Shown here: positions 1 through 64,000 of the stretch, in pieces
Position numbering within the stretch: position 1 is the first letter of the stretch
Layout of the letters: every line of letters starts with the position of its first letter
Source of the DNA: Tateyamaria omphalii
GTDB lineage: Bacteria > Pseudomonadota > Alphaproteobacteria > Rhodobacterales > Rhodobacteraceae
Assembly (NCBI RefSeq): GCF_001969365.1
Contig: NZ_CP019312.1
Span: 1,550,001-1,614,000 of the forward strand
Reading direction: 5' to 3'
Length of the DNA stretch: 64,000 bases
Position numbers and translations under genes: made by a program
The notes under the pieces: model-generated
What the model saw: only the letters and a program-made list of their open reading frames with translations
Told to the model about the DNA's origin: nothing
Databases searched by the model: none

Positions 1-1
1 G

Positions 2-1303
2 CCGGGCAGCGTCCGCAATCTGGGCGCCGTGACACCGCCGGGCCACGTGGCCGCACTCAGCTGGACCGTGCTCAGCCCCAATGACACCTCGCTCAGCGCT
101 GCCCTGGGCATCATGAAGGCGCAAAACGTCGCCGAGGCGATCATCGTAGGCGAAGACTACATCGCCCCGGCCCAGAACATCACGCTGGTGGACCGCAGTT
201 CCATCGCCATGAAGACCATCGGCGCGGTGCCGAACAGGAACTCCGCGCATCAAAGCCAGGGGCGGCTGCCCTCGCTCGGATACCGGGCCGAAAACCGCTG
301 GCAGGGGCGCATGCCCTACGCCTCGAACCCTGGCTTCGTCTCGCCCATCGGCGGCATTCTCGGCAACACCAACAACAAGACGGTGGACCGCCCCTTCCCC
401 AACCACATCAGCTTCACCTGGGGCGACACACAGCGCGTGCAGCGCTGGCGCAGGCTCATGCAGGCGCGCGAGGTCCATACCCGCGACAGCTTTATCGAGG
501 CGCAGCTCGACACTGTCAGCTTCACCGCCCGCTCGCTTCTGCCTCTGATCGGGGCAGAACTGTGGTTCACGGGCGAAGCCGCACCCACAGGCACCCCCGA
601 ACGCCAACGCCAACGCGCGCTCGCGCTGCTCGCCGAATGGAATGGCGAGATGAACGAACACTGGCCCGAACCGCTGATCTACGCCGCCTGGATCCGCAAG
701 CTGCAGGACAGGCTGATCCGGGACGAGCTGGGCCCTATGGCCGACACACTGACGCATCCAGAGCCTCTGTTCATCGAACGCGCGTTCCGGGATGTGGACG
801 GCGCAAGCATCTGGTGCGACGTGCGGCAGTCGGCACCGATTGAAACCTGCCCCGACATGGCGCGCCTCGCGCTCGACGACGCCCTGCTCGAGATCAACGA
901 GACCTGGGGCACGCAACTGGAATCGCTGCGCTGGGGCGACGCGCATCAGGCCACCCATGACCATCAGGTGCTGGGTACGGTGCCGATCCTGCGCTACTTC
1001 GTCAACATCCGGCAAAGCACGTCGGGCGGCGACAACACGCTCCTGCGCGGACTGACCCGGGGCACCGGACCCGACCCGTTCCACAACGTGCACGGCGCAG
1101 GCTACCGGGGCGTCTACGACTTTGCTGACCCGAACTCCTCGGTCTTCGTGATCTCCACGGGTCAATCCGGCCACTTCCTGTCGCGCCACTACGATGATCT
1201 GGCGCAGCTCTGGCGGCGCGGCGAATACATCCCCATGTCGCTTGACGAAGGGCTGGCACGGGCCGCTGCCGTGGGCATCACACGGCTCGAACCGCTGCGA
1301 TGA
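2..1303 (+). CDS. Penicillin acylase family hydrolase, C-terminal part (5' end outside window)
   Basis: The frame is open to the left edge, so this is the tail (about 433 residues) of a longer gene; the GTG at 29 lies inside the family-conserved region and is not a credible start. Visible blocks fit the beta-chain C-terminal half of penicillin G acylase / acyl-homoserine-lactone acylase Ntn-hydrolases: 'NKTVDRPFPNHIS', then 'RVQRWRRLM', and near the C-terminus 'GQSGHFLSRHYDDL' followed by 'WRRGEYIPM'. The signal peptide, the alpha chain and the catalytic N-terminal Ser of the beta chain would lie upstream, so activity and substrate (beta-lactam, AHL or other amide) cannot be judged. Family members are usually periplasmic and self-cleaving. 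It ends 25 bp before the pseudouridine synthase frame. Confidence 0.85.
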   Translation, partial: PGSVRNLGAVTPPGHVAALSWTVLSPNDTSLSAALGIMKAQNVAEAIIVGEDYIAPAQNITLVDRSSIAMKTIGAVPNRNSAHQSQGRLPSLGYRAENRWQGRMPYASNPGFVSPIGGILGNTNNKTVDRPFPNHISFTWGDTQRVQRWRRLMQAREVHTRDSFIEAQLDTVSFTARSLLPLIGAELWFTGEAAPTGTPERQRQRALALLAEWNGEMNEHWPEPLIYAAWIRKLQDRLIRDELGPMADTLTHPEPLFIERAFRDVDGASIWCDVRQSAPIETCPDMARLALDDALLEINETWGTQLESLRWGDAHQATHDHQVLGTVPILRYFVNIRQSTSGGDNTLLRGLTRGTGPDPFHNVHGAGYRGVYDFADPNSSVFVISTGQSGHFLSRHYDDLAQLWRRGEYIPMSLDEGLARAAAVGITRLEPLR

Positions 1304-1328
1304 CCCCGCCCTTCATTGTTCCAAAAAT

Positions 1329-1894
1329 ATGCACGTCCACGGCGGCCACCCCGTGACCACGATCCTTTTCAACAAACCCTACGGCGTGCTGTCGCAATTC
1401 ACCGACACAGGCACCGCAGGCTCCCCCGCCCCACGCTGTCCAACTACATCGACCTGCCCGGCGTCTACGCCGCAGGGCGGCTCGACCGCGACAGCGAGGG
1501 GCTCATGGTCCTGACCAGCGACGGCAAACTGCAAGCCCAGATCGCGCACCCGAAATACAAGGCGCCCAAAACCTACTGGGCGCAGGTCGAGGGTACGATC
1601 ACCGACACGGCCCTCACCCAACTGCGCAAGGGTGTCACTCTCAAGGACGGCCCCACCAAACCCGCCAGGGCGCAGGCCATCGCAGTACCAAGGATCTGGG
1701 ACCGCGACCCGCCCATCCGGGTGCGCAAATCCATCCCCGACAGCTGGCTCGAACTCACCCTCACCGAGGGACGCAACCGGCAAGTGCGGCGGATGACGGC
1801 CCATGTGGGCTTCCCCACGCTGCGCCTCATCCGGGTGCAGATCGGGGACTGGCGCCTGGGCGATCTTGCACCTGGGGCATGGCGCCCGGCCTAG
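1329..1894 (+). pseudogene. RluE-like rRNA pseudouridine synthase with a -1 frameshift in a C-run
   Basis: Two overlapping frames together give one RsuA/RluE-type synthase of about 190 residues. The first (ATG 1329 or GTG 1353) reads '[18 protein letters not shown]'; the second, from about 1427 to the TAG at 1892-1894, reads '[20 protein letters not shown]' and continues through '[20 protein letters not shown]'. The catalytic Asp motif GRLDRDSEG is intact in the second frame. One base is missing around 1422-1432 within ctcccccgcccc; one extra C restores GSPRPTLS. The family isomerises uridine in rRNA (RluE: 23S U2457 in E. coli). This is either a real pseudogene or a homopolymer sequencing or assembly error; both are plausible. 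Confidence 0.75.
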
Positions 1895-1955
1895 GGACTT
1901 GGCAGCGGACCAGCCTCTCGCTTAGTCTGATGACATTTCCAGATTGAGCCTTTCG

Positions 1956-3536
1956 ATGAAACGCATTGCTTTTTTGCTTGTTTGCCTGGCCTGCGGTGCG
2001 GCAGGGTTCGCGGCCAAATCGCTTCTCGAAAACGAAGACATCGCGCGCGCCCTGCGGGACGCGGCGCCCACAATCGCCGCTTTGGCTCTGGCCGTGCTTC
2101 TGCTGCTGGGGTGTCTGCTCTTTCTTGCCAACGCGTTGCTCAAACGCTGGCTTCGCAAGCGCGGCGTAGAGCCGACCATGGACAACGAGGAGATGGTGAC
2201 CGCTCTGGTCGATCACTTCACGACGCCCGACGGCGTCGCCCATCCCACCCCGGAAAACCGCCGGACCACGGCACTGGTCAATCTTGGCTTGCTCCTCGTC
2301 CGGCGCGGCGCGAGCGAACTTTACTTCCGGATCACCGTCGCAGTCGTGGCGGGTCTTGCCGGGGCGGCTGGTCTTTATCTCACATATGAATTGAACAAGC
2401 TGACACAGGAGCAGAACCGCCGCATCGTGCTGCAAACCGACGCCGACATCGCGCAAAGCGTCCTGCTGGAATCGACCCGCCGCGCCGCGCTGTCCGATGA
2501 TCTTCGCATCGTTCTGGACGCGTCCGTCACGATCCGGCAGGACGCGTCGCAGACCTGCAAGCCCAACAGCGCAAATGTCGCCTGCTGGACCCCCAGTTCC
2601 AGGGAGCAAGGGGCGAAACTCCACTTCCTCAGCCAACCGCTATTCGATCAGGTCAGCCGCTTTGCGAGACAAAGCACACCTTACCGGATCGCCGTCTCAT
2701 CGGCATCGCCGCTGGACTTCGAATTGCCGTTGCGCGACCAGTTTCGGTTTCCACTGCTCAGCCCTGAACGCGGGCGCCTGTTGCAGGCACTTGTCGCGCA
2801 AGACGCCTATGTTGGCGACATTGATTTTACATATGCGCAACTGACGGCGAGCGATTTGCGAGAGGCAGATCTGTCAGATGCCAACCTCAGATACGCGGAT
2901 TTCGAAAACGCCGATCTGAGAGATGCCTTCCTCATGCGCACAACGTTCGTCGAAGCAAACCTGCAAAACGCCAATCTCAGCAACAGCAAGGGTCAGGGGC
3001 TCAACTTTACCCGCGCGAACTTGAACGGTGCGTCCTTGAACGCAGCGGAACTGGCGCAGCCGATTTTCCCGGATGCCACCATGATCGCAGCGGATCTTTT
3101 TGGCGCAGACATTGCAGGCGCCTCCTTCATGCGCGTCGATTTCACAAGATCCGATCTTGGCAGGCTCAGAACCAAAGGCAGCACATTCAGCTTGGCAAAT
3201 CTCCAAGAGGTCAAGTTCAACAACAGCGTTATCGACGCCTCGACCTTTACATCGGTAAATTTCTTCCGTGCGCACCTGTATCAAAGCATCCTGAATGACG
3301 TTGACGTGTCCCGGTCCAATTTTCGCGATGCCAACCTGACCGAAGCGAAGTTGAACGACGTTCAGGTCACGGCTGCCGATTTCACCGGCGCGACGTTTGA
3401 AGGATTGCGCGCCCCACTCGTATGGGCCTGGCGCGACCAACCGCCAATCGGCTGGCCTGACGACATTCCACTGACCCTTTGCGATTATGTCGATGGGGTA
3501 CTAAATCGCGCGTTCCGGCCCGACGATTGCGGTTAG
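1956..3536 (+). CDS. Membrane-anchored pentapeptide-repeat protein
   Basis: 526 residues from ATG 1956, which gives a hydrophobic N-terminus 'MKRIAFLLVCLACG' and is preferred over the TTG four codons upstream. Hydrophobic segments fall near residues 4-20, 40-61 and 124-145. A region of unknown fold with a Cys pair ('CKPNSANVACW') follows. From about residue 295 to 480 there are tandem A(D/N)LxX repeats such as 'ADLSDANLRYADFENADLRD', the signature of a right-handed quadrilateral beta-helix. Topology suggests the helix projects to one side of the inner membrane. Pentapeptide proteins have varied roles (gyrase protection, scaffolding), and none can be assigned here. It stands alone, facing hflX convergently across a 16-bp gap. 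Confidence 0.85.
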   Translation: MKRIAFLLVCLACGAAGFAAKSLLENEDIARALRDAAPTIAALALAVLLLLGCLLFLANALLKRWLRKRGVEPTMDNEEMVTALVDHFTTPDGVAHPTPENRRTTALVNLGLLLVRRGASELYFRITVAVVAGLAGAAGLYLTYELNKLTQEQNRRIVLQTDADIAQSVLLESTRRAALSDDLRIVLDASVTIRQDASQTCKPNSANVACWTPSSREQGAKLHFLSQPLFDQVSRFARQSTPYRIAVSSASPLDFELPLRDQFRFPLLSPERGRLLQALVAQDAYVGDIDFTYAQLTASDLREADLSDANLRYADFENADLRDAFLMRTTFVEANLQNANLSNSKGQGLNFTRANLNGASLNAAELAQPIFPDATMIAADLFGADIAGASFMRVDFTRSDLGRLRTKGSTFSLANLQEVKFNNSVIDASTFTSVNFFRAHLYQSILNDVDVSRSNFRDANLTEAKLNDVQVTAADFTGATFEGLRAPLVWAWRDQPPIGWPDDIPLTLCDYVDGVLNRAFRPDDCG

Positions 3537-3552
3537 ACGCACATGCCCGCCA

Positions 3553-4824
3553 TCACAGCCCGTCGAACCGCGCCTTCTGGATCGCGGTCCAGCGCACGTC
3601 GAACTCGAACCCGTCCTCGCCCTGCCGTTCGGCCTGCACCACGTCCTGCTCAAACAGCCATGCGCGCTTGCGCCCCTCGGCGTAGGGCAGCAAAAACGTC
3701 TCGTCGCTCACCGCCCCCTGCAAGGTCGCTGCCACATCGCCCAGCAGCGCCTCGATCCCCTCGCCCGTGATCGCCGACATGGCAAAGACATCGTCGTCCC
3801 GGTCCGCCCGCGCGCGCGCCGCATCGGCCTCGTCCTCGGGCAAAAGGTCAATCTTGTTCCACACCTCGACCATCTCGCGGCCCTCGCCCACGCCCAGATC
3901 GGTCAGAATAGCGCGCACATCCGCGGCCTGCGCTTCGGTCTCCGGGTGCGAAATATCGCGCACATGCAAAATGACATCTGCCGCCAGCACCTCTTCCAGC
4001 GTCGCCCGAAACGACGCCACCAATTCCGTCGGCAGGTCCGAGATAAAGCCGACCGTGTCCGACAGGATCACCTCCGGCCCGTCCTCCAGCTCGACCCGGC
4101 GCATGGTCGGATCCAGCGTGGCAAAAAGCATGTCCTTGGCCATCACATCCGCCCCCGTCAGGCGGTTGAACAGCGTGGATTTGCCGGCGTTGGTGTACCC
4201 CACCAGGGCCACGATCGGATAGGGCACCTTGGCGCGCGCCGCCCGGTGCAGGGTGCGCGTCTTGACCACCTTGTCCAACTGCCGGCGCAAGCGCACCAAT
4301 TGCGTGTCGATGGCCCGGCGGTCGGCCTCGATCTGCGTTTCGCCGGGACCGCCGACAAAACCTAAACCGCCGCGCTGGCGTTCCAGGTGGGTCCAGGCCC
4401 GCACCAGCCGCGTGCGCTGATAACTCAGCGCCGCCATCTCGACCTGCAACACCCCCTCGCGGGTGGCGGCACGGTCGCTGAAAATCTCCAGGATCAGGCC
4501 GGTCCGGTCCAGCAATTTGACCTTCCACGCCTTCTCAAGGTTGCGCTGCTGCACCGGGGTCACCGGCCCGTCGATCAGGACCAACTCGACCTCCGCATCG
4601 TGCAACCGCGTCGCCAGTTCCTCGATCTTGCCCGACCCGAACAGCAGCCCCGCACGCACCCGCGGCAGGGGCACGATCTCACTGCCCACGACCTCAAGTT
4701 CGGGCAGCGCATGGGCCAGCGACACGGCTTCAGCCAGCGCAAAGCGTGCTTCGCGCCGGTCCGGATCGGATTTGATATCAGGATGGAGCACCCAGGCGCG
4801 AGTAAACTCCGGCATCTCCCCCAT
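3553..4824 (-). CDS. hflX: Ribosome-associated GTPase HflX
   Basis: About 423 residues. The N-terminal HflX domain (to about residue 185) contains 'GSGKIEELATRL' and 'DGPVTPVQQRNLE'. The G domain shows G1 'GYTNAGKS', G3 'DTVGFISDLP' and G4 'NKIDLL'. HflX binds the ribosomal E-site region and splits stalled or stressed 70S ribosomes. The ATG at 4824 overlaps the hfq stop as TGATG, indicating translational coupling; an in-frame ATG at 4815 (MPEFTRAWV) is an alternative. The hfq-hflX order is the conserved proteobacterial one. The C-terminal domain is short, ending 'RWTAIQKARFDGL'. Confidence 0.95.
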   Translation of the reverse strand: MGEMPEFTRAWVLHPDIKSDPDRREARFALAEAVSLAHALPELEVVGSEIVPLPRVRAGLLFGSGKIEELATRLHDAEVELVLIDGPVTPVQQRNLEKAWKVKLLDRTGLILEIFSDRAATREGVLQVEMAALSYQRTRLVRAWTHLERQRGGLGFVGGPGETQIEADRRAIDTQLVRLRRQLDKVVKTRTLHRAARAKVPYPIVALVGYTNAGKSTLFNRLTGADVMAKDMLFATLDPTMRRVELEDGPEVILSDTVGFISDLPTELVASFRATLEEVLAADVILHVRDISHPETEAQAADVRAILTDLGVGEGREMVEVWNKIDLLPEDEADAARARADRDDDVFAMSAITGEGIEALLGDVAATLQGAVSDETFLLPYAEGRKRAWLFEQDVVQAERQGEDGFEFDVRWTAIQKARFDGL

Positions 4825-5063
4825 CAAGAGGCGTCTTCGCCCTCATAGAGGCTGATCGGCTGGCTCGGCATGATGGTCGAGATCGCGTGCTTATAGACCA
4901 ACTGGCTTTGCCCATCGCGACGCAGCAGCACGCAAAAGTTGTCAAACCACGTGATAACGCCCTGCAATTTCACGCCATTGATCAAAAAAATTGTCACGGG
5001 CACCTTGGTCTTGCGCACGTGGTTCAGGAATGCATCTTGCAAATTCTGTCGGTCCGAAGCCAT
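4824..5063 (-). CDS. hfq: RNA chaperone Hfq
   Basis: 79 residues, the usual alphaproteobacterial size with a short C-terminal tail. The Sm1 core reads '[20 protein letters not shown]' and '[15 protein letters not shown]'; the Sm2 motif is 'YKHAIST' (family consensus YKHAIST). It forms a homohexamer that pairs sRNAs with mRNA. Start ATG 5063. The gene is coupled to hflX by a TGATG overlap. The 129-bp gap to trkH upstream contains a weak terminator-like hairpin, so hfq probably has its own promoter there. Confidence 0.97.
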
Positions 5064-5154
5064 GTCGGTTAACCCTTTTTTTCTTGCTTAGGCCTGCGGA
5101 TCAGACCGTCCCTCCGGGCGGAGTATGTCGTGGGGTTTGGAAAGATTCCACCCC

Positions 5155-5175
5155 AAAAAACAGTCCGTTACGGAC
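5155..5175 (-). terminator. Weak Rho-independent terminator-like hairpin after trkH
   Basis: On the minus strand GTCCG-TAA-CGGAC is followed closely by TTTTTT (5160-5155). It would separate trkH from hfq. The stem is only 5 bp, so termination may be partial. Confidence 0.4.
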
Positions 5176-5192
5176 CTACCGCAAAGCCCCGC

Positions 5193-6740
5193 CTACCCGC
5201 GCCACAAATCGGGGGTGAAAAGGGCAATGATGGCCAGCGTCTCAAGCCGCCCAAGCACCATGGCAGCCGTAAAAATGGCCTTGGCGCCCGTGTTCAGCTC
5301 GGTCAGAGAGATGGGCACCTCCTTGGCCACCTCCAACAGCGGGCCGGTCGTCGACAGCCCTGACACCGCCAGCACCAGCGACGTGTCAAAGGGCAGACCG
5401 GTCAACGCCAGCAGAATGGTGATCAGCGCAAGGCTCAGCGCAAACAGCATGAAAAAGATCCACGCGATAAACGCCCCGTCCTTCTGCAACCGCCGCCCCC
5501 GTGGCCCCGCACTGCTGACAGAGGATGGATGCACCAGCCGCTCCATCTCGCGCACCCCGTTGCGATACAGCGCAAAGACGCGCAGCAGCTTCACGCCGCC
5601 CGCGGTCGTGGCCACCCCGCCGCCGATCAGCGCCAGCCCCATCAGCAACAGGCCCGGCGTCTCCAGCCCCGACCAGGCCTGCGCATCGACCCAATTGGCG
5701 GAGGCAAAGCCGGTCGTCGTTAAAAACGACAACACGGTGAACGCGCTGCCCCATAGCGCCCGGCCCGCGCTCAGCAGGTCCCGCTCGGCCTCGACGTCAT
5801 AGGCGCCCAGGAAGTGGCGCAGAAACAGGAAAACGGGCACGGCCAACACCACCAGCGCACCGATCCGGAACTCCGGATCTTGCCACAGCCCGCCGGATTC
5901 CGCGGTGGTCGTGTCGGTCGAAAAGGTCAGGCGCGACAGCGCGAACAGCATGAACAGCAGCATGACCGCCTCGCCCGCGATGCCCGAGCCCGCCGCACTC
6001 AGCCCGCCCACCGGCGAAATGCCGGACGTGGCCAGGATCGCCATCGCGTGGCAAAGGGCGACCAGCCCGACATCGCCGCCCACAGCCAGCAGCACCCACA
6101 AAAGCAGCGTCAGGCCCGTATAGATCGGGATCAGCACCGACGACACCTTCAGGATCCGCATCCGCACCTCTGCCCCGGACATCCCGATATCGCGGCTCGA
6201 ACTGCGGCCCGGCTCGGCCCGCGCCGTCACCTCGAACCCACCCAGGTTCAGGGGCGCCAGGATGGCCGACGCCGCAATCCACATCAGCAGACCACCCAGC
6301 CAGCCCACGATGGACCGCCACAGGTGCAAGGTGCCGTTCAGGCGCGCGGGATCGTCAAACAGCGTGGCCCCCGTGGTGGTGATCGCACTCACCATCTCCA
6401 CATAGGCGTTCAGAAACGTGGTGGTGCCCAACCCTTCGTAGAACGGCACCGCCAGGATCGCGGGCAGCACGGTAAAGGCGCTGAACAGCGACATGAGCGG
6501 GCCAAGGGTGCCATGCCCCGGATCGCGTCCCGCATGGGCGAGCCCGATCAGGGCAAACACCACCACGCCCAGCAGCCCCGCATACAGAAACGCGCGCGCC
6601 GCATCCAGATCGCGCACCATGCCGCCATAAACGGCGGGCACCAGCATCGCCGACGAAAAGACGCCCAGCAGCAGCAGAAACAGCGGCAATTGCAGGACAG
6701 AGGCCCAGAACGGCTGCTTCGGATGGGCGCGGTCCCCCAT
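5193..6740 (-). CDS. trkH: TrkH-family potassium uptake membrane protein
   Basis: 515 residues, strongly hydrophobic throughout, with four pore-loop repeats carrying the selectivity-filter glycine: 'AITTTGATLF', 'ATSGISPVGG', 'TTTGFASANW' and 'SGLSTTGPLLE'. This is the K+-conducting subunit of the Trk system in the inner membrane, gated by TrkA. The ATG at 6740 overlaps the trkA stop (TGATG), so the two subunits are translationally coupled. Confidence 0.95.
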   Translation of the reverse strand: MGDRAHPKQPFWASVLQLPLFLLLLGVFSSAMLVPAVYGGMVRDLDAARAFLYAGLLGVVVFALIGLAHAGRDPGHGTLGPLMSLFSAFTVLPAILAVPFYEGLGTTTFLNAYVEMVSAITTTGATLFDDPARLNGTLHLWRSIVGWLGGLLMWIAASAILAPLNLGGFEVTARAEPGRSSSRDIGMSGAEVRMRILKVSSVLIPIYTGLTLLLWVLLAVGGDVGLVALCHAMAILATSGISPVGGLSAAGSGIAGEAVMLLFMLFALSRLTFSTDTTTAESGGLWQDPEFRIGALVVLAVPVFLFLRHFLGAYDVEAERDLLSAGRALWGSAFTVLSFLTTTGFASANWVDAQAWSGLETPGLLLMGLALIGGGVATTAGGVKLLRVFALYRNGVREMERLVHPSSVSSAGPRGRRLQKDGAFIAWIFFMLFALSLALITILLALTGLPFDTSLVLAVSGLSTTGPLLEVAKEVPISLTELNTGAKAIFTAAMVLGRLETLAIIALFTPDLWRG

Positions 6741-8116
6741 CAGAAAAAGTCGATGGACACCTGCATCAGGCGCTCCACCTCGGGCACATCGGTGGCCAGG
6801 GCAAAGATGGCGACGACATCACCCTCGTCAATGCGGGTCTTGCCCACCGGGCGGATCACCTTGTCGCCCTTGCGCACCGCGCCGACCAGCACGCCTTCGG
6901 GAAAGTCGATCTCGTTGATGGTCTGGCCCGCCAGGGGCGAGGTCGACAGCACCTCCGCCTCGATCACCTCCGCATCCGCATCCCCGATGGAATAGACCGA
7001 GCGCACGCGCCCGTGCCGGATATGGCGCAGGATCGACGACACCGTCGTTGCGCGCGGATTGATATAGGCGTCGATGCCCAGGGCCCCCATCATCGGCACC
7101 AGCGTCGGATCGTTGATCAGCGCAATGGCGTAAGGACACCCCTCGGACTTGGCGCGCACAGCGGCCAGCATGTTGGTCTTGTCGTCGTCGGTCACGGCCA
7201 GCATGGCATCGGCCCGGCTCACCCCCGCCTCCGCCAGCAGGTTCACATCCAGCCCATCGCCATGCAGCACAATCGTCCGCTCCAGCGCCTCGGCGGCCAG
7301 CTCCGCACAGCGGCGGTTGCGCTCGATGACCTTGGCACGCACCCGGCCCGCACGGCCCTCAAGCGCGCGGGCCACGGTCAGACCCACATTGCCCCCGCCC
7401 ACCAGCACCACACGCTCCTGCTTGCGCATGGTCTTGCCAAAGACCTCCATGGTGCGCGGCACATCATCCACATGGGCAAAGACATAGGCCTCGTCCCCCG
7501 CAAACAGCTGATCCGACGCCTCGGGGGCAAAGAGCGTCCCCTCCCGGCGCACCCCCACGACCACAACGCGCAAGGTCGAAAAAAGGTCGGTCAACTGGCG
7601 CAGTGGCGTGTTCAGCACCGGACAATCCTCGTCCAGCGCAATGCCCAAAAGCTGCGCCTGCCCGTCAATGAACAGCTCCGTATCGAAGGCCGCAGGCGCG
7701 CTCAGCCGCTGCAACGCCGCCGCCGCCACCTCGCGCTCGGGGCTGATCACCACATCGATGGGCATGTGATCCCGGCGATACAGGTCCGAATAAATAGCGG
7801 TCAGATAGGACTGGCTGCGCAACCGCGCAATCTTGCGGTTCACCCCAAAGACGGAATGGGCCACCTGGCAGGTGACCATGTTCACCTCGTCCGAATAGGT
7901 GGCGGCGATGACCATATCGGCATCGCGGGCACCGGCACGGTCCAGCACGTCCGGATAGCTGGCAAAGCCCGCAACCCCCTGCACGTCCAGGGTATCGGTG
8001 GCGCGGCGCACGAGGTCGGGGTCGCTGTCGACCACCGTGACGTCATTGCGCTCGCCCGAAAGGTGGCGGGCAATCTGCCACCCCACCTGGCCTGCCCCGC
8101 AGATGATGACCTTCAT
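6740..8116 (-). CDS. trkA: Trk system potassium uptake regulator TrkA
   Basis: 458 residues from ATG 8116 (MKVIICGAGQVG). Two RCK units are visible: a first Rossmann motif 'GAGQVGWQIARHL' with Asp 'VVDSD', and a second 'VVLVGGGNVGLTVARAL'; each is followed by a TrkA_C domain, the last ending 'GDVVAIFALATDVPEVERLM'. It is a peripheral cytoplasmic subunit that binds NAD(H) or ATP and gates TrkH. An upstream in-frame extension of nine codons is less likely because the Rossmann fold normally begins at the second residue. First gene of the trkA-trkH pair. Confidence 0.95.
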   Translation of the reverse strand: MKVIICGAGQVGWQIARHLSGERNDVTVVDSDPDLVRRATDTLDVQGVAGFASYPDVLDRAGARDADMVIAATYSDEVNMVTCQVAHSVFGVNRKIARLRSQSYLTAIYSDLYRRDHMPIDVVISPEREVAAAALQRLSAPAAFDTELFIDGQAQLLGIALDEDCPVLNTPLRQLTDLFSTLRVVVVGVRREGTLFAPEASDQLFAGDEAYVFAHVDDVPRTMEVFGKTMRKQERVVLVGGGNVGLTVARALEGRAGRVRAKVIERNRRCAELAAEALERTIVLHGDGLDVNLLAEAGVSRADAMLAVTDDDKTNMLAAVRAKSEGCPYAIALINDPTLVPMMGALGIDAYINPRATTVSSILRHIRHGRVRSVYSIGDADAEVIEAEVLSTSPLAGQTINEIDFPEGVLVGAVRKGDKVIRPVGKTRIDEGDVVAIFALATDVPEVERLMQVSIDFF

Positions 8117-8556
8117 CCATGTCCCCGTGATGACGCGCCGCATCGCAGCACTCTCGGCCTCTGTGCATGACAGACGGGGGGCAAGGGGTCAACGCTTGGG
8201 GCTGGTTCAGGGGTGGTGGGGCGCGGTCTCAGGTTGTGTGTCGGGTTTGCGGACAGAGTTGCCGTTTGGCGAACGACTTTGTCCGCTGCTGGCGAGATTG
8301 GCGATCCGGACCCTTTGGCCATCGCCGCCCGCGGAGGATTAGCGGACGATGGCGCACATGTCGCTGTTGTGATGGGCCGTCGGCGGGGTGGTGCGGTCTG
8401 TGCGTTCCGCGGGCACTCTTGAGCGCATTTCTGTTCGCACCCTTCGCGAAGTTACGCCGACGACGGGCGGCTGGCCACTCTCGACTCGCGCGGCGGACTG
8501 GGCCGTGGCTATGATCTGATCAGGCATATTTTAACGATTGGGTCGGGGGCTTTTTA
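8117..8556. other. Intergenic region between trkA and vgrG, no gene recognised
   Basis: About 440 bp separating divergent genes. Open frames on both strands translate to Arg/Trp/Cys-rich protein without family resemblance and are taken as chance frames in GC-rich DNA. It should hold the trkA and vgrG promoters. Just before vgrG a G-run (cgggggc) stands about 9 bases from the ATG at 8557 as a possible weak ribosome-binding site. Confidence 0.5.
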
Positions 8557-10782
8557 ATGAACGTCGCGCGTGATTTTGTTCAAGCCGACCGCATCCTGCG
8601 CATCGCGACACCGCTTGGCGATGATATTCTGCTGGCGGAGAAACTCACGGTCAACGAACATGTCTCGGCGCTCTTCGAGATCACCGTGTCGGTGCGCTCC
8701 AAACAGCCCGAGATCGCGCCCGATCAGCTTCTGGGCAAGCCTGTCGACGTGAGCGTCGAGCTCAGCCAGGAGCCGCCTGTGCGCCGGACCTGGAACGCCA
8801 TCGTCACCGATCTGATCGCCGGCCCGCGCGCGAGCCGTGGCTTGCGCAGCTACCAGCTGGTGCTGCGCCCGGCGCTTTGGATGCTGGCCCAGAAGAGCGA
8901 CTGCCGCATCTGGCTGGACAAGAGCGCCACCGAGATTGCCGAGATCCTGTGCGCCGAGCATGGTCTGCCCGCGCCCGTGACCGCGGGCGTGGTCGACCCG
9001 GTGCCGCGGCAGCACTATTCCGTGCAGTGGAACGAGACGGATCTGGACTACCTGATGCGGCGGCTCCAGGAGGATGGCTTGTTCTTCTTCTGGCAGCATG
9101 AGGCGGGCGCGCATGACCTTCATATCGCCTCGCATGCGGCGGGCTATCTGACCGCGCTGGAAGGCGATGGCGATGTGCGCTTTGCGGCAGGCTCCACGGA
9201 CCGCAACCACATTAACCGCTTTGAAACGACCTTCCGTTACATCCCCGGCAGCCATGCGGGACGGGACTGGAACTTTACCACACCGGGCATGGTGCCGGGG
9301 GCGGCCGCGCCCGGCCTCGTGACGCTGCCGAAGAATGGCGGCTATGAGCTTTATGAGTACCCCGTGCAGGCGGGGTATGGCACGGGCACGCGCGCATCCG
9401 AGGGGATCGACGACGCCGAGGTCGAGCGTGTCGCGAAGCTGCGCATGCAGGCGCTGGAGGCCGAGCATGCGCGTGTCGAGGGCGCGAGCGCCGTGCGGAC
9501 GCTGGCACCGGGGCACCGCTTTACGCCCTATGATGTGGCGAACCCGGACACCGTGTTCGCCCCCCACACGATCCTGTCGATCGTCCATGAGGTGACGGAT
9601 ACAAGTTACGAAAGCGTCGAGAACCAGCCCGAATACCTCAACCGCTTCCTGGCGCTGCCTGCCGATGTGCCTGCCACGCCGCAACGCACGACCCCGCATC
9701 CGCGTATCGACGGCACGCAGGTGGCGATTGTTGCGGGCCCCGAGGGCGAAGAGATCCACCCCGACGAATACGGCCGCATCAAGCTGTGGTTCCCCTGGGA
9801 CCGCCGCGCGGCCAAGGACGGCAGCGACACCTGCTGGGTGCGCGTGACGCAGAACTGGGCGGGTGCCGGCTGGGGCGGGCAAGTGATCCCGCGCATCGGG
9901 ATGGAGGTCATGGTCAGCTACCTCGACGGCGATCCGGACCGCCCCGTGGTGACCGGCGTCGTGCCAAATGAGCGGCAGAAGGTGCCGTATGAGCTGCCCG
10001 CGAACAAGACGAAGAGCGTGATGCGCACCAACTCGCATAAATCGTCTGGCCACAACGAAATCACGTTTGAGGATGCAACAGGCGAGGAGGACATGTTCTT
10101 TCATGCCCAGAAAGACCAGACGATCAAGGTTCTGCACAACCGGGCTAAGCGGGTCGATAACGATCAGGTCGAGAGTGTTGGATCGAACAAAGCGATCGAT
10201 GTGAGCCTGAACCATCAGGAAAGCATTGGCGGATCGATGAACCTGAGCGTCGGTGGCGGCGGTGTTGGTATTGTTGGCCTTCTGGGGGGCATCGCTGCAG
10301 CGGGCGGCGCGGACGCTTTGGCCGGTTCCGAGGCTGTTGGTGACAGCGGTATTTCCGGCTTTGTGGGCAACCTTGCGCAGGCGGGCACCGTCATGGCCGG
10401 CTTGACGGCGCTGTCCAATGCAGGCTTTGCCGGGTCCGGTCATCACCGAGCCTTGGCGGGTGCCGAGACCGCGTCGGCGGGCACCAGGCTGGGCCAGCTT
10501 CTGTCAACCACCATGCCGATGTCCGGCATTCTCAATACCGTTGTCGAGAAGTTCCGCTCGGACACAATCGGGATGGCACGGACCGAGCAAATCGGACAAT
10601 TCAAAAACACCTCGGTCGGGCATACGATGACCGTGCACGTGGGCCAGGAATTCATCATAAATTGCGGCAAGTCCAAGTTCGTCATGGATCGCGACGGCAA
10701 CGTCACCATCATCGGCACCAAGTTCAATTTCTCCGCCACAGACCACATCCAGGCCAACGCCCGGATCATCGACCTGAATTGA
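8557..10782 (+). CDS. vgrG: Type VI secretion spike protein VgrG (TssI)
   Basis: 741 residues. The N-terminal gp27-like half includes 'NEHVSALFEITVSVRSK' and 'YSVQWNETDLDYLMRRLQED'. The gp5 OB-fold starts at about residue 388 ('EYGRIKLWFPWDRR', 'QNWAGAGWGGQVIPRIGMEV'), followed by the needle and beta-helix. Between about residues 555 and 650 a Gly/Ala-rich hydrophobic stretch interrupts the needle; beta-helix-like sequence resumes to the end ('MDRDGNVTIIGTKFNF'). VgrG trimers cap the Hcp tube and carry effectors out of the cell. No hcp, tss or clpV genes lie in this window, so this is an orphan vgrG. A 7-bp gap separates it from the PAAR-like effector. Confidence 0.95.
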   Translation: MNVARDFVQADRILRIATPLGDDILLAEKLTVNEHVSALFEITVSVRSKQPEIAPDQLLGKPVDVSVELSQEPPVRRTWNAIVTDLIAGPRASRGLRSYQLVLRPALWMLAQKSDCRIWLDKSATEIAEILCAEHGLPAPVTAGVVDPVPRQHYSVQWNETDLDYLMRRLQEDGLFFFWQHEAGAHDLHIASHAAGYLTALEGDGDVRFAAGSTDRNHINRFETTFRYIPGSHAGRDWNFTTPGMVPGAAAPGLVTLPKNGGYELYEYPVQAGYGTGTRASEGIDDAEVERVAKLRMQALEAEHARVEGASAVRTLAPGHRFTPYDVANPDTVFAPHTILSIVHEVTDTSYESVENQPEYLNRFLALPADVPATPQRTTPHPRIDGTQVAIVAGPEGEEIHPDEYGRIKLWFPWDRRAAKDGSDTCWVRVTQNWAGAGWGGQVIPRIGMEVMVSYLDGDPDRPVVTGVVPNERQKVPYELPANKTKSVMRTNSHKSSGHNEITFEDATGEEDMFFHAQKDQTIKVLHNRAKRVDNDQVESVGSNKAIDVSLNHQESIGGSMNLSVGGGGVGIVGLLGGIAAAGGADALAGSEAVGDSGISGFVGNLAQAGTVMAGLTALSNAGFAGSGHHRALAGAETASAGTRLGQLLSTTMPMSGILNTVVEKFRSDTIGMARTEQIGQFKNTSVGHTMTVHVGQEFIINCGKSKFVMDRDGNVTIIGTKFNFSATDHIQANARIIDLN

Positions 10783-10789
10783 GCGGGCG

Positions 10790-12229
10790 ATGAGCATCCC
10801 CCGCGAAGGCAGTCGTGACACCGGCAGCGGCATCATCATAAGCGTCACGCCTGATGTCTGTCGGACCCCTGTGGGCAGTTCGATGCCGCCGATCCCGTAT
10901 TGCATCTACGCGATCCAGGGTGACGACGCGAACACAGCAGCAACTGTTCGGATGACAGGCCAGCGGGCGCACAACATGGCGTCGATTGTCACCCAGTGCT
11001 CCGGCGATGCCCCCGGCACCGGCGGCGGCGTGTCCTCCGGCACCACTGGCAGCGTCTGCCACCCCCGCAGCCATTCCAACACCGTGCGCATCCAAGGCGA
11101 ATGGGCCGTCCGGCACAACGACTATTGGGACATGAACAACCGCAACACCTTCGGGCGACTGACATGGGTGGAAAGTGTTGAGACGTTTGAACCGACGCCG
11201 ACGATAACCAGAAACAATACTCCGGGAAGTGAATTGCCGCCGGGCTCGTTTCAAGTTGCCGATGCTTCTGGAGGTTGGTCATGGTTCGCACCGCCGGAAC
11301 CTGAAACGCTTCCAGAGATTGAAATTCCAGGAGCGGGTTCACCGCCTGCGGAAACCGCCCCAACCCAACCCGGGCCAGTAGGTCCAAACGACAATCGTGA
11401 TCGCAGACCTCCGGCAACACCCAACCCGATTTTAATGCAGCTCAGGTTGATCGGTGAACTCTTCAGCAGTCTTGGACGCCAAGCAGATATTTACGAGGAA
11501 ATGGAGCGCACCATCACTGTGCCTGACGGGGAAGGTGGGTTTCGTCATGTCACGCCAGAACAGCTGGAACGTGAATTGATGCGTGAGCTCGGCGTCGAGA
11601 CAGATGAGGAATTGGCGGAACTCATCGAGCGTCTTGAAGCGGAGGAAAGAACTGAAGCCGAGACCACCGTAGATGCCGAGTCGGGCCGCACCGAGGATAC
11701 GGTCACGATCCATGGTGACGAAGAACAGCGCGATGAACCTGAGTGTCGCATTGGACCACATTCCGAAATGTTGCCGGCCTGCCGCGCCCTCGGCATGCAA
11801 GCCCACCATGTCGTACCTGATCGCAGTTTTCGCGTAGCAGGCCCGCGCGGCGCCCGCATGGTCGGAGGCCCCAGTTACGGCGAAGGCCTTGCGGTTTGTG
11901 TCGAATCCAACCGAGTTGGAAGGGATGCGGAACATTCCGTGATTCACAATGTCTATTTCGATCCACAAGCTGACTTCGAAGCACGAACTGGCTCTCACCC
12001 ACCTTTCATTACGCTGGCGCGGGCCGAAGATCTGGGTGCTCAGGCGCTGGAAATTGGCACGGATGGCCGGTGCCGCCGAGAATTCATTCGCAACGAATTA
12101 CGTCGCTACCATTCGTCATCGCAATTTACCTTGGAGCCTGACACCTTGGTGCGCGGCACGCGCCGCAGGATTGGCTTGTTAAACATCCGGCAGTTTGGTG
12201 GACGTCCTGGCGGAGCAGACGAAAGGTAA
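10790..12229 (+). CDS. PAAR-like (DUF4150) protein with C-terminal AHH-type nuclease domain, putative T6SS effector
   Basis: 479 residues. Residues 1 to about 115 resemble DUF4150 PAAR-like tips ('PDVCRTPVGSSMPPIPY', 'GGVSSGTTG', then an 'NTVRIQGEWAVRHND' block). A Pro-rich linker (about 178-210) and an acidic helical segment follow. From about residue 320 comes a compact domain with Cys residues and 'GMQAHHVVPDRSF', in which A338-H339-H340 match the AHH motif of HNH/endonuclease VII-fold toxins; 'SVIHNVYFD' may supply the second metal-site His/Asn. This is the layout of an 'evolved' PAAR effector: tip domain, linker, toxin. Predicted to be a DNase delivered by the upstream VgrG. From about 11.2 kb the base composition appears less GC-rich than vgrG by eye, suggesting a swapped toxin cassette. 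Confidence 0.75.
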   Translation: MSIPREGSRDTGSGIIISVTPDVCRTPVGSSMPPIPYCIYAIQGDDANTAATVRMTGQRAHNMASIVTQCSGDAPGTGGGVSSGTTGSVCHPRSHSNTVRIQGEWAVRHNDYWDMNNRNTFGRLTWVESVETFEPTPTITRNNTPGSELPPGSFQVADASGGWSWFAPPEPETLPEIEIPGAGSPPAETAPTQPGPVGPNDNRDRRPPATPNPILMQLRLIGELFSSLGRQADIYEEMERTITVPDGEGGFRHVTPEQLERELMRELGVETDEELAELIERLEAEERTEAETTVDAESGRTEDTVTIHGDEEQRDEPECRIGPHSEMLPACRALGMQAHHVVPDRSFRVAGPRGARMVGGPSYGEGLAVCVESNRVGRDAEHSVIHNVYFDPQADFEARTGSHPPFITLARAEDLGAQALEIGTDGRCRREFIRNELRRYHSSSQFTLEPDTLVRGTRRRIGLLNIRQFGGRPGGADER

Positions 12230-12232
12230 AGT

Positions 12233-13285
12233 ATGCAAGACGACATCCAAGCATTGATTGATGAGGGGATGATCGATCCCTCAAACACCGAGTTTACGAT
12301 CATCACCGGGGCGGCCATCGAAGCAGATTACATGCTTTTTCTTGAGACGGCTGATGCCTACGCTGAGGTTGCCGATGAGATAGAATTGACATTTGTTACC
12401 ACTTGGAACGGCCAAAATGAAGCTGTTCCATGGCGACAGAACCCCCACGAATGGCAAGGCGCCAGCTGCTGCGTCTGGCGCAGCTTTCCACAAACTCGGC
12501 TTTACGTTGCGCTATCGCTGGATGGCCACGTTCATATGTTCGGTCCCGGCGGGCGCCCTACGATGAATGAGACAATTCAAGGGGCGGGCCGAATGATGCC
12601 CTGGTCGAACGATGAATATGTTACAACACAACAAATTCGCGAGATTGGGTCTTCACTCTACGTGGTTGGAAGCAATCGCAAAGTCTTCCGTCGGGCTCCA
12701 ACGCCAGATGCCACTTGGGAAATGATCTCCGCAGAAATCCAGAACGAGGCGTTCAATCGGGAAACGGGCCTCCGTGATATGACCCTCATGAGCCATTTTT
12801 TTGGTGTTCATGGCAGGGTCGAGACTAGTATTTTCACCTGTGGCGTTTCTGGTGAGGTCTTCCACTTTGACGGCAGCAATTGGTCAGAGGTACCAACAGG
12901 CACGCACAAACACTTGTTGGACGTTCACGTTGCCTCCGACGGCACCGTCTACGTGATCGGTGCAGACGGCACATTTTTGCGCGGAGATGCGAGCGGATTG
13001 CGTCCGGCGACTGAAACGCCCTTGCCGGATCGCCCCTATCTGACCGGCATCGCTGAACGAGACGGCGCCATTTGGATCGCGGGAAACCGGGGACTTTATC
13101 GTTATGATCCGAACACCGAAACTGCGGAACGCATACGGCCCGAAGGCTCGACCGAGATTAATGATTTCCATCATCTTTCGGTAGCTGATGGCGTTCTTTG
13201 GAGTATCGGCTTCAAAGACCTCGCGTATTTCGATGGTTCGTTCTGGACACGCCTTGCACACCCGGAAAATGGCCCTCGCACATAA
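12233..13285 (+). CDS. Beta-propeller-like protein, candidate immunity protein for the upstream nuclease
   Basis: 350 residues, starting 3 bases after the effector stop. The first ~100 residues are acidic with no recognised family. The rest shows about six similar blade-like units of 45-50 residues: 'LYVALSLDGHVHMFG', 'LYVVGSNRKVFRR', 'TCGVSGEVFHFDGSNW', 'VYVIGADGTFLRGD', 'IWIAGNRGLYRYD' and 'LWSIGFKDLAYFDGSFW'. There is no signal peptide or membrane segment, so it is probably cytoplasmic, as expected if it protects DNA from a cytoplasmic nuclease. The immunity role is inferred only from position: polymorphic toxins are normally followed at once by their antidote. It looks less GC-rich than flanking genes. 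Confidence 0.6.
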   Translation: MQDDIQALIDEGMIDPSNTEFTIITGAAIEADYMLFLETADAYAEVADEIELTFVTTWNGQNEAVPWRQNPHEWQGASCCVWRSFPQTRLYVALSLDGHVHMFGPGGRPTMNETIQGAGRMMPWSNDEYVTTQQIREIGSSLYVVGSNRKVFRRAPTPDATWEMISAEIQNEAFNRETGLRDMTLMSHFFGVHGRVETSIFTCGVSGEVFHFDGSNWSEVPTGTHKHLLDVHVASDGTVYVIGADGTFLRGDASGLRPATETPLPDRPYLTGIAERDGAIWIAGNRGLYRYDPNTETAERIRPEGSTEINDFHHLSVADGVLWSIGFKDLAYFDGSFWTRLAHPENGPRT

Positions 13286-13436
13286 AGGAAGTGCCGCTCG
13301 TTGCTGAGTTCAACTGGAAGGTGGTGGTCGCGTCATCGGATTGAGGTCCGCAGAGCACTAAGAACGAGATCATACTAAGGGCAACGGTCGATTGGGTGGC
13401 GTGCCGCCACTATCTGCGCAAAGGGAACGAAGCCCC

Positions 13437-14498
13437 ATGCTAGTTGACAACACGACGCCCTTTTCTGGCCTTGGCTTTGAGCAATGGCACCGGGATGGGG
13501 CGACAATGGCGGTTGTGGTCGCGCGGGGGCGGTATGTGGTGCAACCCGATGGGTCCCTGGACGCCGCGGACCGCCCGGAGTTGATCCTGAGCGATGTGTT
13601 TGAAGGCGGGCCACAGGACAGCGACATGCTGGTCGCGTCGGATCTGGTGCCGTTCAAGCCCGCGACTGACGTGACATATCTGGGCGCGATACATGCCGCA
13701 GAGCCAAGCGATGCGATCCTTGCGGGGATCCAGATCGGCGACCATGTTGCCGTGCTGCGCGCCGTGGGTGAGCGGTCTTGGATCTGCGACAAGGACACGT
13801 GGCACCTCACCCAGCCTGACCCCATCCAGCAGGCCGATCTCACCTATTGCCATGCCAGCGGTGGGCGCCACATCGGCGATCCCGATGGCCAGGTCGATGC
13901 GCGCAATCCCATTGGCCCGGGGGTCATCAGCCTGGATCACACCCCGACAGATGCGCAGATCCCGGCCCCCAGAATCGACAGTGAACACGTGCCGGTGACC
14001 GAAGATCTGTCACATTGGCCCGCCCCCCAGGGCTTTGGCCCGATGCCGCCCTGGTGGCGCAGCCGACAGCAATTTGCGGGCACCTATGACGAGGAGTGGC
14101 AGGCGAACCAGCATCCCCGCCTGCCGAAGGATTTCGACTACCGCTTCTACAATTGCGCCCCGCCCGCGCTCATCCAGCCTGGGTTTCTAACGGGAGACGA
14201 GGTGATCCAGACGGTGGGTCTGCGCCGCGGTGCCGCGCGGCTCGACATCCAACTGCCAGGCCTGCAACCCTGGGCGCGGTTCCACTTCCGCGATGGCCGC
14301 GATGTGGAGGCTCTGTTGAGCCTCGACGGTGTGCATCTGGATGTCCGAGGGGAGACGACGCAACTCGATCTCACTTGGCGGGCCTGGATGGCGATCTGCC
14401 CATCCTTCTATCGCATCGATCTCCATCATGCGCCTCTAAGCCGCATCCGTGAGATGTCACTACCGATCTCGCGTCTACATGGGTTGGAAGAGGCGTGA
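13437..14498 (+). CDS. DUF2169 protein, T6SS effector-loading adaptor
   Basis: 353 residues from ATG 13437 (MLVDNTTPFSGLGFE); an upstream TTG in the same frame has no family support. Typical DUF2169 features are the N-terminal 'NTTPF..' strand, 'VVVARGRYVVQPDG', 'FKPATDVTYLG' and the late 'FYNCAPPALIQPGFLTGDE' block, with a C-terminal 'PWARFHFRDGRD'. In Agrobacterium a DUF2169 protein is encoded with vgrG and a nuclease effector and acts as adaptor or chaperone. Its presence here supports the reading of the cluster as a T6SS cargo unit. 151 bp separate it from the propeller gene, so it may have its own promoter. Confidence 0.85.
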   Translation: MLVDNTTPFSGLGFEQWHRDGATMAVVVARGRYVVQPDGSLDAADRPELILSDVFEGGPQDSDMLVASDLVPFKPATDVTYLGAIHAAEPSDAILAGIQIGDHVAVLRAVGERSWICDKDTWHLTQPDPIQQADLTYCHASGGRHIGDPDGQVDARNPIGPGVISLDHTPTDAQIPAPRIDSEHVPVTEDLSHWPAPQGFGPMPPWWRSRQQFAGTYDEEWQANQHPRLPKDFDYRFYNCAPPALIQPGFLTGDEVIQTVGLRRGAARLDIQLPGLQPWARFHFRDGRDVEALLSLDGVHLDVRGETTQLDLTWRAWMAICPSFYRIDLHHAPLSRIREMSLPISRLHGLEEA

Positions 14499-14783
14499 CA
14501 GCAAAGCCATATCTCGTTGTTTGGCGCTTGATTATGGAGGCGACGCCGGATCCTACCAACAAGACTCACTCTGAGGCTCCCGTGTTTCTGGCCGGTGTTA
14601 AAAAAGCGGAAATTCGTCCAATCCGCAGCATCTGTCGATTTGGGCTCGAACCCGCCATTCATCCCCCCGCGACACAGAACAAAGGCGGCCCAAGGCCGCC
14701 GCCGTGCCACCAGTTCGGCGGAAACGCCGCAACCCGCCAAACCCCAATTGCCAAAGCCCCCAAGCTGCGGCACTGTCACCGCG
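14499..14783. other. Intergenic region at the right border of the VgrG island
   Basis: 285 bp without a convincing gene. It holds a minus-strand terminator-like hairpin (14600-14626) and a second perfect stem GGCGGCC-caa-GGCCGCC (14684-14700). Between them, on the minus strand, GGGTTCGAGCCC (about 14643-14654) resembles a tRNA T-loop core, but no tRNA can be folded around it. Confidence 0.45.
14600..14626 (-). terminator. Minus-strand Rho-independent terminator-like element without a matching gene
   Basis: On the minus strand GCGGATT and AATTTCCGC pair around a ggacg loop, with one bulge, and are followed directly by TTTTTT. No minus-strand gene is recognised just upstream, so it may end a small RNA or be a remnant. 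Confidence 0.45.
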
Positions 14784-15248
14784 ATGCGCATCCTGCTCAC
14801 CCTCGTTCTGCCGCTGGCCCTGTCCGGCTGCCTGCCGCTCTCGACCTACTACGCCGAGGGGGTCAGCTTTGCGCAATTCGAACGCGATGACACCAATTGC
14901 GATGTGCGCGCGCTGCGCGACGCGCCGGTCGCCAATCAGGTCCGGCAGGGCGCACCGCGCTATGTGCCGCGCCGGGTCTGCAACGCTTATGGCGAATGCT
15001 ACACCCGCGGCGGCTACTGGGTCCCGGGCGAGGTCTATACCGTCGACGTGAATGCCGACCTGCGCAAACGGGTCAAGGGGCAGTGCATGGGCGATCTGGG
15101 CTATCGCCCCGTCGAAATCCCCGCCTGCCCGCAGGGCGTGGCCCAATCGGCCCCGCCCGGCCCCTCCGCGACCCTGCCGCGGCTCAACGCACGCAGCTGC
15201 GCCATCCGGACCGGCGATGGCCGGTTTCGGGTCGTCACCCAAGGTTAA
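14784..15248 (+). CDS. Small outer-membrane-type lipoprotein, unknown function
   Basis: 154 residues from ATG 14784. The open frame extends further upstream, but only this start gives a lipoprotein signal: 'MRILLTLVLPLALSGCLPLS' with lipobox L-S-G-C. The mature part is Cys-rich ('DDTNCDVRALRDAP', 'RVCNAYGECYTRGGYW', 'CMGDLGYRPVEIPACP', 'SCAIRTGDGRFRV'), probably disulphide-bonded in the periplasm. The residue after the lipobox Cys is Leu, not Asp, which suggests outer-membrane sorting by E. coli rules. No function recognised. It ends 20 bp before the NTF2-like gene. Confidence 0.75.
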   Translation: MRILLTLVLPLALSGCLPLSTYYAEGVSFAQFERDDTNCDVRALRDAPVANQVRQGAPRYVPRRVCNAYGECYTRGGYWVPGEVYTVDVNADLRKRVKGQCMGDLGYRPVEIPACPQGVAQSAPPGPSATLPRLNARSCAIRTGDGRFRVVTQG

Positions 15249-15268
15249 GCCGTCACCCAAGGAAAGAC

Positions 15269-16282
15269 ATGACCACCACCCTCGCCCACGCCAAAGCCGT
15301 CGTGCTGGCCCATCACGCGGCCCTTGCGCGCGCAGAACCCTCCTGCTGTTTCACCACGCTGTCGCAGCATTTTCTGCCCGACACGCTGTGGCGCGGCATG
15401 CACCCCTTCCACGAACAGCGCGGCCCGCAGGCCGTGGCCGACGCGTTCTGGTCCCCCTTCCTGTCCGCCATGTCCCGCGTGCAGCGGCGGCAAGATGTGT
15501 TCTTTGCCGGGCACAACCATCTGGACGAGGGCGGCGGCACATGGGTCGCCTCCATGGGCCATCTCATGGGCCTTTTCGACGCGCCGTTTCTCGGCATCCA
15601 GCCCACCCGCAAGATCGCAATGGTCCGCTATGCAGAGTTCTCACGGGTCGAAGGCGACCGCATCGTCGAACAGGCCCTCTTCGTGGACCTTCTGCACCTC
15701 ATGGCGCAGGCGGGCCAGTACCCCCTGCCCGGCATGACCGGCGCTCAGCTGGTGCAGCCCGGCCCCCTCACCCATGACGGCCTGCTCTTTGACGATCAGG
15801 ACGCCGCTGTGGGTCAGGCCACGCTCGACCGGATCCACGCGATGATGGACGCGATCAACCTGGCCAACGCCTCTGCCACACCGCCCGTGCCGCAGGACGA
15901 ACTGGCCCGCGACTGGCATGACGACATGATCTGGTGGGGCCCGACAGGCATCGGCGCCACCTACACGATCGACCGCTATATCGAACAGCACCAGCGCCCG
16001 TTCCGCACCCAGCTGGGCGCACGCACCTTCAACGGCCATATCTGCCGCATGGCCGAAGGGAATTACGGCGGTTTCTTCGGCTGGCCGAACCTGACGATGG
16101 AATGCACCGGCCCCTATATGGGCCTGCCGCCCTCGGGCCGCAAAGCGGACATGCGCGTGGTCGACATCTACCGCCGCGACGGCGACAAGCTGGCCGAGAA
16201 CTGGGTCTTCATCGACATGCTGCACTTTCTGAATATGCAGGGTCTCGACGTGCTGGCCCAGCTCGAGGTCCGCAAAGGTTAA
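15269..16282 (+). CDS. Protein with two SnoaL/NTF2-like domains
   Basis: 337 residues from ATG 15269, preceded by the good ribosome-binding site aaggaaag. Two related halves are visible: residues 1 to about 170 ('FWSPFLSAM', 'ASMGHLMGLFDAPFLGIQPT', 'AEFSRVEGDRIVEQALFVDL') and about 185-337 ('WHDDMIWWGPTGIGAT', 'GHICRMAEGNYGGFFGWPN', 'VDIYRRDGDKLAENWVFIDM'). Each ends in the polyketide-cyclase (SnoaL-like) pattern of a strand carrying 'I.EQ' or 'LAENW' before '.DLLH/.DMLH'. Such alpha+beta barrels may be isomerases, cyclases or dehydratases; the substrate is unknown. Confidence 0.7.
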   Translation: MTTTLAHAKAVVLAHHAALARAEPSCCFTTLSQHFLPDTLWRGMHPFHEQRGPQAVADAFWSPFLSAMSRVQRRQDVFFAGHNHLDEGGGTWVASMGHLMGLFDAPFLGIQPTRKIAMVRYAEFSRVEGDRIVEQALFVDLLHLMAQAGQYPLPGMTGAQLVQPGPLTHDGLLFDDQDAAVGQATLDRIHAMMDAINLANASATPPVPQDELARDWHDDMIWWGPTGIGATYTIDRYIEQHQRPFRTQLGARTFNGHICRMAEGNYGGFFGWPNLTMECTGPYMGLPPSGRKADMRVVDIYRRDGDKLAENWVFIDMLHFLNMQGLDVLAQLEVRKG

Positions 16283-16331
16283 CGCCCATTAAGGATTTGC
16301 AGCCGGTCTAAGCCGTTGATTAGAAACGGTT

Positions 16332-16357
16332 TCAAAAACGTCCCACAATGGGACGTT
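16332..16357 (-). terminator. Rho-independent terminator of the ntr operon
   Basis: Perfect 9-bp stem AACGTCCCA-caa-TGGGACGTT (16337-16357). On the minus strand it is followed by TTTTTG, only 3 bp past the ntrX stop codon. Confidence 0.8.
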
Positions 16358-16359
16358 CG

Positions 16360-17772
16360 TCACCCCGCCTGCACCTCCTCCTCATCAAGATGCGCCACAC
16401 GCGCGCCCGATTTCGAAGAGGTCACGACCCCAAGCGATTTCAATTTCCGATGCAGCGCCGACCGCTCCATCCCCACAAAATTGGCCGTCCGGCTGATATT
16501 GCCCCCGAACCGATTGATCTGGGTCAGCAGATATTCCCGCTCAAACGCCTCCCGCGCCTCCCTCAGCGGCAAGGTCGCCAAGGCCCCCGAAAGCACCACG
16601 CGCCCCTCCTCGCCCGCGGGCTCCTCCGAGCCCGGCAACTCCTTGGCATCAATTGGGCCCGTCCCGTCCCCCAGTATCAAAACCCGCTCGATCATATTCT
16701 TCAACTGCCGCACATTCCCCGGCCAGACCATCGTCTGCATCAAGGCCGACGCATCCTCGGTCAGCTCCCGTTTCGGAAGGCCCTGCGCCGCGTTGCATTC
16801 CTCGATGAAATGCGAGGCCAGCACCGGAATATCCTCGCGCCGATCCTCAAGGCTGGGCACGGCAATCGGCACCACATTCAAACGGTGATAAAGTTCCTGC
16901 CGGAACGTCTCGGCCGCGATCGCCTCTTCCAGATTGCGATTGGTCGAGGAAATCACCCGCAGATCGACCCGCACATTATCCGTGCCGCCGACCCGCTGAA
17001 ACTGCTGGTCCACGAGAACCCGCAGGATCTTGGATTGCGTGCCGATGGGCATGTCGGCGACCTCATCGAAATAGATCACCCCACCATGCGCCTGCTCCAA
17101 GAGCCCAGGCTCGACCCCGCGGTCGGCGCTTTCCTTGCCGAACAGCACCTCTTCCATATTCTCTGGCGCCACGCCCGCGCAATTCACGGTGATAAAGGGC
17201 GCATCGGACCGGTTGGAATTGGCGTGGATATAGCGCGCCGCAACCTCCTTGCCGCAGCCCGCAGGACCGGTGAGCATCACCCGTCCATTCGATTTCGTCA
17301 CCTTATCGAGCTGCGAGATCAGAGCGCGGAAGCTGGCCGAAGCGCCGATCATCTTAGCCTCGGCCACCTCGGGGCGGCGCAGGCTCTGGTTTTCGCGGCG
17401 CAGGCGCGAGGTTTCCATCGCGCGGCGGATGACGACCAGCAACTGGTCGATATTGAAGGGTTTTTCGATGAAATCGTAAGCGCCCTGCTTGATCGCCGCG
17501 ACCGCAATCTCGATATTGCCGTGGCCTGATATGATGACCACGGGCACGCCGGGATTGTCACGCTTGACCGCCTTGAGGATGTCGATCCCGTCCATCCGGC
17601 TGTCCTTGAGCCAGATGTCGAGGATCATCAACGCAGGTTCCGCCGTGTTGATGGCCGCCATCGCATCGTCGGAATTACCCGCGAGCCGCGTGGCATAGCC
17701 CTCATCCTCGAGAATGTCCGAGATCAACTCCCGGATGTCGCGTTCATCGTCTACGATCAAGATATCGCTCAT
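16360..17772 (-). CDS. ntrX: Nitrogen regulation response regulator NtrX
   Basis: 470 residues: receiver domain (D52 in 'MILDIWLKD' is the expected phospho-acceptor), AAA+ domain (Walker A 'GPAGCGKE', Walker B 'GVIYFDEVADMP') and a C-terminal Fis-type HTH ('NISRTANFVGMERSALHRKLKSL'). The GAFTGA loop needed for sigma-54 contact is absent; the corresponding region reads 'LFGKESADRGVEPGLLEQ'. The ATG overlaps the ntrY stop by 4 bp (ATGA), so the kinase and regulator are coupled. Last gene of the dusB-ntrB-ntrC-ntrY-ntrX operon. NtrX controls nitrogen, redox and envelope functions in alphaproteobacteria. Confidence 0.95.
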   Translation of the reverse strand: MSDILIVDDERDIRELISDILEDEGYATRLAGNSDDAMAAINTAEPALMILDIWLKDSRMDGIDILKAVKRDNPGVPVVIISGHGNIEIAVAAIKQGAYDFIEKPFNIDQLLVVIRRAMETSRLRRENQSLRRPEVAEAKMIGASASFRALISQLDKVTKSNGRVMLTGPAGCGKEVAARYIHANSNRSDAPFITVNCAGVAPENMEEVLFGKESADRGVEPGLLEQAHGGVIYFDEVADMPIGTQSKILRVLVDQQFQRVGGTDNVRVDLRVISSTNRNLEEAIAAETFRQELYHRLNVVPIAVPSLEDRREDIPVLASHFIEECNAAQGLPKRELTEDASALMQTMVWPGNVRQLKNMIERVLILGDGTGPIDAKELPGSEEPAGEEGRVVLSGALATLPLREAREAFEREYLLTQINRFGGNISRTANFVGMERSALHRKLKSLGVVTSSKSGARVAHLDEEEVQAG

Positions 17773-20009
17773 ACCGCTTCCTCTTTCTCAACTGCTGGTG
17801 CTTGGGCCAGGATGGGCAAGGTGATGACCGCCATGGCGCCGCTGTGGGTCTGGCCCGCAAAGGGGGCCGCGTCGTCGAGGGTCAGGGTGCCCCCGTGTTC
17901 TTCGATGATCTTCTTGACGATGGGCAGGCCAAGGCCCGTCCCCTCGTCCCGGGTGGTCACGTAGGGTTCGAACAGGCGCGCGCGGTCCTCAGGCAGGCCA
18001 ATGCCGTTGTCCGAAATTGTGATCACAGCGCCGATCGGGTTGGTCTCCATACGCACCTCGATGCGTGGCGCGTGACCATCCGGAGCCCCTTTTTTACGCA
18101 ATGTTTCAATGGCTTCTCCACCATTCTTCACAAGGTTTGTCAGCGCTTGAGAGATCATGGTCGCGTCCACCTCGGCGTGGATGGCCGTGTCTGGCAGGTC
18201 TGCCACGATCTGCACATCGGGCTGACCGGACTGCTGCAGGACGACGGCGTCCCGCACGATCTGGGTCAAATCCTCGCTCTTGCGTTCGGGTTCGGGCATG
18301 CGCGCAAATTTGGAGAACTCATCAACAATGCGGCGCAGGTCGCCGGTCTGGCGCACGATCACGTCGGTCATCTGTTCGAGACTGTCGCTCTCCTCGCCCA
18401 GCTTCGGGCTGAACTTGCGCTTGATGCGTTCCGCGCTGAGCTGGATGGGGGTCAGCGGGTTCTTGATCTCGTGTGCGATGCGGCGGGCCACATCGCCCCA
18501 GGCCGCCATCCGCTGCGCCGACACAAGGTCGGTCACGTCGTCGAAGGCAACCACATATCCCTCGAGCGTGCCTTCGACGCTGCGGCGCGTCGCCATACGG
18601 ACCAGCAGGTTTTCGAGGCGGCCATTGCGCGTCACCTTGACCTCGCCCGTGGCGACCTCTTGCGGGCCCGCCCGGAGCAGGGCGAAGAGTGCCGCGAATT
18701 CCGGCACGGCAACAGCCAGCGGAACGGTTTCGCGCCCCTCTTGCCAATGCAGGAGGCGCGCGCCGGAGCGGTTAACGAACGTGACGCGCCCATTGGCATC
18801 GACGCCGACCACACCGGAGGTGACAGAGCTGAGCACCGAATCGAACAGGCGGCGGCGGCGTTCGATCTGTTCGGTGTTGGCGAGCAGGGTCTGACGCTGA
18901 CCCTTGAGCTGCTTGGTCATCTGGTTGAAGTAGCGGCCGAGCATGGCGATTTCGTCGTCGCCCTCTTCCTCTCGCACCTGCACGTCGAGGTCCCCGGCCC
19001 CGACCCGCTGCGCAGCACCGGTCAGGCGGCCCACGGGACCGGACAGACGTTCAGCGAACCACAGGCCCAACCAGATCGCGGCCAGGATCAGGATCACGGC
19101 AAAGCCCAGATAAAGCAGGCCGAACTGAAAGAGCACAGTTCCGCGTTCGCTTTCAAGCTGTTGATACAGCCGCACGGTTTCCTTGGTTTCATCCAGCAGC
19201 GACAGGATTTCACCGTCCACATCGCGGCTGACATAGACAAAGCGGTCCACATAGCTGGCGAGCGGCACGAGCGCGCGGAATTCATTGTTGTCCCAGTCCT
19301 GGATCACCAAACCGGCTGCGTCTCTGGACTGCTTGATCTGGTCGGAATTGGGCTGTTCGAAATCAAAGAGATAGGAGCGGTCGCCCCGCGCGCGTATATC
19401 GCCGGTGCCGTCGATAATGTAGGCTTCGCGCAGGCCGCGCTGCACTTGCAACTGCCCTTCGGTCAGCACCTCACGGTCGCTGACGATTTGCGCGCCGCGC
19501 ACGGTGTCGATGTAGCGCGCAAGGGCGCGAGCGTCGGTGATCAGGTCCTCGCGCTGTTCGGATTCGTAGGCTTCGGCGGCGGCAAGGGAAGCACCGACCA
19601 CGCGGCTGACGCGGTCGGAAAACCACCCCTCGAGCCCGATATTCACTGTGAGACCGGCAAAGACGGCGACAGTGACGGTCGGGATCAGGGCAAGAAGAGC
19701 AAAGACGCCGGTGAGCCGCAGGTGCAGGCGTGACCCGGCAGACTTCGCGCGCCGCGCCGCGATCAGCCGCGCGATCTGCGATAGAACAAGCGCACCAAGC
19801 AGCAGGACATAGACAAGGTCGGCCAACAGAACGAGACGGAGCGACAGCGCGTTCGCGCCCTGATCGAGTGGGCCAAGAACAAGGAAAGTCGCCAGCGCGA
19901 GTACCGGCCCCAGAAGGACCAGCCCCAGCGTCGCAAAGTTGCGCACGCGCCTGCGTCGTCGCAATCGACCCAGCGTTAACCACCAGGTTGTGCGTGTTCC
20001 GGATGCCAC
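17769..20009 (-). CDS. ntrY: Membrane sensor histidine kinase NtrY
   Basis: 746 residues with several N-terminal membrane segments (about residues 25-50, 58-80 and 98-125, plus one near 295-318 flanking a periplasmic domain). HAMP ('ERLSGPVGRLTGAAQRVGAGD'), PAS ('VDANGRVTFVNRSGARLL'), HisKA H-box 'RRIAHEIKNPLTPIQLSAER' and HATPase_c ('DNGIGLPEDRARLFEPYVT', 'GTGLGLPIVKKIIEEHGG') follow in order. It is the cognate kinase of NtrX. A 101-bp gap from ntrC may contain an internal promoter. Confidence 0.95.
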   Translation of the reverse strand: MASGTRTTWWLTLGRLRRRRRVRNFATLGLVLLGPVLALATFLVLGPLDQGANALSLRLVLLADLVYVLLLGALVLSQIARLIAARRAKSAGSRLHLRLTGVFALLALIPTVTVAVFAGLTVNIGLEGWFSDRVSRVVGASLAAAEAYESEQREDLITDARALARYIDTVRGAQIVSDREVLTEGQLQVQRGLREAYIIDGTGDIRARGDRSYLFDFEQPNSDQIKQSRDAAGLVIQDWDNNEFRALVPLASYVDRFVYVSRDVDGEILSLLDETKETVRLYQQLESERGTVLFQFGLLYLGFAVILILAAIWLGLWFAERLSGPVGRLTGAAQRVGAGDLDVQVREEEGDDEIAMLGRYFNQMTKQLKGQRQTLLANTEQIERRRRLFDSVLSSVTSGVVGVDANGRVTFVNRSGARLLHWQEGRETVPLAVAVPEFAALFALLRAGPQEVATGEVKVTRNGRLENLLVRMATRRSVEGTLEGYVVAFDDVTDLVSAQRMAAWGDVARRIAHEIKNPLTPIQLSAERIKRKFSPKLGEESDSLEQMTDVIVRQTGDLRRIVDEFSKFARMPEPERKSEDLTQIVRDAVVLQQSGQPDVQIVADLPDTAIHAEVDATMISQALTNLVKNGGEAIETLRKKGAPDGHAPRIEVRMETNPIGAVITISDNGIGLPEDRARLFEPYVTTRDEGTGLGLPIVKKIIEEHGGTLTLDDAAPFAGQTHSGAMAVITLPILAQAPAVEKEEAV

Positions 20010-20110
20010 TTCGTGCGCCCTCGATGATGTGGCACACAGGGTGCCTTACCGCCATATCCCGTGATCATCCGCACCGATGCGGCGCAGATGCCACGGGTTG
20101 TGTGGCAGTA

Positions 20111-21472
20111 TTACATCAATTTGCGGCGGCGTGTCACCTCAATATCAAGATCGGTGATTTTCTTGCGCAAGGTATTTCGGTTGATGCCCAAAAGGTCCGC
20201 GCATTTCGCCTGATTTCCACCCGTGGCGTCGAGCGCGATTTCGATCAGGGGCGCTTCGACCTCGCGCAGGATCCGCTGGTAGAGGCCCGGAGGTGGCAGC
20301 ATGTTGCCGTGCAGGTCGAAGTAGCGCTTGAGGTGGCGCGCGACGGACGCGCCCAGCTTTTCGGTGTCGCCCGCACTGCGGATCGGTTCCAGTTCGGGCT
20401 GGCTGCCCAGCACCTGTTCGACCTCGGATGCCGAGATTTCGACGGCGCGGCTGGTGAGGCCAAGGCGACGTACCGCATTTTCCAACTGACGCACATTGCC
20501 GGGCCAGGAATAGGTGCGGAAAATCTCTGCCGCGGCTTCGGACAGGGCCCGGCGGGGTTGCCCCGTCTTTTCGCCGCGCACGAGGAAATGTTCGGCGAGC
20601 AGCGGGATATCGTCGACCCGTTCGCGCAAGGCAGGCACGTTGAGCGTGGCACCCGAGAGCCGGTAATAGAGGTCCTTGCGCACCTGTCCTGCTTCCATCG
20701 CCGCCGTCAGGTCGGTTTGCGAGGTGGCCAGGAAGCGCGGGACATATTCGCCGGGCGTATCCATCATCCGCACGATGCGCGCCTGGATTTCCTCGGGGAT
20801 ATCGCCGATCTCATCGATCAGAAGCGTGCCGCCCTTGACCCGCGCCAGCACGCGCGCCGGGCCTTCGAGGTCTTGCAGTTCAGCGGCGTTCACCGTGACA
20901 AACGGAAGCGTACGGCGGTCAGAAAAGTCATGGATCGCGCGCGCAATCAGCGATTTGCCGGTGCCGCTTTCGCCCCAGATCAGCACGGGCAGGTCGGTGT
21001 TCATCACCCGCGCCACAACGCGGTAGAGCGCTTGCATGATCGCCGTCCGCCCAACGAGGGGCAGCTCGTCGGGGCGGTCAATCTCTTCTTCGCGTGCGGG
21101 CGCGTGGGCCTTTTGTTCCAGCGCCTTGGCCGTGCGTTTCATCAGGTCCGGCAGGTCGAACGGTTTGGGCAGGTAGTCATAGGCTTCGGCCTCGGCCGCC
21201 TGGATCGCTGTCATGATCGTGTTCTGCGCGCTGATCACGATCACCGGCAGGCCGGGCCGGTCTTCGGAGATCTTGGGCAGCATTTCCAGCCCGTTGCCGT
21301 CGGGCATCATCACATCCGAGATCACCACGTCGCCCTTCCCCTCGCCCACCCATCGCATGAGCGTCGTCAGGCTGGAGGTGGCGTGCACCTTGCACCCCGC
21401 ACGCGTCAGTGCCTGGGTCAGAACGGTGCGGATCGTGCGGTCGTCATCGGCAACAAGAACGGTGCCATCCAT
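20111..21472 (-). CDS. ntrC: Nitrogen regulation protein NtrC, sigma-54-independent type
   Basis: 453 residues: receiver ('[13 protein letters not shown]', D53), AAA+ domain (Walker A 'GESGTGKS', Walker B '[13 protein letters not shown]') and Fis-like HTH ('[21 protein letters not shown]'). The GAFTGA loop is missing: the segment between the Walker motifs is shortened to '[21 protein letters not shown]'. This deletion is known for Rhodobacter capsulatus NtrC, which activates sigma-70 promoters, and it marks the family. Phosphorylated by NtrB, encoded 3 bp upstream. Confidence 0.96.
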
Positions 21473-21475
21473 GTG

Positions 21476-22567
21476 CTAGTCCTTTGGTTGTTCGGAATGA
21501 AGCTGCGCTGACTTGGGCGCGCGGGGCAGTGACAGGCGAAACACGGTTTTGCCTGGAACGGAGGTGACGGAAATCCAGCCGCCGTGGTCCGAGATGATCT
21601 TGGACACCAGCGCAAGGCCAAGGCCGGTGCCGTTCTCCTTGCCCGATACGAACGGGTCGAAGATATCGGCGGCGATGGCGTCGGGCAGGCCGGGACCGTC
21701 ATCAATGATCTCGATCTGCAAGGGCAGTGACTGGCCGGACCCATCGGCACGGCGCAGGCGGAACGAGTGTTCAAAATAGCTGTGCAGGCGGATCTTCCCG
21801 CCCGCATCGCCAGCGGCCTCGGAAGCGTTCTTGAGCAGGTTGAGCACGACTTGCAACAGCTTGTCCGGGTCGCCATAGGCCAGCGGCAGTGAGGGGTCGT
21901 AATCCTCAATGATCTTCATTTGCGCGCCAAAGCCCAGAAGCGCGGAGCGCCGTGCGCGATCCAGCACGTCGTGGATGTTCACCGCCTTGAGGTCGGGCGG
22001 CGACAGGTTGCCGAACTGTTCGACCTGCTCCAACAGCTTGACGATGCGCCGTCCCTCTTCGACGATCAGATCGGTGAGTTCCAGATCCTCGGGCTTGAGG
22101 TTCATGCTGAGGAGTTGCGCGGCGCCGGTGATGCCCGCGAGCGGGTTCTTGATCTCATGCGCCAGCATCTCGGCCATGCCGATGGCGGATTTGGCAGCGG
22201 ATTTGACCGAATGGTTCTGCGTCATGCGCCCCGACAACTCGCGCGGCGAGATCATCAGCACCATGTGATCCGGCGCCCCGATGAGCGGCGCGATCTGCAG
22301 GGCGCATTGCAGCGGCGCGCGTCGTCCGTGGCCCACATCCACGTCGTTGACGAAAAGCGGCGTGCCGTTCTTGCGGGCGCGGGCCAGGTTGTCTTCCAGC
22401 GGGGCATCGACCGCCAGCTCGTCCCAAAGCGGCAGCCCCTTCATCGTCTTGACGGAGGAGTTGAAGAACCCCTCGGCGGCGGAATTGATGTCGACGATCT
22501 CGTCCTGCGGCCCGATGATGATCACCGGCACGGGCAATGACGCCCAAAGATCCCCTGCCCCGGTCAT
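21476..22567 (-). CDS. ntrB: Nitrogen regulation sensor kinase NtrB
   Basis: 363 residues from ATG 22567, which overlaps the dusB stop by 4 bp; an upstream in-frame start would intrude further into dusB. N-terminal PAS ('PVIIIGPQDEIVDINSAAEGFF'-like start), H-box 'AEMLAHEIKNPLAGITGAAQ', N-box 'LLKNASEAAG' and G-boxes 'DDGPGLP' and 'GTGLGLALV'. No membrane segment, so it is a soluble kinase controlled by PII proteins in response to nitrogen status. Confidence 0.96.
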   Translation of the reverse strand: MTGAGDLWASLPVPVIIIGPQDEIVDINSAAEGFFNSSVKTMKGLPLWDELAVDAPLEDNLARARKNGTPLFVNDVDVGHGRRAPLQCALQIAPLIGAPDHMVLMISPRELSGRMTQNHSVKSAAKSAIGMAEMLAHEIKNPLAGITGAAQLLSMNLKPEDLELTDLIVEEGRRIVKLLEQVEQFGNLSPPDLKAVNIHDVLDRARRSALLGFGAQMKIIEDYDPSLPLAYGDPDKLLQVVLNLLKNASEAAGDAGGKIRLHSYFEHSFRLRRADGSGQSLPLQIEIIDDGPGLPDAIAADIFDPFVSGKENGTGLGLALVSKIISDHGGWISVTSVPGKTVFRLSLPRAPKSAQLHSEQPKD

Positions 22568-23544
22568 GCCGCGGCCATCCCGGCTTCGGGGCACAGCGCG
22601 CGCGGCAGCAGATCCATCGTGGCCTTGGGAGTCTTTGCCGTCAGCACCGCGCGGCGCAGATCAGCGGGCGTGCCAGCCGTGTCCATGAACCAACCCAGAT
22701 GCTTGCGCGCGACGCGCAGGCCCAACAGGTCGCCATAGAAGGCGAGCATGGCGTCGTAATGCGCCATCACCATCTCGGCAAAGGCATCGCCGCGCGGCAC
22801 ATCCGGCGCAGGTGTGCCGTAAAGCGCACGCGCGACCTGCGCCAAAAGCCACGGCTTGCCCTGCGCGCCGCGCCCGATCATCACACCATGCGCGCCCGAC
22901 TGGTCGAGCGCTTGTCGAGCGGTGGCGGGATCAACAATGTCGCCATTGGCGATCACCGGGATGTCCACGGCATCAACCACGGCCCGGATCGCCGCCCAAT
23001 CGGCCTGTCCCTTGTAGAACTGGCAGCGCGTGCGCCCATGGATCACGATCTGGCGAATGCCTGCCGCCTCGGCCCGCGCGGCAATGTCGGGCGCGTTCAT
23101 CAGCGCATCATCCCAGCCAAGCCGGGTCTTGAGCGTGACCGGAATGTCGACAGCATTCACGACCGCCTCGATCAGCGTCAACGCATGATCCGGGTCGCGC
23201 ATCAGCGCAGACCCGGAATACCCGTTCACAACCTTTTTGGCCGGGCAGCCCATGTTGATGTCGATGACGCGCGCGCCTTGCCCAGCGACCATCCGGGCCG
23301 CTTCGGCCATCGGCGCGGCCTCTCGCCCGGCCAATTGCACGGCTGTTCCAGCGGCGCCAAGCCCGAGTTCGGCCTTTTCGCGGCTGCCCGGGCGTGCGTT
23401 CAGCATATCGTGGCTCGCCACCATCTCGGACACCACCATACCGGCCCCGAACCGGGCCACGAGGGACCGGAACGGCAGGTCGGTGATTCCGGCCATCGGG
23501 GCCAGCATTACGGGAGCTGTCATGTCGAGGGGGCCTGCGGCCAT
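22564..23544 (-). CDS. dusB: tRNA-dihydrouridine synthase DusB (NifR3)
   Basis: 326 residues. FMN-binding TIM barrel with '[15 protein letters not shown]', catalytic Cys in '[11 protein letters not shown]', '[10 protein letters not shown]', '[12 protein letters not shown]', 'VIANGDI' and '[14 protein letters not shown]'. It reduces uridine in the tRNA D-loop using NADPH. First gene of the classic nifR3-ntrBC arrangement known from Rhodobacter and Azospirillum. The longer start (23544, [12 protein letters not shown]) is preferred over ATG 23523 because family members carry residues before the TAPV strand. Confidence 0.95.
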
Positions 23545-23726
23545 GCCTGATGCCTAATCATTGTGCGTTTACCTTTGGTACTTCACTGTCTGGGTTTTCT
23601 CAATTCTCTCAGGCCTGTTTGTGCGTCATGCAGCGGCTGACCGCCTATTTTTTGTGCACCCCCGTGAGGCATGGACAGGATGCCCGTCTGCGCCTAGAGA
23701 TCGCATATGATTGGGAAGGAATTGCG

Positions 23727-24392
23727 ATGAATGGCGCCGCTGCCGTGATCGTTGCGGCGGGCCGAGGGGTCCGCGCAGGGGGCGATATGCCCAAGCAGTG
23801 GCAGGCGCTGTCAGGACGCCCCATATTTGCGCACACGCTGGATGCGTTCGCCAGCCATCCCGGGATTGCAGAGATCGTTCTGGTCATAAATCCGCAGGAC
23901 AGGAACATGTTGGCCATGCTGGACATGGGCACTGCAACCCTTGTCGAGGGTGGCGCAGACCGGGCGGCGTCGGTGCGGAACGGGCTGGACGCCGTCGCCC
24001 GATCGAAAATGGTGCTGATCCATGATGTGGCACGGCCCCTTGTGACGGCCGAGACCATTTCCAACGTGATCGCGGCATTGGACAAGACGCCGGGCGCTGC
24101 ACCGGCCCTGCCCGTGACCGACGCGCTTTGGACCGGCGCGGATGGTCAGGTCACAGGCACGCAGGATCGCACCGGGCTGTACCGGGCGCAAACGCCGCAA
24201 GGCTTTCACCTGGAGGCGATCCGCGCGGCCCACGCAGCGCACCCCGGCGGTGCAGCGGATGATGTAGAGGTCGCACGCGCCCACGGCCTTGCGGTTGCCA
24301 TTGTGCCCGGTGATGAGGACAATCTGAAAATTACCATGCCTGCGGATTTCGCGCGGGCCGACCGGATCTTGCGAGGGCGCGATGGACATTAG
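23727..24392 (+). CDS. ispD: 2-C-methyl-D-erythritol 4-phosphate cytidylyltransferase IspD
   Basis: 221 residues from ATG 23727. CTP-binding loop '[20 protein letters not shown]', then '[13 protein letters not shown]' and '[16 protein letters not shown]', with the C-terminal '[14 protein letters not shown]'. It catalyses the third step of the MEP isoprenoid pathway. It overlaps ispF by 11 bp; in many alphaproteobacteria the two are fused as IspDF, but here they are separate, coupled genes. Divergent from dusB across about 180 bp. Confidence 0.96.
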
Positions 24393-24861
24393 ACTGGGCA
24401 ACGGATTTGACGTGCATGCCTTTGGTCCCGGCGATCATATCACGCTCTGCGGCGTGCAGGTGCCACATGACAAGGGGCTGATCGGCCATTCGGATGCGGA
24501 TGTTGGCATGCACACAGTGACCGATGCGATCTATGGCGCGCTGGCCCGCGGGGACATTGGACAGCACTTTCCGCCCACGGATCCCCGGTGGAAAGGTGCG
24601 GCAAGCGATATCTTCCTCCGCCATGCGGTGGCACTGGCAGCGGACATGGGGTTCGAGATTTCCAACGTGGATTGCACACTGATCTGCGAAGCACCCAAGA
24701 TCGGGCCACATGCGGCACAGATGCGCGCCGTTATGGCCGGGATTATGGAGCTGGGGCAGGACCGCGTATCGGTCAAGGCGACAACGTCCGAGCGTTTGGG
24801 CTTTACCGGGCGCGGCGAGGGCATCGCCTGCATCGCCACCGCCGCGTTGATCAAGCCATGA
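24382..24861 (+). CDS. ispF: 2-C-methyl-D-erythritol 2,4-cyclodiphosphate synthase IspF
   Basis: 159 residues, standard length. Metal ligands D10 and H12 in '[10 protein letters not shown]' and the conserved '[18 protein letters not shown]'; the C-terminal '[19 protein letters not shown]' is the family signature. It cyclises the IspE product, releasing CMP, as a homotrimer. The start lies within the end of ispD, and the stop overlaps the next gene by 4 bp. Confidence 0.97.
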
Positions 24862-25352
24862 TGGCCCGCATCCTGGGCACAGCGTGTTTCGTGGGTTATT
24901 TGCGGCCCGCGCCGGGCACCTGGGGGTCGCTTTTTGCGTTGCCGCTGGCCTGGGCCCTGCACATTGCCGGGGGGTTTCCGCTGCTTGCGTTGGCAACGCT
25001 TTCGTATTTTGCAGCCGCCTTGTGGGCAACGGCTCAGATGACGGCAGGCAGCACGGACCATGATCCGTCCGAGATCGTCGCAGACGAAGTTGTCGGTCAG
25101 TGGATTGCCCTGTTCCCGCTCAGCTACGCGGCCTGGGATCGGGGGATCGACATTCTGGCGATGTGGCCGGGTTGGTTGGCTGCCTTTGCCCTGTTTCGCC
25201 TTTTCGATATCTGGAAGCCTTGGTTGGTGGGCTGGGCAGATCGGCGTGGCGATGCGCTTGGGGTGATGCTTGATGATGTGATTGCGGGCGTCTTTGCAGC
25301 CATTGGCGTTCTGGCACTCGCCGCCCTTGCCCACGGGGTGTTGATGAGATGA
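24858..25352 (+). CDS. pgpA: Phosphatidylglycerophosphatase A
   Basis: 164 residues from the ATG overlapping the ispF stop (ATGA); a further ATG follows directly. PgpA-family features: '[12 protein letters not shown]', '[19 protein letters not shown]', '[16 protein letters not shown]' and '[13 protein letters not shown]', where acidic residues coordinate Mg2+, set among membrane helices. It dephosphorylates phosphatidylglycerol phosphate in the inner membrane. Overlaps cinA by 4 bp. Confidence 0.93.
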
Positions 25353-25822
25353 CCCTCGCCGCGGACGTGCTTGATCTTGCGAAGGAACGGCAGGTCATGG
25401 TGGCCACAGCCGAAAGCTGTACCGGCGGTATGGTGGCGGCGGCATTGACCGACGTGCCCGGATCGTCCACCGTCGTCGAACGCGGGTTCGTAACGTACAC
25501 GAACCGCGCCAAGATCGAGATGTTGGGGGTCAGCTCGGCCACGCTTGAGGCACATGGCGCGGTCAGCGAAGATGTGGCCGCCGAGATGGCGCGTGGCGCC
25601 CTGACGCACGCGCCCGTTCAGCTTGCGGTGTCGATCACGGGCATCGCGGGGCCCGGCGGATCAGAGTTCAAACCGGAGGGCCGGGTGTGCTTTGGCATCG
25701 CCGATGCGAACGGTGTGCATACCGAAACGGTTGAGTTCGGAGCATTGGGACGTGACAACGTGCGTATCGCCGCGCGGGATCACGCGCTGGAACTACTCAA
25801 AAATGCCCTGTCGGCAGTGTAA
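25349..25822 (+). CDS. pncC: CinA C-terminal domain protein, nicotinamide-nucleotide amidase type
   Basis: 157 residues, only the CinA_C domain. Motifs 'ATAESCTGGMVAAALTDVPGSS', 'VVERGFVTYTNRAK', 'AVSITGIAGPGGSEFKPEGRV' fit PncC, which deamidates NMN to NaMN in pyridine-nucleotide salvage. The N-terminal COG1058 domain of full CinA is absent. Last gene of the ispD-ispF-pgpA-pncC overlap chain. Confidence 0.92.
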   Translation: MTLAADVLDLAKERQVMVATAESCTGGMVAAALTDVPGSSTVVERGFVTYTNRAKIEMLGVSSATLEAHGAVSEDVAAEMARGALTHAPVQLAVSITGIAGPGGSEFKPEGRVCFGIADANGVHTETVEFGALGRDNVRIAARDHALELLKNALSAV

Positions 25823-25932
25823 CTCGCAACCATGTCAAAATTATTATTTATTTTCAAATACTTAAATTCCATCCACCCTTAAAGACAGTCGTGACATGAC
25901 GCGCTTCTTTTCAGTAACCTCGCTTGCGCCGT

Positions 25933-27165
25933 CTACGGCGCCAGCAGCTGGGCGAACCGTGGCACATCATCGTCTTCGATGGCTTGCGCAATCTTATTCG
26001 CCCGTGCGCCCACCAGCGCCCGGGCCTTTGCATGGATCCGGGCGCGCCGCGTGTGCAGGGGCAAGGGGGCATCCAGATCATGCATGTGCTCAACGCCATC
26101 CACGACGACGCGCGCCTGCATCTCTGTCAAACCGTGATCCGGCTGGACCTGCACCCGGTCCCGCCATGCGACGAGCGTGGGGTCTTGCGCGCAGCGGTCG
26201 GTGAAGGCCCCCACATCTCCGGTATCACTGCCATGGGCCGCCATGGCCAGCACGTGACGGTAAGAGAACTTGGCCCCGAGCCCGGTGTCGGGGGATGGCT
26301 GGTTGCACACGGTCATCCAACGCGGATGCGTGTGTACGGTGATCTGCTCTGCGGCGGACAGATCAATGCCCCGAACCGCCTCCAACGCCGCATGCAACCC
26401 GTGACAGCAGGCATGGAACTTGTGGCTGACCGATCCCATGCGCCAGACAAATGGCACGTCGGCCCCTGTCCCATGATGGGACGCACCAAAGCCCAGCGGC
26501 GCGGCAAGCCCGTCAGAGGCGGACGTCATGCCTGCCTGCGCCCAAAGGGCCGCCTCAATCCCGGTACGCGCCGCCAGACCTGCATTCAACGGCTTGCCCA
26601 TGGTCCCAAACTGCGACTTCAGCCCTGACGCCATCGTGCTGCACAGTCCCAGCGCGTGGCGCATCTGGGAATCGGACAGTCCAAGCAACCGACCGGATGC
26701 AACGGTGGCGCCGAATGCACCGGCGGTCGCCGTTTGATGAAACCCCAGCTCGTAATGGTCCCGGCCGAGCCAAAGCCCCACGGCAATGGACGCTTCGGCG
26801 CCGACCAGAGCGGCATCGACCATCTGCGCGAGCGATGCACCCTGCCCCTCCGCCATGGCGAGCGCGGCAGGCAGCACAGCGACCGATGGATGCCCGATAT
26901 GCGCAAAATGCGTGTCGTCATAGTCCAGCGCATGTGACAGCGTACCGTTGACCAACGCGGCCTCCGCCAGCGCGCCGCCACGCCCGTCAAAGCGCGTCGC
27001 AGGACCAAGCGCCTGCAACGTCGCTGCCCAGCTGTCGAACGCCCCATCACGATGACCGACGATGCCACACGCCGCCCAATCCAGCAGTGACAGTCGCATC
27101 ACGGCGCGCACGTCCTCTGGCGGTTCCGCCTTGGCGTAGGCCAGAACCGACGCGGTGATGTCCAT
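25933..27165 (-). CDS. MmgE/PrpD family protein
   Basis: 410 residues from ATG 27165 (MDITASVLAYAKAE). Typical family blocks: 'LVNGTLSHALDYDDTHFAHIGHPS', 'HYELGFHQTATAGAFGA', 'GTMGKPLNAGLAARTGIEAA', 'VSHKFHACCHGLHAALEA' and 'LGAKFSYRHVLAMA'. The family includes 2-methylcitrate dehydratase, cis-aconitate decarboxylase and iminodisuccinate epimerase; which one applies cannot be told, and no methylcitrate-cycle genes are nearby. It lies 58 bp downstream of the RatA-like gene, same strand. Confidence 0.9.
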   Translation of the reverse strand: MDITASVLAYAKAEPPEDVRAVMRLSLLDWAACGIVGHRDGAFDSWAATLQALGPATRFDGRGGALAEAALVNGTLSHALDYDDTHFAHIGHPSVAVLPAALAMAEGQGASLAQMVDAALVGAEASIAVGLWLGRDHYELGFHQTATAGAFGATVASGRLLGLSDSQMRHALGLCSTMASGLKSQFGTMGKPLNAGLAARTGIEAALWAQAGMTSASDGLAAPLGFGASHHGTGADVPFVWRMGSVSHKFHACCHGLHAALEAVRGIDLSAAEQITVHTHPRWMTVCNQPSPDTGLGAKFSYRHVLAMAAHGSDTGDVGAFTDRCAQDPTLVAWRDRVQVQPDHGLTEMQARVVVDGVEHMHDLDAPLPLHTRRARIHAKARALVGARANKIAQAIEDDDVPRFAQLLAP

Positions 27166-27223
27166 GCTTCTCTGGTTCAAAAAAATCCTCCCCGAAGGGC
27201 CGGGTTGCCACTTGGCCGCCGGT

Positions 27224-27667
27224 CTAGCGGTAAAGCTTCGCTGCTCTCCGTTCGAACGCGCGCACGATGCGCTGCATGGCTTCGTTGAACACGACCCCGA
27301 TGATGCCCTGCAGGATCGCGTTCTTGAACTCGAAGTCCACGAAAAACGACACCTCGCACCCGCCCTCGGCCTCAGCAAAGGCCCAGTTGGACTTCATGTG
27401 GCGAAACGGGCCATCCAGATATTCGGTGTCGATCTTCTTTGCCTCGGGGTAGAGAACCACACGAGAGCCGAAGCGTTCGCGAAAGACCTTGAAGCTGATC
27501 ACAAGATCGGCCTCCATCACTTTGCTGTCACCTTTGGGTGTGACGGTGCGCACGCGCGCCGCGGCGCACCACGGCAGGAACTGCGGGTATTTGCTGACAT
27601 CGGCGACCAGATCATACATCTGTTGTGGGCTGTATGGCAGGAAGCGGGTTTCGGAATGTGTGGGCAT
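27224..27667 (-). CDS. RatA/COQ10-type START domain protein
   Basis: 147 residues, one START/polyketide-cyclase-like domain: 'PYSPQQMYDLVADVSKYPQFLPWC' at the N-terminus, 'VSFFVDFEFKNAILQGIIG' and a C-terminal 'MQRIVRAFERRAAKLY'. In bacteria such proteins are annotated as RatA or as COQ10-like ubiquinone-binding factors; in Rhodobacterales they are commonly found near lipA. The ubiquinone role is the more likely one, but this rests on family knowledge only. Divergent from hpt. Confidence 0.88.
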   Translation of the reverse strand: MPTHSETRFLPYSPQQMYDLVADVSKYPQFLPWCAAARVRTVTPKGDSKVMEADLVISFKVFRERFGSRVVLYPEAKKIDTEYLDGPFRHMKSNWAFAEAEGGCEVSFFVDFEFKNAILQGIIGVVFNEAMQRIVRAFERRAAKLYR

Positions 27668-27741
27668 TGCGGTAGGAATGGCCTTGAGACGCGTGTTGCT
27701 GGCATGTGTCCCGAATGCCCAATGAAATCAAGGGGACGCAG

Positions 27742-28278
27742 ATGTCAGAGCGGCCATATGTCATAGACCAGATGATCTCGGCCAAGGCCATCGCGGCCCG
27801 GATCGAGACATTGTGCGACGAGATCCAGAGCGAATTTGCAGGCACCGACAAGCTGGTCGTGGTGGGTTTGCTGCGGGGCTCTTTCGTGTTCATCGCCGAT
27901 CTGGTGCGTGAGTTGAACCTGCCCATCGAGGTCGATTTCCTTGAGGCGTCTTCCTATGGCGACGGCATGGAAAGCAGCCGGGAAGTGCGTATTCTCAAGG
28001 ACTTGCGCGGCGCAATTGAAGGGCGCGATGTGCTGGTCGTCGAAGATATCGTTGACACCGGATTTACCATGCAGCACGTGATCCGCCTGCTGAAGGGGCG
28101 CAAGCCATCCAAGCTGCGCACCATTGCGCTGCTGGACAAGCCAAGCCGCCGCGAGGTTGAGGTCAAGGCGGACTGGACCGGCTTCGAGATCCCGGATGAA
28201 TTTGTCGTGGGGTACGGCATTGATTATGCGCAGCGCAACCGCAACCTGCCCTTTATCGGCAAGGTGCGGTTCACCTGA
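27742..28278 (+). CDS. hpt: Hypoxanthine phosphoribosyltransferase
   Basis: 178 residues from ATG 27742 ([16 protein letters not shown]). PRPP-binding loop '[14 protein letters not shown]', the early '[18 protein letters not shown]' loop, and '[16 protein letters not shown]'; the C-terminal '[20 protein letters not shown]' is the family signature. It salvages hypoxanthine/guanine to IMP/GMP. The 3' end overlaps by 8 bp the convergent small gene on the other strand. Confidence 0.95.
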
Positions 28279-28480
28279 ACAGCCGGATCTTGCCCGTTGT
28301 GGTTACGGTTCCGTTTACGATTTTTCCCGACTTCGCATAGCGTGTTTGGTCTCCGCGAGATGCTGCATCCAACGCCTCAATGGCGTCCTGCAAATGGGCA
28401 ATCGCAACCTCGTGCCTTCGCGGATCAAGTTCTGAAATCAGCAATTCCAGCACGGTTATGTTTTTCGCCGGGTCAGTCAT
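28271..28480 (-). CDS. Small conserved-looking hypothetical protein, 69 aa
   Basis: 69 residues from ATG 28480, preceded by the ribosome-binding site gaggaag at good spacing; a GTG three codons upstream is too close to it. The sequence '[20 protein letters not shown]' continues into an amphipathic helix '[19 protein letters not shown]' and a basic tail. No family recognised and no signal peptide. The strong RBS and low-complexity-free sequence argue for a real gene, convergent with hpt. Confidence 0.55.
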
Positions 28481-28785
28481 AGGGCGCACTTCCTCGTGTC
28501 AATCCAGCAGTACCCCTATGTGCGGCGCAGGTTGACACTGTCAAGAAGAATCACCTCTCCCTAGGGTGGTATCCCTTTGTAAAACCACACGAAAAACGGT
28601 ACTAAGACTTTCGTTAATCGGCTTTTGACATGTGCGAAGATCGGTTTTTTTGTGCCCGGCAACTGCGCATTACATAAGCGGATCAGCCGAAACAGCGAGC
28701 AATACCCTGCGCGTGTACCTCGCACACCAAAGGCGGACCGCCAAAACAGGCCTCGCCACACGCGATGCTGTTTTGGCGGTCGGCC
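28481..28785. other. Intergenic region between lipA and the 69-aa gene, with a long inverted repeat
   Basis: About 305 bp, more AT-rich than its flanks around 28540-28680. No gene recognised. A perfect 13-bp inverted repeat accgccaaaacag / ctgttttggcggt lies at 28737-28749 and 28768-28780, just past the lipA stop. It could act as a lipA transcript end, although no T-tract follows on the minus strand. Confidence 0.5.
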
Positions 28786-29733
28786 TTACCCGAATTTGGC
28801 TTGTCGCGCCGCGCGCAGCCGCGCGAAATCGTCGCCAGCGTGGTAAGATGATCGAGTGAGCGGCGTAGCGGACACCATCAAGAAGCCCTTGCCATAGGCC
28901 GCTTTCTCGTAGGACGCGAATTCATCAGGATGCACGAAGCGATCTACGCGGTGGTGTTTTGGCGTCGGTTGCAAGTATTGGCCGATGGTCAGAAAGTCGA
29001 TGTCCGCGGCGCGCATGTCCTCCATCACCTGAATGACCGACTGCCGGTCTTCGCCCAGGCCCACCATGATACCGGACTTGGTGAACATCGTCGGGTCCAG
29101 TTCCTTGACCCGTTGGAGCAGCCGCAGGCTGTGGAAATAGCGGGCACCCGGTCGTACCTCGGGGTATAGTCCCGGTACAGTCTCAAGATTGTGGTTGAAG
29201 ACGTCGGGTCGCGCCTCGACCACGACCTCGAGCACAGAGGGATCGCAGCGGATGAAATCCGGCGTCAGGATCTCGATCGTTGTGCCCGGACTGCGGTGCC
29301 GGACGGCGCGAATGGTCTGGGCAAAATGCTCTGCCCCGCCATCCTCGATGTCGTCGCGGTCGACCGAGGTGATGACCACGTGGTTCAGGCCAAGCTTTTC
29401 GACGGCATGGGCGACGCGGCCCGGCTCGAACGCATCCAGCGCCTCTGGCGGTTTGCCCGTCGCGATGTTGCAAAACGTGCAGGCGCGGGTGCAGACCTCG
29501 CCCATGATCATCATGGTGGCGTGCCCCTGGCTCCAGCATTCGCCCACATTGGGGCAACCCGCCTCTTCGCACACGGTGACAAGGCCGTTGTCGCGCATGA
29601 TCTTGTGGGTGTCCTTGTACCCTTGGCTCACCGGCGCCTTGACCCGAATCCAATCCGGTTTCTTGGGCTGCGGATTGTCGGGCCGCCGCGCCTTTTCAGG
29701 GTGCCTTTGCTCGGGGATCTTCAGGTCGCGCAT
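28786..29733 (-). CDS. lipA: Lipoyl synthase LipA
   Basis: 315 residues. Auxiliary cluster Cys motif '[13 protein letters not shown]' and radical-SAM CxxxCxxC in '[13 protein letters not shown]'; also '[10 protein letters not shown]', 'ILTPDF' and the conserved C-terminal '[11 protein letters not shown]' with the Ser ligand of the auxiliary cluster. It inserts two sulphurs into protein-bound octanoate. Monocistronic in this window. Confidence 0.97.
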
Positions 29734-29863
29734 GGAATTCTGCCAGATGGTTCAGCTTTAAACTTATTCCTAACATAAGGGACGCATCGGAAAACACCAC
29801 GTGGCGCATGGCCGCTATGCAGGCTCGGGGCAATTTCCGCAGATCGTCAGCGACACGAAGGCT

Positions 29864-30439
29864 TCAAAACCGTTTTCGGACGCCCAGAACAAAACCGGTT
29901 GACCCAGCATCAACTTCGAACAGCCCATACCCATCCGAACGGTGGTGCAAGCGCAGAAAGGTTGTCAGATCCGGATCTGGCAAGTCGAACTCGATTTCCG
30001 CCATCCAGTGAACGAAAAGCCGCTGCGACGCGCCGTTGCGGTCAATCTCGACCTGCGGAACGTCCGATGCATAAGACAGCCCTAGGCCAGCCGCCAGCGA
30101 CGTCACCACGGATCGTGTGTCAGGCACATAGCGCAGGACAACCGGAACGCTCAACTCGAAGTGGTCCTGCCGTCCGAAATGACCAAGCAGCTGCGCTTCG
30201 GCCCCAAAGCGAAACCGGCTGTCCCCAATGGCCCTGTCGGCCCCGACCGCCACACCAACCATATGCGAGCCCGCGAACCGCAAACGCTTGGGATTGACGG
30301 TTTCGTGCCAACTGCCCTCAGTCATCGTGCCTATGACGACAGAGCCGTGGACCTCCCACTCTGCCCGAGCGGCGGAAGCGGAAAGAACGAACAAGCAGGC
30401 AGTTGCGCCGGCGCGCGCCAGCCATCGGAAATGCGTCAT
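29864..30439 (-). CDS. Small outer-membrane beta-barrel protein
   Basis: 191 residues from ATG 30439. Signal peptide 'MTHFRWLARAGATACLFVLS' continuing to a SASAARA-type cleavage site. The mature chain alternates polar and hydrophobic residues in strands ('VHGSVVIGTMTE', 'MVGVAVGADRAIGDSRFRFGAEAQLLG') and ends in Phe ('GFVLGVRKRF'), as outer-membrane barrels do. Size suits an 8-stranded barrel such as acyloxyacyl-hydrolase-like or OmpW/PagP-like proteins; the exact family was not recognised. Confidence 0.7.
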   Translation of the reverse strand: MTHFRWLARAGATACLFVLSASAARAEWEVHGSVVIGTMTEGSWHETVNPKRLRFAGSHMVGVAVGADRAIGDSRFRFGAEAQLLGHFGRQDHFELSVPVVLRYVPDTRSVVTSLAAGLGLSYASDVPQVEIDRNGASQRLFVHWMAEIEFDLPDPDLTTFLRLHHRSDGYGLFEVDAGSTGFVLGVRKRF

Positions 30440-30609
30440 CCTGCGCAATGCCTCACTGAAAATGCAAATTGGTCAAGGTCACCTTATGCCGCGTGCCCGG
30501 TTTCTTCCCTTGACCGAGCGCAAAGAGCGGCGTTTTGTCGTCATCTGCACACAAAAAAGTGGCGCCGCGGGAGGAGCGCGACGCCACTCTTTGTCACCGG
30601 GCGAAACGA

Positions 30610-31755
30610 TCAGCCTATCATGCCGCCGCCCGGCCCCGTGGTCTCATCGTAGTGCTGCTTGAGCCGCATCAGCGCGATGCGCAGCACGATCTTGCCGGAG
30701 CGCGCCGACCAGCCCAGTTTCTTTTCGGCGCTTTCAAGCCCCTCAAGATAGCAGCAGCACCGCAAAACAACGTCGGACAACCCCGGTCCAAGATCACGCA
30801 GGGCTGCGGCAACCCGGTTGCGTGCCCCTTCGGGTCCGTTTCCAACGCCGCTGTCCATGGCAAAGCCGCCACGCCCGCCGCCGGTCAGGAAGCGGTCCCA
30901 GTTCTGGGCCACGCGCGGGCCCATCTGGGCAAGTTCGAAATCCTCGCGCAGCCGTTCGCCGGCTGTGACCAGATCGTCGGACAGAAAGGGCTCTCCGCCC
31001 TTATCGCGGCGACGTGCCAGCGCCGTGAGTGGTGATTCCGCAAGGTTGTAGCGGACCTTGCGCGGCTGGCCTGTCTCTGTATCCCGCACCGTGCGCTCGC
31101 CCCATTGCCGGTGCTGGTCGGCAAACGGCGTCGCAGCCTCGGCAAAGCCGGGTTGCTCCCGTTCGACCTCGCCCATCATATCGGCCAGGGCCGTGCGTCC
31201 GGCTGGGGTGATCTTATACCGGGTGATCCGCCCGGTTTGGTCGGCTGCGATCCAGTCTTGCAGGGCCATCGCCTCGGCGACCTTGCGATCCACCACGGCT
31301 GTGCGGGTACTGCTGCCGGTCACGCCATCGCGCACAACGACTGCTTTCTGCATATCGACCGCAACGGCAAGCACCGCGCCGGTTTCGCATAGACGGCGCA
31401 GGATGCGCACCGCATCCTGCGTCATGGCTGCGGTTTCATGGGGCGTGTCGTGATCAAGTGCGCGAGCGGTTTGCATGTCAGCGTCATCCTTGTTGGGCCG
31501 ATGGTCAGCCGACGAACGAGAACGACCGACCGTGGCACCCAGCTTGCGCAACACGGCATCTACCAGTGGATCATCGCGCCGGGTCTCGTACCGTCGGATC
31601 TGACGCAACACGGTCGAGGCATGGCAGCCCGACTTGCGCGCCAATTCGCGAATTGGCAGCCCCGCTTCGGTATGAGCAAGGTAGTGTACGGCCGCGTCCG
31701 GAACCCAAGTCGGCAGGTTCAGGTCCGTGGCGCAGAATGCATCGCTATTGCGCAT
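30610..31755 (-). CDS. DUF6456 helix-turn-helix protein
   Basis: 381 residues from ATG 31755 (MRNSDAFCATDLNLP). An N-terminal HTH near residues 34-55 ('PIRELARKSGCHASTVLRQI') is followed by a linker, a central domain ('DAVRILRRLCETGAVLAVAVDM', 'ITRYKITPAGRTAL') like a winged helix, and a C-terminal conserved block ('ESPLTALARRRDKGGEPFLS', 'VVLRCCCYLEGLE'). It matches the Rhodobacterales DUF6456 family from memory. Predicted DNA-binding regulator. Two DnaA-box-like sequences lie upstream, and it is divergent from the DUF6477 gene. Confidence 0.75.
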   Translation of the reverse strand: MRNSDAFCATDLNLPTWVPDAAVHYLAHTEAGLPIRELARKSGCHASTVLRQIRRYETRRDDPLVDAVLRKLGATVGRSRSSADHRPNKDDADMQTARALDHDTPHETAAMTQDAVRILRRLCETGAVLAVAVDMQKAVVVRDGVTGSSTRTAVVDRKVAEAMALQDWIAADQTGRITRYKITPAGRTALADMMGEVEREQPGFAEAATPFADQHRQWGERTVRDTETGQPRKVRYNLAESPLTALARRRDKGGEPFLSDDLVTAGERLREDFELAQMGPRVAQNWDRFLTGGGRGGFAMDSGVGNGPEGARNRVAAALRDLGPGLSDVVLRCCCYLEGLESAEKKLGWSARSGKIVLRIALMRLKQHYDETTGPGGGMIG

Positions 31756-32026
31756 CGGTAGTGTCCGTCCTTCTTCCCTTCGGGCCCCGTGTGTCATGAC
31801 TTTTGCACCGGGTTGTCCACAAAATAGTCCACACAACCTAAAGCTGCATTGATTACCGGATCGTTAACATTCGTCGTGCTGAGCAGCATTGTTTCTAAAT
31901 GATAAACAGTTGCTAAACGAACGTGCGGGCTCCGTTCACCACACGCAACACCCGCTCAGGTTGTGCAATGGTCACCGCAACGCCGCTTCCGGGGAAGGAG
32001 CGACGCACTCAAAAAGGAGACCGGAA
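31756..32026. promoter_or_regulatory. Divergent promoter region of the DUF6456 and DUF6477 genes
   Basis: 271 bp between divergent genes. It contains TTGTCCACA (31813-31821) and TAGTCCACA (31825-31833), each close to the DnaA consensus TTATCCACA, and an AT-rich section at about 31850-31920. The site aaaaaggaga (32011-32020) is the ribosome-binding site for the gene at 32027. Confidence 0.4.
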
Positions 32027-32326
32027 ATGCAAGATATCCTGACCATGCTCAGCACACTGCGCCGCCCTCGCCTGCTGATGCGCGCGGCACGAATCGGTGC
32101 GGAAGACTACCGTCGCAGCGCGCATCTGCCCCGCTTGCTGGGATATGGACACTTACCGCGTCACGGCGCCGCCCTGATGCGCCTGATGGAGATCGAAGGC
32201 GAATTGAATGCGCAACGCATCTCGGACGATTCGTCCTACAGCCTCTTGCGCCATATCGACATTTTGATTGCTATCGTTGGCGAAGCCCGCATCTTGCGGG
32301 CCGCACAAAACGAACTTGCAACATGA
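32027..32326 (+). CDS. DUF6477 family protein, 99 aa
   Basis: 99 residues from ATG 32027, with the near-ideal RBS aaaaaggaga. The start 'MQDILTMLSTLRRPRLLMRA' and 'GAEDYRRSAHLPRLLG' lead into a helical C-terminal half ('ALMRLMEIEGELNAQR', 'LLRHIDILIAIVGEAR'). It fits the Rhodobacterales-restricted DUF6477 family from memory; function unknown. Its stop directly abuts the convergent mttB-like stop (32326/32327). Confidence 0.7.
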   Translation: MQDILTMLSTLRRPRLLMRAARIGAEDYRRSAHLPRLLGYGHLPRHGAALMRLMEIEGELNAQRISDDSSYSLLRHIDILIAIVGEARILRAAQNELAT

Positions 32327-33871
32327 TCACATGAAACTGTCAGGCTCCGCCGCCTTCTTTTCAGCGACGTAAGCATCCAGGGCCTCGCGTATGGCGGGGT
32401 CCATGGCGGGTTGCTGATAGTCGGCGAGGAGCTTTTTGACCCGCTCAGTGGCAAGCTGTGCGGTGTCGCGCGCGCCCTCGTCTTCCCAGGTCTCGAACGG
32501 CTTGTAGTCCAGAACGTCCGACTTCCAGAACGCGGATTTGAAATTCGCCTGCGTATGGGCGCAACCCAGGTAATGCCCGCCCGGGCCTACCTCTCGGATC
32601 GCATCCATGGCTTGGGCATTCGCATCGACCTGAACGCCTGCCGCCAAATGATGCAGTGTGCCCAGCTGATCCGCATCCATCACGAACTTCTCGTAGGAAC
32701 TGACCAATCCCCCTTCGAGCCAGCCGCAGGCGTGCAACATGAAGTTCACGCCGGCCAGCAGCCCCATGTTCAGCGAATTCGCCGTCTCATACGCGGCCTG
32801 GGCATCAGGCAGTTTCGATCCGCAAAACGACCCCGCCGAGCGGAAGGGCAGCCCCAAACGGCGCGCCAACTGGCCCGCCCCATAGGTGATATGCGCCGCT
32901 TCCGGCGTGCCAAAGGTCGGGGCACCTGAATTCATGTCGATGGAGGTCACAAATGCGCCCATGATCACCGGCGCGCCTGCGCGGCACAGTTGGGAATAGG
33001 CGATACCAGCCAACACCTCCGCCAGCACTTGGGTCAGCGTGCCGGCTACGGACACGGGCGCCATCGCCCCGCCAACAATGAAGGGCGAGATGATACAGGC
33101 CTGGTTTGACTGGGCATAGACCTCTAGCGCGCCCATCATTACGTCATCGAAAGTCATGGGCGAGTTGATGTTGATCAGCGAGGTCATCACCGTTTTGCGC
33201 TGAATGACATCCTTGCCGAACAGGATCTCCGCCATCTCGACCGAATCGCGCGCGCGGTCTGGCTCCGTGACCGAGCCCATGAAGGGTTTGTCCGACAGCG
33301 TCATATGAGCATGCAGCATGTCCAGATGACGCTTGTTCACCGCCACATCCGTAGGCTCGCACACGGTCCCGCCGGAATGGTGCAGCCACTTGGACATATA
33401 GCCCAGCTTCACGAAGTTGCGGAAATCCTCCATCGTCGCATAGCGCCGACCACCGTCGGCATCGCGGACGAAGGGCGGACCATAGACTGGGGCCAGCACG
33501 AGGTTCTTGCCGCCGACCTCAACCGACCGGGCCGGATTGCGGGCATGCTGGGTGAAGGATGATGGCGCTGTCGCGCAAAGCTTGCGCGCCAGACCGCGCG
33601 GGATACGCACCCGCTCGCCGCTCACATCCGCCCCGGCATCACGCCACCGGTCAAGCGCTGCGGGATTGTCCGGGAAATTCACCCCGATCTCTTCCAGCAC
33701 CGTTTCGGCGTTGTGCTCGATGATCTCCAGCGCTTCCTCTGTCAGCACCTCGAAATTGGGAATGTTGCGCTCAATGAACCGGGCCGTCTCGAACGACACG
33801 GCACTGCGCTCGGCCCGGCGGGCGGCACCGCCACCACCACGTCCACGTCTGCGTGTCGCTGCCTCGGTCAT
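32327..33871 (-). CDS. Trimethylamine methyltransferase (MttB) family protein, non-pyrrolysine
   Basis: 514 residues from ATG 33871 (MTEAATRRRGRGG), which sits 7 bases after gaggggg; the ATG at 33877 would be too close. MttB-superfamily barrel: 'FPDNPAALDRWRDAGAD', 'LGYMSKWLHHSGGTVCEPTD', 'TEPDRARDSVEMAEILFG', 'GAPVIMGAFVTSIDMNSGAP' and 'LHACGWLEGGLVSSYEKFV'. No in-frame amber codon occurs, so it lacks pyrrolysine and probably demethylates a quaternary amine such as a betaine, not trimethylamine. No corrinoid protein gene lies next to it. The N-terminus is a Gly/Arg-rich low-complexity tail. Confidence 0.9.
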   Translation of the reverse strand: MTEAATRRRGRGGGGAARRAERSAVSFETARFIERNIPNFEVLTEEALEIIEHNAETVLEEIGVNFPDNPAALDRWRDAGADVSGERVRIPRGLARKLCATAPSSFTQHARNPARSVEVGGKNLVLAPVYGPPFVRDADGGRRYATMEDFRNFVKLGYMSKWLHHSGGTVCEPTDVAVNKRHLDMLHAHMTLSDKPFMGSVTEPDRARDSVEMAEILFGKDVIQRKTVMTSLININSPMTFDDVMMGALEVYAQSNQACIISPFIVGGAMAPVSVAGTLTQVLAEVLAGIAYSQLCRAGAPVIMGAFVTSIDMNSGAPTFGTPEAAHITYGAGQLARRLGLPFRSAGSFCGSKLPDAQAAYETANSLNMGLLAGVNFMLHACGWLEGGLVSSYEKFVMDADQLGTLHHLAAGVQVDANAQAMDAIREVGPGGHYLGCAHTQANFKSAFWKSDVLDYKPFETWEDEGARDTAQLATERVKKLLADYQQPAMDPAIREALDAYVAEKKAAEPDSFM

Positions 33872-34064
33872 AAGCATTCCCCCTCTTGCACGTCCTTGGG
33901 TGTGCAGGTTCTTACCGCATCGCAGCATCGCCCGCTGGCCCATAGCGCCCCCAGAGGGAAAAAAGCGACATGCGCTCTTCTTCTGACCAAAAATACCACG
34001 GGGTCTGGGGCAGAGCCCCAGTCGGGTGCTTGCCACCCCTTGCACACGGGCCTATTGCAAGCCC

Positions 34065-35639
34065 ATGACCGACCAGACCCACGACCGCCTTCTTATCATC
34101 GACTTCGGCAGCCAGGTGACGCAACTGATCGCGCGCCGCCTGCGCGAACTGGATGTGTATTGCGAAATTCATCCCTATCAAAACGTCACCGATGCCAGCC
34201 TGGCGGAGATGTCGCCCAAAGCCGTCATCCTGTCCGGCGGCCCCGACAGCGTGACGCGCCCCGGCTCGCCCCGCGCGCCCGAGGCGCTTTGGACCATGGG
34301 CATCCCGGTCCTCGGCATCTGCTATGGCCAGCAGGCGATGATGCAGCAACTGGGTGGCGAGGTGCATGGCGGCAAGATCTCGGGCGGCGGCGGCACGGCC
34401 GAGTTCGGTCGCGCCTTTGTCACACCCGCTGGACAGCTTGATTTGCTCAACGGCTGGTTTGCGAACGGCAACGAACAGGTGTGGATGAGCCATGGCGACC
34501 ACGTGTCGAAACTGGCGCCGGGGTTCGAGGTCTACGGCACCTCCCCCAACGCGCCCTTTGCGATCACCGCCGACACCTCCCGCCATTTCTATGCCGTGCA
34601 ATTCCACCCCGAAGTGCACCACACACCAAAGGGCGCCAAACTCTACGAAAACTTCGTCAAATTGGCCGGCTTCGCGGGCGACTGGACCATGGGCGCCTAT
34701 CGCGAGGAGGCGGTTGAGCGCATTCGGGAACAGGTGGGCGACAAAAAGGTGATCTGCGCCCTGTCCGGCGGTGTCGACAGTTCGGTCGCCGCCGCGCTGA
34801 TCCACGAAGCTGTGGGCGACCAGTTGACCTGCGTCTTTGTCGACCATGGGCTTTTGCGCAAGAACGAAGCAGACGAGGTCGTGGGCATGTTCCGCGATCA
34901 CATGAACCTGTCGGTGATCCACGCAGACGAAACCGAACTCTTCCTTGGCGAACTTGACGGGCAATCCGACCCCGAAACCAAGCGCAAGATCATTGGCCGA
35001 TTGTTCATCGACGTGTTCCAGAAATACGCCGACCAGATCGAAGGCGCGGAATTCTTGGCGCAGGGGACACTTTACCCGGACGTCATTGAGAGCGTGAGCT
35101 TTTCGGGTGGCCCTTCGGTCACGATCAAATCTCACCACAATGTGGGCGGTCTGCCGGAAAAGATGGGCCTCAAGCTGGTCGAACCGCTGCGCGAATTGTT
35201 CAAGGACGAGGTGCGCGCCCTAGGTCGCGAACTGGGCCTGCCCGACCATTTCATCGGGCGCCACCCCTTCCCCGGCCCCGGCCTTGCCATCCGCTGTCCG
35301 GGCGAGATCACGCGCGCCAAGCTCGAGATCCTGCGCGAAGCCGACGCCGTCTATATCGACCAGATCCGCAAGCACGGGCTCTATGACGAAATCTGGCAAG
35401 CGTTCTGCGCCATCCTTCCAGTGCGTACCGTGGGCGTCATGGGCGATGGGCGCACCTATGACTACGCCTGCGCCTTGCGCGCCGTCACTTCCGTCGATGG
35501 GATGACGGCAGACTACTATCCGTTCAGCCACGATTTTTTGGGCGAAACGGCGACGCGCATCATCAACGAGGTGCCTGGGATCAACCGGGTCACATATGAC
35601 ATCACTTCAAAGCCGCCGGGCACCATCGAATGGGAGTGA
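34065..35639 (+). CDS. guaA: GMP synthase (glutamine-hydrolysing)
   Basis: 524 residues from ATG 34065. Class I glutamine amidotransferase with nucleophile Cys in '[15 protein letters not shown]' and '[10 protein letters not shown]'; ATP-pyrophosphatase P-loop '[20 protein letters not shown]'; C-terminal dimerisation domain ending '[13 protein letters not shown]'. It converts XMP to GMP in the cytosol. The last 10 bp overlap the next gene, and a third gene overlaps that by 4 bp. Confidence 0.98.
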
Positions 35640-35908
35640 CGCTGAACGGGTTTCTGCGCTGCGCGTCAGAGAGTGAAGCCGACCGCGTCCGTGCTGCGTT
35701 GCCGGAGCATGTCCGGCTGACGAGGGCGGAACCGGGCTGCGTCCGTTTCGATGTTGTGCCGACAGACGATCCGCTGGTGTGGACAGTCTCCGAGGCGTTC
35801 ACCGACCCCGCCGCATTCAAGGCACATCAGGCGCGCGCCGCCAAATCCGACTGGGCACGCGACACCGCCGGGATCGCCCGCGACTACACGATCAAGGGCA
35901 TGGAATGA
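35630..35908 (+). CDS. Antibiotic biosynthesis monooxygenase (ABM) domain protein
   Basis: 92 residues, a single ferredoxin-like ABM domain: '[20 protein letters not shown]', '[18 protein letters not shown]' and '[18 protein letters not shown]'. The 'EPGC..F.V' and 'F.DP.AF..H' pattern is shared by YgiN-like quinol monooxygenases and many uncharacterised members. It starts inside guaA (10 bp) and overlaps the DMT gene by ATGA, so it is probably co-translated with both. Confidence 0.85.
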
Positions 35909-36774
35909 GCCCTATTCTCAGGGCGGCCCTGTGGATGACAGGGTCAATCGCCTCCTTTTCGGCGATGGCCGTTGCCGGACGCGAAGTGTCAGGCAGCCTC
36001 GATACCTTTGAGATCATGATGTACCGCAGCTTTGTCGGTGTGATCGTGGTCGTTGCCATTGTGGCCGGCACGGGCGCATGGCGCAACATCCGCACCGACC
36101 GGTTGGGCACCCATCTGGTGCGCAACCTGGCCCATTTCACCGGTCAGAACCTCTGGTTCTATGCCGTTACAGTGATCCCGCTTGCACAGGTCTTTGCGCT
36201 GGAGTTCACCTCGCCCATCTGGGTGATTGTGCTCAGCCCCCTTGTGCTGGGCGAACGCTTGACCGCGGTGCGGGCCATGGCGGCGATCATGGGGTTCATC
36301 GGCATTCTCATCGTGGCGCGCCCAGACATGGCAGGCTTGAACGCGGGAGTCATAACGGCAGCATCCTCGGCCATCTTCTTTGCGATCACCATCATGCTGA
36401 CAAAACGCCTGACACGGCACGAGGGGATCGCGTCGATCCTGTTCTGGCTCACGACGATGCAACTGATCATGGGGATCGTCATGGCAGGCTATGATGGCGA
36501 CATCGCATTGCCGGACGTGCAGACCGGGCCGTGGGTCTTTCTGATTGGATGTGCTGGCCTGCTGGCGCATTATTGCCTGACCCATGCGCTGTCGATCGCA
36601 CCTGCAACAGTCGTTGTACCAATCGACTTTATTCGCTTACCCACCATCGCGGTGATCGGGATGGTGGTGTATGGAGAGACGATTGATGCCTGGGTGTTTA
36701 TCGGTGCAGCGATCATTTTTGCCGGCAACTACGTGAACATTTGGGTGGAATCGCGGCAATCCAAACCGCTGTGA
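35905..36774 (+). CDS. EamA/DMT family transporter
   Basis: 289 residues from the ATG overlapping the ABM stop. About ten hydrophobic segments in two EamA repeats; the first ends with 'EFTSPIWVIVLSPLVLGERL' and the second with 'VVVPIDFIRLPTIAVIGMVVYGETIDAWVF'. Both carry the conserved G/ER-L or GE pattern at the end of the repeat's fourth helix. Probable inner-membrane exporter of a small metabolite; substrate unknown. Confidence 0.9.
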   Translation: MSPILRAALWMTGSIASFSAMAVAGREVSGSLDTFEIMMYRSFVGVIVVVAIVAGTGAWRNIRTDRLGTHLVRNLAHFTGQNLWFYAVTVIPLAQVFALEFTSPIWVIVLSPLVLGERLTAVRAMAAIMGFIGILIVARPDMAGLNAGVITAASSAIFFAITIMLTKRLTRHEGIASILFWLTTMQLIMGIVMAGYDGDIALPDVQTGPWVFLIGCAGLLAHYCLTHALSIAPATVVVPIDFIRLPTIAVIGMVVYGETIDAWVFIGAAIIFAGNYVNIWVESRQSKPL

Positions 36775-36921
36775 CCTGAAAGTCACAGATATATGACGCT
36801 CCGTCACGGGGTCCCATTTGCCCTAGCGTCAATATTGACGCACCCCCCTTGAAACCGGCTTATACATTCCCAACGCGCATCCACTCGACATATCTGCCGC
36901 GCGCCTTTGGGAGGAAATATT

Positions 36922-38169
36922 ATGAAAACCCGCGTCCTCGCGGCGACAGCCCTTTTGCTGTCATCTACGTCCGTATATGCGGCTGGTCTTGACCGGTCGT
37001 TCCAGAATGTGTCTTCGATCTTTGCCGAGGACAACACGCTCAGCTTCACCTTCTCGCACGTATCGCCCGATGTGACTGGCACCGACGCACTTGGATCAAG
37101 CTATGACGTCGGCGAAAGCTATGAGCAGACGGTTCTGAGCTTTACCAAGGATATCACCGACAAATTCACCCTTGGCTTCATCACGGACCAGCCGTTTGGC
37201 GCCGATGTTTTCTACAACGCGGATCCCAACACCAGCACGCTGGGCGGCACCGGCGCGGACCTGTCGAGCGAAGCCTACAAGCTGGTCGCGAAGTACCAGT
37301 TCACACCGCGCTTCAGCGTCTTTGGCGGTGTGCAGGCACAGACCATCCGGGCAAGCGTGAACCTGAATGGTCAGGCGTACCGCGACGCGATCCCGACCGC
37401 AGCCGTTGCCCGCGCAGCAGGCGTCGACTCAAGCACGCTCGGTGCAGCACTGCAGGGCGACGCAAACGCAATTGGTGCTCTGGGGGGCCTCGCAGTTGTC
37501 GGCGCTCTTGGCGCGCAGGTACAAGCGCAGCAAGCGGCTTTCACAGCAGACAACGGCTACAGCTACAGCCAAGACGCCCAAACCGAGTACGGCTGGTTGA
37601 TCGGTGCCGCTTACGAAATTCCGGACATCGCCCTGCGCTTGGCTGTCACGTACCATGCGTCGATTGACTACACCGCAAACACAACCGAACAGATCCTCGG
37701 CAACACCGTACCTGGCACAGTCGAATTCGAAACACCTGAGTCGCTGAACATCGACTTCCAGACCGGTATCGCCAAGGATACACTGCTGCTGGCATCCTAC
37801 CGCTGGACCGAATTCGACGCGGTTGACCTCGTGCCAACCGCATTGCAGTCGGACCTGGTGAACCTCGACAACGGCCACCGCTTCACCCTGGGTGTCGGTC
37901 GTCGCTTTACAGAAAGCTTCTCCGGCTCGCTCACTTTCTCATATGAGCCCGAAGGCGATGATGATCTCGTCTCGCCCCTCGGTCCGACCGACGGCCTGTT
38001 CGGCATCTCACTCGGTGGCCGCTACAACAAGGACAACATGGTGATCTCGGGTGGGATCAACTATTCGTGGCTCGGCGATGCCCGGCCCGAAGTTGGCGGC
38101 CAGCCGGTTGCCTCGTTCACCGACAACTCGTCGCTTGCGGTCGGGTTCAAGGTCGACTTCACATTCTAA
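36922..38169 (+). CDS. FadL-like outer-membrane porin (long-chain hydrophobic compound uptake)
   Basis: 415 residues from ATG 36922, preceded by ggaggaaa. Signal peptide 'MKTRVLAATALLLSSTSVYA' with cleavage before AGLDRS, giving the short FadL-type N-terminal segment. Barrel strands fill the rest ('TLGFITDQPFGADVFYN', 'FTPRFSVFGGVQAQTIRASV', 'LLLASYRWTEFDAVDLVP'), ending 'GFKVDFTF' with C-terminal Phe. An Ala-rich insert at about residues 155-210 is probably an extracellular loop. A strong terminator follows, so this is a single-gene unit. Confidence 0.85.
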   Translation: MKTRVLAATALLLSSTSVYAAGLDRSFQNVSSIFAEDNTLSFTFSHVSPDVTGTDALGSSYDVGESYEQTVLSFTKDITDKFTLGFITDQPFGADVFYNADPNTSTLGGTGADLSSEAYKLVAKYQFTPRFSVFGGVQAQTIRASVNLNGQAYRDAIPTAAVARAAGVDSSTLGAALQGDANAIGALGGLAVVGALGAQVQAQQAAFTADNGYSYSQDAQTEYGWLIGAAYEIPDIALRLAVTYHASIDYTANTTEQILGNTVPGTVEFETPESLNIDFQTGIAKDTLLLASYRWTEFDAVDLVPTALQSDLVNLDNGHRFTLGVGRRFTESFSGSLTFSYEPEGDDDLVSPLGPTDGLFGISLGGRYNKDNMVISGGINYSWLGDARPEVGGQPVASFTDNSSLAVGFKVDFTF

Positions 38170-38170
38170 A

Positions 38171-38190
38171 TCTGTCCCCGCGGGGACAGA
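38171..38190. repeat. 20-bp perfect palindrome (TGTCCCCGCGGGGACA core)
   Basis: TCTGTCCCCGCGGGGACAGA, starting just after the stop codon of the FadL-like gene. Its 16-bp core recurs at 56502-56517 inside recG. It could be a protein-binding palindrome or part of the 3' end structure before the adjacent terminator. Confidence 0.7.
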
Positions 38191-38196
38191 TCACGA

Positions 38197-38225
38197 AACC
38201 CCGCCCTGTTTCGGGCGGGGTTTTT
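38197..38225 (+). terminator. Rho-independent terminator after the FadL-like gene
   Basis: Stem ACCCCGCCC-tgttt-GGGCGGGGT (with an extra c-g step) followed by TTTTTCTTT. Strong and correctly placed about 28 bp after the stop codon. Confidence 0.9.
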
Positions 38226-38278
38226 CTTTGCGCAAGTTCCGGGTGGCTTGCCCTTGCCAGGCCTGACAGGTTGCCGGC

Positions 38279-39214
38279 ATGACACCGCAAAAAACACTCT
38301 CTGGCCGCGCCTGGGCTGAAATGATCCTTCTTGGCACGATCTGGGGCGCGTCGTTCCTGTCCATCCGCATTGCACTAGACGAAATTGATCCGCTGACCAG
38401 CGTGGCGCACCGCACCTTTTGGGCGATGTGCGTGCTTTGGGTCATCGTGTTGGTGTCACGCCTCCCGGTTCCGCGCGATCCGCACATCTGGATCGCGTTC
38501 CTTGGCATGGGCCTTTTGAACAACGTCATCCCTTTCGGCCTCATGGCTTGGGGACAGCTGCATATCGAGACGGGGCTTACGTCGATCCTGAATGCGACCA
38601 CCGCGATTTTCGGCGTGATCGCCGCTGCGCTCTTTTTCGCGGACGAGCGGATCACGGTCCGCAAGGCCGCAGGCGTCGCACTGGGGTTCTTTGGCGTGGC
38701 AACCGCGATCGGGCTGGACAACTTCGGATCCTTCGACCTGCGCAGTGTCGCCCAACTGGCCATCATCGCCGGCACGGTGAGCTATGCGCTTGCCGGGGTC
38801 TGGGCGCGGCGCTTTCTGGGAGGCTTGGCCCCGCAGGTGGCGGCGGCGGGGATGTTGACGGGCGCAACGGTGATCACGGTGCCGTTGGCATGGGCAGTTG
38901 ATGGTCCCATCACCCTCGACCTGCAGGGCGACACGATCCTCGCCATCGCCTACTACGCGCTCGTCGCAACCGCGGGAGCCTACCTGCTCTACTACCGCGT
39001 GCTTGGCATGGCTGGTTCCAGCAATCTGATGCTGGTCACACTTGTCATCCCGCCCGTGGCCATCGTGCTCGGCGCCATTGTTCGGAACGAGGCGTTGTCG
39101 CCCAATGCCTTTGTCGGCTTTGCCTTGCTGGCACTTGGCCTTGCGATCCTGGATGGTCGCATACTGACCTTCCTGAGGCGCCCCGACGTTGACCGCCCCA
39201 CGCCCCGCAGCTAG
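38279..39214 (+). CDS. EamA/DMT family transporter
   Basis: 311 residues with about ten membrane segments and two EamA repeats; 'LLGTIWGASFLSIRIAL' is the typical first helix, 'TSILNATTAIFGVIAAALFF' ends repeat 1, and 'LVTLVIPPVAIVLGAIVRNE' lies in repeat 2. Unrelated in detail to the DMT gene at 35.9 kb. Substrate unknown. It lies 53 bp past a strong terminator, so it needs its own promoter; the following P-loop gene is 29 bp downstream. Confidence 0.9.
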   Translation: MTPQKTLSGRAWAEMILLGTIWGASFLSIRIALDEIDPLTSVAHRTFWAMCVLWVIVLVSRLPVPRDPHIWIAFLGMGLLNNVIPFGLMAWGQLHIETGLTSILNATTAIFGVIAAALFFADERITVRKAAGVALGFFGVATAIGLDNFGSFDLRSVAQLAIIAGTVSYALAGVWARRFLGGLAPQVAAAGMLTGATVITVPLAWAVDGPITLDLQGDTILAIAYYALVATAGAYLLYYRVLGMAGSSNLMLVTLVIPPVAIVLGAIVRNEALSPNAFVGFALLALGLAILDGRILTFLRRPDVDRPTPRS

Positions 39215-39243
39215 GACAGCCCGAAAACGGGGACCTGCGGAAC

Positions 39244-40122
39244 ATGAACTCTTTGCTTTATCGCGATGCCGACGCCTGGCGGTCCGCGCCATCAAAGCGC
39301 GTGCTTGTCTTTGGCATGTCGGGACTGGGCAAGACGCATATGTCCACGACGGTGCGCGACAGCGGGCGGTGGTTCCACTACTCCATCGACTACCGGATCG
39401 GCACCCGCTATTTGGGCGAACGTATCGCCGACAATGCCAAGGCCGAGGCGATGAAGGTGCCGTTTCTGCGCGACCTTTTGATGTCCGACAGCATCTATAT
39501 CGGCTCGAACATCACCTTCCACAATCTCAGCCCTGTCTCGACCTATCTGGGCAAGCCGGGCGATCCGGCCAAGGGCGGTATGCCCATCGCCGAATACCGC
39601 AAAAGGCAGGAACAGTTCCGCCGGTCGGAGATCGCGGCCTTGGAGGATACGGGGTATTTCGCCGAGCGGGCACAGCAGCTTTATGGCTATCCGAACTTCA
39701 TCTGCGACACCGGCGGGTCGATCTGTGAATGGGTGAACCCGGCGGATGACCACGACCCGCTGATGACGACCCTCAGCGCCGTTGCCCTGCCGATCTGGAT
39801 CAAGGGGGACGCAGCGCACACCGCAGCACTGATTGCACGGTTCGACAAGGCGCCGAAACCAATGGCCTATCAGCCGGAATTCCTGCTGCTCTGCTGGACG
39901 GACTACCTCAAAGAAACCGGCGCGCATGAAGAAGCTGTTGACCCCGACGCGTTTGTCCGTTGGACCTACGCCCGCGCGCTGGCGCATCGACAGCCCCGCT
40001 ACGAGGCGATGGCGCGCTGGGGTGTGACGGTAACCGCGGACGAGGTCGCCTCGCTCAAAGGTGAAGCGGATTTCATCACTCTGGTCGCCTCCGCTCTTGA
40101 GCGTCGGGCGCGCGCGGCGTAA
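39244..40122 (+). CDS. P-loop ATPase-like protein of unknown function
   Basis: 292 residues. Walker A at residues about 24-32 in 'VFGMSGLGKTHMS', then 'FHYSIDYRIGTRYL', a variable centre, and 'FICDTGGSICEWV', where the Asp may be Walker B-like. The C-terminal half is helical. No membrane segment or signal peptide. It resembles uncharacterised Rhodobacterales 'ATPase' proteins from memory; nucleoside-kinase-like folds are possible because of the short core after the P-loop. It lies 29 bp after a DMT transporter and 33 bp before metA on the same strand. Confidence 0.65.
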   Translation: MNSLLYRDADAWRSAPSKRVLVFGMSGLGKTHMSTTVRDSGRWFHYSIDYRIGTRYLGERIADNAKAEAMKVPFLRDLLMSDSIYIGSNITFHNLSPVSTYLGKPGDPAKGGMPIAEYRKRQEQFRRSEIAALEDTGYFAERAQQLYGYPNFICDTGGSICEWVNPADDHDPLMTTLSAVALPIWIKGDAAHTAALIARFDKAPKPMAYQPEFLLLCWTDYLKETGAHEEAVDPDAFVRWTYARALAHRQPRYEAMARWGVTVTADEVASLKGEADFITLVASALERRARAA

Positions 40123-40155
40123 GTCCGGTCTTCACACGTTTATCGGACCAGACCC

Positions 40156-41103
40156 ATGCCCATCAAATTGCCTTCCACCCTGCCCGCCTATGACGTTCTG
40201 ACGAACGAGGGCGTGATGGTGATGGACGAAGAACTGGCCGCGCATCAGGACATCCGACCGCTTAAGATCGGCTTGCTCAACCTGATGCCCAAGAAGATCC
40301 AGACCGAGACGCAATTTGCCCGCTTGATCGGCGCCACGCCCCTGCAGATCGAGCTGTCCCTGATCCGCATGTCCGAGCATGAGACCAAGAACACCGCCGC
40401 CGAGCATATGGAGAGCTTTTACCGCCCGTTTCAGGAGGTGAAGGGCGAGAAATTCGACGGGCTGATCATCACCGGCGCGCCCATCGAGCATCTTGAGTAC
40501 GAGGATGTGGATTACTGGGAGGAATTGGAAGAGGTCATGGAATGGACCCAGACCAACGTGCATTCCACCTTTGGCGTGTGCTGGGGCGGCATGGCCATGC
40601 TGCACCACTTCCACAAAGTGCCCAAGCATCTGCTGGGGTCCAAGCTGTTCGGCGCGTACCGCCACACAAACCTGTCGCCTGCCTCGCCCTACTTGCGGGG
40701 ATTTTCGGATGATTGCGTGGTGCCAGTGTCGCGCTGGACAGAGGTGCGCGCGCCCGAAGTGGAGGTCGCTGGCCTGCCGATCCTGCTGGGCTCGGACGTA
40801 ACAGGCCCCTGCCTGATCGAAGATCCGGAGCATCGCGCGCTCTATATCCTCAATCACTTTGAGTATGACAGCGATACGCTGAAACAGGAATACGACCGCG
40901 ATCTGGCCTCGGTCCAGGTCGAAGGGGCAGAGATTGCCCTGCCCGTCGACTACTTTCCCGATGACGATCCGTCGCGGACGCCGATGAACCGCTGGCGCAG
41001 CCACGCGCATCTTCTCTATGGCAATTGGCTGTCCGAGATATATTTGACCACACCGTACGATATGGACCGGATCGGGCAGGACCGCACCGACCTGCGGGGG
41101 TAA
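40156..41103 (+). CDS. metA: Homoserine O-acyltransferase MetA, predicted acetyl-CoA type
   Basis: 315 residues. Catalytic Cys142 in 'FGVCWGG', with H234 and E236 in 'LNHFEYD', matching the family's Cys-His-Glu set. Residue 111 is Glu ('[12 protein letters not shown]'). In characterised enzymes Glu at this position gives acetyl-CoA and Gly gives succinyl-CoA specificity, so despite the usual label this is probably a homoserine O-acetyltransferase. It commits homoserine to methionine synthesis. The 33-bp upstream gap leaves no room for a SAM-II riboswitch. Confidence 0.93.
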
Positions 41104-41107
41104 GGGA

Positions 41108-42079
41108 ATGAAAACAGTGTTTTACGTGGTGCTGGGCCTCGTGGTCCTGACGGTGGCGGTTGTACAGGTGCTGGCGGCCAAGCGGGAACGGGATGCGGAG
41201 GCGGCCTTTCCCCCGACGGGGCAAATCATTGATGTGAACGGTGTCGGTGTGCATGTCGAACAGATGGGCACTGGCCCCGATCTTGTGCTGATCCACGGTG
41301 CATCGGGCAATACGCGTGATTACACCTTTGTCTTTGCTGACCTCGTCAAGGATCGCTACCGCGTGACCATCCTCGACCGGCCGGGCCTTGGCTGGACGGA
41401 ACAAATCGCACCGCAGCACAGATCGGCATGGACCACGGCCCACGCCACCCCGACCCAGCAAGCCCGGCTGCTCAAGGCCGCAACCGACCAGCTGGGCGTA
41501 GACCGGCCCATCGTGCTGGGCCATTCCTTCGGCGGCATCGTCGCGTTGGCTTGGGCACTTGAATTCGATGATCTTGCCGGGGTGGTGTCCGTCGCAGGGG
41601 TTGCGAACCCATGGCCGGGAGAGCTGGACTGGACATACCAGGTCAATGGCTCGGCATGGGGTGGCGGGCTGATGGTGCCGCTCTTGTCCGCCTTCGTGCC
41701 CGAAAGCTATATCGACAATGCCGTCTCCGGTATCTTCGCTCCGCAAAGCGCGCCAGACGGGTATACCGCCCATGTGGGCCCCGCCTTGATCCTGCGCCGC
41801 GCGTCCATGCGCGCCAATGCGCGGCAAGTGAACTGGCTGCGGCCGCATGTGGTCGAGATGTCCAAGGACTATGGCTCCATCAGCGTCCCGGTCGAGGTGG
41901 TGCATGGCGACGCCGACACAATCGTTCCGCTCGACGTGCATTCGGCCAAGCTGCCCGGCCAGATTGAGGGGGCCAATGTCACAGTCCTGCCCGGCGTGGG
42001 ACATATGCCACAACACACCCACCCCGAGGCCGTCATCGACGCGATTGACCGCGTCGCAGCACGTGCGGGTTTGCGTTAA
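41108..42079 (+). CDS. Membrane-anchored alpha/beta hydrolase
   Basis: 323 residues. The N-terminal signal anchor 'TVFYVVLGLVVLTVAVVQVL' is followed by an alpha/beta-hydrolase fold: oxyanion 'LIHGASGNTRDY', 'ILDRPGLGWT', nucleophile elbow 'GHSFGGIVAL' with the Ser, acid near 'VVHGDADTIVPLDVH' and His in 'GVGHMPQHTHPE'. It probably faces the periplasm. Substrate unknown. Begins 4 bp after the metA stop, so it is likely co-transcribed, but it shows no homoserine-acetyltransferase (MetX) features. Confidence 0.88.
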   Translation: MKTVFYVVLGLVVLTVAVVQVLAAKRERDAEAAFPPTGQIIDVNGVGVHVEQMGTGPDLVLIHGASGNTRDYTFVFADLVKDRYRVTILDRPGLGWTEQIAPQHRSAWTTAHATPTQQARLLKAATDQLGVDRPIVLGHSFGGIVALAWALEFDDLAGVVSVAGVANPWPGELDWTYQVNGSAWGGGLMVPLLSAFVPESYIDNAVSGIFAPQSAPDGYTAHVGPALILRRASMRANARQVNWLRPHVVEMSKDYGSISVPVEVVHGDADTIVPLDVHSAKLPGQIEGANVTVLPGVGHMPQHTHPEAVIDAIDRVAARAGLR

Positions 42080-42132
42080 GCGCCACTCTGACCCATATTG
42101 GATGTTAAGAGCAGTAACTTAAGGCAAAAACC

Positions 42133-43002
42133 ATGAGCCTTCCCTTTGACGGCGCGATCACGGAATTCTACGAGACCGGCGCGCCGGACGACATTCGTGA
42201 CAAGATCAGTACGGCGGACAAGGATGATATCCTGACCCCGACCTATCCCTATGACGAACGGATGCGGCGCAAGCCATACGAGCGCGAGATGGACGCGCTG
42301 CAGATCGAACTCGTTAAGATGCAGGATTGGGTGGCCAAAACCGGCACCCGTGTTGTCTGCGTGTTCGAGGGCCGCGATGCTGCAGGCAAAGGCGGCACGA
42401 TCAAGCGGTTTCGCGAACACCTGAACCCGCGTGGCGCCCGTGTTGTCGCCTTGGCAAAGCCAACCGAAAAAGAGGCATCTGAGTGGTATTTCCAACGCTA
42501 TATCAAGCACTTACCCACGGCTGGAGAGATTACTTTCTTTGACCGTAGCTGGTACAATCGCGGAGTTGTCGAGCATGTATTTGGCTTTTGCCAACCGCAC
42601 CAGCGCGAACACTTCTTTGTTCAGGTCAACCCGTTCGAAGCGATGTTGGTGGACGACGGGGTCCACGTGTTCAAATTCTGGCTGAATGTGTGCCGGGCCG
42701 AGCAGTTGCGCCGCATTCTGGACCGCGAAAACGACCCGTTGAAGCAGTGGAAACTCAGCTGGATCGACGTGGAGGGCCTGAAGAAATGGGATGCCTACAC
42801 CAATGCCATTCGCGAGACGCTGGACCGGTCCCATTCCAGCCATGCTCCGTGGACCATTGTGCGGTCCGATGACAAGAAACGCGCGCGTCTCAATGCCATC
42901 CGCACCGTTCTGCATGGGCTCGATTACACAAATAAAGACCCGCAAGCCATTGGAAAAGTGAACAAAGACGTCTGTGGCGGGCCGGATATCTGGGATGCCT
43001 AA
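42133..43002 (+). CDS. ppk2: Polyphosphate kinase 2
   Basis: 289 residues, one PPK2 domain. Walker A '[16 protein letters not shown]', Walker B-like '[19 protein letters not shown]', and the lid with '[18 protein letters not shown]'; the C-terminal '[18 protein letters not shown]' is also diagnostic. It transfers phosphate between polyphosphate and GDP/ADP. The end overlaps the tetR start by 8 bp. Confidence 0.95.
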
Positions 43003-43612
43003 ACGCGGCTACCACCATGGCAATCTCAGGCAAGCTCTGATCGAAGCAGCGCTCAAGCTGATCGAGGAGAAGGGCCCAACCGGGTTCACGCTCTCCGAGG
43101 CGGCAAAGCAGGCCGGTGTGACCCCGGCTGCTGTCTATCGCCACTACGAGGGGCGCGAGGATCTGATCGCCGAATGTGCGCGGCAGGGCTATGGCATCTT
43201 TGCCGACCTGATGCAGCATGCCTACGAATCTGGCCAGCCCTCGGCGCTGGCGGCGTTTGAGGCGACGGGGCGCGCTTACCTCGCCTTTGCACGCCGCTTT
43301 CCCGGTCACTACATCGCCATGTTCGAAAGCGGGATTTCAACCAACCGCACCCCGGAACTGGCCGATGTTGTGAACCGCGCAAACACGGTGCTGGAAAAAG
43401 CCGCCGGTGATCTGTCGCAGCATATCCCAGAGGACAAGCGGCCACCGGCATCCATGTTCTCGGCTCATATCTGGGCGATGAGCCACGGGGTGGTGGAGCT
43501 TTTCGCGCGCAACTCGCCCGGCAAAGCCTCTCCGTTCCCGCCCGAGGATCTGCTGGAAACCGGCATTGGCATCTACCTGCGCGGTCTGGGACTTATTCCA
43601 GGCGACAGCTGA
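42995..43612 (+). CDS. TetR/AcrR family transcriptional regulator
   Basis: 205 residues from ATG 42995 ([15 protein letters not shown]). The N-terminal HTH reads '[27 protein letters not shown]', a classic TetR motif; the C-terminal ligand/dimer domain includes '[19 protein letters not shown]' and '[20 protein letters not shown]' (a WHG-type TetR_C domain). Overlapping ppk2 by 8 bp, it may be co-expressed with it; a regulatory link to ppk2 is only inferred. Confidence 0.93.
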
Positions 43613-43666
43613 GACGGCACGCGCGTCCAGCCGAGGTCATCACCTTTTCTGAGCGGTGGCAAAGAT

Positions 43667-44620
43667 ATGCGGGGGCTGCTCAATCAATTCGGCTGGCTTT
43701 TGCCTGACACACAAAGTTTGCACATCTGTCATGCTTTTGTTGCGGATCAGGTGTCAAAGGCCCGCATGAAAGAGCGCTTGGACCCGTTGGTGGCAGAACG
43801 CGCCCCGTGGCTTTTCCGCCCGGGCACTGTAAGCCGCTTTGCCCGCCGCACTTTCATGTCCCTGCTCAGCTACGATCAGACCATCGACCTGGCCACAGTG
43901 CTCAAGGACCAGACGGCCGGCAGCCTTATGCACCATGTGGGGGCGCTGCTTGCGCAGGATGTGTGTGTGTCGGGCCTGCACCATGTGCCCCGCAAAGGTC
44001 CGGCCATTGTCGTGGCCAACCACCCGACGGGCATTGCAGACGGGATCATGCTGCACCACATGCTGGCGCCAATCCGGCCCGACCTGTTCTTTTACGCGAA
44101 TGCCGACATCCTGCGCGTGTTGCCGCAAATGTCGGACATGATCGCACCCGTCGAGTGGCGTCATGACAAGCGGTGCCACGGCAAGACGCGTGAAACGATG
44201 GCGTACACCCGGGCAGCCGTCGAGCAGGATAGGCTCGGCGTGATTTTTCCGTCGGGACGTTTGGCGAAGCGGCGCGGCCTGCGGTTGTACGAGCGCCCCT
44301 GGATGGCGTCGGCGGCAATGATCGCCCGAAAGTTCGATCTGCCGGTCATCCCCATACATATCGAGGCGCGCAATTCCGCGTTGTTCTACGTGCTCGACCT
44401 GATCCACCCGACGCTACGTGACATTACGCTGTTTCACGAGACGCTGAATAAAAACACCCAACCGTTCCGCATCCGTGTTGGTCAGGCTTTACCCGCATCT
44501 GACCTGCCGAAAAACTCGGAAGACGGGATTGCGATGCTGCGCGACGCCACGCTGCGTCTGGCCAAAGATCCCCAGGGACGCGTTTCTGTTAGACCACGCT
44601 GGATCGCGCAGCGCGCCTGA
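43667..44620 (+). CDS. Lysophospholipid acyltransferase family protein (PlsC-like)
   Basis: 317 residues from ATG 43667, or 284 from ATG 43766 (MKERLDPLVAERAPW), which has a slightly better upstream aaagg; the start is unsettled. Acyltransferase motifs: I 'VVANHPTGIADGIML', where His and Asp are spaced HX5D as in the hemolysin-type branch instead of HX4D; III 'LGVIFPSGRLAKRRG'; IV 'LPVIPIHIEARNS'. It probably acylates a lysophospholipid or an ornithine-lipid precursor. The last 30 bp run toward a shared terminator with rpsI. Confidence 0.85.
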   Translation: MRGLLNQFGWLLPDTQSLHICHAFVADQVSKARMKERLDPLVAERAPWLFRPGTVSRFARRTFMSLLSYDQTIDLATVLKDQTAGSLMHHVGALLAQDVCVSGLHHVPRKGPAIVVANHPTGIADGIMLHHMLAPIRPDLFFYANADILRVLPQMSDMIAPVEWRHDKRCHGKTRETMAYTRAAVEQDRLGVIFPSGRLAKRRGLRLYERPWMASAAMIARKFDLPVIPIHIEARNSALFYVLDLIHPTLRDITLFHETLNKNTQPFRIRVGQALPASDLPKNSEDGIAMLRDATLRLAKDPQGRVSVRPRWIAQRA

Positions 44621-44645
44621 GCAACGGCAAGGGCCGGACAGAAAC

Positions 44646-44673
44646 GAAAAAGGCCGCCCAGAAGGCGGCCTTT
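44646..44673 (-). terminator. Bidirectional Rho-independent terminator between the PlsC-like gene and rpsI
   Basis: Perfect GGCCGCC-cagaa-GGCGGCC stem (44652-44670). On the minus strand it is followed by TTTTT, ending rplM-rpsI; on the plus strand a shorter TTT follows. Confidence 0.9.
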
Positions 44674-44691
44674 CCGAAAACATCTTTCGGC

Positions 44692-45186
44692 TTAGCGCTT
44701 GGAGAACTGGAAGCTCTTCCGCGCTTTGGCCTTACCGTATTTCTTACGCTCTACGACGCGGCTGTCGCGGGTCAGGAAGCCTGCCGCTTTCAGCGCTCCG
44801 CGCAGCGACGGATCATACAGCTGCAGCGCCTTTGACACACCGTGCTTGACCGCACCGGCCTGACCGGACAGACCGCCGCCCTTGACGGTGGCGGTCACGT
44901 CGAACTGGTCCTCGACACCCGCAACCTGGAACGGCTGGCGCAGGATCATCTGCAGCACGGGGCGTGCGAAATATGTGCTCATCTCTTTGCCGTTCACGGT
45001 GACCTTGCCCGAACCGGGTTTGATCCAGACGCGGGCCACCGCGTCCTTCCGCTTGCCGGTGGCATAGGATCGGCCGAACTCGTCACGGACGGGTTCGCGG
45101 GGCGTCATATCGACTTCGACCGGTGCAACGTCGCCAGCGACAGCTTGCAGGTCTTCGAGTGTGTTGATTTCGTCAGCCATGCTCAT
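44692..45186 (-). CDS. rpsI: 30S ribosomal protein S9
   Basis: 164 residues. The S9 core '[20 protein letters not shown]', '[19 protein letters not shown]' and the basic C-terminus ending '[10 protein letters not shown]' are diagnostic. The N-terminal acidic extension (about 35 residues) is usual in Rhodobacterales. The ATG at 45186 overlaps the rplM stop by 4 bp; ATG 45180 ([10 protein letters not shown]) is an alternative. Confidence 0.98.
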
Positions 45187-45644
45187 GCGCTCCGGGTGTT
45201 TTTCTTGTTCATGGACTTCACGTCCAGAACTTCGGGGCTTTGTGCCTCGTGGGGGTGCTCTGCCCCGGCATAGACACGCAGGTTTGTCATGATCTGGCGG
45301 CTCAGACGGTTGCCGGGCAGCATCCGTTTCACAGCCAGGGTCACCACGCGCTCTGGGTGTGCGCCCTCAAGGATCTGTTCCTTGGTGCGCGACTTGATCC
45401 CGCCGGGGTGGCCGGTGTGCCAGTAGTGATGTTCCTGGCGCTTGTTGCCGGTCAACTGGATCTTGTCCGCGTTGACGATGATCACGTTGTCGCCACAGTC
45501 CATGTGGGGGGTGAAGGACGGCTTGTGCTTGCCACGCAGACGCATGGCGACGATCGAGGCAAGACGGCCCAGAACAACGCCCTCTGCGTCGATCAGGATC
45601 CATTTCTTGTCGATGTCCGCAGGTGTTGCGGTATAGGTTTTCAT
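45183..45644 (-). CDS. rplM: 50S ribosomal protein L13
   Basis: 153 residues. '[18 protein letters not shown]', '[20 protein letters not shown]', '[12 protein letters not shown]' and '[14 protein letters not shown]' are L13 signatures. First gene of the rplM-rpsI operon; the promoter should lie in the 170-bp divergent gap to the small membrane protein gene at 45815. Confidence 0.98.
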
Positions 45645-45814
45645 TGCGGTTCGTCCCTTGAAGGGTGGAAATTCGGATTGCGCGGTTATACAGCAGGGTC
45701 AGAGCGCGTCAACTGCGGACGCGCGGTTTTTATGAAGCAAAAACAAATGCTTGAAAATAAGGTATCATATTACCCCAAATATCAGCGCAGTTCTCAGCAC
45801 AGTTCGTTGACCCA

Positions 45815-46132
45815 ATGCTGACCGGACTCGCTGCCCCTGCCCTTGCCACAGTGGTCCTGTTCATGCTGGCCACGGCTGTTGGCGTGCCCGTGATGCGAAA
45901 GCTGATCATTGTCTACGAGGCTAAACACGAGCTCAAGCACGGCTCCGCTGGGTGGCTGCGGTCGCTGCGCGGCTGGTCGATGGTGGCGTTCTGGCTGATG
46001 ACGACCTGGTTCATCGCGACGATCTTTGGCGACTGGGCCGCCAATGGCGATCTTGATGCTGCCATTGACCGGGGCTGGTTGCGCTTGCGCATTCTGCTTG
46101 AGATCGCGATGGCGATCATGGAGTCGGACTGA
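45815..46132 (+). CDS. Small membrane protein, unknown function
   Basis: 105 residues with a first hydrophobic segment 'APALATVVLFMLATAVGVPV', a charged stretch, then a second 'WSMVAFWLMTTWFIATIF'. No family recognised. The stop overlaps the ATG of the zinc-ribbon gene (TGATG), so the pair is translationally coupled and the two proteins probably act together at the inner membrane. Confidence 0.65.
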   Translation: MLTGLAAPALATVVLFMLATAVGVPVMRKLIIVYEAKHELKHGSAGWLRSLRGWSMVAFWLMTTWFIATIFGDWAANGDLDAAIDRGWLRLRILLEIAMAIMESD

Positions 46133-47178
46133 TGGACGACCTGAGCGTTGCGCAGTCCGAATTGCAATGCGCCAATTGCGCGGGGCAGTGCATCTATGAT
46201 CCGGCGCAACAGGCGCTCGTTTGTACAAGTTGCGCAACGCGGTACGGGCTGGAAACCGACAAGGATGCAGAGGCGGCGCGCGAGTTCGACTTTGACCCAG
46301 TGGGGCCAAACACGGACGTGCCCGTTGTCGAGGAAACCCGTGTGCATCATTGCCAGACCTGCGGCGGCGATGTGGTGTTTGTGGGCCAGACGCTGTCCGA
46401 ACGCTGCGCCTATTGCGACGGGCCGGTGGTACTGGCCACCAGCGACACGGGCTACCGGACAAAGGCGCTGATCCCCTTCCGCGTGCCCGAAAGAGATGCG
46501 CAGGTGGCCGCGCTTGCTTGGGTTGCCAAGCGATGGGCCGCGCCCGCAGACCTGAAGGCCGTGGTGTCCAAGGGTCGGGTGGCCGGTCTGTACGTCCCGT
46601 TCTGGACCTTCGACAGCGAAGAGGCTGTCAGCTATTGGGCGAAATACACGGTCAGGCGCAACAAGCGCAGCGTGACACGTCGGACATCCGGCGCATTCCG
46701 CATCCGGTTTGACGATCTGTTGGTCCCCGCGTCGCCCCACGTCACGCCGCTGATCCGCGACGGCATCCTGCATGACTTCGACCCGCGACGCCTGCGCTCC
46801 TACCGCCCTGGCTATCTTGCCGGGTTCGGAGCAGAACGGCACCACCAATCGGTGGCCGAAGGACTGCGGGCCAATGCCGACGACAAGGACCTGCTGATCC
46901 GCAACCGGATCAAGGGGCATGTAAACAAGCGCGGCGTACATGATGTCCGCTATTCCACGGACACGACGGGGATCCGGTATCGCCGCATTCTGCTGCCCGT
47001 TTGGATCCTGCACTATAAATACAACGACGACGCGATGAAGGTTGTCGTCTGCGGCATGCAGGGGCGGACCTATGGTGAGCGTCCGTTCTCGTGGCTGAAA
47101 CTGGCGGGGTATGCTGCCGTTTTGTCGGCCCTCATCATCGCGTTTGGTCTGGCTTGGGGCGCTGGCGGGCTGCTCTAA
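46132..47178 (+). CDS. Membrane protein with two zinc ribbons
   Basis: 348 residues. Two CxxC-CxxC zinc ribbons lie at about residues 13-40 ('CANCAGQC', 'CTSCATRY') and 76-96 ('CQTCGGDVVF', 'CAYCDGPV'). A middle domain ('LYVPFWTFDSEEAVSYWAKYT', 'YRRILLPVWILHYKYNDDAMK') is followed by one C-terminal membrane helix. This resembles proteins sometimes annotated as TFIIB-type zinc-ribbon or primosomal-N'-like proteins; no helicase motif is present, so a role in replication is not supported. It overlaps the convergent MocR gene by 4 bp. Confidence 0.75.
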   Translation: MDDLSVAQSELQCANCAGQCIYDPAQQALVCTSCATRYGLETDKDAEAAREFDFDPVGPNTDVPVVEETRVHHCQTCGGDVVFVGQTLSERCAYCDGPVVLATSDTGYRTKALIPFRVPERDAQVAALAWVAKRWAAPADLKAVVSKGRVAGLYVPFWTFDSEEAVSYWAKYTVRRNKRSVTRRTSGAFRIRFDDLLVPASPHVTPLIRDGILHDFDPRRLRSYRPGYLAGFGAERHHQSVAEGLRANADDKDLLIRNRIKGHVNKRGVHDVRYSTDTTGIRYRRILLPVWILHYKYNDDAMKVVVCGMQGRTYGERPFSWLKLAGYAAVLSALIIAFGLAWGAGGLL

Positions 47179-48590
47179 ACACCGATCTGGTCGGGCGGGT
47201 TGTCCAGCAAATCACGCAGACGTTCGATGGCCGCCTCAAAGGATTGAAGACTGACGCCCGCGTTGATCGCAATGCGCACGGCGTGCGGGGTGCGCGCATC
47301 ACGGCAGGCGTAATCCTCGGCCGCACGAATCCCGACACCGTGTTGCGCGGCGGCTTGCACAAAGGCGCCTGCCCGCCACCCTTCGGGCAGATGCAACCAC
47401 AGGAACGGCACATCCTTGCGCCAGATGATGTCGTAGCCGCCTAGGATGTTGACCGCCCGCTGGACATAGGTGCCGATCCCCTGGCGCGCATCTGCCATCA
47501 GCCCGGGCAGGTCGCGGTGCACAAGAAGCGATGCAAAAAGGTCCGTCATGGGCGTGGCAAGGCCAAAGAATGAATACTCCGCCGTCCGTCGAAGCACATT
47601 GGCCCGCCCCTTTGGCGTCACCGCAATGCCAAGCCGCAGCGACGGCGTGATGGATTTGGAGATCGAGGAAATGTACCAAGTGCGCTCTGGTACAATCATC
47701 CGGTAGCTGGGGGCCTGCGCCTGTCCCAACCTGTAACAATCGTCTTCAAGGATCTGCAGGTCCTGCCGTTTCGCCACTTCCGCCAGCGCTTCGCGCCGAT
47801 AAGCCGGGGTAAACCCGCAGGTCGGGTTGTGTACTTCCGGTGACGTGCAGAAGATTTGCGCATCATGCGCCTTGGCCGCGGCGTCCAACGCTTCGGGAAT
47901 GACACCCTGGCTGTCCATCTCGACCGGAATGACATCAGCGCGCAGCAGCTCTGCCGCCCGTCGAAAACCTGGGTACGCCAGATCCTCGACAAGAATTGCT
48001 GGTCGCCGCCCCTTTAGAAGCGCTTGAAACACCAACAGAATCGCGTTTTGCCCGCCATTGGCCAGCACGATGTCGTCGGGCCCGAACGATCCAATCGGTG
48101 CACCCGCAAGCCATGCCGCCGCCGCCGTGCGTGCGGGCCCGCCGCCCGCGCGGGTCGGATAGTGCATCATGCCGGATGGCGGATCTTGGGCCACCTCCGC
48201 CAGAAGCCTGCGGATCAGCGTCGCCTGGCCAACACTCGGCAGGTGCGGCGAGAATAGGTTTACGTTCCAGGTTTGCGCTTCGGAATTGTGCGTGGTGCTG
48301 TCCACTTCAATCGGGACATCAGCGTAAAGCGGCCCCTTTTCATCGGGTTGCGCAACAAAGGTTCCACGCCCGACTTCGGCCATCAACGTGCCGTCATCGG
48401 TCAGCATGGTATAGGCGCGCGCGACGGTGCCCGGTGTAATGCCCAAGCTCCAGGCGAGGTCGCGCACCGGTGGCAGCTTGTCCCCCGGCGTCAGATCGTG
48501 ATCCGAGATGCGCTGGCGGATCACCTGCATCACGGCCTTGTACTTCGGTCCCTGCCCGTCCAGCAGTTCTGGCGACCAAATTGTATTCAT
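47175..48590 (-). CDS. MocR-type GntR regulator with aminotransferase domain
   Basis: 471 residues. N-terminal winged helix of the GntR type ('YKAVMQVIRQRISDHDLTPG', 'LAWSLGITPGTVARAYTML') is fused to a fold-type I aminotransferase domain; the PLP lysine lies in 'YISSISKSITPSLRLG', and 'ILEDDCYRLGQ' holds the pyridine-N Asp. Such regulators sense PLP or amino compounds and usually control an adjacent gene; here a DUF1127 gene is divergent, with shared repeats between them. Confidence 0.93.
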   Translation of the reverse strand: MNTIWSPELLDGQGPKYKAVMQVIRQRISDHDLTPGDKLPPVRDLAWSLGITPGTVARAYTMLTDDGTLMAEVGRGTFVAQPDEKGPLYADVPIEVDSTTHNSEAQTWNVNLFSPHLPSVGQATLIRRLLAEVAQDPPSGMMHYPTRAGGGPARTAAAAWLAGAPIGSFGPDDIVLANGGQNAILLVFQALLKGRRPAILVEDLAYPGFRRAAELLRADVIPVEMDSQGVIPEALDAAAKAHDAQIFCTSPEVHNPTCGFTPAYRREALAEVAKRQDLQILEDDCYRLGQAQAPSYRMIVPERTWYISSISKSITPSLRLGIAVTPKGRANVLRRTAEYSFFGLATPMTDLFASLLVHRDLPGLMADARQGIGTYVQRAVNILGGYDIIWRKDVPFLWLHLPEGWRAGAFVQAAAQHGVGIRAAEDYACRDARTPHAVRIAINAGVSLQSFEAAIERLRDLLDNPPDQIGV

Positions 48591-48670
48591 TACAATGTTT
48601 CCGTAGCGTTAGTCGAATTGGAATTGTATCACTAAACCATGGCAAATACGCCATATTGTGTCAATACAAT
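48580..48670. promoter_or_regulatory. Candidate MocR operator with repeated ATTGTAT/ATACAAT boxes
   Basis: Between the divergent MocR and DUF1127 genes: an inverted repeat ATTGTA-N5-TACAAT (48580-48596, covering the MocR start codon), ATTGTAT (48623-48629) and ATACAAT (48664-48670). Three boxes in a short AT-rich interval fit multi-site MocR/PdxR binding; taggag before the DUF1127 ATG is its RBS. Confidence 0.55.
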
Positions 48671-48683
48671 TTAGGAGATTCCC

Positions 48684-48917
48684 ATGACACATCACATGCA
48701 AACGCCCGCTTCGCACTTGGCCTACCTGACTGCGCAAAACCGCATTCCAGCCGCCTCGGTCCTCGCGCTGCACGTTGCCGTGATGCTGTCAAAATGGGCC
48801 ATGCGCCGCAGAACACGGTTGTCCTTGCGCACCCTGGACCCGCACATTCTGCGCGACATCGGGCTGACACAAGCCGAGGCTGACTTTGAAGCGCGGCGTG
48901 TGTTCTGGCGGATGTGA
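48684..48917 (+). CDS. DUF1127 domain protein, 77 aa
   Basis: 77 residues from ATG 48684. The C-terminal half is the DUF1127 motif: 'RLSLRTLDPHILRDIGLTQA' followed by 'EADFEARRVFW'. The N-terminal helix is hydrophobic ('ASVLALHVAVMLSKWAMRR'). DUF1127 proteins are small, arginine-rich and linked in alphaproteobacteria to phosphate or nitrogen metabolism and sRNA turnover. A good terminator follows. Expression is probably governed by the divergent MocR regulator. Confidence 0.85.
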   Translation: MTHHMQTPASHLAYLTAQNRIPAASVLALHVAVMLSKWAMRRRTRLSLRTLDPHILRDIGLTQAEADFEARRVFWRM

Positions 48918-48949
48918 CATCCCCGTGGCGTCTGCCAGACCTCTTCCTT

Positions 48950-48988
48950 TGGCCGGGTTCAGGGACTTCCCTGGCTCGGCCATTTTTT
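48950..48988 (+). terminator. Rho-independent terminator after the DUF1127 gene
   Basis: TGGCCG and CAGGGA pair with TCCCTG and CGGCCA around a short loop, with a small internal mismatch, followed by TTTTTT (48983-48988). It overlaps the 3' end of the convergent PaaI gene. Confidence 0.8.
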
Positions 48989-49424
48989 ATGATGGAAGAT
49001 CAACGCCCTGCGGCGGAATGGCGTATGTCAGGCTGGCGCGGGCAACGGGTTTTTCGTCCCCTTCCGAGAACAGCAGCGCGTCCGTCACCGACAATTGCTT
49101 GCCCAGTTTCAGCAACCGCCCGTGTGCGATCAGATCAACACCAGCCCGTGGTTTGCGCATGAAGTCGATGGAACAATTGGTCGTCACGGCCAGCGCGCGC
49201 GGCCCAATATGCGCGAGCGTCACCATATAGGCGGTCACGTCCGCCAGCCCGAACATCGCCGGACCGGAAACTGTGCCACCCGGTCGCAAATGCCGGTCGG
49301 ACACCAAAAGGCGCAACACGACCCCCTCTTCCGTCACCTCTTCGACATGAAACTCTCCGGCGACTTCCAAAAACACCTTTTGCAGAAACGCGTTCATTTC
49401 AGACGCGGTCATCACAACGGCCAT
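48987..49424 (-). CDS. PaaI family hotdog-fold thioesterase
   Basis: 145 residues, hotdog fold: 'RHLRPGGTVSGPAMFGLADV' is the typical PaaI-like 'G..G..SG...F.LAD' helix, and the strands 'TTNCSIDFMRKPRAGVDLIA' and 'ASLTYAIPP' fit. Predicted acyl-CoA thioesterase, probably on aromatic or medium-chain acyl-CoA. Divergent from the enoyl-CoA hydratase across about 57 bp, which suggests a shared role in acyl-CoA metabolism. Confidence 0.88.
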   Translation of the reverse strand: MAVVMTASEMNAFLQKVFLEVAGEFHVEEVTEEGVVLRLLVSDRHLRPGGTVSGPAMFGLADVTAYMVTLAHIGPRALAVTTNCSIDFMRKPRAGVDLIAHGRLLKLGKQLSVTDALLFSEGDEKPVARASLTYAIPPQGVDLPS

Positions 49425-49481
49425 GCTTTTCCTTCCCCTGTCCCTGCCCTAGGGTGAGCCGCAAAAGAATGGGAGGGCAAG

Positions 49482-50267
49482 ATGGCAATTCTGGAACGTG
49501 AGGTCACGGGGGCGGTGGCGCACCTGCGCTTGAACGCGCCGGATCGGTTGAATGCGCTGTCGGATGAAATGATCGCGGAACTGCATGGCGCCCTTGATGA
49601 CGTAGCCAGTGACAGCACAGTCCGGGCGGTCATCCTATCCGGTGTGGGCAAGGCGTTTTGCGCGGGCCACGATCTGAAGCAGATGACCGCGGGACGGCAG
49701 GCTGCAGATGGCGGCGCCGCTTATTTCAAGGATTTGTTCGACCGCTGTGCCGCGATGATGGCGCGGGTGCAATCCATGCCGCAGCCGGTCATCGCACAGG
49801 TGCATGGCATCGCGACCGCGGCAGGCTGCCAATTGGTCGCCACATGCGATCTGGCCGTGGCCGCACATGGCACACGCTTCGGCGTCAATGGCGTGAACAT
49901 TGGCCTCTTTTGCTCGACCCCAATGGTCGCGCTCAGCCGCAACATTCCGCGCAAACAGGCCTTCGAAATGTTAACAACCGGTGACTTCATCGAAGCGGAC
50001 CGGGCCGTCGAACTGGGCCTTGTTAACCATGCAGTGCCACAGCACGATCTGGCCAGCACCGCGGAAGACTTGGCCAATCGCATTGCGTCCAAGCTGGGCA
50101 GCGCGGTCAAGATCGGCAAGCACGCGTTCTATGAACAGTTGCAGATGCCAGTGGCCCAAGCCTATGCCTATACGGGTGAAGTGATGGTCACAAATATGCT
50201 GAACCCCGACACAGCCGAAGGTATCGACGCCTTTATCGAAAAACGCCCACCCGATTGGTCACAATAG
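49482..50267 (+). CDS. Enoyl-CoA hydratase/isomerase family protein
   Basis: 261 residues, RBS gggaggg. Crotonase fold with oxyanion holes 'LSGVGKAFCAGHDLKQM' and 'VHGIATAAGCQLVATCDLAV', then 'FGVNGVNIGLFCSTP' and 'MLTTGDFIEADRAVELGLVN'. The usual catalytic Glu positions are not clearly conserved: the second hole has Ala-Ala-Gly-Cys where hydratases have Gly-Gly-Gly-Glu-like sequence. It may therefore be an isomerase, ligase-like or hydrolase-type crotonase. Confidence 0.85.
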   Translation: MAILEREVTGAVAHLRLNAPDRLNALSDEMIAELHGALDDVASDSTVRAVILSGVGKAFCAGHDLKQMTAGRQAADGGAAYFKDLFDRCAAMMARVQSMPQPVIAQVHGIATAAGCQLVATCDLAVAAHGTRFGVNGVNIGLFCSTPMVALSRNIPRKQAFEMLTTGDFIEADRAVELGLVNHAVPQHDLASTAEDLANRIASKLGSAVKIGKHAFYEQLQMPVAQAYAYTGEVMVTNMLNPDTAEGIDAFIEKRPPDWSQ

Positions 50268-50511
50268 ATCGCTAAAATCCGACACGACTTTCGGTTGTTT
50301 CCAAATCGTCACCCGACTATTTCCAAATCACCGCTGGCAATTTGGGCGCAAATAAGGCATAAATTAGACACGGTTAACCAACCGATGACGATTTTGGGTC
50401 GCCGTGTGCGGAAGGTCCCTCCAGGTCAGCCTCTCTCTGACCGACCATTCCCGCAGCGGCGACCCCAAAACCCTCCTTGCAAAACTGGATGTAAAACACG
50501 CTAAAGCGGGC

Positions 50512-50661
50512 CTAAGGTGTCGGCGCACACATATCCACCTGCAGATCCTGCACCGGATCATCTGGCGCGCACGCCTGGCCAGAAATCGGATATCTGTCCG
50601 GTTCGCCACATGCAGCCAAACAGACCAGGGCCACAATCATAAAAGCAGTCTTTGCATGCAT
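50512..50661 (-). CDS. Small lipoprotein, 49 aa
   Basis: 49 residues from ATG 50661, RBS gaagga about 10 bases upstream. Lipoprotein signal peptide 'MHAKTAFMIVALVCLAACGE' with lipobox L-A-A-C at Cys18. The mature part is short: 'CGEPDRYPISGQACAPDDPV', then 'QDLQVDMCAPTP' and TAG (50514-50512). Cys31 and Cys44 may form a disulphide. The compact 'YP.SG..C...DPV.DL' pattern resembles small conserved Rhodobacterales lipoproteins from memory. Function unknown; it is divergent from trmFO. Confidence 0.7.
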   Translation of the reverse strand: MHAKTAFMIVALVCLAACGEPDRYPISGQACAPDDPVQDLQVDMCAPTP

Positions 50662-50778
50662 CGTAAGTCAGTCCTTCATTGCTTAATACTGCGGAATTAG
50701 CAGCACTACTGACGGCCGTATTGATCCAGATCAGTTCACGCCATTGCGCAGACAGACAGCTTGCCCTACATCCCCGGC

Positions 50779-52131
50779 ATGGCAGAAAAACTTCATATCG
50801 TGGGCGGCGGCATGGCCGGGTCCGAGGCCGCGTGGCAGGCCGGAAATATGGGCGTGCAGGTGGTGATCCACGAGATGCGGCCGAAGGTCGGCACATTCGC
50901 GCATCAGACCGGTCTGCTGGGCGAGATGGTGTGTTCAAACTCGTTCCGCTCGGATGACAGCGAACAGAACGCCGTCGGCCTCTTGCACTGGGAAATGCGG
51001 CAGGCCAACGGGCTGATCATGCAGACCGCGGACAAGCACCGCCTGCCCGCAGGTGGAGCACTGGCCGTAGACCGCGACCCATTTGCCCAATCTGTGACCG
51101 ATGCGCTGATAAAGCACCCGAACATCGCTGTGGAATATGGTGAAATCACCGCTTTGCCCGAGAGTGGCCAGTGGATCATTGCGACCGGCCCTTTGACGTC
51201 GTCCGCACTGGGGGCGGCCATCGCCAACGAGACCGGAGCCGAAGCGCTCGCCTTTTTCGACGCCATCGCACCCATCGTCTATTTCGACTCAATCAATATG
51301 GAAAAGGCTTGGATGCAGTCCCGCTATGACAAGGGCGAGACGGAAGAAGAGCGCACGGCCTACCTCAACTGCCCGATGGACAAGGCGCAATACGAGGCGT
51401 TTATCGACACCCTTCTGGCCGCTGACAAAACCGAATTTCACGAGGGTCAGACCGCAGGCTATTTCGACGGCTGTTTGCCCATCGAGGTCATGGCCGAGCG
51501 CGGCCGCGAAACCCTACGCCACGGTCCGATGAAACCCGTTGGCCTGACCAATCCGCATCAACCGGATGTGAAACCGTACGCTGTCGTCCAGTTGCGCCGC
51601 GACAATAAGCTGGGCACGCTTTACAATATTGTCGGCTTTCAGACCAAGATGAAGTACGGCGCGCAAACCGATGTTTTTAAATTAATTCCCGGTCTCGAGG
51701 ATGCGCGCTTTGCCCGGCTTGGCGGCATTCACCGCAATACGTTCCTGAATGCGCCAACTTTGCTGACGGCTGACATGCGCCTGAAATCGCGCCCCAATAT
51801 CCGCTTTGCAGGGCAGATCACCGGGGTCGAGGGGTATGTGGAATCCGCCGCCATGGGCCTCTTGGCAGGACGCGCAGCAGCCGTCGAAATCCTGGGCGGC
51901 GCGCTGGACATGCCACCGCACACCACGGCCATGGGCGCGCTGATCACCCACATCACGGGCGGCGCCGAGGCAAAGACCTTTCAGCCGATGAACGTGAACT
52001 TCGGCCTGTTTCCCCCGGTCGAAGGACTGCGCGGCGGACGCCGCGGGCGCAAGGACCGCTACAAGGCTTATACGGACCGGGCAAAGGCCGATTGGCTCAC
52101 ATGGCTGGCCCCGCAGGCTGCTGCGGCCTAG
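50779..52131 (+). CDS. trmFO: Methylenetetrahydrofolate-tRNA uracil-5-methyltransferase TrmFO
   Basis: 450 residues from ATG 50779; a TTG six codons upstream is less likely because the FAD motif sits close to the N-terminus. FAD-binding '[18 protein letters not shown]', '[13 protein letters not shown]' and '[15 protein letters not shown]' with family Cys residues, '[20 protein letters not shown]' and the C-terminal '[16 protein letters not shown]'. It methylates U54 of tRNA to T using methylene-THF, replacing TrmA in these bacteria. Confidence 0.96.
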
Positions 52132-52165
52132 ACGGGCGCCTACCCGGCCCGCTACTGTTACCAGC

Positions 52166-52771
52166 ATGACTGGATTTCTGGACAAGGCCTACAGCGCGCG
52201 CAACGCTGCCTCCACCCGTTCGCTCTACGACGATTGGGCGGCAAGCTATGACGCGGAAGTGCGCCAAAACGGCTACGCCACACCCGCTCGCTGTGCTGAA
52301 GCACTCAAAGCGCATGTGGACGATCTGTCCGCTCCCATACTGGATTTCGGCTGCGGCACCGGGCTGTCGGGCCTTGCGCTGAAACTCGCAGGCTTTGAGG
52401 TGATCGACGGGGTCGACCTGTCCAGCGAAATGCTGGACGGCGCGCGGACCAAGGGCGTGTACCGCACACTGGACCGGATCGAGGCGGGCGGTGCTTTGCC
52501 GCGCAATGGCTACACCGCCATGGCCGCCATCGGCGTGATTGGCGCAGGCGCTGCCCCTATCGACGTGCTACATCTGTTGATGCGGGCGCTGCCGCGCTCG
52601 GGCAAGCTGGTATTTTCGTTCAACGATCACGCGCTCGAAGACCCTGCGAACGAAGGTGGTATCGCCGAATGGACCGATTGTGGTGCCGCGCAACTCCTGT
52701 TCAAGGAACATGGCGACCACCTGCCCGGAATCGGACTGGAGTCCAACGTCTATGTCATCGAAAAGAAATGA
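52166..52771 (+). CDS. Class I SAM-dependent methyltransferase
   Basis: 201 residues. Motif I 'ILDFGCGTGLSGLAL', the acidic residue at 'DGVDLSSEML' and a later 'GKLVFSFNDHALED'. N-terminal 'RSLYDDWAASYDAEV' is common in the family. Substrate cannot be told. The stop overlaps the gluQ ATG (ATGA), and 34 bp separate it from trmFO, suggesting a trmFO-methyltransferase-gluQ transcription unit. Confidence 0.9.
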   Translation: MTGFLDKAYSARNAASTRSLYDDWAASYDAEVRQNGYATPARCAEALKAHVDDLSAPILDFGCGTGLSGLALKLAGFEVIDGVDLSSEMLDGARTKGVYRTLDRIEAGGALPRNGYTAMAAIGVIGAGAAPIDVLHLLMRALPRSGKLVFSFNDHALEDPANEGGIAEWTDCGAAQLLFKEHGDHLPGIGLESNVYVIEKK

Positions 52772-53637
52772 CCTTTGTCACGCGCTTTGCACCGTCGCCG
52801 ACGGGGCCACTGCATCTGGGTCATGCGTATTCCGCGCTTCTCGCCCACGAGATGGCGCGGGATGTAAATGGCACTTTCCTGTTGCGTATCGAAGACACTG
52901 ACACCAGCCGGGCACGCGTTGCGTGGGAAGAGCAAATCTACGACGACCTCGCCTGGCTTGGTCTGACATGGCGAACGCCGGTCCTGCGTCAGTCCGAGCA
53001 TCTGGAGCGGTACAATAGAGCACTGATGCAATTGGCGGCTGACGGGTTGGTATATCCCTGCTCGTGCCGGCGCAGCGACATTCGCGCTGCCCTGTCGGCC
53101 CCGCAGGAAGGGGTGATAGAACCGTCCGTTTATCCCGGCACATGTCGCCACCGCCAAATGTCCTCCCGCAAGCCGGGTGATGCACTGCGATTGAACATGG
53201 CCCGCGCGCTCGAGCGGTTAGAGGCGCCGCTGTCCTTCGTGGATACCGGTCCCATCCACACCGGAACCCACGCCATTGACCCCGATACCCTGCTACACCA
53301 GACCGGCGACGCCGTGCTCGGGCGCAAGGAAATCGAAACCGTGTCTTACGTCCTTGCCGCCGTGATCGACGACGCGGCCCAGGGCATCACCCACATCGTC
53401 CGCGGCGCAGATCTGTTCGACACCACACCCCTGCAAGTCGTTCTGCAACATCTGCTCGACCTTCCGACGCCCATTTACCACCATCACCGTCTGATCCGCG
53501 ACGACGCGGGCAAGCGGCTCGCCAAACGCGACGACGCGCGCGCCATCGCAAAATACCGGGCAGACTGCGCCACTCCGGACGACATCCGCGCTATGGTCGG
53601 TCTGCCTTCGCTGTTTGAAAAAAATCCTCGGGAGTGA
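52768..53637 (+). CDS. gluQ: Glutamyl-Q tRNA(Asp) synthetase
   Basis: 289 residues from ATG 52768 (MTFVTRFAPSPTGPL); the open frame upstream overlaps the methyltransferase. HIGH-type motif 'SPTGPLHLGHAYSALLA', KMSKS-like 'KRLAKRDDA', and the four-ligand zinc site 'YPCSCRR' with 'YPGTCRHR'. It lacks the anticodon-binding domain of GluRS, as GluQ-RS does. It glutamylates queuosine in tRNA-Asp. Confidence 0.94.
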   Translation: MTFVTRFAPSPTGPLHLGHAYSALLAHEMARDVNGTFLLRIEDTDTSRARVAWEEQIYDDLAWLGLTWRTPVLRQSEHLERYNRALMQLAADGLVYPCSCRRSDIRAALSAPQEGVIEPSVYPGTCRHRQMSSRKPGDALRLNMARALERLEAPLSFVDTGPIHTGTHAIDPDTLLHQTGDAVLGRKEIETVSYVLAAVIDDAAQGITHIVRGADLFDTTPLQVVLQHLLDLPTPIYHHHRLIRDDAGKRLAKRDDARAIAKYRADCATPDDIRAMVGLPSLFEKNPRE

Positions 53638-53668
53638 GGCGCACCGTGCCAAGAGGGCCGACAGCCCC

Positions 53669-54031
53669 CTAGATCATCGGCGCCATCAGCTCGACCTCGG
53701 ATCCATCAGTCACATCCGTGTAAAAGCAGGTCCGCCGCCCAGTGTGGCATGCCGCCCCGGTCTGGTGCACCAACATCAACAGACAATCGCGATCACAATC
53801 GACACGCAGGGACACCAGGTCCTGCACGTGGCCTGACGTATCACCTTTGACCCAAAACGACTGCCGCGACCGAGACCAGTAAGTCACCCGCCCCGTCTCC
53901 AGCGTCCGAGACACCGCTTCGGCATTCATCCAGGCCATCATCAGCACCTCGTAACTGGTGGCATCCTGTGCGATCGCCGGGATCAGGCCCTGGTCGTTAA
54001 ATTTCAAGCTGTTGGGATCAAAGGCCGACAT
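53669..54031 (-). CDS. hisI: Phosphoribosyl-AMP cyclohydrolase HisI
   Basis: 120 residues from ATG 54031 ([16 protein letters not shown]); upstream frame is not family-like. Metal and active-site motifs '[20 protein letters not shown]', '[20 protein letters not shown]' and 'GRRTCFY'. Only the cyclohydrolase domain, without fused HisE. Third step of histidine synthesis. Divergent from the NifU-like gene. Confidence 0.96.
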
Positions 54032-54106
54032 GGCAAAACCTTTTGCATCTGGGATCAAGGAGATTAAATATGTCCAAACCGAATATAACACCAGTGTGGA
54101 GGCGAT

Positions 54107-54559
54107 ATGCCCGCCGATACAGACCTGATCAAACTCTACTCCAACCGCATCCTCGGGCTTGCGGCGGATATCCCGCACCATACGCGCCTCGACGCTCCGG
54201 ATGCGACGGTCAAAAAACGCTCGCCCCTTTGCGGATCGACAGTGACGGTCGATATTCAGGTGGAAAACGGACGGATCACGGGCTTTGGCCAGGACGTTAA
54301 GGCATGTGCCCTTGGACAGGCGGCGGCGGCCGTGACCGGCGGCGCGGTGATGGGCCTGACGCTGCAGGATATAAAGACGGGACGCGATGCGCTGCGTGCC
54401 ATGCTCAAATCAAGCGGTCCCGTGCCCCCCGCACCCTTCGACGCGTTCGAGGTTCTGGAACCGGCACGCGACTACAAGAACAGGCATGCCTCAATCCTGC
54501 TCAGCATTGAGGCGGCGGCGGAAGCGATGGAACAAGCGGTCCAATCTGATTGCGCGTAA
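54107..54559 (+). CDS. NifU/IscU-like iron-sulfur cluster scaffold protein
   Basis: 150 residues, RBS ggagg. '[20 protein letters not shown]' and '[20 protein letters not shown]' carry two of the three scaffold Cys residues; the third expected Cys near the C-terminus is not in the usual HC context and may be the terminal 'SDCA'. This divergent form is frequent in Rhodobacterales. Possible accessory Fe-S scaffold; no isc or suf genes nearby. Confidence 0.82.
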
Positions 54560-54632
54560 GCGGTCGGCTTAGGAAAATTTGAACGAATCGGGTTTAGCCC
54601 TGTGGCATTCAACAATTGCTGCAGGCTCTGAT

Positions 54633-56027
54633 ATGACAGCTCGGCCCGACCTTCCCGAGATATCGCACCTGAATGATCTTGCCGGGTCAGCCTCGACCCT
54701 GGGGTACGAGATCGTGGACCTCGCGGGCTTTCTCGACATGATCGAACGGCAGGCGCAAGATCAGCGCACCGCACTCACGGTTCTGTCAGACAGCGCCAAT
54801 GACATCGAAACCGCAAACGGTGCCGTAGACGTAGCTGCGACTGACCTGGTTCAAAGTGTCGCGCGTACCCATGCTGATGTTGGTCAATCGGTCGAAATGA
54901 TGCGCGATCTGGGCAATCGCTCGCGCGATGTCGCGGCGTGGGTGCAGGATCTATCGGATCGGAGTGATGCCGTGGGCAAGACACTCGCCGCGGTCAAAGC
55001 CAACAACATGCAGATTGCCGCCATCTCGATGCAGGTGAACACACTCGCAATAAACGCCAAGATCGAAGCCGCGCGCGCCGGTGATGCCGGACTCGGCTTT
55101 GCCGTCGTGGCCGAGGCGATCAACGAGTTGTCCCAAAAGACGAAAGGCGCCGCAGCTGAGATCTCCGCCAATATCGAGACGCTGACGCATTGGATCGCCG
55201 CACTGGGAACTGAGTCAACCGATGTGGCCGAACAGGCCATGGGCGTCATAGCGCAAAGCACCGATACCGACCGCGCACTTGGTCGGATGGAGCAATCTGT
55301 CAACGACACCAAGAGAGAGGCCGCGCGCATCGCCGAACACTCCGCACAGGTGCAGCGCGCGATCGCGGCCTTTGGCCCCAACATGCTTGGCATTGGGCAG
55401 AGCATCGCGCAGACGTTCGACGGTATTGTCGAAGCACATGGGCGGATCGAACGCCTGGTCGACACGTCCGAAGAGATCGTGCAATCAAGTGCTGCTCTCG
55501 GGGGCATGACCGAAGACGCGCATTTTATTGATGATGTCCGCCGCCGTGCGGTTGCCGTAGGCGCTGCTTTTGAACACGCGCTCGCGCACGGCGATCTGTC
55601 CGAAGCGTCGCTTTTCGACCGGACCTATGTACCCCTGCACAACACCAAGCCCCAGCAGGTTGCAACGTCCTACAACGACGTATTGGATCGCATTCTGCCC
55701 CCGATCCAGGAACCGGCGCTGGACGTCGATAGCCGCGTCGTGTTCTGCGCAGCGGTAGACATCAACGGCTATCTGCCAACCCACAACACAAAGTTTTCAC
55801 GCCCGCAGTCCGATGATGAAGTCTGGAACACGGCCAACAGCCGTAACAGGCGCATCTTTGACGATCGGGTCGGTTTGAAGGCTGGGCGCAATACGGCGCC
55901 ATTTCTCTTGCAAGTCTATCGCCGCGACATGGGCGGCGGCACGTTCAAGATGATGAAGGATCTGTCGGCACCCATCTTCGTACATGGTCAGCATTGGGGT
56001 GGCTTGCGGCTCGCCTACACGTTCTGA
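54633..56027 (+). CDS. Soluble methyl-accepting chemotaxis-type receptor
   Basis: 464 residues from ATG 54633 (MTARPDLPEISHLN); an in-frame TTG lies 18 codons upstream. No membrane segment. The coiled-coil hairpin contains the MCP tip ('VNTLAINAKIEAARAGDAGL', then 'FAVVAEAINELSQKTKGAA'). After the coiled coil comes a separate C-terminal domain ('GYLPTHNTKFSRP', 'NRRIFDDRVGLKAGRN', 'VYRRDMGGG', 'MKDLSAPIFVHGQHWGGLRL'), a sensor-like fold placed at the C-terminus. This is a cytoplasmic receptor arrangement; the signal is unknown, and no che genes are nearby. Confidence 0.85.
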   Translation: MTARPDLPEISHLNDLAGSASTLGYEIVDLAGFLDMIERQAQDQRTALTVLSDSANDIETANGAVDVAATDLVQSVARTHADVGQSVEMMRDLGNRSRDVAAWVQDLSDRSDAVGKTLAAVKANNMQIAAISMQVNTLAINAKIEAARAGDAGLGFAVVAEAINELSQKTKGAAAEISANIETLTHWIAALGTESTDVAEQAMGVIAQSTDTDRALGRMEQSVNDTKREAARIAEHSAQVQRAIAAFGPNMLGIGQSIAQTFDGIVEAHGRIERLVDTSEEIVQSSAALGGMTEDAHFIDDVRRRAVAVGAAFEHALAHGDLSEASLFDRTYVPLHNTKPQQVATSYNDVLDRILPPIQEPALDVDSRVVFCAAVDINGYLPTHNTKFSRPQSDDEVWNTANSRNRRIFDDRVGLKAGRNTAPFLLQVYRRDMGGGTFKMMKDLSAPIFVHGQHWGGLRLAYTF

Positions 56028-56061
56028 AAAAAGCGCCGCACATCCGGGCGGATGGCGGCGC
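56027..56061 (-). terminator. Strong minus-strand terminator
   Basis: Stem GCGCCGC-CATCCG-gg-CGGATG-GCGGCGC with one bulged A (56033-56061); on the minus strand it is followed by TTTTTT. It lies about 145 bp past the 42-aa gene, giving that transcript a long 3' UTR. Confidence 0.75.
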
Positions 56062-56204
56062 AAGGAAAGCTCTCTTGCATGGGACAGATCCAGGAACCCC
56101 GAGGCAGACGGGGGGTGTCAGTGTCGGCAGGCAGAGCCGAGGTAACACAGAAACAGCACCTGGGACGGGCGCGGTATGGGATCAAGCAAGATCGCAGGCA
56201 GAAC

Positions 56205-56333
56205 TCAGATCAAAGCCGGAAGGTGTAAACCGACCACCAGCATCACGGTCAGGGCAGCAACACCGACGGCATCCTGAAGCAGCGTGGCTTCGGCGCGTAT
56301 GGCGATTTCCTTGATGTGGCGCAGCGTGGTCAT
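56205..56333 (-). CDS. Small membrane protein, 42 aa
   Basis: 42 residues from ATG 56333, with cggaga 8 bases upstream. 'MTTLRHIKEIAIRAEATLLQ' is an amphipathic helix, followed by a single membrane segment 'GVAALTVMLVVGLHLPALI'. No family recognised. The open frame extends upstream, but only this start has a ribosome-binding site. A CtrA-like site lies about 45-60 bp upstream, and a strong terminator is downstream. Confidence 0.6.
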   Translation of the reverse strand: MTTLRHIKEIAIRAEATLLQDAVGVAALTVMLVVGLHLPALI

Positions 56334-56376
56334 GTCAGCATCTCCGTCTTCGAGTTGCCCCTTTGTTCTCACATTA

Positions 56377-56391
56377 TTAACCATTGGTAAA
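56377..56391 (-). promoter_or_regulatory. CtrA-like box upstream of the 42-aa gene
   Basis: TTAA-ccattgg-TAAA: one perfect half-site (with the extended TTAACC) and a degenerate second half at the 7-bp spacing of CtrA boxes. Confidence 0.4.
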
Positions 56392-56434
56392 GAACTTTTT
56401 AAGAACATTTGCGAACTTTTCGGAACGCCCGCAC

Positions 56435-60849
<4,415 letters not shown>

Positions 60850-60856
60850 TCAAACG

Positions 60857-60890
60857 AAAAAAAGACCGGCATGACGTGTGCATGTCGGCC
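60857..60890 (-). terminator. Rho-independent terminator after ctrA
   Basis: On the minus strand a CCGACATG / CATGCCGG stem with one mismatch is followed by TCTTTTTTT. It separates ctrA from ligA. Confidence 0.75.
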
Positions 60891-60917
60891 TTTGGTCGAA
60901 GAGAATGGGGGCGCGCG

Positions 60918-61637
60918 TTAGGCGCCGATGGCCATAGGCCGGTCTTCGGTTGCCTGGGCAGGCTCCGGATCACGCAGGACATAGCCGCGCCCCCACACCG
61001 TTTCGATGTAGTTCTGGCCGCCGGTTGCGTTGCTCAGTTTCTTGCGGAGTTTGCAGATGAACACGTCGATGATTTTCAGTTCCGGCTCATCCATCCCGCC
61101 ATAGAGATGGTTGAGGAACATCTCCTTGGTCAGCGTGGTGCCTTTGCGCAGGCTCAGCAGTTCGAGCATCTGGTATTCCTTGCCCGTCAGATGCACCGTC
61201 TTGTTGTCGACGCTGACCGTCTTGGCATCAAGGTTCACCGAGATATCACCGGTTTCGATCACCGACTGCGAGTGCCCCTTCGAGCGGCGGATGATGGCGT
61301 GGATGCGCGCCACCAGCTCTTCGCGATGGAACGGTTTGGTCAGATAGTCATCCGCGCCAAACCCAAAGCCCTTGATCTTGTTTTCCGTGTCGTCGGCCCC
61401 CGACAGGATCAGGATGGGCGTTTCGACACGGGCCAGCCGCAGTTGCCGCAGCACTTCGTGCCCGTTCATGTCCGGTAGATCGAGGTCCAGAAGGATCAGG
61501 TCGTAATCGTACAGCTTGGCCAGGTCGATCCCCTCCTCACCCAGGTCCGTCGCATAGACGTTCAAGTTGGCATGGGTCAGCATCAGTTCAATGCTTTTGG
61601 AGGTCGTCGGATCGTCTTCTACAAGCAGCACACGCAT
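60918..61637 (-). CDS. ctrA: Cell-cycle response regulator CtrA
   Basis: 239 residues. The receiver '[20 protein letters not shown]' and '[20 protein letters not shown]' (phospho-Asp D51) is highly CtrA-like. OmpR-type winged helix: '[20 protein letters not shown]', '[20 protein letters not shown]' and '[11 protein letters not shown]'. CtrA controls division and replication in Caulobacter; in Rhodobacterales it is mainly linked to motility, gene-transfer agent and quorum sensing. SciP, its inhibitor, is encoded directly upstream on the same strand, and a CtrA-like box stands before the start. Confidence 0.97.
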
Positions 61638-61696
61638 TTTTTATGGTCTCCACACAGAGGGTGTTCAGGTGTTGAACCAAACGTGAACCGAAAAGG

Positions 61697-61711
61697 TTAA
61701 CCACACGTTAC
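61697..61711 (-). promoter_or_regulatory. CtrA-like box upstream of ctrA (putative autoregulation)
   Basis: TTAA-ccacacg-TTAC: one mismatch from TTAA-N7-TTAA, about 60 bp before the ctrA start, with an extended TTAACC half-site. Confidence 0.5.
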
Positions 61712-61737
61712 CCTTGATGCGTTCTTATCTTAACAAC

Positions 61738-62016
61738 TTAAAGTTGTCTATATTTTTGTAGTGATGTTGCCTTCAGCGCATCCTCACCGTGCGTGGACAC
61801 GGCGCGCACCCATTCGTGAAATTCCTCTTCGCTCAGGCCATAACGCTCAAGCGCGGCGTCCTGCGTGATCAGCCCGTAAAGCACACCGCGCACCACGGCC
61901 GCTTTGCGCGAGGCCACCCAGCGTCGGGTCGTGTTTGGCGGCAGATCCGCCTGGGTCAGGACCGTCCCGTCGGGCAAAGTCACCGCGCGTGGTCCATCAA
62001 CTTTCTTCAGATACAT
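61738..62016 (-). CDS. sciP: CtrA inhibitor SciP (DUF1153)
   Basis: 92 residues, standard size for DUF1153. 'GTVLTQADLPPNTTRRWVAS' and 'RKAAVVRGVLYGLITQDAAL' lead to a helix-turn-helix, and 'RYGLSEEEFHEWVRAV' is the family signature. In Caulobacter SciP binds CtrA and blocks its interaction with RNA polymerase, and is itself CtrA-activated. It lies about 100 bp upstream of ctrA, same strand. A perfect CtrA box stands 46-60 bp before its start. Confidence 0.94.
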   Translation of the reverse strand: MYLKKVDGPRAVTLPDGTVLTQADLPPNTTRRWVASRKAAVVRGVLYGLITQDAALERYGLSEEEFHEWVRAVSTHGEDALKATSLQKYRQL

Positions 62017-62061
62017 TTCACTGCTCTTTCGTCACGTTGTCAGGACAGTGACGTGATGCAT

Positions 62062-62076
62062 TTAATGTGCCGTTAA
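62062..62076. promoter_or_regulatory. Perfect CtrA box in the sciP-mnmA divergent region
   Basis: TTAA-tgtgccg-TTAA, an exact TTAA-N7-TTAA match. It is 46 bp upstream of the sciP start and 64 bp upstream of the mnmA start. Confidence 0.7.
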
Positions 62077-62139
62077 ACGGGGCCTTGAGACTATCTCGCA
62101 TTTTCATATATATGCGTCCAATTCCCTCGGAGACACGCC

Positions 62140-63279
62140 ATGCTCGACCAATCCGGTCCGCTCAATTCATTGGGCTTTGACAAAGCCCCTGCTGACACCC
62201 GTGTTGTCGTTGCCATGTCTGGCGGCGTCGACAGTTCAGTCGTGGCCGCCGAGTTGAAAAGCCAGGGATATGACGTGGTCGGCGTCACCTTGCAGCTCTA
62301 CGATCACGGCGCGGCGCTTGCGAAAAAAGGCGCCTGTTGCGCCGGTCGCGACATCCATGATGCGCGTCGCGTGGCCGAGGAAATGGGATTTCCCCACTAC
62401 GTCCTGGACTATGAGAACGTGTTCCGCGACGCAGTGATCGACGAGTTCGCCGACAGCTACCTGGGCGGTGCCACACCGGTGCCGTGTATTCGGTGCAATG
62501 AGCGCGTGAAGTTCAAGGATCTGCTTGAAACGGCCAAGGATCTCGAGGCGGACTGCATGGCCACGGGCCACTATATTCAGCGTAAAGTGGGTGATCACGG
62601 TGCGGAATTGCATGCAGCCGCCGACGCGGGTCGCGATCAAAGCTATTTCCTGTTCTCGACGACCGCCGAACAACTGGACTATCTGCGCTTTCCGCTGGGC
62701 CACTTGCCCTCCAAGGACGACACGCGCGCCCTTGCCGCCAAATACGGGTTGAGCGTGGCCGACAAGCCCGACAGCCAGGACATCTGTTTCGTGCCGAATG
62801 GCGATTATGCCTCGGTCATCCGCAAATTGCGGCCAGAAGCAGCGGCACCCGGGAATATCGTCGACCACACGGGCCGCGTGCTGGGGCAACATGACGGCGT
62901 AGTTAATTACACCATCGGACAACGCCGGGGCCTTGGGATCGGCGGATTGGCTGACCCGTTATACGTCGTGAAACTGGACGCAGAAAACCGCCAGGTGATC
63001 GTCGGACCAAAGGACATGCTGGCCACCCGGAGCATTCCGGTGCGCGAGGTGAACTGGCTTGGCGACGACCGATTCGATAGCCGCGACGCATGGCACGTAG
63101 CGGTCAAAGTCCGCTCGACCCGCCCCCCGACCGACGCCGTCATCCGCCCGATCAGCGCGACCGAGGCCACTGTCGAGCTGGCCGCGGCCGAGGCAGGTGT
63201 GTCTCCGGGCCAGGCCTGCGTCTTTTACGATCGCGACAGCAGTCGCATCTTTGGCGGTGGGTGGATCCACAAGGGCTAG
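62140..63279 (+). CDS. mnmA: tRNA 2-thiouridine(34) synthase MnmA
   Basis: 379 residues. ATP-pyrophosphatase P-loop '[18 protein letters not shown]', catalytic Cys in '[18 protein letters not shown]' and the persulfide Cys in '[17 protein letters not shown]', plus '[14 protein letters not shown]'. It thiolates wobble U34 of Lys, Glu and Gln tRNAs. The N-terminal ~20 residues before the P-loop are longer than in E. coli. Divergent from sciP. Confidence 0.97.
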
Positions 63280-63350
63280 ACCCGGCTTGCCAGTACGCTG
63301 CCGATCCGCTTAACTGAACACGCGTTCATATTCGGCAGGCGGAGGACTTT

Positions 63351-64000
63351 ATGAAGCTCGACACAACCATGGCGGTAGTAACTGGCGGTGCTTCTGGCCT
63401 TGGCGAGGCGACCGCGCGCCATTTTGCAGCGCGTGGGGCCCAGGTGACGCTCTTGGACCGCGATGCGAATCGGGGGCCAGAGGTCGCCGGGGACATCGGC
63501 GGGCATTTTGTCGAAACGGATGTGACCGACGAAACCTCGGTCACAGAGGCTATGGATCAGGCACGCGCCAAGATGGGCGGCATCACCGCGGCGGTGAACT
63601 GTGCGGGCATCGCGCTGGGGATCAAGACGGTGGGCCGGGACGGTCCGCACCCCCTGCCCGCCTTTCAAAAGACCATCGACATCAATCTGGTGGGCAGCTT
63701 CAACGTTGCCCGACTGGCTGCCGCCGCCATGGCCGATAATGCGCCTGAACCTGACGGTGGGCGCGGTGTGATCATCAACACGGCATCCATCGCCGCCTTT
63801 GACGGGCAAAAAGGACAGGCGGCCTATGCCGCATCCAAGGGTGGTATTGTTGGCATGACACTGCCCATGGCGCGCGATCTGGCATCCGTCGGCGTACGGG
63901 TCGTGACCATCGCGCCGGGCATCTTCAAGACGCCGATGCTGGCCGGACTGCCCGAAGATGTGCAGGCCGCCTTGGCCGCCGATGTGCCGAACCCGGCCCG
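63351..64000 (+). CDS. SDR family NAD(P)-dependent dehydrogenase, 3' end outside window
   Basis: At least 216 residues from ATG 63351, RBS ggagga; no stop before the window end. Cofactor motif '[16 protein letters not shown]', 'VNCAGIA', catalytic Ser in '[10 protein letters not shown]' and YxxxK in '[13 protein letters not shown]'; '[11 protein letters not shown]' follows. The pattern fits 3-hydroxyacyl-CoA dehydrogenase type 2 (HSD17B10-like) enzymes of fatty-acid or isoleucine degradation. About 45 residues should remain beyond the edge. Confidence 0.9.

What the first reader, a model, noticed from the sequence alone, without database searches (positions are those of the whole stretch)
12233..13285. 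Six-blade beta-propeller protein as a possible new immunity type for an AHH nuclease
It begins 3 bases after a predicted nuclease effector, lacks a signal peptide, and shares the shifted composition. Immunity proteins are usually small and single-domain (for example SUKH, Imm families). A 350-residue propeller with an acidic 100-residue N-terminal domain would be an unusual antidote, possibly binding the toxin by its acidic part while the propeller acts as scaffold.
Basis: inference. Interest (0 to 1): 0.75.

Follow-up and report, generated by a model that had tools for sequence, protein, structure and literature searches.

The report
Propeller antidote for a T6SS nuclease
A gene directly behind a bacterial nuclease weapon almost certainly encodes its antidote, probably shaped like a propeller; an antidote of this kind has already been shown in Proteus, so this is a new branch of a known kind and not a new kind.

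Summary
The gene at 12233-13285 is real: 350 aa, 3 bases after a Tox-PAAR-like/AHH toxin (10790-12229), in an orphan VgrG island. The immunity reading is well supported; "new immunity type" is not. In 398 genomes of the phylum 8 carry the propeller and 10 the toxin, 7 both; two more toxin genomes have a divergent propeller next door. In 158 genomes of a Pseudomonas family all 13 with the propeller have it directly behind a toxin. Propeller divergence tracks the toxin's nuclease domain (Mantel r 0.61, n 37; 0.46 given the delivery domain), not the delivery domain (0.07). But 24 of 65 propeller arrays have no recognised toxin upstream; I read them as orphan immunity. Precedent: Proteus PefE, a predicted 7-blade propeller, is the tested immunity protein of PefD (PAAR-like + Tox-GHH2). 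Propellers behind Tox-GHH2 toxins belong to the window's family by profile; PefE itself was not compared. Corrections: the acidic N-terminus is not a family feature; allele variation points to residues ~50-225 for recognition; blade number stays open (structure prediction off). VgrG is 98% identical to a second copy up to 10158: the module was grafted there. New member of a known kind.

The parts
8557..10782 (+). VgrG spike protein (741 aa)
   Evidence: TIGR03361 E 2.6e-150; DNA 8277-10158 is 97.9% identical to a second vgrG locus of the same genome, the match ends at 10158
10159..14498 (+). Grafted module: VgrG tail, PAAR-like/AHH toxin, propeller, DUF2169 chaperone
   Evidence: Blastn match to the second vgrG locus stops at 10158; GC3 0.82 before, 0.74 in the VgrG tail. 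The right-hand limit is inferred
10790..12229 (+). Tox-PAAR-like (DUF4150/PIPY) effector with C-terminal AHH-type nuclease domain (479 aa)
   Evidence: PF13665 E 1.5e-32; PIPY at residue 34, AHH at 338-340; nuclease domain assigned through relatives, no direct Pfam match
11231..13285 (+). Most deviant stretch: toxin after the PAAR-like domain plus propeller (GC3 0.52-0.56)
   Evidence: reading as toxin-antidote cassette is inference
11711..12229 (+). Toxin C-terminal nuclease domain: AHH 11801-11809; His 339/340/382/386 and Cys 319/331/370/428
   Evidence: All eight columns invariant in the 10 sequences of A6; in the 19 of A3 only C370, H382, C428 are strictly invariant; positions
12221..12226 (+). 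Ribosome-binding-like GAAAGG in the toxin's last codons, suggesting coupled translation of the propeller
   Evidence: Read from sequence; inference
12233..13285 (+). Propeller protein, inferred immunity protein of the toxin (350 aa, cytoplasmic)
12491..13243 (+). Blade repeats ~45 aa apart in the propeller (residues 87-337; strong to 283, weaker beyond)
   Evidence: hhalign self-comparison
12380..12907 (+). Predicted toxin-recognition region (residues ~50-225), transferred from variable regions of relatives
   Evidence: A. vitis group alleles vary here and are 97-98% identical on average in columns 251-350; PefE specificity at aa 136-158 (PMC5714391). Inference
13392..14498 (+). DUF2169 protein, chaperone of PAAR-like spikes (true start may be the ATG at 13437)
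   Evidence: PF09937 E 1.7e-72; function from PMC11883445

Best explanation
The 350-aa propeller is the cytoplasmic immunity protein of the AHH-type nuclease encoded 3 bases upstream. The effector is mounted on VgrG through its PAAR-like (PIPY) domain with the DUF2169 chaperone and fired by the T6SS whose sheath genes lie ~495 kb away; its C-terminal His-Me/HNH nuclease degrades DNA in neighbouring cells. The propeller stays in the producer, binds the nuclease domain directly with one face of its variable blades (residues ~50-225) and keeps the active site from DNA. Toxin domain and propeller move as one cassette and diverge together; spare propellers collect in arrays against other strains' toxins. 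Shown here: gene order, family membership, co-occurrence, co-divergence, graft junction, T6SS sheath genes in the genome. Inferred: nuclease activity, direct binding, binding face, protection. Shown elsewhere for the same kind of pair: PefE protects against PefD.
For: Phylum sample of 398 genomes: propeller in 8 (E<=1e-15), toxin in 10 (E<=1e-6), 7 shared; hypergeometric 3e-12, 1e-10 without the own genome (genomes are not independent). Of the 3 toxin-only genomes two have a divergent propeller next door (G506, G720), one (G765, weakest toxin match) has none. Class sample of 385: the same two genomes carry both. Family of the Pseudomonas genome G930: 13 of 158 genomes have the propeller, in each at least one copy directly behind a toxin (G930 itself, the query). 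Plasmids searched by toxin: 17 records; 11 fetched, 10 with a propeller next and one with a 71-aa remnant frame; the other 6 have adjacent match coordinates. Mantel propeller-toxin domain r 0.61 p 2e-4 (n 37); given the PAAR-like domain 0.46 p 0.002 (n 19); propeller-PAAR given toxin 0.07 p 0.24. Three A. vitis group toxins: lowest identity 96-100% per bin over columns 1-350, 57-76% beyond; propellers vary most at columns 151-200. Window-type profile A2 matches propellers behind GHH2-type toxins in one collinear piece, control propellers in scattered blades; profile-profile E 3.4e-50. The propeller is the only plausible gene between toxin and DUF2169. Two PF05943 (TssC) genes in the own genome.
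Against: 24 of 65 propeller arrays have no recognised toxin directly upstream; I read them as orphan immunity, but they could mean another role. In PMC5714391 PefE rescued E. coli from PefD on plates, while the legend of S2 Fig says it did not restore growth in liquid (passages). PefE is also needed for killing (PMC3764213), so the role may not be immunity alone. The window toxin's nuclease domain has no direct Pfam match. In one search two control propellers reach summed E-values (1e-26, 3e-25) as good as the weakest family members, so only collinearity separates them, and the same-genus propeller of L108 is not matched at all by A2. PefE and Tsi7 sequences were not compared. No complex was modelled and no structure was available. 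Only sheath genes of the T6SS were looked for.
Confidence: 0.87

Rival explanations
1. Dual role: the propeller is immunity protein and is also needed for toxin stability, loading or killing, as described for PefE.
For: PefE mutants lose killing as well as immunity (PMC3764213, PMC5714391; passages). In the fetched loci 51 of 54 toxin frames have a propeller match downstream.
Against: PMC5714391 notes likely polar effects of the mutations; delivery has its own chaperone, DUF2169 (PMC11883445); the E. coli locus that I read keeps propellers beside toxin and PAAR-like remnants only.
Confidence: 0.25
2. The propeller is only a delivery adaptor or chaperone of the effector, not an antidote.
For: Genetic linkage to VgrG, PAAR-like and DUF2169 genes.
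Against: Co-divergence is with the toxin domain and not with the delivery domain; some propellers lie away from any annotated VgrG or PAAR-like gene (L010) or in tandem arrays; PefE alone protects target cells (PMC5714391).
Confidence: 0.04
3. The propeller protects without binding the toxin, for example by shielding or repairing DNA.
For: Not excluded by genomics; binding was not tested.
Against: Allele-specific immunity of PefE and PefE2 mapped to a region where they differ in three residues (PMC5714391) and matched variation of toxin tail and propeller fit direct recognition.
Confidence: 0.04
4. The propeller is a second effector or an unrelated passenger gene.
For: Propellers are common folds; position alone does not prove function.
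Against: The same pair recurs across Alpha-, Beta- and Gammaproteobacteria and in a Sorangium genome bin; no Pfam secretion domain; same order, toxin then propeller, mostly within a few tens of bases.
Confidence: 0.03

Closest known systems
PefD-PefE (Proteus mirabilis pef operon; PMC3764213, PMC5714391, passages)
   Same: PAAR-like N-terminus with HNH-type nuclease C-terminus; next gene a 320-aa predicted propeller shown to be the immunity protein; second copy PefE2 with allele-specific protection; variable regions on one side of the model
   Different: PefD carries Tox-GHH2, the window an AHH-type domain without Pfam match; pef is a type A operon (thiolase-like and armadillo-like genes), the window lacks these. 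Sequence of PefE not compared here
Tse7-Tsi7 (Pseudomonas aeruginosa PA0099-PA0100; PMC9846239, PMC11883445, passages)
   Same: DUF4150 + Tox-GHH2 with immunity gene next; L051 from Pseudomonas sp. PA27 has VgrG, DUF2169, a thiolase-like gene (weak Pfam matches), PAAR-like + Tox-GHH2, propeller, TIGR02270 in that order
   Different: I did not see Tsi7's fold stated (search 124 found no paper with both words) or compare its sequence; that Tsi7 is a propeller is inference from position and from the PefE orthologue reported in the HSI-1 locus (PMC3764213)
V2a-V3a (Agrobacterium tumefaciens 1D1609; PMC6971182, PMC10902643, passages)
   Same: DUF4150 + Tox-AHH DNase with VgrG, DUF2169 and a downstream immunity gene; AHH histidines needed
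   Different: vgrGa lies in the main T6SS cluster, not in an orphan module; family of V3a not tested here; V2a was not aligned with the window toxin
Tsi1 of P. aeruginosa (PMC3391265, passages)
   Same: T6SS immunity protein with a propeller-like beta fold that inhibits its toxin
   Different: Fragmentary propeller, periplasmic, against a peptidoglycan hydrolase

Membership tests
Cognate T6SS immunity protein | Encoded directly next to the toxin, same strand | tested here: met
   3-base gap, same frame
Cognate T6SS immunity protein | Pair conserved and co-occurring in other genomes | tested here: met
   7 genomes shared of 8 and 10 in 398; 13 of 13 in the family of G930. Not universal: 24 of 65 arrays lack a recognised toxin
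Cognate T6SS immunity protein | Co-divergence with the toxin domain | tested here: met
   Mantel 0.61, partial 0.46
Cognate T6SS immunity protein | Neutralises and binds its toxin | not testable with these tools
   Needs bench work; no complex model made
PefE-type propeller immunity | Sequence relationship along the whole length to propellers that follow PAAR-like + Tox-GHH2 toxins | tested here: met
   hhalign E 3.4e-50 over 289 columns; single collinear domain hits covering model 13-328 at best and 44-279 at least, of 337, controls only in pieces
PefE-type propeller immunity | Direct sequence match to PefE itself | not tested
PefE-type propeller immunity | Propeller fold | tested here: inconclusive
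   Repeats and profile matches support a propeller; blade number open, no structure
Tox-AHH / Tox-GHH2 nuclease toxin (HNH/EndoVII) | Match to Pfam PF14412 or PF15635 | tested here: not met
   Window domain: none at E<=1; in the same alignment Tox-GHH2 matches 7 of 19, best 1e-18, and AHH 3 of 19, best 0.032. AHH-like by motif and alignment, not a Pfam member
Tox-AHH / Tox-GHH2 nuclease toxin (HNH/EndoVII) | [AG]HH motif and downstream His | tested here: met
   AHH 338-340, H382, H386; both His pairs invariant in the 10 sequences of A6
DUF2169/DUF4150 synteny type B (PMC11883445) | VgrG, DUF2169 and DUF4150 genes together without type A genes | tested here: met
   here DUF2169 lies downstream of the effector and propeller genes

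The most novel reading that the evidence does not exclude
One unnamed propeller family is a dedicated antidote scaffold for a whole branch of HNH/EndoVII T6SS nucleases (with AHH, SHH or GHH2-type sites), spread over Proteobacteria and Sorangium, with copies lacking a recognised toxin in Archangium and Flavobacterium. It evolves new specificities by varying the first blades while the last blades are kept constant between tandem copies by recombination, and it accumulates in arrays as a library of protections.
Probability: 0.5. Interest if true: 0.5.

Novelty: new member of a known kind. Interest (0 to 1): 0.36.

Why it matters
It gives a likely function to a family for which the window protein has no Pfam (above cut-off), NCBIfam, PHROGs or PADLOC match and which records label hypothetical or 'beta propeller repeat protein'; one E. 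coli member is present in 151 of 5426 complete E. coli genomes. It extends the PefE finding from Proteus to a broad family and to AHH-type toxins, predicts where the propeller recognises its nuclease, and offers natural allele sets (A. vitis tandem copies) in which specificity can be tested directly.

Tried and rejected
Structure prediction of propeller and toxin domain: switched off, so no fold search; blade number left open. The viral-contig scan gave no relative. The genome-contig scan with alignment A1 found no conserved stretch; the narrower A2 worked. Rejected: acidic N-terminal domain as toxin binder; 'new immunity type'; delivery adaptor as sole role. Weak propeller hits in 4 of the 147 other genomes (E 1e-4 to 8e-4) are probably generic propellers. 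As a control I scored the longest frame of each of these six loci with profile A2: L002 and L006 gave scattered blade matches, L005 nothing significant; for L003, L004 and L007 the longest frame was not the frame that had matched (lengths), so those three are no valid control. A GC3 value of 0.58 for the VgrG tail was computed off frame; one search gives 0.74. Rows dropped: 51 pairs became 45 (short toxin or propeller) and 37 after dereplication at 25% propeller distance; 19 of them had a PAAR-like domain. In one search, 20 of the 41 adjacent toxins were seeds of the toxin models; of the 45 other arrays 21 have an adjacent match, 7 of them close copies of seeds. Agrobacterium V3a was not compared. 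Of the 5 genomes with a match I examined the context of one. Papers: passages (with abstract where shown) of PMC3391265, PMC3482391, PMC3533786, PMC10933484, PMC5714391, PMC3764213, PMC11883445, PMC9846239, PMC10902643, PMC6971182; others seen only in search listings. Statements on what is in print rest on searches in a library of open papers only.

Full report
What is there. The island runs VgrG (8557-10782), a Tox-PAAR-like effector (10790-12229), the propeller (12233-13285) and DUF2169 (13392-14498) on one strand. The propeller starts three bases after the effector's stop, in the same frame, with a ribosome-binding-like stretch in the effector's last codons. It has no Pfam match above cut-off (Tectonin at E 0.15) and none in NCBIfam, PHROGs or PADLOC. 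The genome has two adjacent TssC-family genes at C1:2056-2058 kb, about 495 kb from the island, so I take this as an orphan VgrG module; the rest of the T6SS was not looked for.

Origin of the module. DNA 8277-10158 is 97.9% identical to a second vgrG locus of the same genome (L110) and the match stops at 10158. GC3 is 0.82 before that point, 0.74 in the VgrG tail, 0.75 in the PAAR-like domain, 0.52-0.54 in the rest of the toxin, 0.56 in the propeller and 0.73 in DUF2169. So a module was grafted behind a shared VgrG body, and within it the toxin part behind the PAAR-like domain and the propeller share the most deviant composition.

The fold. A profile of 33 sequences aligned with itself shows repeats about 45 residues apart over 87-283 (E 1.6e-5) and more weakly to 337 (E 0.004); cut into single units, four resemble each other in part, 68-116 none clearly. 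Profile A1 matches designed and natural propellers in the PDB (best E 6e-17). Six or seven blades are possible; others predicted seven for PefE. The acidity of residues 1-65 (net -15) is not a family trait (median -4).

The toxin. It carries PIPY (residue 34) and AHH (338-340). Its nuclease domain has no direct Pfam match, but aligned relatives match Tox-GHH2 (7 of 19, best 1e-18) and AHH (3 of 19, best 0.032). Four His and four Cys columns are invariant in the ten sequences of A6; in the wider set A3 of 19 only C370, H382 and C428 are strictly so.

Relatives and neighbours. Propellers came from plasmids (33 records matched; part of them fetched), genome contigs (32 loci), E. coli and whole genomes. 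In 55 partly redundant sources I counted 65 propeller arrays; 41 have an HNH/EndoVII-type toxin directly upstream. Twenty of these toxins seeded the two toxin models, so the independent figure is 21 of 45, seven of the 21 being close copies of seeds. The 24 arrays without a recognised toxin include multi-copy loci (L041, L049, L050, L056) and a lone gene among transporter genes (L010). From the other side, of 54 toxin frames (some are pieces) in the fetched loci 51 have a propeller match downstream; the three exceptions are a contig edge (L047), a 71-residue remnant frame (L085) and a divergent propeller found at E 3.6e-12 (L088).

Samples not chosen by adjacency. In 398 genomes of the phylum the propeller is in 8 and the toxin in 10, with 7 in common (hypergeometric 3e-12, or 1e-10 without the own genome; several genomes are close kin). 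Two of the three toxin-only genomes (G506, G720) have a divergent propeller next to the toxin; G765, the weakest toxin match, has none. The propeller-only genome is G830. In 385 genomes of the class both are found in the same two genomes. In 158 genomes of the family of G930 (the Pseudomonas genome of L051) 13 have the propeller, and in each at least one copy directly follows a toxin (G930). Of 17 plasmid records found by the toxin I fetched 11: ten have a propeller next, one a remnant; the six others have adjacent coordinates.

Co-divergence. In 37 dereplicated pairs propeller distance follows toxin-domain distance (Mantel r 0.61, p 2e-4). In the 19 pairs with a PAAR-like domain the partial correlation given that domain is 0.46 (p 0.002), while propeller and PAAR-like domain given the toxin give 0.07 (p 0.24). 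In three loci of the A. vitis group (two A. vitis, one Allorhizobium ampelinum) mean effector identity per 50-column bin is 97-100% over columns 1-350 and 69-81% beyond; the six tandem propellers fall to 59% in columns 151-200 and reach 97-98% in 251-350. That fits recognition of the variable toxin tail by the first blades. PefE's specificity lies at residues 136-158 (PMC5714391).

Relation to what is known. In P. mirabilis PefE (PMI0756), predicted as a 7-bladed propeller (PMC3764213) of 320 aa (PMC5714391), protects against PefD, a PAAR-like protein with Tox-GHH2 nuclease; PefE and PefE2 are allele specific. The same paper reports rescue of E. coli on plates but, in S2 Fig, none in liquid. 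In L051 (Pseudomonas) and L014 (Caballeronia) a propeller sits between a Tox-GHH2 effector and a TIGR02270 gene, resembling the type A clusters described for pef and tse7; that TIGR02270 is the armadillo-like gene of that paper is my inference. The window-type profile A2, built without these, matches propellers of L051, L050, L014, L066, Marilutibacter and E. coli in one collinear piece (whole-protein E 9e-26 to 4e-51 for a database of a million, model 44-279 at the shortest and 13-328 at the longest of 337). Two control propellers (P0016, P0017) reach E 1e-26 and 3e-25 in sum, but only as eight or nine scattered blade matches. The very divergent same-genus propeller of L108 is not matched by A2 and only at E 6.5e-5 by A1. 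Profile A2 against A4 gives E 3.4e-50 over 289 columns. PefE and Tsi7 themselves were not compared. So the window protein belongs to a family that by position includes the tested antidote, and the 'new immunity type' claim falls.

Most likely mechanism and verdict. Cytoplasmic antidote that binds the nuclease domain; direct binding, its face and the block of the active site are inferred. The main rival is an additional role in delivery. New member of a known kind; moderate interest.

Noticed in passing
window 8277-10158 and L110 (own genome C1:2965000-2976000): VgrG body and its upstream stretch are 97.9% identical between two loci of the genome and the match breaks off at 10158, a clean case of VgrG tail and effector module exchange. 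The second locus has DUF2169, a short PAAR-like protein and a 1400-aa protein instead.
   Followed up: partly
L108 (same-genus genome G003), reverse strand 6048-8058: A cluster with DUF2169 and another PAAR-like protein bearing a QAHHIIPD motif, followed by a very divergent propeller (E 6.5e-5 with A1, no match with A2): probably the same pairing in a sibling species.
   Followed up: partly
L018 6137-10064 (E. coli, next to cus genes): Remnant of a Tox-GHH2 toxin, two propellers, a PAAR-like remnant and a third propeller; the third is present in 151 of 5426 complete E. coli genomes (148 with at least 80% of the query), apparently as orphan immunity.
   Followed up: partly
L041, L047, L049, L050, L056: Loci with four to six propeller frames each, some of them broken, resembling polyimmunity loci built from one family.
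   Followed up: no
L009, L015, L020 (Agrobacterium vitis and Allorhizobium ampelinum plasmids): Tandem propellers share a nearly identical C-terminal third, suggesting gene conversion that leaves only the N-terminal part variable.
   Followed up: partly
L013 and L088: Propellers lie beside GAD-like domain genes in Rhizobium VgrG islands; L088 carries three GAD-like genes between two propeller genes.
   Followed up: no
L065 (G830): A propeller of the family in a phylum genome without any recognised toxin nearby.
   Followed up: no
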